DNA of 24,617 nucleotides from a virus: positions 1 through 24,617 of IMG/VR virus record IMGVR_UViG_3300024475_000023. One strand, written 5' to 3'. Shown in pieces: positions 1-24,617 of the stretch; the first letter of the stretch is position 1, and each line of letters opens with the position of its first letter. Under the pieces are notes generated by a model. The model was given only the letters and a program-made list of their open reading frames with translations. It did no database searches and was not told where the DNA came from. The translations under genes and the position numbers were made by a program.

Positions 1-371
1 ACAGCAGCAATTCATTAACACCATAGCCCACCCCCGTCCCCTCTAGCATACCCACCTCAGCCTGTCAAGCCTCTGGCCATTCATGAGATCAATAGTGACT
101 ATCACTGACGTTGATGGTGGTCTGTATTGACTTGAGAGTGTGTCTATGTTGGTGCTACAGAGACCCCCCTTTATGTTATCCTAATAGCCTCCCCAGTCAC
201 TAAAAATAGTTGCAATGCTGTTGACTCTGTGCTATTCGCGTGCGCGCGTGTAATAGAAAGTAGCTATAGCATTTGGTTATATGCTTATGCGATTATATTA
301 TTAGACTCCTCTGTTGACTTGTATATAATGAGCCTATCAAGACAACAAACACACACACAAGGCGAAACATT
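1..371. other. Left non-coding region / leader
   Basis: I find no convincing gene here. The only start codons lead to very short frames: for example, the minus-strand ATGs near 80-84 stop within about 14 codons. The segment contains a C-rich stretch near 31-60, an alternating purine-pyrimidine tract at 237-250, the first early promoter (301-329) and an AC-rich, probably unstructured leader at 341-360. It may be a genome end or the space between two modules, but nothing in the sequence decides between these. Confidence 0.6.
301..329 (+). promoter_or_regulatory. Sigma-70-type early promoter
   Basis: TTAGAC at 301-306 and a perfect TATAAT at 324-329 are separated by 17 bases, with AT-rich sequence (about 290-300) upstream that could act as an UP element. 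A TTGACT at 314-319 is only 4 bases from the -10 and cannot be its -35. The expected start point is near 336, just upstream of the first small gene. It probably drives the early gene cluster. Confidence 0.65.
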
Positions 372-533
372 ATGACTATTAGAACAATCACCGCACGTAT
401 TATCGCACCTATACTGAAAGCCACTGGTTACCGCTTTGATAAGTCTTGGCGTAAAGGTGACACTGCCGCAAAGGCTTTTGTATATGAATATATTGTCTGC
501 ACTGTTACCGCTAACACTAAAGCCGATATCTAA
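372..533 (+). CDS. Small basic early protein, unknown function
   Basis: A 53-residue frame beginning MTIRTITARIIAPILK and ending TKADI. It is the first open frame after the early promoter, and an AAGGCG element sits a few bases upstream of the ATG, which supports translation. The protein is rich in Lys/Arg in its first 35 residues and has one Cys (residue 43). I recognise no domain. First-expressed phage genes often encode host-takeover or anti-defence proteins, but the sequence does not show which, if either, applies here. A long minus-strand frame across the same DNA is less credible because it lies over the promoter. Confidence 0.6.
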   Translation: MTIRTITARIIAPILKATGYRFDKSWRKGDTAAKAFVYEYIVCTVTANTKADI

Positions 534-592
534 ACCAACTACAGCCACGGACGGCTGCAACAAACATACAACAAAAAATAAAGGTGACAATT

Positions 593-913
593 ATGATCAA
601 TAATCAATATGAGTTAGAACAAGAAGCCATCAGAATCGCCAAAGAGGCTCAAGAGGAATTTGTAAACTACGGCATGGACGTATACGATTATATGCACCAA
701 GCGTGCGACGGGCATGAGTGCGTGATTTATACTTATAAAGCTATAGAGCTTTGCCAGCAGTGCGATACCGATGATGGTGAAGAGCAATTGCATGAGATAG
801 GTTACGAAGCAGCGACCTTTAACGAATATGCCACCAAATTAGCATACGCAACATTGTTTAACGCTTGTATTTTTGCGTTTGATGATCTCGACGGCAACTT
901 GTGCGGAGAATAA
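593..913 (+). CDS. Strongly acidic early protein, unknown function
   Basis: 106 residues. I chose the ATG at 593 because AAGGTG at 581-586 is a well-placed ribosome binding site; a GTG at 584 would overlap that site. The protein has about 23 Asp/Glu against about 4 Lys/Arg, with an acidic cluster around CDTDDGEEQ in the middle and another (FAFDDLDG) near the end. It contains five Cys residues. I associate proteins of this general type (a VIYTYKA-like core followed by CxxC and an acidic run) with the early regions of tailed phages, without a known function. The charge and position allow a DNA-mimic role like T7 Ocr, but there is no sequence evidence for homology. Confidence 0.75.
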   Translation: MINNQYELEQEAIRIAKEAQEEFVNYGMDVYDYMHQACDGHECVIYTYKAIELCQQCDTDDGEEQLHEIGYEAATFNEYATKLAYATLFNACIFAFDDLDGNLCGE

Positions 914-914
914 A

Positions 915-1106
915 ATGAGCAACTACAAAGCAGCAGTGGATAGATTAAACCGATGTAAGACAGTGGATGACATAGACCGCGCATTAATAGGCTTCGAGCG
1001 CGTGCATAAAGTCGGCCATTTAACAGACAAAGAGCTCGAGCGATTAGACGCGAAAGCGTTTGACATAATACTAGACTTGCAAGAAGGGGCGGAACAATGG
1101 AATTAG
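915..1106 (+). CDS. Small helical protein, unknown function
   Basis: 63 residues (MSNYKAAVDRLNR...). The ATG at 915 follows the upstream stop by one base and has GGAG at 905-908 as a ribosome binding site. The sequence is rich in Lys, Arg, Glu and Leu with the spacing of two or three amphipathic helices (for example DDIDRALIGFERV and DKELERLDAKAF). It overlaps the next gene by 10 bases. No recognisable domain. Confidence 0.7.
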   Translation: MSNYKAAVDRLNRCKTVDDIDRALIGFERVHKVGHLTDKELERLDAKAFDIILDLQEGAEQWN

Positions 1107-1249
1107 AACAAAATGATTTCTGGCAAACTCAGGCTAGAGGAACAAATGAGCAGGAATATGAAATCTACCTATCAGCGGTCGATAAAAAAACCGGTTTATG
1201 GTTGGATGGTAAACCAGCTAAAACTTATGCCGAATGGTTAAACTCATAA
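1097..1249 (+). CDS. 50-residue protein, unknown function
   Basis: Starts MELEQNDFW and ends AEWLNS. The ATG lies inside the end of the previous gene, with a GGGGCGGA purine-rich element just upstream, so it is probably translationally coupled. The sequence is polar with several aromatic residues. No motif is recognised. Its length and its tight fit between neighbours are the main reasons for calling it. Confidence 0.6.
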   Translation: MELEQNDFWQTQARGTNEQEYEIYLSAVDKKTGLWLDGKPAKTYAEWLNS

Positions 1250-1252
1250 AAT

Positions 1253-1258
1253 AGGAGG
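1253..1258 (+). promoter_or_regulatory. Perfect Shine-Dalgarno AGGAGG
   Basis: AGGAGG followed by T, 7 bases before the ATG at 1266. It is the best ribosome binding site in the early region and fixes the start of the 97-residue gene. Confidence 0.8.
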
Positions 1259-1265
1259 TGGTACA

Positions 1266-1559
1266 ATGAAACTTAAAATAGCAAATAAAGACGGTTACAG
1301 GTGCGGTAAACGTGCGTATCTGATTGGGAACGAATTTGGACTGCTTTGCGTTGCCTATGGCGACCACGGGCAGGAAGCCATTGATAATGCAGTCGATGAA
1401 GGTTTTATGGACTCCGAGTTGATGTCAGATGTAGATCATGCTGAATACGATTCTAACGGCTGGCATGATTCCTATATATACGCTGGCAATGCAAGCGAGC
1501 CATTTTGGAGTGAGTACCTGTGGCTTAAACCAGCGAGTGAGCGAAAGGAGTTGGCATAA
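1266..1559 (+). CDS. Conserved-looking acidic phage protein, unknown function
   Basis: 97 residues with an excellent ribosome binding site. The sequence reads through a beta-rich first part (RAYLIGNEFGLLCVAYGD) and an acidic middle (IDNAVDEGFMDSELMSD) to an aromatic end (EPFWSEYLWL). The alternation suggests a compact alpha/beta fold, and I have the impression of a family seen in other aquatic phages, without a function. Its stop TAA shares a base with the next ATG (TAATG), implying coupled translation. Confidence 0.75.
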   Translation: MKLKIANKDGYRCGKRAYLIGNEFGLLCVAYGDHGQEAIDNAVDEGFMDSELMSDVDHAEYDSNGWHDSYIYAGNASEPFWSEYLWLKPASERKELA

Positions 1560-1768
1560 TGAGCAATCAAAAGTTGATGTTATTTGTTGGCGATTATATT
1601 CAGCTACATAATAATTTTCTAGGGAACGACTCGGAATGGTTGCAAGTTATAGACATAGAGCCATACGACCTCTGTTTGCTGTCTAATGGGGCGCGTGTTT
1701 GCGCGTCTCTCGAGTATATAAAGGTGGCACTCTCTGAAGGTCAATACAAGGAAAAGAACAATGCTTAA
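1559..1768 (+). CDS. 69-residue protein, unknown function
   Basis: Begins MSNQKLMLFVGDYIQL and looks beta-rich in the first 50 residues, ending in a charged tail (EGQYKEKNNA). The ATG overlaps the previous stop, and AAGGAG at 1545-1550 is a suitable ribosome binding site. The fold might be a small SH3-like barrel, judging only from the pattern of short hydrophobic strands (LMLFVGDYI, WLQVIDI, CLLSNG). That is a weak guess and I assign no function. Confidence 0.7.
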   Translation: MSNQKLMLFVGDYIQLHNNFLGNDSEWLQVIDIEPYDLCLLSNGARVCASLEYIKVALSEGQYKEKNNA

Positions 1769-1931
1769 AAACTACAAAGGCAATTCAGCCTATATTAAAA
1801 TGGTTAAGAGAGACAAGCGGCAGCTGCTATCTGCTAAACTAATAGGAAGCGCGTTATTGATTGCCAGCGCGGGAGTGCTGTCATTCTTCATCTATAGCGT
1901 TGTCTTTATGTTTCTTTCGTTGGGGTTATAA
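1761..1931 (+). CDS. Small single-pass membrane protein
   Basis: 56 residues that overlap the end of the previous gene by 8 bases. The first 25 residues are basic (KMVKRDKRQ) and are followed by one hydrophobic segment at about residues 27-54 (LIGSALLIASAGVLSFFIYS and onward). This arrangement predicts an inner-membrane protein with its amino end in the cytoplasm. Small membrane proteins are common in phage early regions, for example as superinfection-exclusion factors. Nothing here identifies the role. Confidence 0.65.
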   Translation: MLKNYKGNSAYIKMVKRDKRQLLSAKLIGSALLIASAGVLSFFIYSVVFMFLSLGL

Positions 1932-1932
1932 A

Positions 1933-2220
1933 ATGAGCAGACCAATTGTAAATACTTATAAATTCACCGGTAGCCATCCCAATTTCGTCACTGGCGCTAG
2001 GTATTCAATCTCAGAGCTAGAGCTAGTAATGCGTGCCGCCGGTATATATGTAAACAATAAAACACTTCATAGTCGAATGAGACGTAGAAACACCATCGAC
2101 GACAGCGTGCTATTACCAGCGCGTGAGATGTCTTATGAGTCAGTTATCCATGACAGGTTAGAAAATACCCGTGATAAACTATCCGACCAATGGCTCAGAA
2201 AGCCGCTAAAGAATCCCTAG
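1933..2220 (+). CDS. Possible small DNA-binding protein
   Basis: 95 residues starting MSRPIVNTYKF at the ATG one base after the previous stop; a longer upstream frame overlaps the membrane-protein gene and is unlikely. Residues about 25-60 (ELELVMRAAGIYVNNKTLHS, then RMRRRNTIDDSVLL) resemble a helix-turn-helix with a basic recognition segment, like the tiny DNA-binding domains of phage regulators. The protein is basic overall. It is the last gene before a terminator, so it closes the first early transcript. The DNA-binding role is inference. Confidence 0.7.
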   Translation: MSRPIVNTYKFTGSHPNFVTGARYSISELELVMRAAGIYVNNKTLHSRMRRRNTIDDSVLLPAREMSYESVIHDRLENTRDKLSDQWLRKPLKNP

Positions 2221-2246
2221 TGTGAAACATTGGCAACTTTCGCCAG

Positions 2247-2273
2247 CCCGTCTAATAAGGCGGGTTTTTTTTT
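2247..2273 (+). terminator. Rho-independent terminator
   Basis: A 6-bp stem (CCCGTC/GGCGGG, one G-U pair) with loop TAATAA is followed by nine T residues. It lies 26 bases after the stop of the 95-residue gene and ends the first early transcription unit. Confidence 0.9.
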
Positions 2274-2374
2274 GTCTGCTAATATAAGGCGATTTGAGAG
2301 GGTTTACACTGACCCGCTACCCTACTATGCCAAAGAGGCTTAAAACGCCTTAGAATGGCTTATATGAGCTTTTA

Positions 2375-2405
2375 GAGAGGTTTCTACTGGTGGTTCTCCG
2401 CATAG
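2375..2405 (+). repeat. Imperfect ~30-bp direct repeat, copy A
   Basis: Matches positions 2774-2803 at most positions; the best core is CTACTGGTGGTTCTCCGCATAG here against CTACTAGTGGTTCGTCGCATAG there. Both copies lie in the untranslated space ahead of a small early gene. Confidence 0.6.
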
Positions 2406-2460
2406 ACGATAACAGAACTTGTTTCCCGTAATAGAGCGGTGGCGTAGGTTGAAATAATAG

Positions 2461-2490
2461 TTGACAATTAAGAATCGTTTACTTTACGAT
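2461..2490 (+). promoter_or_regulatory. Sigma-70-like promoter
   Basis: Perfect TTGACA at 2461-2466 and a weaker TACGAT at 2485-2490 with an 18-base spacer. It follows a terminator and precedes the 80-residue gene at 2526, so a restart of early transcription here makes sense. Confidence 0.6.
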
Positions 2491-2525
2491 GCTTTAGGAC
2501 TTAAACAGAGAGAGAGACTAACACC

Positions 2526-2768
2526 ATGAAAGATCCAGACTGGCATCACGGCGACACCGAATACAAAGAGGTAGTTTATACTATGGACGATAGAAAAGAG
2601 TTTTTCCATTTAACACGAGATCTGGCTGCGTCTATTAGATTTTTAGAGGCGACACCGAACTTTATACCTGACGGAGATCAGATGGACACATTAGGGCGAC
2701 TATTGGACTATTTAGACGCTGACGTACAGCATTACTATAGAGACTCTAAAGACCCTATAGAACGCTGA
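2526..2768 (+). CDS. 80-residue acidic protein, unknown function
   Basis: Begins MKDPDWHHGDTEYKE and ends DSKDPIER. It is the first gene after the promoter at 2461-2490, with a purine-rich AGAGAGAGA ribosome binding region. The residue pattern suggests mainly helices (DRKEFFHLTRDLAASIRFLE, then MDTLGRLLDYLDADVQHYY), with acidic residues outnumbering basic ones roughly two to one. No domain is recognised. Confidence 0.7.
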   Translation: MKDPDWHHGDTEYKEVVYTMDDRKEFFHLTRDLAASIRFLEATPNFIPDGDQMDTLGRLLDYLDADVQHYYRDSKDPIER

Positions 2769-2773
2769 TTAAG

Positions 2774-2803
2774 GAGAAGTACTACTAGTGGTTCGTCGCA
2801 TAG
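2774..2803 (+). repeat. Imperfect ~30-bp direct repeat, copy B
   Basis: Second copy of the element at 2375-2405, starting just after the stop of the 80-residue gene and about 65 bases before the next ATG. It is followed by a possible hairpin (GTTAGCG, 9-base loop, CGCTGAC) in the 2810-2832 stretch. Confidence 0.6.
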
Positions 2804-2868
2804 GTGCTGTTAGCGTTAATGACGCGCTGACAAAGAACATTTTAATAACCGACTGAAAAGGTGTCAAC

Positions 2869-3078
2869 ATGAGGGAAACATTATTTCAATTATATTTTGT
2901 TAAAGGCGCAAGCGACCCAGAGGTTGTTGCTATGTGCAGGGCTTGCGAAGATGTACGCAAAGGGTTTCTTATGTCGAAGGAAGCTGCTAAAGTGTATATG
3001 TTATGCCAACATGAGCTAGAACAGTTTATTAGTGAGATGGACGAATACGAGAGACTACAGAGGAGAAGTGCAGGATGA
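2869..3078 (+). CDS. 69-residue helical protein, unknown function
   Basis: Starts MRETLFQLYFVKGASDPE behind AAGGTG, 6 bases upstream. It reads as helical throughout and carries three Cys residues (MCRACED and MLCQHE). Its stop overlaps the next start as ATGA. A frame on the opposite strand covers the same bases but lacks a plausible start context. No function is assigned. Confidence 0.65.
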   Translation: MRETLFQLYFVKGASDPEVVAMCRACEDVRKGFLMSKEAAKVYMLCQHELEQFISEMDEYERLQRRSAG

Positions 3079-3191
3079 TTGACGCAATGATTCAATTGGT
3101 ATTCTTTGCAGGGCTGTTTGTCGCACTCTACGGGGCGTGGCTGATAGTTGAGGATAAACAGAAAGCCTATAGGGAGAGAAATAAGAAATGA
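3075..3191 (+). CDS. Tiny single-pass membrane protein
   Basis: 38 residues coupled to the previous gene by an ATGA overlap, with AGGAG about 10 bases upstream. The hydrophobic segment at about residues 5-24 (MIQLVFFAGLFVALYGAWLI) is followed by a highly charged tail (EDKQKAYRERNKK). This is a typical small phage membrane protein, predicted to leave the basic tail in the cytoplasm. Function unknown. Confidence 0.6.
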   Translation: MIDAMIQLVFFAGLFVALYGAWLIVEDKQKAYRERNKK

Positions 3192-3217
3192 AGTAGCTGC
3201 CAGAAACAACCTATCAC

Positions 3218-3246
3218 TTGTAGAGTGTACGGAGTACGCCTATAAT
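3218..3246 (+). promoter_or_regulatory. Sigma-70-like promoter
   Basis: TTGTAG at 3218-3223, a 17-base spacer and a perfect TATAAT at 3241-3246, in the gap after the 38-residue gene. It would read the two small genes that follow and then the replication genes. The -35 matches the consensus at only three positions. Confidence 0.5.
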
Positions 3247-3290
3247 AGCATCAAGACACGGTATTTTTATTAAAGATGGAGATTGACAAT

Positions 3291-3500
3291 ATGCATACAA
3301 TACTTTTCGGTAAACACTTAACAATTGAACTACGCAACGGCACTGGCATTGACATTGAGTTTGTAGATAGCAGACCAGTGTGGGCACACAATGCGTTCAC
3401 GGAAGAGCTGATAGCGATGCCGTTTATGGGCGTTATCATCCTGCTGCCGCTGGTTACAATCAGCTACGGCAACATCTACACAATGGAAGAGGAAGAATAA
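3291..3500 (+). CDS. Small membrane-associated protein, unknown function
   Basis: 69 residues from the ATG at 3291, which has GGAG 9 bases upstream; an alternative ATG at 3276 would add MEIDN but has a poorer site. The first half is beta-like (TILFGKHLTIELRNGTGIDI). Residues about 43-60 are hydrophobic (MPFMGVIILLPLVTISYG), and the end is acidic (TMEEEE). The middle segment could sit in the membrane or form a buried core. No family is recognised. Confidence 0.65.
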   Translation: MHTILFGKHLTIELRNGTGIDIEFVDSRPVWAHNAFTEELIAMPFMGVIILLPLVTISYGNIYTMEEEE

Positions 3501-3501
3501 T

Positions 3502-3702
3502 ATGGCGTTCAATGAAAAACAAAAACAAATATTGTGGAAAGCTGCGGAGATCTTGTCTAAGCGTAGGACAGCTAATAAGGTTTTTGTTCCTATATCCAGC
3601 AACAACGGCCACGGCCTGCTGTCTTTTGAGCATTGCTCACTAAAGCGTCAAGTAGGTTACGACTTGCTAGAGTTTGATAATTTACCGGGAAAGGGAGAGT
3701 AA
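3502..3702 (+). CDS. 66-residue protein, unknown function
   Basis: Begins MAFNEKQKQILWKAAEIL and ends PGKGE, starting one base after the previous stop. The first 22 residues look like a basic amphipathic helix, followed by mixed polar sequence with a central NNGHGLL. It immediately precedes the primase-helicase gene and is probably co-transcribed with it. No function can be assigned. Confidence 0.65.
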   Translation: MAFNEKQKQILWKAAEILSKRRTANKVFVPISSNNGHGLLSFEHCSLKRQVGYDLLEFDNLPGKGE

Positions 3703-3703
3703 T

Positions 3704-5317
3704 ATGACATTCCTAGCAACTCACCAGCCTTGTGACGCTTGTGGGTCTTCGGACGCGCTGGCAGTCAATGACAATGGCTCTACCAAGTGCTTTGCTTGTG
3801 GTGACTTCAAAAGAGGCGACGGCTCAACCTTGATAACCATGCCCGACATTGAAGAGACACCGCAACCAAAGCATAACTTCAGTGCTGTAGAGAACCTTCT
3901 AACCACTGGAAACTATAAGCCAGTAGTTGAGAGAGGTATTACTTCAGCAACCGCGAAAACCTACGGCGTTATCCACAATCCAGACAAAACCTACTTCTCC
4001 TACCACGTACCGGACGATGCTAACATCCCGACAGCTGCAAAAATACGACAGCATGACAAGCAGTTCTCTGTTGTCGGTGACTGGAGAGAGGCAGGTCTGT
4101 TCGGACAGCAACTATTCGCTAAAGGTGGCAAGACAGTTACAATCACTGAGGGCGAGTTTGACGCACTAGCTAGCTACCAGATGCAAGGTAGCAAGTACCC
4201 TGTAGTCAGTGTCAAGAATGGCGCTAGCGGTGCTCTAAAGGACTGTAAGGACGCTTACGAGTGGCTGGACAGCTTCGACACTATTATCATATCGTTTGAC
4301 AGCGATGAGCCGGGTGTTAAAGCTGCCCGAGAGGTAGCAGAGCTGTTCGGTGGCAAGTCTAAGGTGATGAAGTACCCACCACAGTACAAAGACGCTTGCG
4401 ACTTCCTTATCAATAACGACAGCCAGAGTTACATTGCATCATTCTGGGCGGCAGAGAGGTTCATCCCGGACGGCATCATCAACGGCTCAAGTCTCTGGGA
4501 CGAGGTCAATAGACCAGTAGAGACAGCTGCTGTAATGTATCCGTGGAAAGGTGTAAACAAACTAACCTTCGGTATCCGAGAAGCAGAACTGGTAACAATC
4601 ACTGCTGGCTCTGGTCTAGGTAAGTCTCAGTTTGTGAGAGAGATTGTCTGGCACATCCTACAGAATTCAGAGGACAACATCGGTCTGCTATTCCTTGAAG
4701 AGAATGCCCGCAAGACTGCACTGTCTCTTATGTCACTGGCAGCTAACAAGCCCTTACACCTACCAACTGTAGTGAGTACAGAAGAGGAGAGGTGGGAGTC
4801 CTTCGAGAAGACTATGGGGACGCAGAGACTGTATATGTTTGACCACTTCGGCAGCACCAGCATTGACAACATTGTCTCTCGCTGTCGCTACATGGCTAAA
4901 GCACTGGACACCAAGTTCCTCTTCCTCGACCACGTTAGTATTGTAGTGTCCGCTCAGAGCAACGGAGATGAGCGCAAGGCATTGGATGAGATCTGCACAA
5001 AGCTGAGAATGCTAGTGCAGGAGACTGGTATCACGCTATTCATGGTGAGCCACTTGAAGCGTCCAGACGGCAAAGGTCACGAGGAAGGCGCTGTCAGCTC
5101 GCTAGCACAGCTCAGAGGCTCTGCCAGTATCGCACAGCTCTCTGATATGGTGATAGGACTGGAGCGTAACGGTCAGGCTGATGATCCTATCGAGAGGAAC
5201 ACTACGCACGTCAGAGTTCTGAAGAATCGCTTTGCTGGTATTACAGGTCGTGCTTGTGGCTTGCTCTATAATCAAGACACTGGTAGAATGCAGGAAATAC
5301 TTGAGGAAGCCTTATGA
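3704..5317 (+). CDS. Primase-helicase (T7 gp4 type)
   Basis: 537 residues. It makes RNA primers and unwinds DNA at the phage replication fork as a hexameric ring. A four-Cys zinc site (C10, C13, C29, C32) comes first, for template recognition. A TOPRIM domain follows, with E149 in ITEGEFDALASYQ and D199/D201 in SFDSDEPG. The RecA-like helicase follows, with Walker A GSGLGKS at 302-308, Walker B ending at D409 (FLFLDH) and a later RGSASIAQLSD motif. The length is close to T7 gp4 (566 residues). I chose the ATG at 3704, behind GGGAGAG, over an upstream frame start at 3674 that overlaps the preceding gene. The stop overlaps the next ATG by four bases. Confidence 0.97.
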   Translation: MTFLATHQPCDACGSSDALAVNDNGSTKCFACGDFKRGDGSTLITMPDIEETPQPKHNFSAVENLLTTGNYKPVVERGITSATAKTYGVIHNPDKTYFSYHVPDDANIPTAAKIRQHDKQFSVVGDWREAGLFGQQLFAKGGKTVTITEGEFDALASYQMQGSKYPVVSVKNGASGALKDCKDAYEWLDSFDTIIISFDSDEPGVKAAREVAELFGGKSKVMKYPPQYKDACDFLINNDSQSYIASFWAAERFIPDGIINGSSLWDEVNRPVETAAVMYPWKGVNKLTFGIREAELVTITAGSGLGKSQFVREIVWHILQNSEDNIGLLFLEENARKTALSLMSLAANKPLHLPTVVSTEEERWESFEKTMGTQRLYMFDHFGSTSIDNIVSRCRYMAKALDTKFLFLDHVSIVVSAQSNGDERKALDEICTKLRMLVQETGITLFMVSHLKRPDGKGHEEGAVSSLAQLRGSASIAQLSDMVIGLERNGQADDPIERNTTHVRVLKNRFAGITGRACGLLYNQDTGRMQEILEEAL

Positions 5318-5511
5318 GATGTTTAGCCTGCAATGCCCTACTGACAGACTTTGAAGCAACTAGAAAGTCAGCTGCTTCTGGTCAATTTCTTGATCTGTGC
5401 AACCATTGCTATAGCTACACATCTGAGGATATTGACACAATCGACCGCATGGATTTAAAATCTGAGGCAGATTACGAAAGCATGGGAGATGATGATGAGC
5501 AAAATAGGTAA
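5314..5511 (+). CDS. Small zinc-ribbon protein
   Basis: 65 residues with paired cysteines C3/C6 (MRCLAC) and C29/C32 (CNHC), the arrangement of a zinc ribbon, followed by an acidic tail (GDDDEQNR). Its ATG overlaps the primase-helicase stop (ATGA). I associate small proteins of this kind with the space between primase-helicase and polymerase in T7-like aquatic phages. They are thought to assist nucleic-acid transactions, but no activity is known to me. The zinc binding is inferred from spacing only. Confidence 0.8.
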   Translation: MRCLACNALLTDFEATRKSAASGQFLDLCNHCYSYTSEDIDTIDRMDLKSEADYESMGDDDEQNR

Positions 5512-5692
5512 CTTTGCGCTAGAACTGCAAGAGCGTAAGGTAGAAGTAAGACAGCTAAACCCTTACAACAAATACAGTAACGAAGAGACTACGGCAGGGC
5601 AGTACTATGTTTACTACAGTAACTACAGACAAGAGAGTAATATCGTGGTTCAGTTGCGGTGCGGCAAGCGCAGCGGCGACTTATCTAGCTAG
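5495..5692 (+). CDS. Small protein with tail replaced by an insertion
   Basis: 65 residues from the ATG at 5495, with GGGAG (5484-5488) as its ribosome binding site; ATGs at 5489 and 5492 are too close to that site. The first 39 codons (MSKIGNFALELQERK onward) are unique sequence. The last ~26 are only a shifted reading of the start of the PAPS-reductase-like gene and look arbitrary. At the repeat at 5598-5611 the frame would, if joined directly to the matching repeat before the polymerase gene, continue to a TGA at 6444-6446 and give a 58-residue protein. I infer that the gene has lost its original end. It may still be translated. Confidence 0.5.
   Translation: MSKIGNFALELQERKVEVRQLNPYNKYSNEETTAGQYYVYYSNYRQESNIVVQLRCGKRSGDLSS
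5598..5611 (+). repeat. 14-bp direct repeat, left copy
   Basis: GGCAGTACTATGTT, identical to positions 6373-6386. It contains the start codon of the PAPS-reductase-like gene. The pair brackets that gene exactly. Confidence 0.85.
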
Positions 5693-6371
5693 AAAAAAAT
5701 ATAAAACACCAAATTTTCAAGCTGTTTATTGTAGAGTCGCTGAAGAACACGTAGATAATTTTAGATTTTTAAAAGATTTTTCTAATAAATTTACAATACA
5801 TGTAAAAATCATAGGCGACGAGGCTGCTAATTTTTCAATATATGACGTTTTTGAGCAAAGAAAGTTTATAAAAGGGCCGAACGGCGCTCCTTGCACTATG
5901 ATCTTAAAGAAAAATGTAAGAAAAAAATATCAAAAAGCAGACGACATTCAAGTATTTGGATACACCAGTGAAGAAGAAGATAGAGCAAACAGGTTTATAG
6001 ACTCTAATAACGATGTTGATGTTGATTTTATTCTCCTAGAAAACAACTGGACTAAGAAAGACTGTTTAGAGTTTGTTAGAGACAACAACATAGAAATACC
6101 AACTATGTATAAGCTAGGTTATAACAACAATAACTGCGTTGGCTGCGTTAAGGGTGGTATGGGGTACTGGAATAAGATAAGGGTAGACTTTCCCGATTCC
6201 TTTGATAAGATGGCTAAGTTAGAAAGAAAATTAAACCATGCCATCAACAAAGATAAGAACGGCCCTGTGTTCTTGGATGTTCTAGCGAGTGATAGAGGTA
6301 ACTTTAAATTGGACGTTCCTAGTGATTGCGGATTTACTTGCGAATGGAAACAAGAAACACTTAAGTTTTAG
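5607..6371 (+). CDS. PAPS-reductase-like (PP-loop) cargo protein
   Basis: 254 residues of the adenine-nucleotide-binding PP-loop family that includes PAPS reductase, DndC-like and other sulfur-transfer enzymes. The loop SCGAASA at 16-22 lies just after the first strand (VISWF). A GAPCTMILKK segment around C96, GYTSEEEDR at 118-125, and a CVGC pair (C177, C180) followed by KGG are consistent with the phage branch of this family. Substrate and partner cannot be read from the sequence. Candidates are sulfation or sulfur metabolism, tRNA or DNA sulfur chemistry, or nucleotide hydrolysis. Base composition is unlike its neighbours: 32 G+C in 120 bases at 5701-5820 against 59 in 120 at 7261-7380. 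It sits between matching 14-bp repeats, so it is probably acquired cargo. Confidence 0.85.
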   Translation: MFTTVTTDKRVISWFSCGAASAAATYLARKKYKTPNFQAVYCRVAEEHVDNFRFLKDFSNKFTIHVKIIGDEAANFSIYDVFEQRKFIKGPNGAPCTMILKKNVRKKYQKADDIQVFGYTSEEEDRANRFIDSNNDVDVDFILLENNWTKKDCLEFVRDNNIEIPTMYKLGYNNNNCVGCVKGGMGYWNKIRVDFPDSFDKMAKLERKLNHAINKDKNGPVFLDVLASDRGNFKLDVPSDCGFTCEWKQETLKF

Positions 6372-6372
6372 A

Positions 6373-6386
6373 GGCAGTACTATGTT
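6373..6386 (+). repeat. 14-bp direct repeat, right copy
   Basis: GGCAGTACTATGTT, identical to 5598-5611. It contains the polymerase start codon (6382-6384). Confidence 0.85.
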
Positions 6387-8025
6387 GATTACACTGGATA
6401 TAGAAACGAACACCAAGCACGACAAGATCTGGTGCGTAGTCACTGAAGAAGTTCAGACAGGCAACCTTGCTGTCCACACTACTCCAGAGACTCTCGCTCC
6501 ACTGCTGCGTGACGCTATCTGTGTGATTGGCCACAACATCATAGGCTTCGATGCTCCAGTGCTTGACAAGGTGTGGAAACTACAGATACCAAATAGAAAG
6601 CTAGTGGATACTCTAGTGCTCAGTCGTCTGTATAGCCCTTCTCTGGAAGGTGGTCATAGTTTAGATAGCTGGGGCAAGCGACTGGGCGACCACAAGATAG
6701 TCTTCTCTGACTATGATGCTGGACTGTCTGACGAGATGATTGACTATTGTAAGCAAGATGTTAAATTGACTACTACACTGTATAAGCATCTTGTAAATTC
6801 ACTCAAATCAGAAGGATTCTCTGAGCAATGCGCAGATTTAGAGCACAGAGTCGCTATCATTATGGCGGTTCAGGAGAGAAATGGCTTCGCACTAGACGTA
6901 AATGGAGCGACATCCCTATATCAGGACATAACACACAAGATGAGACTGATCACGACCGACCTACAGAAGGTGTTCCCGCCGATAGTAGAGCAGAGGTGGT
7001 CAGAGAAGACAGGAAAGCAGTTGAAGGACAAGGTGACGGAGTTTAACGTAGGCTCTAGACAGCAGATAGCAGAGAGGCTGGAAGCAGTAGGTGTTACATT
7101 CTCTCTGAAAACTGAGAAGGGCGCTACCATTGTCAACGAGAAAGTGTTAGAAGGAATTGACGTACCAGAAGCTAAGATGATTCACGAGTATCTGATGTTG
7201 CAGAAGCGAGCAGCACAGATTGATTCTTGGTTAGCCCACCAGCGTGACGGTAGAGTGCATGGTCGTGTTATAACCAACGGAGCTGTAACAGGTCGTATGA
7301 CACACCACAGTCCTAACATGGCTCAAGTGCCGTCAGTGTCTGCACCGTATGGCAAGGAATGTAGATCATTCTGGACTGTACCTGCTGGACACAAGCTAGT
7401 AGGTATTGACGCTAGTGGTCTTGAGCTGCGTATGCTTGCACACTATATGCGTGACGAGAACTACACTAACGAGATTCTCAGCGGTGACATCCACACTGCC
7501 AATATGAAAGCAGCAGGACTCACTGATCGCAATCAGGCAAAGACATTCATATATGCTTTCCTGTACGGTGCTGGCCCAGCTAAGATTGGAGAGATAGTCA
7601 ACGGAGGCTATTCAGAAGGCCAGAAGCTAATGTCAGCCTTCCTGAAGAACACACCTGCACTGGCGCGTCTACGTGAGCGTGTAGCGAAGTTTGCAGAGAC
7701 AGGAACACTACCGGGACTAGACGGCAGACGCTTGCGTGTAAGGTCTCAGCACGCTGCTTTAAACACGCTGCTGCAAGGTGCTGGTGCTATTGTAATGAAA
7801 CAGGCTCTGGTGGTATTGTGTGATACGCTAGATACTTTAGGAATTCCCTACAAGCTAGTAGCTAATGTTCACGATGAGTTTCAAATAGAGACTCCTGAGC
7901 ACTTCGCTAAAGCTGTAGGAAAACAAGCAGTAAAAGCCATACAGAAAGCAGGAGATCAATTGAAACTGCGCTGCCCTCTGGATGGTGAGTTCAACATAGG
8001 TAATAATTGGGCAGAAACACATTGA
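6382..8025 (+). CDS. DNA polymerase, family A, with 3'-5' exonuclease
   Basis: 547 residues. It is the replicative polymerase, T7 gp5 type but shorter than gp5 (704). The proofreading domain has D6/E8 (LDIETN), a GHNIIGFDAPVL motif and D126 (YCKQDVKLT). Polymerase motif A has D343 (GIDASGLELRML). The O-helix reads RNQAKTFIYAFLYG from R383, with K387 and Y391 at the positions of T7 R518, K522 and Y526. Motif C is HDEF at 497-500. I chose the start at 6382 because exonuclease motif I follows directly, as in T7; an upstream frame start at 6289 overlaps the cargo gene. All catalytic residues are present, so it should be active. The last bases overlap the -35 of the SSB promoter. Confidence 0.97.
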   Translation: MLITLDIETNTKHDKIWCVVTEEVQTGNLAVHTTPETLAPLLRDAICVIGHNIIGFDAPVLDKVWKLQIPNRKLVDTLVLSRLYSPSLEGGHSLDSWGKRLGDHKIVFSDYDAGLSDEMIDYCKQDVKLTTTLYKHLVNSLKSEGFSEQCADLEHRVAIIMAVQERNGFALDVNGATSLYQDITHKMRLITTDLQKVFPPIVEQRWSEKTGKQLKDKVTEFNVGSRQQIAERLEAVGVTFSLKTEKGATIVNEKVLEGIDVPEAKMIHEYLMLQKRAAQIDSWLAHQRDGRVHGRVITNGAVTGRMTHHSPNMAQVPSVSAPYGKECRSFWTVPAGHKLVGIDASGLELRMLAHYMRDENYTNEILSGDIHTANMKAAGLTDRNQAKTFIYAFLYGAGPAKIGEIVNGGYSEGQKLMSAFLKNTPALARLRERVAKFAETGTLPGLDGRRLRVRSQHAALNTLLQGAGAIVMKQALVVLCDTLDTLGIPYKLVANVHDEFQIETPEHFAKAVGKQAVKAIQKAGDQLKLRCPLDGEFNIGNNWAETH

Positions 8026-8051
8026 CTTTTGAGAAGTCTTTGTGGTATAAT
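8022..8051 (+). promoter_or_regulatory. Sigma-70 promoter for the SSB operon
   Basis: TTGACT at 8022-8027, an 18-base spacer and a perfect TATAAT at 8046-8051, followed by TATACAT. It lies across the end of the polymerase gene and gives the SSB-to-RNR genes a transcript independent of upstream readthrough. Confidence 0.75.
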
Positions 8052-8056
8052 ATACA

Positions 8057-8074
8057 TAGATCAGTTGTGATCTA
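8057..8074 (+). promoter_or_regulatory. Dyad at the transcription start
   Basis: A perfect 7-bp inverted repeat (TAGATCA, GTTG loop, TGATCTA) begins at the predicted start point of the promoter at 8022-8051. It could be an operator or a 5' hairpin that stabilises the SSB mRNA. Confidence 0.55.
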
Positions 8075-8104
8075 AAACAACATTCTTAACAAAGAGGAAA
8101 TATC

Positions 8105-8503
8105 ATGGAACAAGTAAAGCCAGTAACAATCTCAGCAGACGTAATGTGGGCAAACCTGAACGAGCGCAACAAGCTCTCCGGTAAGTACCAGATCAACTTG
8201 TCTAACCTGTCACCTAAAGCTGCTGACGCTCTCGAAGAGCAAGGCATCAATGTACGTGAGAAAGCTGATCAAGGTAAGTTCATCACCTGCAAATCTAACA
8301 ATTCTATTCGTGTGTACGACACCGATGGCGAAGAGCTGCACAATGTACTGATCGGCAATGGCTCAAAAGCTAAAGCAGTGATTGGTCACTATGACTGGAC
8401 TAGCCCGTCAGGTGCTCGTGGTCGTAGCCCATCTCTGATGAAGCTGGTGATCACTGACCTAGTGCAATACTCGCCAGAAGTAGAACTGGACGAAGCATTA
8501 TGA
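8105..8503 (+). CDS. Single-stranded DNA-binding protein
   Basis: 132 residues. It is expected to coat single-stranded DNA at the fork and recruit polymerase and primase-helicase. The evidence is a predicted beta-rich OB-like body (SGKYQINLSNLS, then FITCKSNNSIRVYDTDGEE), a short acidic end (VELDEAL) and its place directly after DNA polymerase. It is much shorter than T7 gp2.5 (232 residues) and matches a compact SSB type found in T7-like aquatic phages. The acidic tail is weak compared with classical SSBs. A strong promoter of its own and an AAAGAGGAAA ribosome binding region fit a protein needed in large amounts. Confidence 0.8.
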   Translation: MEQVKPVTISADVMWANLNERNKLSGKYQINLSNLSPKAADALEEQGINVREKADQGKFITCKSNNSIRVYDTDGEELHNVLIGNGSKAKAVIGHYDWTSPSGARGRSPSLMKLVITDLVQYSPEVELDEAL

Positions 8504-9204
8504 TATTAATCGACGCTGACATCCTAGTCTATAGAATAGGCTGGTCATGCGATTCAGAATCAGAAGCAATAGCCGTCAGAACTCTTGACGGCTTTATTGT
8601 AGATCTTCTGTCTATTCATCTAGGCGCTGACGAAGAGTCTTCTGAGTATGTACTGTACCTCACAGGCAAAGGTAACTTCCGCCACGAGCACGCAGTAACA
8701 GCTGATTACAAAGGCAACCGCAAAGATAAGGCAAAGCCAGTACACATACAAGCACTGAGACAACACCTTATCGACAAGTGGGCTGCCGTGGTAACAGAAG
8801 ATGAAGAAGCTGACGATGCTATTGCAATCGCAGCTACTCATTTCGGTGATGCCGCCGTTATGGTCTCGCTCGACAAGGACTTTGATCAGATACCCGGATG
8901 GCACTACAACTTCGTTAAACGCAACAAGTACTACGTCACACCAGAAGAGGGAATGTTGTTCTTCTACCGCCAGATACTGATGGGCGACCGTATTGATAAT
9001 ATCATTGGCATCCACGGTATTGGTGAGAAGAAGTCAGCAAAGCTGCTGGAAGACTGTAAGACGGAGAAGGACTACTACGACAAATGCGTAGAGTTACTTG
9101 GTAGTGAAGAGCGCGTCATAGAGAACGGTATACTTCTGTGGCTCAGGCGTTATCCTAATCAAATATGGAGTTTTGAGGATGCGGAACAACGGACGATGGA
9201 CTGA
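8500..9204 (+). CDS. 5'-3' exonuclease (FEN/T7 gp6 type)
   Basis: 234 residues. It should remove RNA primers and degrade DNA from 5' ends, releasing nucleotides and making recombinogenic ends. Metal-binding acidic residues are arranged as in the PIN/FEN family: D5 and D7 (LIDADIL), E103/D105/D106 (EADDA), D125/D127 (SLDKDFD) and D163/D166 (MGDRIDN). A helix-hairpin-helix-type segment (GIHGIGEKKSAKLL) follows at about 170-183. Basic residues around K71-K77 fit DNA binding. The start overlaps the SSB stop as ATGA, and the end overlaps the next gene by 26 bases. Confidence 0.93.
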   Translation: MILIDADILVYRIGWSCDSESEAIAVRTLDGFIVDLLSIHLGADEESSEYVLYLTGKGNFRHEHAVTADYKGNRKDKAKPVHIQALRQHLIDKWAAVVTEDEEADDAIAIAATHFGDAAVMVSLDKDFDQIPGWHYNFVKRNKYYVTPEEGMLFFYRQILMGDRIDNIIGIHGIGEKKSAKLLEDCKTEKDYYDKCVELLGSEERVIENGILLWLRRYPNQIWSFEDAEQRTMD

Positions 9205-9550
9205 AGCACGCTTCCGCTCCTTTATCATCTCTGCCTTGAGAGGCGCGCATGGTAAGTGGGGTGTCAAGCATGACGTTAAGAAGAAGGCGTGGGTAGAACG
9301 TGGTAAATACAAGTGCGCTAAGTGCAAGAAGGTAGGGCCGTCAACTCTCCCTGCTTTGGAAGGACGCAAGCGTAAACGAAACAACGCAGCAGTAGATCAC
9401 ATTGACCCGGTTGTGAAACCAGAAGTCGGCTTCGTAGATTGGAACACTTACATTGACAGAATGTTCCTAGAAGCGTCAGGCTATCAAGTGCTGTGTTACA
9501 AATGCCATGCTGAGAAGACAGCGGCAGAACGTAAGCGGAGAAAGAAATGA
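9179..9550 (+). CDS. HNH nuclease with zinc cysteines
   Basis: 123 residues. C46/C49 and C106/C109 (CYKCHAEKT) form the zinc site, and D73-H74 in VDHIDPV plus H110 are the HNH core. The amino third is basic and may bind DNA. In T7 the corresponding place holds gp3 endonuclease I, a Holliday-junction resolvase, so this may be a functional replacement that resolves branched replication products; that is inference from context. I chose the ATG at 9179 over a TTG at 9173 because GGAG at 9167-9170 is then spaced 8 bases away. It overlaps both the exonuclease end and the next start. Confidence 0.88.
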   Translation: MRNNGRWTEARFRSFIISALRGAHGKWGVKHDVKKKAWVERGKYKCAKCKKVGPSTLPALEGRKRKRNNAAVDHIDPVVKPEVGFVDWNTYIDRMFLEASGYQVLCYKCHAEKTAAERKRRKK

Positions 9551-10047
9551 GAGATTTAACTGTAGATTTATTAAAGCATTTGTTTGACTATGATAAAGAA
9601 ACTGGTAACTTGATCTGGAAAACAGCATTAGCTAAAAAAACGAACGTAGGCGACATTGCAGGCTGTAAGTGTAGTAGAGGCTATTGCTACATTACAATAA
9701 ACAAAAAAAGTTATTTAGCACACCGCCTAGTGTATTTGATGCACAAAGGCTATCTGCCCAAGACTTTAGACCACATAAACGGTCAACGTGCAGACAACAG
9801 AATAGAAAACCTAAGGCCTGCTTCGTTATCCCAGAACGCTCATAACAGGAAAATAAACAGAAATAATAAAAGTGGATACAAGGGGGTTTGTTTCAACACG
9901 AAGGCTAAGAAATGGTTAGCTCAGATATGTCACAACAGTAAGAACATGAGTTTAGGTTTTTATGATACACCAGAAGAAGCGGACGCAGTAGTCAGGAAGG
10001 CCAGAGAAGAACTACATGGAACCTTCGCCAACCACGGAGACGAATAA
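9547..10047 (+). CDS. HNH-AP2 homing endonuclease
   Basis: 166 residues. The amino half has the HNH_3-type core: H59 in AHRLVYLMH, D75-H76 in LDHINGQRADN, and then NRIENLRPAS. Residues about 109-150 (SGYKGVCFNTKAKKWLAQI, then LGFYDTPEEADAV) form an AP2 DNA-binding domain. This combination is typical of free-standing phage homing endonucleases, which cut a related genome lacking the gene and are copied in by repair. Composition is more AT-rich in the first half than in its neighbours. It sits between two conserved genes, joined by ATGA at its start and TAATG at its end. Active residues look intact. Confidence 0.93.
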   Translation: MRDLTVDLLKHLFDYDKETGNLIWKTALAKKTNVGDIAGCKCSRGYCYITINKKSYLAHRLVYLMHKGYLPKTLDHINGQRADNRIENLRPASLSQNAHNRKINRNNKSGYKGVCFNTKAKKWLAQICHNSKNMSLGFYDTPEEADAVVRKAREELHGTFANHGDE

Positions 10048-10814
10048 TGACTAAGCATCTTGTTATACCAGACACACAAGTAAAGCCCGGCGAGTCGTTA
10101 GAGCACTTGCGCTGGGCTGGTCAATACGCTGTTGATAAGAAGCCAGACGTTATTGTACACATTGGCGATCACTGGGATATGCCTAGCCTAAGCAGCTATG
10201 ACGTAGGTACACGTAACTTTGAAGGTAGACGCTACACCAACGACATAGAAGCTGGTATCAAAGGAATGGAGGCTTTCTTAGCGCCTATTCGAGAAGAACA
10301 ACAACGTCTAATCCGTAACAAAGACAAGCGTTGGAATCCTCGCATGGTGTTCACACTAGGTAACCACGAATACCGCATCGAGAGAGCTATTAACTCAGAT
10401 CCTAAGCTAGACGGTTTAATTGGCTTTGACGACCTGAAGTTGAATGAGATGGGCTGGGAAGTGTACGACTTCTTAGAGCCTGTTATCATTGACGACATTG
10501 CCTACTGCCACTACTTCACCAGTGGTGTCATGGGTAGACCTGTCAGCAGTGCTAAGCTAATGTTGCAGAAGAAGTACATGAGCTGTGTCATGGGTCACGT
10601 ACAGGACAGAGACATCGCTTATGCTCGTAAAGCTGACGGAACTAACATGCTGGGCCTCTTCGCAGGTATCTTCTATCAGCACGACGAAGAGTATCTAAAC
10701 CCACAGACAAACGGTAGCTGGTCTGGTATCTGGATGCTCAACGAAGTTGCTGACGGTGGTTGTGATGAGCTACCAGTTAGTATAAACTACTTGCGTGAGA
10801 AGTACGGAGACTAA
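10047..10814 (+). CDS. Calcineurin-like metallophosphoesterase
   Basis: 255 residues. The binuclear-metal motifs of the family appear in order: D9 with Q11 (PDTQ), GD at 40-41 (GDHWD), GNHE at 105-108, H155 (CHYF) and GH at 183-184 (GHVQD). Such enzymes hydrolyse phosphoesters of nucleic acids, nucleotides or proteins. The substrate here is unknown; a place among DNA-metabolism genes suggests a nucleic-acid or nucleotide role. It starts on the TAATG junction with the homing endonuclease and has a GGAG ribosome binding site inside that gene. Confidence 0.9.
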   Translation: MTKHLVIPDTQVKPGESLEHLRWAGQYAVDKKPDVIVHIGDHWDMPSLSSYDVGTRNFEGRRYTNDIEAGIKGMEAFLAPIREEQQRLIRNKDKRWNPRMVFTLGNHEYRIERAINSDPKLDGLIGFDDLKLNEMGWEVYDFLEPVIIDDIAYCHYFTSGVMGRPVSSAKLMLQKKYMSCVMGHVQDRDIAYARKADGTNMLGLFAGIFYQHDEEYLNPQTNGSWSGIWMLNEVADGGCDELPVSINYLREKYGD

Positions 10815-10815
10815 G

Positions 10816-10983
10816 ATGGCATCCACGTACTATGAGATACTGGAGAAACTAGAGCAGCTGGATGAAGTAACACTACTGGAAGTACTTGATATAACATCAC
10901 GAGACTTAGTAGCTAAGTTCAGCAACAGGATCAACGACAGGCTAGAAGAACTGCAAGAGGATTTTAAAGATGAGTATCAATGA
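10816..10983 (+). CDS. 55-residue acidic helical protein
   Basis: Starts MASTYYEILEKLEQLDE one base after the phosphoesterase stop, with GGAG six bases upstream; an earlier in-frame start at 10795 overlaps that gene and is unlikely. Two helices with heptad-like Leu spacing (ILEKLEQLDEVTLLEVLDI and RLEELQEDF) suggest a small dimer or adaptor. It overlaps the next gene by 14 bases. Function unknown. Confidence 0.75.
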   Translation: MASTYYEILEKLEQLDEVTLLEVLDITSRDLVAKFSNRINDRLEELQEDFKDEYQ

Positions 10984-11317
10984 TGCTACACCAGAAATGT
11001 GGGACGCACTACGTAAGAAGCATCCACCTATTGAGAACAACTTGCTAACAAACGCACTAAATAGCTACGCAGCAGAAGCAGAGAAAGAAGCTGAAGACAT
11101 GGTGACAGCACCGCGTCATTACAACACAGGCAACATAGAGTGTATTGATGCAATAGAGGAGTCCATGTCCAGTGTTGCATTCAAAGGCTATCTCAAAGGC
11201 AACTGCATGAAGTACCTGTGGCGCTATGACTACAAAGGCAAGCAGGTAGAAGACTTAAAGAAAGCTGGTTGGTACTTAAACAAATTAACAAAGATGGTTG
11301 TAGAGGAGAATAAATAA
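10970..11317 (+). CDS. DUF3310 protein (T7 gp1.7-like)
   Basis: 115 residues. The DUF3310 domain occupies about residues 48-108: PRHYNTGNIECIDAI, then FKGYLKGNCMKYLWRYDYKG, then EDLKKAGWYL. In T7, gp1.7 carries this domain and acts as an unusual nucleotide kinase on dTMP and dGMP. Whether this shorter protein has that activity is not known from the sequence. Its position four genes from ribonucleotide reductase supports a role in nucleotide supply. The TAA stop overlaps the next ATG. Confidence 0.88.
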   Translation: MSINDATPEMWDALRKKHPPIENNLLTNALNSYAAEAEKEAEDMVTAPRHYNTGNIECIDAIEESMSSVAFKGYLKGNCMKYLWRYDYKGKQVEDLKKAGWYLNKLTKMVVEENK

Positions 11318-11577
11318 TGGCTACAGAACAAACACCAAGCTACAAATTCATACACTACCCTTACAACTGTGAGTATGGCAGCTCTGCTAATGTTCTTATT
11401 GAGCATACCCTTGTTGACAAAGACGTTAGCTTGACAGAAATGCTAGAGACTTTTGAGCACTTCCTAAGAGCAGCTGGCTTCCTCATTGACGGACGTGTTG
11501 ATATTGTTTGTGACGAAGAGAGAGTGGATGTTCCTTATCGTGCAGACGCAGGGTTTGTAATGGGAGCTGACGGATGA
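11317..11577 (+). CDS. 86-residue acidic protein, unknown function
   Basis: Begins MATEQTPSYKFIHYPYN behind a GAGGAG ribosome binding site and overlaps the DUF3310 stop as TAATG. The middle (VSLTEMLETFEHFLRAAGF) is a predicted helix followed by two short strands (RVDIVCDEERVDV). It has two Cys residues. No family is recognised, and its constant coupling to both neighbours argues that it is a real gene. Confidence 0.75.
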   Translation: MATEQTPSYKFIHYPYNCEYGSSANVLIEHTLVDKDVSLTEMLETFEHFLRAAGFLIDGRVDIVCDEERVDVPYRADAGFVMGADG

Positions 11578-11729
11578 AAGGTCAAACACACGGAGGTAAA
11601 GGTAGCGCAACTAGGCCAGTAGATTCTGAGAAGTTTGATAATAACTTTGATGCTATCTTCAGAAAGAAAGAGAAACAAGAAGAAGTAGAACTTGAACTAG
11701 ACTTAAATATTAAAGAAGAGGCAGAATAA
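11574..11729 (+). CDS. Small GGKGS-motif phage protein
   Basis: 51 residues: a basic start (MKGQTHGGKGSATRPVD), a middle reading KFDNNFDAIF, and then a Lys/Glu-rich tail. The GGKGSxxRPVD...NFDAIF pattern occurs in small proteins I associate with replication regions of many T7-like phages; no function is known to me. It overlaps the previous stop as ATGA and the RNR start as TAATG, so it is part of the same coupled unit. Confidence 0.75.
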   Translation: MKGQTHGGKGSATRPVDSEKFDNNFDAIFRKKEKQEEVELELDLNIKEEAE

Positions 11730-13606
11730 TGGATCAGTATCAACAATTTATACATAAAAGTAGATATGCACGCTGGCTACCTGAAGAAGGCAGACGCGAG
11801 CGCTGGGACGAAACAGTTAATCGCTATGTAGACTTCTGGGTTAATCGTGGTCAGATTAACGACAAAGAAGCACTCAAGCTCTTCAATGCTATCCACAACT
11901 TAGAAGTAATGCCGTCTATGCGCTGCATGATGACAGCAGGGCCAGCATTGGCTAAGGATAACGTAGCAGGCTTCAACTGTAGCTACCTGCACATCGACTC
12001 ACCACGTAGCTTTGACGAGCTTATGTACGTGTTAATGTGCGGCACAGGCGTAGGCTTCAGCGTAGAGCGTAACTTCATCCAGAAGCTGCCAGAGATTGCT
12101 GAGACCTTCCACGAAACTGACAGCGTTATTGTAGTAGCTGACAGCAAGATCGGTTGGGCTTCTGCCTTCCGTGAGCTTATTGCTATGTTGTATGCAGGTA
12201 AGATTCCTAACTGGGACATGCACAAGGTGCGAGGTGCTGGAGAGCGATTGAAGACTTTTGGTGGACGTGCAAGCGGCCCTGAGCCATTAGAGGATCTGTT
12301 TAACTTCTGTGTAGGCATCTTCCAGAAAGCAGCAGGACGTAAGCTAACTAGCCTAGAGTGTCACGACATCTGCTGTAAGATTGCTGACATTGTAGTGGTA
12401 GGTGGTGTACGTAGATCAGCTCTCATTAGCTTGTCTAACCTGTCAGACCCACGCATGGCTAAAGCTAAGTATGGTAACTGGTGGGACACTGAAGGACAGC
12501 GTAGGCTCGCTAACAACTCTGTAGCGTACACTGAGAAGCCAGACTTTGAAGCGTTCTTGTCAGAGATGCAGAACATGTACGAGTCTAAGGCAGGTGAGCG
12601 TGGTATCTTCAGCCGTGTAGCAGCTCAGAAGATTGCAGCACGTAACGGTCGCCGTGATGCTGACCAAGACTTTGGAACTAACCCGTGCTCAGAGATCATC
12701 CTGCGCTCTAACCAGTTCTGTAACCTATCAGAAGTTGTTGTACGCTCTGACGACACACTGAAGAGTCTCAAGGAGAAGGTAGAAGTAGCTGCCATCATTG
12801 GCACACTACAGGCAACTCTAACAGACTTCCGTTATCTGCGTAGCTGCTGGAAAAGAAACACTGAAGAAGAGGCACTACTTGGAGTATCACTGACAGGAAT
12901 TATGGATCACTACCTGCTGGGTAAGAACTCACCTGATCTGGAGAAGTGGCTGGAGGACATTAGAGATGTTGCTGTTGAAACTAATAAGAAGTGGGCTGCT
13001 AAACTTGGCATTAATCAGTCTGCTGCTATTACTTGCGTTAAGCCGTCTGGTACTGTTTCTCAGCTTGTTGATAGTGCTTCTGGTATCCATCCTCGCTTCT
13101 CTAAGCATTACATTCGGCGAGTACGTTCAGATAAGAAAGACCCGCTTGCTCAGTTCATGTCCGCAGCTGGCTTCCCTGTTGAACAAGATGTTATGAGTAA
13201 AGCGTCACTGGTGTTTAGCTTCCCTGTAAAAGCACCTGAAAACAGCACTACAGTAAAGCAGATGGGAGCGATGGATCAGCTGCACTTATGGAAGGCGTAT
13301 CAGAACTTCTGGTGCGAACATAAGCCAAGTATCACTGTGTACTATACGGACGATGAGTTCCTGCAAGTAGCTCAGTGGATATGGGAGAACTTTGACATCT
13401 GCTCTGGTATCTCTCTGCTGCCTGTTAGTGACCATGTATATCAACAAGCTCCGTATGAAGACATCAGTGCTGATAAGTATGAAGAACTACTAGCACAGAT
13501 GCCTGTAGATATTAACTGGGAAGATCTCGTACACTTTGAAGAGGAAGACAACACTACAGGTTCTCAAGAGCTGGCGTGTGTCGGAGGTGCTTGCGAGATA
13601 GTTTAA
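11729..13606 (+). CDS. nrdJ: Class II ribonucleotide reductase (B12-dependent)
   Basis: 625 residues. It reduces ribonucleotides to deoxyribonucleotides using adenosylcobalamin, feeding phage DNA synthesis. Key residues fit the monomeric Lactobacillus-type triphosphate reductase: thiyl cysteine C320 and E322 in NPCSEIIL, redox pair C84 (FNCSY) and C331 (QFCNLSE), and a C-terminal shuttle pair C617/C622 (CVGGAC). The 11-residue gap between C320 and C331 equals that between C408 and C419 in the Lactobacillus enzyme. No separate small subunit or activase is nearby, as expected for class II. A host with cobalamin is implied. Codon use changes sharply at 12965-13117. It is the last gene of the rightward arm, followed by a hairpin. 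Confidence 0.95.
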   Translation: MDQYQQFIHKSRYARWLPEEGRRERWDETVNRYVDFWVNRGQINDKEALKLFNAIHNLEVMPSMRCMMTAGPALAKDNVAGFNCSYLHIDSPRSFDELMYVLMCGTGVGFSVERNFIQKLPEIAETFHETDSVIVVADSKIGWASAFRELIAMLYAGKIPNWDMHKVRGAGERLKTFGGRASGPEPLEDLFNFCVGIFQKAAGRKLTSLECHDICCKIADIVVVGGVRRSALISLSNLSDPRMAKAKYGNWWDTEGQRRLANNSVAYTEKPDFEAFLSEMQNMYESKAGERGIFSRVAAQKIAARNGRRDADQDFGTNPCSEIILRSNQFCNLSEVVVRSDDTLKSLKEKVEVAAIIGTLQATLTDFRYLRSCWKRNTEEEALLGVSLTGIMDHYLLGKNSPDLEKWLEDIRDVAVETNKKWAAKLGINQSAAITCVKPSGTVSQLVDSASGIHPRFSKHYIRRVRSDKKDPLAQFMSAAGFPVEQDVMSKASLVFSFPVKAPENSTTVKQMGAMDQLHLWKAYQNFWCEHKPSITVYYTDDEFLQVAQWIWENFDICSGISLLPVSDHVYQQAPYEDISADKYEELLAQMPVDINWEDLVHFEEEDNTTGSQELACVGGACEIV

Positions 13607-13658
13607 AAAAGTTCCAATATACGTACTATAAGTACCTAAACAAGCACTTATGTAAACC

Positions 13659-13691
13659 AAAGCCCTATAGAGAGTTCTATAGGGCTTTTTT
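13659..13691 (+). terminator. Terminator between converging arms
   Basis: A 12-bp perfect stem (AAAGCCCTATAG, loop AGAGTT, CTATAGGGCTTT) is followed by TTTA, giving six T in a row from the stem end onward on the plus strand. Reading leftward, the RNA has only a TTTGG run after the stem, so it would be a weaker terminator for the minus-strand genes. It lies within the 86-base gap between the two arms. Confidence 0.9.
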
Positions 13692-13692
13692 A

Positions 13693-15882
13693 TTACTCTC
13701 CGCCTAACAAGGCATTAGCTACTTGACCTGCTTGTATGCCAGTGAGTCCTGAGTTTTCAATAAAGCGTTCTACCAAACTCGTAGGTATCGGCTTACCTGC
13801 TCTGAACATTGCATTCAGTTGTTGTACATCCTTGATATTCTGTTGGATAGCCTTAGCGCTGAGTTTATTACGTACCGAGTTACCGATAACACCAAACACA
13901 GCTGTTTTGATCAAACCCGGATCTGTAATAGCTCCAATCTCTCGACCTCTTACTGTCAACGTAGCTGCTGATTCAGATCCTACCAGTCCCTTCTGGAGCA
14001 GTGTAACTTCCTTAGCTAGAGAATCTAACTGCTTCGCCGTAACAGGATCAACAATAGCGTTGAAAGTGTCTCTGAATGGCTTCTGCAACATCTTCTCTGC
14101 AAACTGCTCAGACTCTCTAGCAGTGCGCTGTGAGAACAAAGTATTAAGGTACGTAGATTGCATGCTCTCCAAGATGTTCTCGCCTTGATTATTACTTTTT
14201 AGCTCTTTAGCTTTTGCTATCAAAGCACGCACCGAGTCAACACCTATTTGCTCACCTGCTGCAACTAAGTCTTCACCAATCTTGGCCGGGTTGTTCTTGT
14301 TCAAGCTCTTAACAATCCAGTCGCCATTGATAACTTTGATGCCTTCGCGATACATATCAGTAGCTGCTTTATAAGTTTCCCGCAGCTCCGGGTTGAGCCT
14401 GCTCGCTGTTTTATTCATAGCACTTTCAAGTCTCTCAGTAGCTTCACTCATTAACTTATAAGCCTGAGAGTCTTTACTGCCCAAGTCAGCATCCATATCT
14501 CTCATCAAACTCTTGAGATTAGAAAGTTCTTCATGCGCTTCAGAGAAAGACATTTTATTACGAAGCTGTAGAAGATCTTTAGCTCGCTTGGCATACTTGC
14601 CTTCGATACCAGATACACCACCTTTACGAATTAAGCGATCAAGAGCAAGAGTACCTAGTCTCTGTGTTGCGGTAGTGTCAACAAACTGAGGGCCAGTGAG
14701 TTTCTTTTCAAGACCCTTGATAGCATCGTTCAGCATTTTAACAGCTGGGCCAGAACCGCCTGCTTTAATCAATTGTGCTCTAATTTTTTCTAAACGAGCA
14801 ATCTGCTTGGCTACTTCTTTAGGTTGCGGAAACATCGGTAACTTTGCAATAGCTTGTTTAGCAGCTTTTGCTGAGGCATCTGCATTTCTACCAAGTTTTC
14901 TAAGAGAATCGTTAGCTGCTTGTATAGTATCAACTGTAGAGATGTTAACCTTGCCTAGCTTGTCGATAGTGTTGTACATTGGAGCAACAGTTTCTTTAAG
15001 AGCTTTTGTGGTGTCTTCTGCCAATGCAGCAATAGCCTTACCCGTCTCATCGCGTGTTAAACCAGCAGTAGTGTCCAATACTTCACCAAAAGAATCTCTG
15101 ATATACTTGTTCTGTATATCAATAGCATCATCTACTTCTCTACGTAATACAAAAGATGCTTGAGCAATTTCCTGTGCTGCTAGACCTTTCTGACTACCCG
15201 GAATCTGTGAAGGCAACAAACGACCGCCTCTACGTTCTAGTTTATCTTGGAGATTAGCAGCTCTGAGAATATCATCTTCACTCTTCAACATCTCTTGTTC
15301 AAAGCGAGACAGCGATTCAGGAGGAATATCATAAGTCCTAGCAGCTGTTTCTGCATCCATAAGACCATTCTTAACGTCCAAAGCAGCTTTGTGTATAGCA
15401 GCTTCCAACGAACTATCAGAAGGTGTAGACCTGATCATGTTGTAGATAGGTTTCGCAATAGTACCTAGTGCTTTACCAGCAATGCCAAAACCAACGCCGA
15501 ATAAAACATCAGTCTTAGCAGCTTCGCTTGCTTGTTCTGCAACTTCTTTACCGTCTACTGATCTACCTTCTAGGGCAGCTTCTGCTATTTCACCAGTTGC
15601 TGACCCAAAAGCTGTTCCATAAGCTCCGCCAAGAATACCGCCGATAGCCGTTCCTAAGCCGGGAAGAATAGCTGTACCAGCAGCAGCTCCGTAGTAAGCA
15701 CCCATTAAACCGCCACCAATCTCACCAACAGTACTCAAATAGTCAGCAGCGGTTTCGGTATCTCTTGAGAATTCCTCAACTGTTGCATAACCGTTCTCAA
15801 TAGCAATTCTCTTAAAGTCGTCATCTGTCATGTCATCAGGCAAACCCCTGACAATAGTGCCATTAGGTAATGTCTTATCCAT
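13693..15882 (-). CDS. Large internal/ejection-type virion protein
   Basis: 729 residues, last gene of the leftward arm. A short acidic start (MDKTLPNGTIVRGLPDD) is followed by a Gly/Ala-rich stretch at about residues 54-96 (GGGLMGAYYGAAAGTAILPG and a second GGILGGAYGTAFGSATG run), which could insert in a membrane. The remainder is long, charged and predicted helical or coiled-coil (for example AKQIARLEKIRAQLIKAGG). This layout, and its place after tail genes, fits proteins expelled with the DNA, such as those of T7 or P22. I see no lysozyme or transglycosylase motif. Homology to a named family is not claimed. Confidence 0.7.
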   Translation of the reverse strand: MDKTLPNGTIVRGLPDDMTDDDFKRIAIENGYATVEEFSRDTETAADYLSTVGEIGGGLMGAYYGAAAGTAILPGLGTAIGGILGGAYGTAFGSATGEIAEAALEGRSVDGKEVAEQASEAAKTDVLFGVGFGIAGKALGTIAKPIYNMIRSTPSDSSLEAAIHKAALDVKNGLMDAETAARTYDIPPESLSRFEQEMLKSEDDILRAANLQDKLERRGGRLLPSQIPGSQKGLAAQEIAQASFVLRREVDDAIDIQNKYIRDSFGEVLDTTAGLTRDETGKAIAALAEDTTKALKETVAPMYNTIDKLGKVNISTVDTIQAANDSLRKLGRNADASAKAAKQAIAKLPMFPQPKEVAKQIARLEKIRAQLIKAGGSGPAVKMLNDAIKGLEKKLTGPQFVDTTATQRLGTLALDRLIRKGGVSGIEGKYAKRAKDLLQLRNKMSFSEAHEELSNLKSLMRDMDADLGSKDSQAYKLMSEATERLESAMNKTASRLNPELRETYKAATDMYREGIKVINGDWIVKSLNKNNPAKIGEDLVAAGEQIGVDSVRALIAKAKELKSNNQGENILESMQSTYLNTLFSQRTARESEQFAEKMLQKPFRDTFNAIVDPVTAKQLDSLAKEVTLLQKGLVGSESAATLTVRGREIGAITDPGLIKTAVFGVIGNSVRNKLSAKAIQQNIKDVQQLNAMFRAGKPIPTSLVERFIENSGLTGIQAGQVANALLGGE

Positions 15883-16928
15883 TATCGACGACCTCCTCTA
15901 AGTGCTGTTGCTCTTTTAATAGCTGATTGTTCATCCGCGAGTTTCTTCTCTTCTTCTTTCTTCTCTTCTTCTTTTTTCTTTCTTAAGAATTCCTCCATAG
16001 AAAGCTCAGTAACTGGTACAAACTCAAAATCATATATTTCCATTATTCTGTCTTCAAAGCCTTCTTCCTTAACTTTTTTGCGCCAGTCGTCCAAGAAGCC
16101 TGAATCGTCACCTTTCTTATCTTTCAACCACTTGCTTCTGGCGTTTTCTTTCTCAGCAGCAATTGCGGCAAGTTTAGCTTGTCCCTTCAAGAACGATGCA
16201 ATAGTTTCAGCATTATACGTAGCATCTGGCCAGCCTCTCATAGCAATCTGCACATCTTTATCAGAAGCTGCTCCCGGAGGAAGTTGATTCAAAACAATAG
16301 AGTTTTTTAGTCCATTGAATTGTGTTCTAAGAATAGAAATTTCGCCTTGTTTACCCATGTAATCGTTGAAGGCATCGTAGGCTCTACCAGCTAAACCAGC
16401 AGGGGGTTTGTACTTCTCGTACTGCTTACCAATGTTGTACATCGCATTAGCTTGTTCAGCTTTAGCTCGAGCAATTTCACTGACTTCTCTGATCGCTTTC
16501 CTATCATTAGAACTTAGGGTATCTTTGTCAACAGTTAAACGTGCCCTATTGATTGCCAGTTGCTCGTCCATTTGCTTGTTTTCCAGATCCTGCTGTGCTC
16601 TGCTTTCTTTTCGTCTGTTAAACTCATCTTGCAAAGCTAACGCGCCTGCTGGGTTAACAGAAGCTAAGATGCCAATAGCTTGTTGCTGTCCTTCTGGTGT
16701 TGTTGTATCAATAGCTCCCAAAGCCTCTCTAGCTTTCTCTGCTGTTGTCTTAGTATCTATGCCAAACAAGCCACCAACACTTTGTCTAAAATCAACAGCT
16801 CTTTGTGGAGCGCTTACATCTGCCAAACGACCAGCAGGTAGTTGTGCTTGCTGAATACCCTGAGCTCGCAAAAGGTCTTCTTGACTAACACCGAGAGAGC
16901 CAAACATTCCAGTTATATCTGTAGCCAT
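15882..16928 (-). CDS. Probable internal virion protein, charged tail
   Basis: 348 residues, starting MATDITGMFGSLGVSQEDLL. The middle is predicted helical with many Ala, Gln and Arg (for example EIARAKAEQANAMYNIGKQY). The last third has a run of Lys/Glu built from two identical 15-base units (KEEEK twice). It is joined to both neighbours by TAATG junctions, so the three large proteins of this end are probably made in fixed ratio. The role as an internal or ejection protein is inferred from position, size and composition. Confidence 0.65.
   Translation of the reverse strand: MATDITGMFGSLGVSQEDLLRAQGIQQAQLPAGRLADVSAPQRAVDFRQSVGGLFGIDTKTTAEKAREALGAIDTTTPEGQQQAIGILASVNPAGALALQDEFNRRKESRAQQDLENKQMDEQLAINRARLTVDKDTLSSNDRKAIREVSEIARAKAEQANAMYNIGKQYEKYKPPAGLAGRAYDAFNDYMGKQGEISILRTQFNGLKNSIVLNQLPPGAASDKDVQIAMRGWPDATYNAETIASFLKGQAKLAAIAAEKENARSKWLKDKKGDDSGFLDDWRKKVKEEGFEDRIMEIYDFEFVPVTELSMEEFLRKKKEEEKKEEEKKLADEQSAIKRATALRGGRR
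15945..15974 (-). repeat. Two perfect 15-bp tandem units
   Basis: CTTCTCTTCTTCTTT occurs twice in tandem on the plus strand, inside an unbroken 43-base pyrimidine tract (15942-15984). On the coding strand each unit adds five residues, KEEEK. Confidence 0.85.
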
Positions 16929-18565
16929 TAGATTCCACCCCCGTAAGATGGTGTTAAATATTTAGAAATATCAATTTCGTCTGCTGTTGTTGCAGGAGCT
17001 ACTGAGCCGTAGCCATAACCGCCTGAGGCAAGTGAGCTTAGGAATCCTTCACCGCCTAGCCAAGAGTCTGATGTGTAGTTTGGTGTAAATCCTTGCGATG
17101 GCGACCCAAACAAGTTAGACAAGTCTCCATAGTTAAACTCACCGTCCCCACCTAACCAGCCTGACGAAGCATAAGTAGGCTCTGCACTATCGGAAGGTTT
17201 AAACAAGCTGCTCAATATACCAGCGTAATCAAAACTTCCACCAGAAGGTTGGGAGCTACCGCCAAGCAATCCTTGAGCTGTTTGAGACAGTAACTGCTTT
17301 TGTGCAAACTCTCTGTCAGATGCTATCTTAGCGGCTTGTAAGTAACTCTCGAGACCTGTCTGGCCCAGCTGCGCTTGTAAAGTTGCTCCGGTACGTTGAC
17401 CTGTACCAGCAATGTTAGCGATGTCAGTGCCATAGCCAAGAGCTGCCAGAGCTTGTTGTTGTGGGGTAAAGCCAGCACCAAGAAGACCAGTAGCGCCTGC
17501 CAGAGCTTGTTGCTGTTCTGCAAGTGCTTGGTTACGTGCTGAAAGACTAGCACCAGCCATAGCTTCTTGTCGTGCTTTCTCATAAGCAAACTGCTCAGGT
17601 GATCCACCATACTGTGCAGTCTGTAGACCGCTACGACCACCAGCAAACAAACGCTCTTGCAGTAATGCTTGTTGACGCTCTTCTTCAGGGCGCTGTGTGG
17701 CTCGTATTTGCTCGTATAAGGCCGCCTGTTGTGCAGCAGGGTCTTGACCTACTTGTCCAAACAAACCTTGTGCTTGACCCAATAGCTGCTCTTGTAGCGC
17801 CTGTTGCTGTGGGCTAAGCTCTAGTGTGTAACCGCCTTGAGGAGTAGTGCCTGCACGTGCCAAGCTAGAGGTAACAGTGAATGGTTTAAACTCTGTACCA
17901 GCTACTGCTTGCTGTCCTAACGCACCTGCTGTACCTAGAGCAGCTTGTCCTACCTGCTGTGCTCCTTGTAGCGCTTGCTGTCCTTCGTAGTAAGAACCTA
18001 GAGCACTTCCAAAATCTCCTAAGTTAAAGTTACCACCTAAGAGACCACCAAGAGCCAAGCCACCTGCTACAGCTCCTGTGGAAGGAGTAGAACCAACAGT
18101 CATACCAGTCAAAGGATTAACACCTGTGGCAGTCATAGTCCCTGTAGGCTGTTGTGGCATCTGAGTGTTAAAGAACCCGCTGCGGGTCTCCCCCTGTAAG
18201 TCTCCTAAAGCTGCACCGCCATATACGGAAGAACTGCTAGGGCCGCTAGAGCCTGTTTGTGGCAGGTTTGAAGATAGTGTTGTTTTATAATAATCCTCTG
18301 CGCCGGGGTTATTATCAAAATAGTTTTTTAACCTGTCTCGATACCCTATTATAGTTGAGCTTCCTTCTCTTGACTTGCCTGTTATAGGATCAATATACTT
18401 CCGAATATCGTGGGTCTCCACAGTAGGTCTTACAGGCATGTCGCTAAACGCACTTGGTTGCTGAGGTACGCCACCAGTTACACCTTGTGGGCCAGCCATG
18501 CTCATTTGATTAGGCATCATTCTCATTTGATCAGGGATGTATCTACCTTGTGCATCATACGCCAT
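16928..18565 (-). CDS. Gln/Gly-rich virion protein, probable internal protein
   Basis: 545 residues. It starts with Met/Gln/Pro-rich disordered sequence (MRMMPNQMSMAGPQG), then has a Gly/Ala-rich hydrophobic stretch (AVAGGLALGGLLGGNFNLGD). A long Gln/Ala helical region follows (ALQEQLLGQAQGLFGQ, QALAEQQQALAGATGLLG), and then a Ser/Gly-rich tail holding two degenerate copies of a ~32-residue unit ending WLGG(D/E)G. I associate this composition with internal or ejection-type proteins of marine short-tailed phages. No enzymatic motif is present. Both ends form TAATG junctions. Confidence 0.65.
   Translation of the reverse strand: MAYDAQGRYIPDQMRMMPNQMSMAGPQGVTGGVPQQPSAFSDMPVRPTVETHDIRKYIDPITGKSREGSSTIIGYRDRLKNYFDNNPGAEDYYKTTLSSNLPQTGSSGPSSSSVYGGAALGDLQGETRSGFFNTQMPQQPTGTMTATGVNPLTGMTVGSTPSTGAVAGGLALGGLLGGNFNLGDFGSALGSYYEGQQALQGAQQVGQAALGTAGALGQQAVAGTEFKPFTVTSSLARAGTTPQGGYTLELSPQQQALQEQLLGQAQGLFGQVGQDPAAQQAALYEQIRATQRPEEERQQALLQERLFAGGRSGLQTAQYGGSPEQFAYEKARQEAMAGASLSARNQALAEQQQALAGATGLLGAGFTPQQQALAALGYGTDIANIAGTGQRTGATLQAQLGQTGLESYLQAAKIASDREFAQKQLLSQTAQGLLGGSSQPSGGSFDYAGILSSLFKPSDSAEPTYASSGWLGGDGEFNYGDLSNLFGSPSQGFTPNYTSDSWLGGEGFLSSLASGGYGYGSVAPATTADEIDISKYLTPSYGGGI
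17050..17238 (-). repeat. Intragenic tandem repeat, ~32-residue units
   Basis: Two adjacent units in the 545-residue protein share F(D/N)Y at the start, LS(S/N)LF in the middle, P(T/N)Y(A/T)S near the end and WLGG(D/E)G as the close. The DNA copies have diverged. Confidence 0.65.
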
Positions 18566-18798
18566 TAGAACGTACCTCCAGTAATAGTACCAGCTGTTAG
18601 CGTACCTGAGACATTGACGGTGACAGCGGTCATTGTTCCTGTGAAGGTAGGATCAGCTTTGTTAGATTTAGAGTTGACAGCAGTTGCGATGTTGTCAAAC
18701 TCAGTGTTTATTTCAGTACCCTTAACAATCTTAGCGGGGTCGCCAGAGCTTAGGGAGTCCTTAGTTGCAAAGTTAGTTGTCTTAGTGTAATTAGACAT
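18565..18798 (-). CDS. Short fibre-like protein
   Basis: 77 residues. It starts MSNYTKTTNFATKDSLSSGD, has KGTEINTEFDNIATAV at 26-41, and then a Thr/Gly/Val-rich repeat-like end (TFTGTMTAVTVNVSGTLTAG). I recognise this as the amino segment seen on many fibre or spike-type proteins of marine phages, where it often precedes a trimeric beta-helix or collagen-like shaft. Here the frame ends after the first few repeats. It may be a short adaptor that docks a separate fibre, or the remnant of a longer fibre. It is bounded by the 510-residue gene on one side and a TAATG junction on the other. Confidence 0.75.
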   Translation of the reverse strand: MSNYTKTTNFATKDSLSSGDPAKIVKGTEINTEFDNIATAVNSKSNKADPTFTGTMTAVTVNVSGTLTAGTITGGTF

Positions 18799-20331
18799 TT
18801 AGATAAGTCTCCCTAATATAGCGTGAATGTCAATTTTTTGAATAGAGAAAGCAGCATTGTTAATCTCAGCTTCGATGCCAATAGTTACTACAGAGCCGTT
18901 ACCAGTAGCATTTACTTTCGGTGTGTTAATGATAATCGCTGCCGAGTATTCTGCATCTGTGTTATACTCACTAATACCGTACTCAGCTATGTTACTTGAA
19001 CCGAAAATAAAAGGTTGCTTTGTAAAGTCTGATGTGTAATCATAACCCCAGTTGAGTGTTGTCTGCGTGTTCTGACCACCAATGATTGTCAAGTTAAACT
19101 TCTTCAAGAACTTCAAGTTAGCAGCATTCTGGAAGTCAAGAGGATTACTAAAGTAACGCAGCTGGTACTTCTCAGTGTCGTCTAAGTAACCACCATAGTT
19201 TACAATGCCATTAACATTACCTATATGAATGACTCCATTGTCACAACGCTCAAAAGCAGTAACACCCATGTTCGACCATGTAGTGACTCTGTGACTTCCG
19301 TTCTCTAACGGTACTCTCATGTCCAAACAGTATATTATACTACTATCCGGGAAAGAAAGCAAGTAAAATGCTTCTTCTGGGCTATATAAAGATATAATAG
19401 GATTTGTTTGCTGCTGAATCAAACTTACCAAATCATTGCGGACATTCTTGCTGATGTCGCTCATGGGCAATGACTTCTCTTGAATAGTTCTACCCAGTGT
19501 ACGAATACCTGTGTTAGACAAGAAGATCAAGTCGCTACCTGTTGCTTGTACGGAGTCTCTAGCGATACATCCAATACCCGCTATAGTGTCCTGTAAGGTC
19601 ATTGTAGAGGGACTAGAAGCACCGCTATAGGTAAGTATAGACTTCTTACCAAAGATGATTAGAAAGCCATTGTGGGCCGCTAGAGCCACTATCTCGTCAA
19701 AGCCTTCAGGCCATACTCTAGTGAGGTCTAAGCTACCAGAAGAACCACCTGTCCAGTGAGCACCGTCAAGCAGGTCACTCCAATAAACTGTGTGCTTGTT
19801 AGTGGCTGTGTCTGCTACCCATAGACGACCAAAAGCTGCAAGAGCTTCGTTAGCCTGTGGCATAACACCTGTGTAGTGGCTGTGGTCTGAAATGCTCTCT
19901 ATAGTAAACGGAACAGTTTCATTGGTACCTATAAGGGGTTCATGTCCACGCTGCACCATGAAGATGTGGTTAGCAAAAGTAACACTCTTCCAGTTGTTAG
20001 CTGTAATAGTGTGACCAACGGGTGTGTAGTCTACCAGCGTAGTGTCACCAACAAAGACCTTGTTGTTACCAGCAGAGATAATGCGTCTGTCACCACTGTA
20101 GTCAATGAACTGATGAATTGCTTCAATGCCTCTGCTGCTCCCTAACACACTAGCCCCGTTAGTTGACAGTGGTTGATAACCTTGTCTAGCACCCACACGA
20201 CCTAGCTTATCAATAACACAGTTGTCAGCTACAGACGCATACGAAGGATCTAAGCCAACAGGAGAGTCTTGAGTGTTTAAACCAAAGAAGCCCGGAGCAG
20301 AGATTGTAATGTTCTGTAAAGGTGATCCCAT
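18799..20331 (-). CDS. Tail nozzle/stabilisation-type protein
   Basis: 510 residues, predicted almost entirely beta, with a start typical of this kind of tail protein (ITISAPGFFGLNTQDSPVGL at about 9-28, then VADNCVIDKLGRVGARQG). Repeated short strands such as RRIISAGNNKVFVGDT, HIFMVQRGHEPLIGTN and GFLIIFGKKSILTYSG suggest a beta-propeller-like body, as in T7 gp12 or P22 gp10. It would close the tail tube below the connector. It is preceded by the connector-like gene through a TAATG junction, the order found in T7-like virions (gp11 then gp12). Confidence 0.75.
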   Translation of the reverse strand: MGSPLQNITISAPGFFGLNTQDSPVGLDPSYASVADNCVIDKLGRVGARQGYQPLSTNGASVLGSSRGIEAIHQFIDYSGDRRIISAGNNKVFVGDTTLVDYTPVGHTITANNWKSVTFANHIFMVQRGHEPLIGTNETVPFTIESISDHSHYTGVMPQANEALAAFGRLWVADTATNKHTVYWSDLLDGAHWTGGSSGSLDLTRVWPEGFDEIVALAAHNGFLIIFGKKSILTYSGASSPSTMTLQDTIAGIGCIARDSVQATGSDLIFLSNTGIRTLGRTIQEKSLPMSDISKNVRNDLVSLIQQQTNPIISLYSPEEAFYLLSFPDSSIIYCLDMRVPLENGSHRVTTWSNMGVTAFERCDNGVIHIGNVNGIVNYGGYLDDTEKYQLRYFSNPLDFQNAANLKFLKKFNLTIIGGQNTQTTLNWGYDYTSDFTKQPFIFGSSNIAEYGISEYNTDAEYSAAIIINTPKVNATGNGSVVTIGIEAEINNAAFSIQKIDIHAILGRLI

Positions 20332-20978
20332 TATACAGTTACCCAGATAGTTTCTTCAGGATGTCTAGCAGCGTCTAGTGCGATAGCGTCTGACAAGGTT
20401 CTGTCAGCCAAAGCAAACAACTCTGCTGCCGATGTACCACCAGTTTCGCCACGCTCTCTAGCACCCAAAGCAGTGGCTATCTGAATCACTGGAGATGATG
20501 GTATAAACATGCTGTCTGTATCTTCAACCAAATCAGCTGTACGCAGAACCACGTTGAACCGGAGATTGTACTCAGAGTCTGGAGCTGGATAGATGTCAAC
20601 AGCACTGTCGCCGTTAGAGTCAATGCCATTCCAGCTGTAGTATTTAGGAGCAGCGTTTGGCGGATTCTCGATCAAGTAAGCATTGTTCATCCAAGTTGAC
20701 GGACGATACTCCATGAACCAGTTGGAGGAGTCGTTAATAACATCCAGAGTCTTGATGCGATCTTGTGAGCCTACCAGCGTGTAGTTGTAAACTCCAGCAA
20801 TGGTGTTGACTGTCAGCGTGTTACGTAAAGCTGTCCAATCCCAAGCATCCTCTACAGTACGCTTTGCATCGTTGACAAACTCACCCACTAACTTGGAGTA
20901 ACTGTTCTGTGCAACAGCGTCTACTTCTTCCTCGCGGAGTCTACGCAATACACTGTTTACCAGCTGTAGATATGTCAT
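20331..20978 (-). CDS. Head-tail connector / tail adaptor protein
   Basis: 215 residues, starting MTYLQLVNSVLRRLREEEVD. An amino helical part (KLVGEFVNDAKRTVEDAWDW) is followed by a beta-rich middle (NTLTVNTIAGVYNYTLVG) and a final helix pair (SAAELFALADRTLSDAIALD). This helix-beta-helix layout and the position just before the nozzle-like gene match the adaptor ring of short-tailed phages (T7 gp11 or P22 gp4 type), which joins portal to tail. The assignment rests on layout and order. The gene is coupled to the 678-residue gene by ATGA. Confidence 0.72.
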   Translation of the reverse strand: MTYLQLVNSVLRRLREEEVDAVAQNSYSKLVGEFVNDAKRTVEDAWDWTALRNTLTVNTIAGVYNYTLVGSQDRIKTLDVINDSSNWFMEYRPSTWMNNAYLIENPPNAAPKYYSWNGIDSNGDSAVDIYPAPDSEYNLRFNVVLRTADLVEDTDSMFIPSSPVIQIATALGARERGETGGTSAAELFALADRTLSDAIALDAARHPEETIWVTV

Positions 20979-23011
20979 GCTTGATACCTTCTTTGTAATT
21001 TAACGAGTTCTGGCATTTCCGAACCAACTTGTGTTTTAAATCTGAACAGTTCATCACCAAACAAGCTGTCTGTTGTTCTAGTGGGAGATACTACTTGTTG
21101 TTGTTGTTGTGCTTGACCTGCTTGTGCAAGTTGACCACCTAACATACCTCCTACAGCTCCTTTGAGAATGTCGTAGAAGGGGTTTAGCACATCGTCAATC
21201 TTGCTACCAACAGCTCTAGCAGCATCTTCAATTGCAGGAGCTTTCTCTTCTACTGCTGCTATTACCGGCTTAGCTGCTTCCACTACAGGATCAACAATTG
21301 GCTCTAATGCTGTACCGCCAGCTCTTACAACATCTTCTACTGTACTGCCAGCTTCTCTAAAGACATCTTCAACACCTGATAAATCTGGGGCAATGTCTTT
21401 AATGTTCTGGAAAATGGCATCGTCAAAGAAGCTGCCAACATCTCCTACAACTTCTTTTAAGGCATCACCAACAGCTTTGATAGGCTCTGCTATAGCGTCT
21501 GGTAAGCTACCGCCTTCTTGTAAGTAAGCTAGACCACCTTCAAGCAAAGCATCTTTTAAATCAGCACCACCTGCCAGAGAAGCAATAGTCTGGTTGAGAC
21601 CAACAGCTAAGTCGTCAGGCTGCATACCTAAGTTAGCAGCGCCACCTACGTTAATGTTAATCTTGTTTATAGCGTCTTGGACAAGAGGAGCACCAAACGC
21701 CTGTACAACACCTTCTGCTAAGTTGTCAGCAGCAGCGGCTCGAACAAGACCTGTTGTCTGACCATAGTCCAGCCCAAACAAACCTTGACCGGGATCTGCT
21801 GGGCCTATTACTCCTTCAGCGACTCCTTGTGGCGGACGAATAGCACCTGCAATCTGAAGTGAGTTTAAACCGGCAGTTGCTATCTCCATAGGCGACACGT
21901 CATAACCAGCTGCTGCTTTAACAGCTGTAGTAGCAACTTGAATTGGTGGGGCTATCATTCCTGCTACTTGAATTAAAGGATTGTTCAGCATGTTCTCATA
22001 AAATCCTGTAGCTTCTTGTAAAACCTTACCGCCTCCGCCTATACCGCCATAAAGAAAACCAGTCTCCTCGCTGCCTCTAAGACGATCAGTCGGGTTTGAG
22101 GCGTATGCTTCAGATTCTAACTGCTTTTTTGAATAAGGAGTTTTCCATTGGTCGGGGTAAAAAACAATCTCTCGTATCTCACCATTGCTATATACTTTAG
22201 CTGGCTTACCGTTAAACATTGTAATTTTCGCATTAGGATCATCAGCTGCTTCCACACTCAAAACAGACTGCTCATACTTTTCTTTGTCAAGATCCCCGCT
22301 TTCATACAGAAAATACAAGTAACGCTTCTGCGAGGCTGAGTCTAGTGTGTCATAAACCTTTTGAAACTGTGTAGGATCTTCTTTCTGCAAGCCTTTGAGA
22401 TTAGCTGTCTGCTTCTCTACAGAACTTAAAAAGTCTTTTGTATAGTCAAGGTCTCTTGGCATAGCTGACGTTCCATCCTGAAACATCGAAGCATCGTAAC
22501 CAACACCTAAGCCACTTATATTACCAATACCTTGAGAAGCTCCTCCGCTAAACAATCCTGAAACAGTTGCTAACTGCTCTGGAGTTGCTTTAGCTAAGTT
22601 ATCTAAGAAAGCATTAGGATCTCCAGTAGGAACGACAGGTTTAACTTGTCCATACTTAGCTGTGTCTGAATATGCCCAAGGAGTAATTAATTGTTGAGCA
22701 GCTGAGTAATCTACAGGAGCAGCAGGAGCAGACATGCTTACAGCAGGAGTAGGTTCATCTTCAACTGGTGTAAGAGTTGGAGGACGAAAAAAGCCAGCTT
22801 TGTCATCAGCAAAAGAATCAGGAAACGGATCAGCATTTAAATCTACGACTTCTTCACGAGCAGGTTGCTTAACAGGCTGCTTAGTAACAGGATTTTGTAG
22901 AGAGGCCACATACGCATCTAGCTCTACCCTTTCTGAAGGCAGGATGTTGGCTCTGAAATAATCAAAACCTCTTGATCCTATCGGCGGTATTCTGCTAACA
23001 TCTAAAGCCAT
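20975..23011 (-). CDS. Large low-complexity virion-type protein
   Basis: 678 residues. A Pro/Ala/Val-rich, probably disordered first 130 residues precedes a region with a Gly-rich turn (ETGFLYGGIGGGGKV). Hydrophobic Ala-rich segments follow (IQVAGMIAPPIQVATTAVKA). After that come repeated amphipathic helices (VFREAGSTVEDVVRAGGTAL, PVVEAAKPVIAAVEEKAPAI) and a poly-Gln stretch near the end. The order of membrane-active and helical segments resembles ejection proteins, but it lies between lysis-type genes and the connector gene, so a scaffold, tail or other structural role is also possible. No catalytic motif is visible. Confidence 0.6.
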   Translation of the reverse strand: MALDVSRIPPIGSRGFDYFRANILPSERVELDAYVASLQNPVTKQPVKQPAREEVVDLNADPFPDSFADDKAGFFRPPTLTPVEDEPTPAVSMSAPAAPVDYSAAQQLITPWAYSDTAKYGQVKPVVPTGDPNAFLDNLAKATPEQLATVSGLFSGGASQGIGNISGLGVGYDASMFQDGTSAMPRDLDYTKDFLSSVEKQTANLKGLQKEDPTQFQKVYDTLDSASQKRYLYFLYESGDLDKEKYEQSVLSVEAADDPNAKITMFNGKPAKVYSNGEIREIVFYPDQWKTPYSKKQLESEAYASNPTDRLRGSEETGFLYGGIGGGGKVLQEATGFYENMLNNPLIQVAGMIAPPIQVATTAVKAAAGYDVSPMEIATAGLNSLQIAGAIRPPQGVAEGVIGPADPGQGLFGLDYGQTTGLVRAAAADNLAEGVVQAFGAPLVQDAINKININVGGAANLGMQPDDLAVGLNQTIASLAGGADLKDALLEGGLAYLQEGGSLPDAIAEPIKAVGDALKEVVGDVGSFFDDAIFQNIKDIAPDLSGVEDVFREAGSTVEDVVRAGGTALEPIVDPVVEAAKPVIAAVEEKAPAIEDAARAVGSKIDDVLNPFYDILKGAVGGMLGGQLAQAGQAQQQQQVVSPTRTTDSLFGDELFRFKTQVGSEMPELVKLQRRYQA

Positions 23012-23013
23012 AG

Positions 23014-23391
23014 TTATTTTCTCATCTGCATTATTTTATCAACTCCACGAATACCAAAGCTGGAGCTAATGGCAATGAATAGCAAATATTGATACCATTC
23101 AGGCAGTAGCTCTAACGCTTCAAAACCTGTAGAAACTCTTGCAATGATTGTTACATCGTTAGCTGCGATAGCATAACCAACCATGAACACAGGGATAGCC
23201 AACACAATAGTCCAGAACTCGTCCTTCCAAGAGTTGCTGGAGGCATCCGCCATCTTGCTCTCCCAGTCAGCATCGTTCTGTATAACTGACATTTTAGCTT
23301 GATGCTTAGCTTGCTTCTCTTCAGCTTTGTTCTTTAGAAAGCCTGTGGCTAAGTCTGCAACTGGGCCAATCAACGCAGTTAATATTGACAT
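23014..23391 (-). CDS. Holin-like membrane protein (GTA holin type)
   Basis: 125 residues. An amphipathic start (MSILTALIGPVADLATGFL) is followed by a charged helix and then transmembrane segments at about 59-76 (FWTIVLAIPVFMVGYAIA) and 100-115 (YQYLLFIAISSSFGIRG). This resembles the 3TM holin family first named in gene transfer agents. Holins open the inner membrane to time lysis. It starts on a TAATG junction with a second small membrane protein. No endolysin is visible in the window, so the lysis assignment is inferred. Confidence 0.7.
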   Translation of the reverse strand: MSILTALIGPVADLATGFLKNKAEEKQAKHQAKMSVIQNDADWESKMADASSNSWKDEFWTIVLAIPVFMVGYAIAANDVTIIARVSTGFEALELLPEWYQYLLFIAISSSFGIRGVDKIMQMRK

Positions 23392-23555
23392 TACTTTTTA
23401 CCTAAAATACTTTGAACAGTGTCTGACTCATAAATCCTAAGACCTAGCCAGATAATTGTAAACAAGGATGCTATTGGTGGTAGCCATGCCCCTAGTGCTA
23501 AAATTCCTGTAGACGCTGCTGCTACATCTACAACTTCCTTGCCAGATTCAATCAC
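23391..23555 (-). CDS. Small membrane protein, second holin candidate
   Basis: 54 residues from a GTG start that overlaps the upstream stop as GTGA. It begins MIESGKEVVDVAAASTG, has a hydrophobic stretch at about 13-41 (ILALGAWLPPIASLFTIIWL) with a Pro pair in the middle, and ends in a polar tail. I associate this type of small protein with lysis or structural regions of marine phages, sometimes labelled as a holin. Its position directly before the holin-like gene fits a holin/antiholin pair, but the activity is inferred. Confidence 0.65.
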   Translation of the reverse strand: MIESGKEVVDVAAASTGILALGAWLPPIASLFTIIWLGLRIYESDTVQSILGKK

Positions 23556-24028
23556 GGCATACTCCTTATAATCAAAAATGTTAGTTCATAGATGGCGTAG
23601 CTCATTACTGCCAAAGCCACAATAGCAGACGTATTCCAAATAAATGCTTTTCGCCTTCGAGCCTGTGCATATACAGTTTTCTCGCGCTGCTCTTTAATCT
23701 TGCGTCGTAAATCAACCAGCTCTTGATAGCCACCTTGCCCGTAGGTATAGAGCAATAGCTGCCTCAAGTCTTTCTCTTGCTGGAGCATCTTCTTCTCTTT
23801 GGCGTAGATTTCCATAGCTTCCTGCTCGACAGACTTGCTATTGATAATCTTCTTAAAGAGTGGCGGGTTCTCTGCTTGCTTCTTAGCTTCGTTAAAGTCG
23901 CTACAAGCACCATACCACACACCAATCTGTCCAAGCGTATCTTCCACTTCTTTGCCAGCAGCCACCATAGCCTTAACCGTGTTGAAAGCCTTTGTCGCAA
24001 TCGTTATGGCGGTAATCGGATCAATCAT
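23552..24028 (-). CDS. Conserved marine-phage coiled-coil membrane protein
   Basis: 158 residues with an Ala-rich start (MIDPITAITIATKAFNTVKA), a central NPPLFKK motif, a long charged coiled coil at about 66-125 (EKKMLQQEKDLRQLLLYTYG, then DLRRKIKEQREKTVYAQARR) and one transmembrane segment near the C-terminus at about 130-155. I recognise the pattern as widespread in marine T4-like and T7-like phages without a proven function. A membrane anchor with a coiled coil next to holin-like genes makes a spanin-like or lysis-accessory role possible. A perfect GAGGAGG ribosome binding site lies 9-10 bases before the ATG, inside the preceding gene, which it overlaps by 8 bases. Confidence 0.78.
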   Translation of the reverse strand: MIDPITAITIATKAFNTVKAMVAAGKEVEDTLGQIGVWYGACSDFNEAKKQAENPPLFKKIINSKSVEQEAMEIYAKEKKMLQQEKDLRQLLLYTYGQGGYQELVDLRRKIKEQREKTVYAQARRRKAFIWNTSAIVALAVMSYAIYELTFLIIRSMP

Positions 24029-24224
24029 AAATAACTACCTCCTCAGGATTAACGTGTACTGGCTTGCAATAAGCGTGTACTGGCGTGTGATACTTCCTCA
24101 GTGTTCCCTGTATGGTTAATTCTTCGGCGTACCAGCGGCATCGCTTTAGGTTTAACCAATAGCTTGTTGCCTCTGCGTCAACCTTCCCGTCAATGAGGAC
24201 GATCAATGCAAAGACTAGTTTCAC
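24021..24224 (-). CDS. 67-residue protein, possible signal sequence
   Basis: Uses a GTG start overlapping the previous stop (GTGA). The first ~10 residues are hydrophobic after one Lys (MKLVFALIVLIDG), too short for a clear signal peptide but suggestive. Two Cys residues lie in LKRCRWYAEEL and VHAYCKPVHV, and the protein ends EEVVIYD. I have seen similar small proteins beside the 158-residue family in marine phages; function unknown. A periplasmic partner in lysis would fit the position, as speculation only. Confidence 0.65.
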   Translation of the reverse strand: MKLVFALIVLIDGKVDAEATSYWLNLKRCRWYAEELTIQGTLRKYHTPVHAYCKPVHVNPEEVVIYD

Positions 24225-24379
24225 TGCTTGGCTTTGCCGATGTTGACAGCAAGGATGTCCAGAAACTTATACAGCTTTCCAAGCATCTCATCGTCTTTAG
24301 GCGTAGGCGTTAGTGCTGCGATAATAGAGGCAACGCTAATGACGGCAGTGGCAATGTTAGCAATGTAGATGATGTCCAT
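24221..24379 (-). CDS. 52-residue small membrane protein
   Basis: Starts MDIIYIANIATAVISVASII; residues about 4-23 form a hydrophobic segment. TPTPKDDEMLGKLYKFLDIL follows, with a short basic end (GKAKQ). The ATG shares a base with the upstream stop (TAATG), and its own stop overlaps the next GTG by three bases. It belongs to the same run of tiny membrane genes and may take part in lysis or virion membrane interaction. No function is known to me. Confidence 0.7.
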   Translation of the reverse strand: MDIIYIANIATAVISVASIIAALTPTPKDDEMLGKLYKFLDILAVNIGKAKQ

Positions 24380-24617
24380 TACCACGGAGTCCCAGAAACT
24401 ACAGCAGGTGCTTTAGACTCTGCAATCTGAGCAGCGATAGAGTCTTCAATGGCTGTTACACCTTCCTCGCCAATGCTGTCCTTCACCCAGCCAATAGCCT
24501 GAGCTTCTGTGATGTCTGCATACGCTGTGTAGCCGTCAGCAGTGCTGTCAGGAGTAAAGCCGCAAGTGCCATAGCTGCTGCCTGTGTGGTCGCCGTCTAC
24601 GTCTGAAACGCGCCAAT
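24379..24617 (-). CDS. Partial phage protein ending SGTPW, 5' end outside window
   Basis: The 78 visible complete codons read WRVSDVDGDHTGSSYG, then TPDSTADGYTAYADITEAQA, then a helix (IGWVKDSIGEEGVTAIEDSI) and the end KAPAVVSGTPW. I recognise this carboxy pattern (FTPD...YADLTE..GWV...GVPW) from a small, common family in cyanophages and other marine phages, usually near tail genes and of unknown function. The start lies beyond the right edge. The stop overlaps the next ATG as TAATG. Confidence 0.75.
   Translation of the reverse strand, partial: WRVSDVDGDHTGSSYGTCGFTPDSTADGYTAYADITEAQAIGWVKDSIGEEGVTAIEDSIAAQIAESKAPAVVSGTPW

What the first reader, a model, noticed from the sequence alone, without database searches (positions are those of the whole stretch)
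5598..6386. AT-rich PAPS-reductase-like gene inserted exactly between 14-bp direct repeats
GGCAGTACTATGTT occurs at 5598-5611 and 6373-6386. Each copy contains a start codon: the cargo gene's (5607) and the polymerase's (6382). The DNA between is clearly different in composition (32 G+C in 120 bases at 5701-5820 against 59 in 120 at 7261-7380). Deleting one repeat plus the insert would leave a continuous small-gene/polymerase junction with the polymerase start and its upstream sequence intact. This suggests a recently acquired cargo gene that entered by recombination at a short homology and kept the expression signal of the gene behind it. A sulfur-type PP-loop enzyme placed in a replisome operon could mean a nucleic-acid or nucleotide modification.
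Basis: partly seen in the sequence, partly recalled or inferred. Interest (0 to 1): 0.75.

Follow-up and report, generated by a model that had tools for sequence, protein, structure and literature searches.

The report
Phage sulfur-enzyme gene cassette beside polymerase
A marine phage carries a single gene for a sulfur-handling enzyme, probably one that marks DNA with sulfur taken from the host, set exactly between two copies of the translation-start signal of its DNA polymerase; comparison with relatives shows that phages of this group gain, lose and swap this gene cleanly at that spot.

Summary
In detail: GGCAGTACTATGTT lies at 5598-5611 and 6373-6386 and brackets a PAPS-reductase-like gene (5607-6371). 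Relatives settle the history. Of 93 non-redundant close relatives, 84 lack the gene; 74 of these have a plain 290-298-nt primase-to-polymerase gap. Nine carry the gene at the same base, each between two copies identical within that genome and 775 bp apart. Occupancy needs 7 changes on the flank tree; one clade is rejected (p=1e-10). Near-identical phages (L158, L155, L009) carry a Mom-like gene, a C5-methyltransferase or this gene in the same stretch. The repeat is the polymerase's ribosome-binding/start region, duplicated, so both genes keep a start signal. Two inferences fail: low G+C is intrinsic to this gene (18 of 18 loci sampled), and the window's copy is old (dS at least that of the polymerase). 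The protein is 49% identical to "PptA" of Vibrio phage VH-5, solved in PDB 21fy, an entry that also holds E. coli IscS. It has the PP-loop, three invariant Cys fit for a 4Fe-4S cluster, and a C-terminal Cys pair. Best reading: a one-gene, host-IscS-fed sulfurtransferase, probably acting on phage DNA against host defence. The chemistry is inferred.

The parts
5598..5611 (+). left copy of the repeat GGCAGTACTATGTT; ribosome-binding/start region of the cargo gene, also the in-frame 3' part of small ORF 2 (QYYV)
6373..6386 (+). right copy of the repeat; ribosome-binding/start region of the DNA polymerase gene
   Evidence: single copy in empty relatives
5598..6372 (+). 775-bp presence/absence cassette (one repeat copy plus cargo)
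   Evidence: gap 1068 nt here against 290-298 nt in 74 empty relatives; nine occupied relatives with copies 775 bp apart
5607..6371 (+). cargo gene: PptA-like PP-loop (PAPS-reductase-like) protein, 254 aa, predicted sulfurtransferase
   Evidence: PF01507, PHROG 424, PDB 21fy_C PptA E 1.8e-72, model pLDDT 84.5
5489..5692 (+). small ORF 2; its last codons run out of frame into the cargo, replacing the end found in empty relatives
5314..5511 (+). small ORF 1, Cys-rich, conserved in the group
3674..5317 (+). primase-helicase, left flank (start codon TTG uncertain)
   Evidence: PHROG 239 E 8e-175; Pfam
6382..8025 (+). family-A DNA polymerase, right flank
   Evidence: PF00476 E 3e-50
8105..8503 (+). 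weak Gp2.5-like ssDNA-binding/annealing protein, a possible helper of short-homology exchange
   Evidence: PHROG 112 E 5e-5; role speculative

Best explanation
A one-gene accessory cassette (a moron) at a hot spot between primase-helicase and DNA polymerase. Shown: the site is occupied or empty to the base among relatives, and occupied copies are bounded by a duplication of the polymerase's ribosome-binding/start region, so cargo and polymerase each have a start signal. Shown: occupancy is patchy and cargo phylogeny conflicts with flank phylogeny, so the gene has moved between lineages. Inferred: it is gained and swapped by annealing or recombination at the short start-region repeat, and lost by clean deletion between the two copies. 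Inferred function: like its homologue PptA of Vibrio phage VH-5, the enzyme takes persulfide sulfur from the host cysteine desulfurase IscS, activates a nucleic-acid target with ATP at its PP-loop and delivers sulfur through a three-Cys 4Fe-4S cluster and/or the C-terminal Cys pair, most likely to phage DNA (phosphorothioation or base thiolation), as protection from host nucleases.
For: Site: 74 empty junctions of 290-298 nt and 9 occupied at the same base; a collection-wide pattern scan finds 73 contigs with the repeat, 9 with two copies, all 775 bp apart and all with this gene, 64 with one copy. Mobility: 7 label changes on the flank tree, 6 forced by well-supported branches, one clade rejected p=1.2e-10; L008 and L009 share 94.9% of the cargo DNA but 64% of the left flank and 76% of the polymerase fragment, while each has a twin without the gene with 99.6-100% left-flank identity; the cargo tree rejects the flank clade L001-L007, p=0.008. 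Function: PDB 21fy chain C 'PptA', E 1.8e-72; PptA is the Vibrio phage VH-5 protein, 100% identical; E. coli IscS is in the same entry; invariant PP-loop and Cys set in 45 homologues; model resembles APS/PAPS reductases (Z about 12) and the 4Fe-4S thiolases TtuA, NcsA, LarE; SspD profile match E 5e-10; purifying selection, dN 0.06-0.075 with dS 1.4-1.8; neighbours in unrelated phages are mostly replication/recombination genes; in near-identical phages the same stretch holds a Mom-like gene or a C5-MTase instead.
Against: No paper on PptA is in the library, so what PptA thiolates is unknown to me and its name proves nothing. Presence of IscS in 21fy is read from the sequence list, not from coordinates. 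No Dnd/Ssp partner (ATPase, nickase) was found in the window. The disordered C-terminal tail with a [DE]C motif also recalls true PAPS reductases. For the window itself, one old acquisition followed by losses in relatives fits as well as a separate gain.
Confidence: 0.6

Rival explanations
1. Sulfur-metabolism helper: the protein is a CysH-type PAPS/APS reductase that boosts host sulfate assimilation during infection (auxiliary metabolic gene).
For: Pfam PF01507 and PHROG 424 names; best VIA matches are APS/PAPS reductases, Z about 12; flexible tail with an invariant Cys in a [DE]C motif.
Against: No curated cysH model reached; the ECG(I/L)H His is absent and a second tail Cys is invariant; PptA is deposited together with IscS, a cysteine desulfurase with no part in sulfate reduction; company of replication and DNA-modification genes.
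Confidence: 0.15
2. tRNA or nucleotide thiolase: same IscS-fed chemistry, but the target is tRNA (as for TtuA/NcsA) or the dNTP pool.
For: Top Foldseek hits are tRNA thiolases and LarE with three-Cys 4Fe-4S clusters.
Against: Neighbours are replication and DNA-modification genes, not tRNA genes; profile match is to SspD.
Confidence: 0.2
3. Counter-defence by sequestration: the protein binds host IscS to starve host Dnd/Ssp phosphorothioation or another IscS-dependent defence, without modifying anything itself.
For: IscS in the PDB entry of the homologue; single gene with no partner.
Against: All catalytic PP-loop and Cys positions are invariant in 45 homologues, which pure binding would not need.
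Confidence: 0.1
4. Old single insertion and repeated clean loss: the group's ancestor carried the gene and most lineages lost it by deletion between the direct repeats; little or no transfer.
For: Direct repeats allow exact deletion; window cargo dS is about equal to polymerase dS; the window is the deepest branch in the cargo tree.
Against: Cargo tree rejects flank clades (p=0.008) and L008/L009 share 94.9% of cargo with 64% of flank; repeat copies are identical within each of nine genomes although they differ between genomes.
Confidence: 0.25
5. A true mobile element that makes an 18-bp target-site duplication.
For: Both copies always carry the local haplotype, as a target duplication would give.
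Against: No recombinase, endonuclease or terminal inverted repeats in the insert, which is one PP-loop ORF from start to stop.
Confidence: 0.07

Closest known systems
PptA of Vibrio phage vB_VhaP_VH-5 (PDB 21fy)
   Same: 49% identity over about 246 aa; PP-loop and the C96, C177, C180, C241, C245 equivalents all present; standalone phage gene
   Different: The VH-5 gene follows the RNA polymerase gene rather than lying between primase and polymerase; no repeat cassette was looked for there
SspD / DndC, PP-loop enzymes of bacterial DNA phosphorothioation
   Same: Same superfamily; DndC is described with a three-Cys 4Fe-4S centre and a further Cys pair, and IscS can replace DndA (PMC10853773); SspD profile match E 5e-10
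   Different: No ATPase or nickase partner here; phage cargo, not a bacterial defence operon; no DndC profile match
4Fe-4S thiolases TtuA, NcsA, LarE
   Same: Best Foldseek matches; PP-loop fold with three-Cys cluster
   Different: 10-20% identity; tRNA or cofactor substrates
Assimilatory PAPS/APS reductase (CysH)
   Same: Fold (VIA Z about 12) and Pfam family
   Different: No curated cysH match; tail motif [DE]C[GS]xxC without the His
Phage morons and recombination at short boundary sequences
   Same: Gene present in one genome and absent from a relative between two contiguous genes; short conserved boundary sequences proposed as exchange points (PMC3029335)
   Different: No promoter or terminator of its own; the boundary is the downstream gene's own ribosome-binding/start region in duplicate
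PAPS-reductase-like insert of Thermus phage Tsatsa and P23-77
   Same: A PAPS-reductase homologue inserted between genes that are adjacent in a relative, function open (PMC11437467)
   Different: Unrelated phages; no flanking repeat reported in the passage read

Membership tests
PptA-like phage PP-loop family (PDB 21fy) | full-length sequence homology | tested here: met
   phmmer E 1.8e-72 over residues 6-252
PptA-like phage PP-loop family (PDB 21fy) | PP-loop SCGxxS and Cys set C96, C177, C180, C241, C245 | tested here: met
   invariant in 45 homologues, present in PptA
PptA-like phage PP-loop family (PDB 21fy) | works with cysteine desulfurase IscS | not testable with these tools
   the homologue's PDB entry also holds E. 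coli IscS; binding by the window protein not tested
Assimilatory PAPS/APS reductase (CysH) | match to curated cysH / APS-reductase models | tested here: not met
   NCBIfam gives only PRK08557 and PRK08576, far below cut-off
Assimilatory PAPS/APS reductase (CysH) | C-terminal ECG(I/L)H catalytic motif | tested here: not met
   tail reads [DE]C[GS]xxC, no His
Dnd/Ssp DNA phosphorothioation system | PP-loop subunit of DndC/SspD type | tested here: inconclusive
   SspD profile E 5e-10, no DndC profile hit
Dnd/Ssp DNA phosphorothioation system | partner ATPase and nickase/DNA-binding subunits in the locus | tested here: not met
   none among the window genes scanned
Dnd/Ssp DNA phosphorothioation system | sulfur in the DNA backbone | not testable with these tools
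   needs mass spectrometry of phage DNA
Phage moron | present or absent between two otherwise contiguous genes in close relatives | tested here: met
Phage moron | own promoter and terminator around the ORF | tested here: not met
   the cassette runs from start codon to stop codon plus the duplicated start region; no room for either
Transposon or homing element | encodes its own recombinase or endonuclease | tested here: not met
   the insert holds one PP-loop ORF

The most novel reading that the evidence does not exclude
A single-gene phage DNA-sulfuration system: one phage enzyme plus the host's IscS suffices to put sulfur into phage DNA, and phages exchange it with Mom-like and C5-methyltransferase genes at a replisome hot spot as interchangeable anti-restriction cards, with the duplicated polymerase start region as the exchange point.
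Probability: 0.4. Interest if true: 0.8.

Novelty: new variant of a known kind. Interest (0 to 1): 0.55.

Why it matters
Viral 'PAPS reductase' genes are widely reported and usually counted as sulfur-metabolism helpers (cysH). For this family the evidence points instead to nucleic-acid sulfur chemistry fed by host IscS, which would change how such genes are read in ocean viromes. The site also gives an unusually clean view of how phages gain, lose and swap single genes: matched twins that differ by the cassette, with both start signals kept. Such twins make the gene's effect directly testable.

Tried and rejected
Low G+C as evidence of recent arrival: rejected, the gene is AT-rich relative to its surroundings in 18 of 18 loci. 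Higher protein identity of the cargo (88-90%) than of the polymerase (78-80%) as evidence of recent transfer to the window: rejected, synonymous divergence is not lower; the difference is stronger constraint. The 14-bp repeat as significant by itself: weak. Long direct repeats around the neighbouring MTase/Mom insertions: none; those junctions share only the short stop/start sequence. PDB entry 21fy among the Foldseek or VIA rows shown: absent (that copy ends April 2026), so the link rests on sequence. Papers on PptA: none relevant in the library (further searches). Isolate phages with the same junction: none found; nearest are Pelagibacter and other phages over short stretches. Plasmid records: only distant homologues.

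Full report
WHAT IS THERE. The two copies of GGCAGTACTATGTT are exact and at the stated places. The first supplies the start codon of a 254-aa ORF (5607-6371), the second the start of the family-A DNA polymerase (6382-8025). Upstream lie a primase-helicase (3674-5317) and two small ORFs (5314-5511, 5489-5692). By itself a 14-bp exact repeat is little: shuffled sequence gives 1.4 such pairs per window and 0.13 pairs within 1 kb. The repeat is the polymerase's translation-start region (in relatives GAGG, seven bases, ATG).

EMPTY AND OCCUPIED SITES. I fetched relatives of the cargo, the polymerase and the primase from IMG/VR. Among non-redundant close relatives, 74 have a primase-to-polymerase gap of 290-298 nt and lack the gene. 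Nine (L001-L009) have the gene at the same base; in seven the gap is 1068-1071 nt as in the window, in L009 and L004 it is longer because of extra material at the neighbouring small-ORF-1 boundary. Ten more lack the gene but have another insert at that neighbouring boundary or lack the primase on the contig. A scan of the whole collection for GAGGCARTAYTATGTTGAWTAC found 73 contigs: nine with two copies, always 775 bp apart and always with this gene; 64 with one copy. In each of the nine genomes the two 18-bp copies are identical to each other although the sequence differs between genomes (GAGGCAATACT..., GAGGCAGTATT...). In the window the same 18 positions differ at three, leaving 14 bp of exact match.

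PATCHY AND MOBILE, BUT OLD IN THIS GENOME. On a tree of flank DNA (67 rows) the label 'occupied' needs seven changes, six of them forced by well-supported branches, and one clade is rejected (p=1.2e-10). L008 and L009 share 94.9% of cargo DNA but only 64% of the left flank and 76% of the polymerase fragment, while each has a relative without the gene whose left flank is 99.6-100% identical. The cargo tree rejects the flank clade L001-L007 (p=0.008), and the flanks mildly reject the cargo grouping L004-L007 plus L009 (p=0.025). So the gene has moved between lineages. For the window, however, cargo synonymous divergence from the others (dS 1.4-1.8, near saturation) is not below that of the polymerase (1.2-1.4); the higher protein identity reflects stronger constraint (dN 0.06-0.075 against 0.15-0.17). 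Low G+C is no sign of recent arrival either: the gene is lower in G+C than its surroundings in all 18 loci sampled, including one at 51.5% against 56.8%. Clean deletion between the repeats would restore an empty site exactly, so loss may account for much of the patchiness.

HOW IT GETS THERE. In more distant phages (about 70-76% identity in the cargo protein) the gene can also sit between primase and polymerase, but with TAATG stop/start overlaps and no repeat. In this group the cassette runs from start codon to stop codon and is followed by a second copy of the polymerase start region. The neighbouring C5-MTase and Mom-like insertions have no long flanking repeat; their junctions share only the short stop/start sequence. 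Recombination at gene edges, with selection for products that keep the polymerase's ribosome-binding site, explains both. A weak Gp2.5-like annealing protein is encoded just downstream (E 5e-5); its part in this is speculation. That both copies carry the local haplotype could mean duplication of recipient sequence on entry, crossover near the repeat edges, or homogenisation; ten genomes do not decide.

A HOT SPOT FOR DNA-MODIFICATION GENES. L158, L155 and L009 have 99-100% identical small-ORF and polymerase starts. L158 carries a Mom-like DNA-modification gene (PF25680, E 3e-36; PHROG 1384), L155 a C5-methyltransferase cut by its contig start, and L009 this gene plus a remnant of about 75 bp of the Mom-like gene. 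L004 carries methyltransferase and this gene together. The Mom-like gene of L158 and the methyltransferase of L155 share their last 35 bp, so swaps kept the 3' end of the earlier occupant. In unrelated phages most neighbours scanned are again replication or recombination genes, with different polymerases and helicases.

WHAT THE PROTEIN IS. Pfam PF01507, PHROG 424, SspD profile E 5e-10, no curated cysH model. The one strong solved relative is PDB 21fy chain C, named PptA (E 1.8e-72). The PptA sequence is identical to a Vibrio phage VH-5 protein annotated as hypothetical. I tested whether the same entry holds a sulfur donor: E. coli IscS, identical in sequence to 1p3w, is listed for 21fy. In 45 homologues R10, the PP-loop SCGxxS, C96, C177, C180, C241 and C245 are invariant. 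The predicted model (mean pLDDT 84.5, tail 237-254 below 50) matches APS/PAPS reductases (Z about 12) and, by Foldseek, the 4Fe-4S thiolases TtuA, NcsA and LarE. Three cysteines in that arrangement fit a 4Fe-4S cluster, as described for DndC, which also has a further Cys pair (PMC10853773). This is inference from pattern; cluster geometry was not measured.

MECHANISM PROPOSED, STEP BY STEP. Shown: cassette, duplicated start region, gain/loss/transfer in the group, constraint on the enzyme, homologue solved in an entry with IscS. Inferred: IscS hands persulfide to the phage enzyme; ATP activates the target at the PP-loop; sulfur is placed in phage nucleic acid, most likely DNA given the company the gene keeps; the mark blunts host nucleases. 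What PptA acts on I could not learn: no paper on it is in the library. Rivals are a CysH-type helper, a tRNA or nucleotide thiolase, and simple sequestration of IscS.

VERDICT. Observation confirmed; interpretation right on insertion site, repeat and likely function class, wrong on recency and on what composition shows. As a kind it is a phage moron at a short boundary sequence (compare PMC3029335), with the twist that the boundary is the downstream gene's own start region in duplicate, and with cargo from a newly solved, apparently one-gene sulfurtransferase family.

Noticed in passing
L159:4641-5411 and 4654-5394 (also L191, L137, L132, L147, L004): The C5-methyltransferase gene overlaps over nearly its whole length with a second + strand ORF in another frame that itself hits a DNA-methyltransferase PHROG (phrog_1008, E 2.6e-24). 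Both frames are open in all six loci while the third frame has 16-22 stops, and the overlapping protein is 63-95% identical between loci: a likely dual-coding gene.
   Followed up: partly
L158:1320-1934; L009 about 3012-3087: A Mom-like DNA-modification gene lies between primase and small ORF 1 in L158; the near-identical phage L009 keeps only its last ~75 bp, and L155 has a C5-methyltransferase there sharing the last 35 bp.
   Followed up: partly
window 5314-5511: Small ORF 1 is Cys-rich (MRCxxC ... CNHC), conserved in the group, without a Pfam or PHROG match; possible zinc-ribbon protein in the replisome operon.
   Followed up: no
window 10970-11317: A 115-aa ORF matches the C-terminal part of phage nucleotide-kinase families (E 5e-30) although far shorter than a kinase.
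   Followed up: no
window 16931-18565 and 20978-23011 (- strand): Two long ORFs (545 and 678 aa) in the late region have no PHROG match.
   Followed up: no
window 1-24617: Eleven exact direct-repeat pairs of 14 bp or more against 1.4 in shuffled sequence; apart from the pair studied here they were not examined.
   Followed up: no
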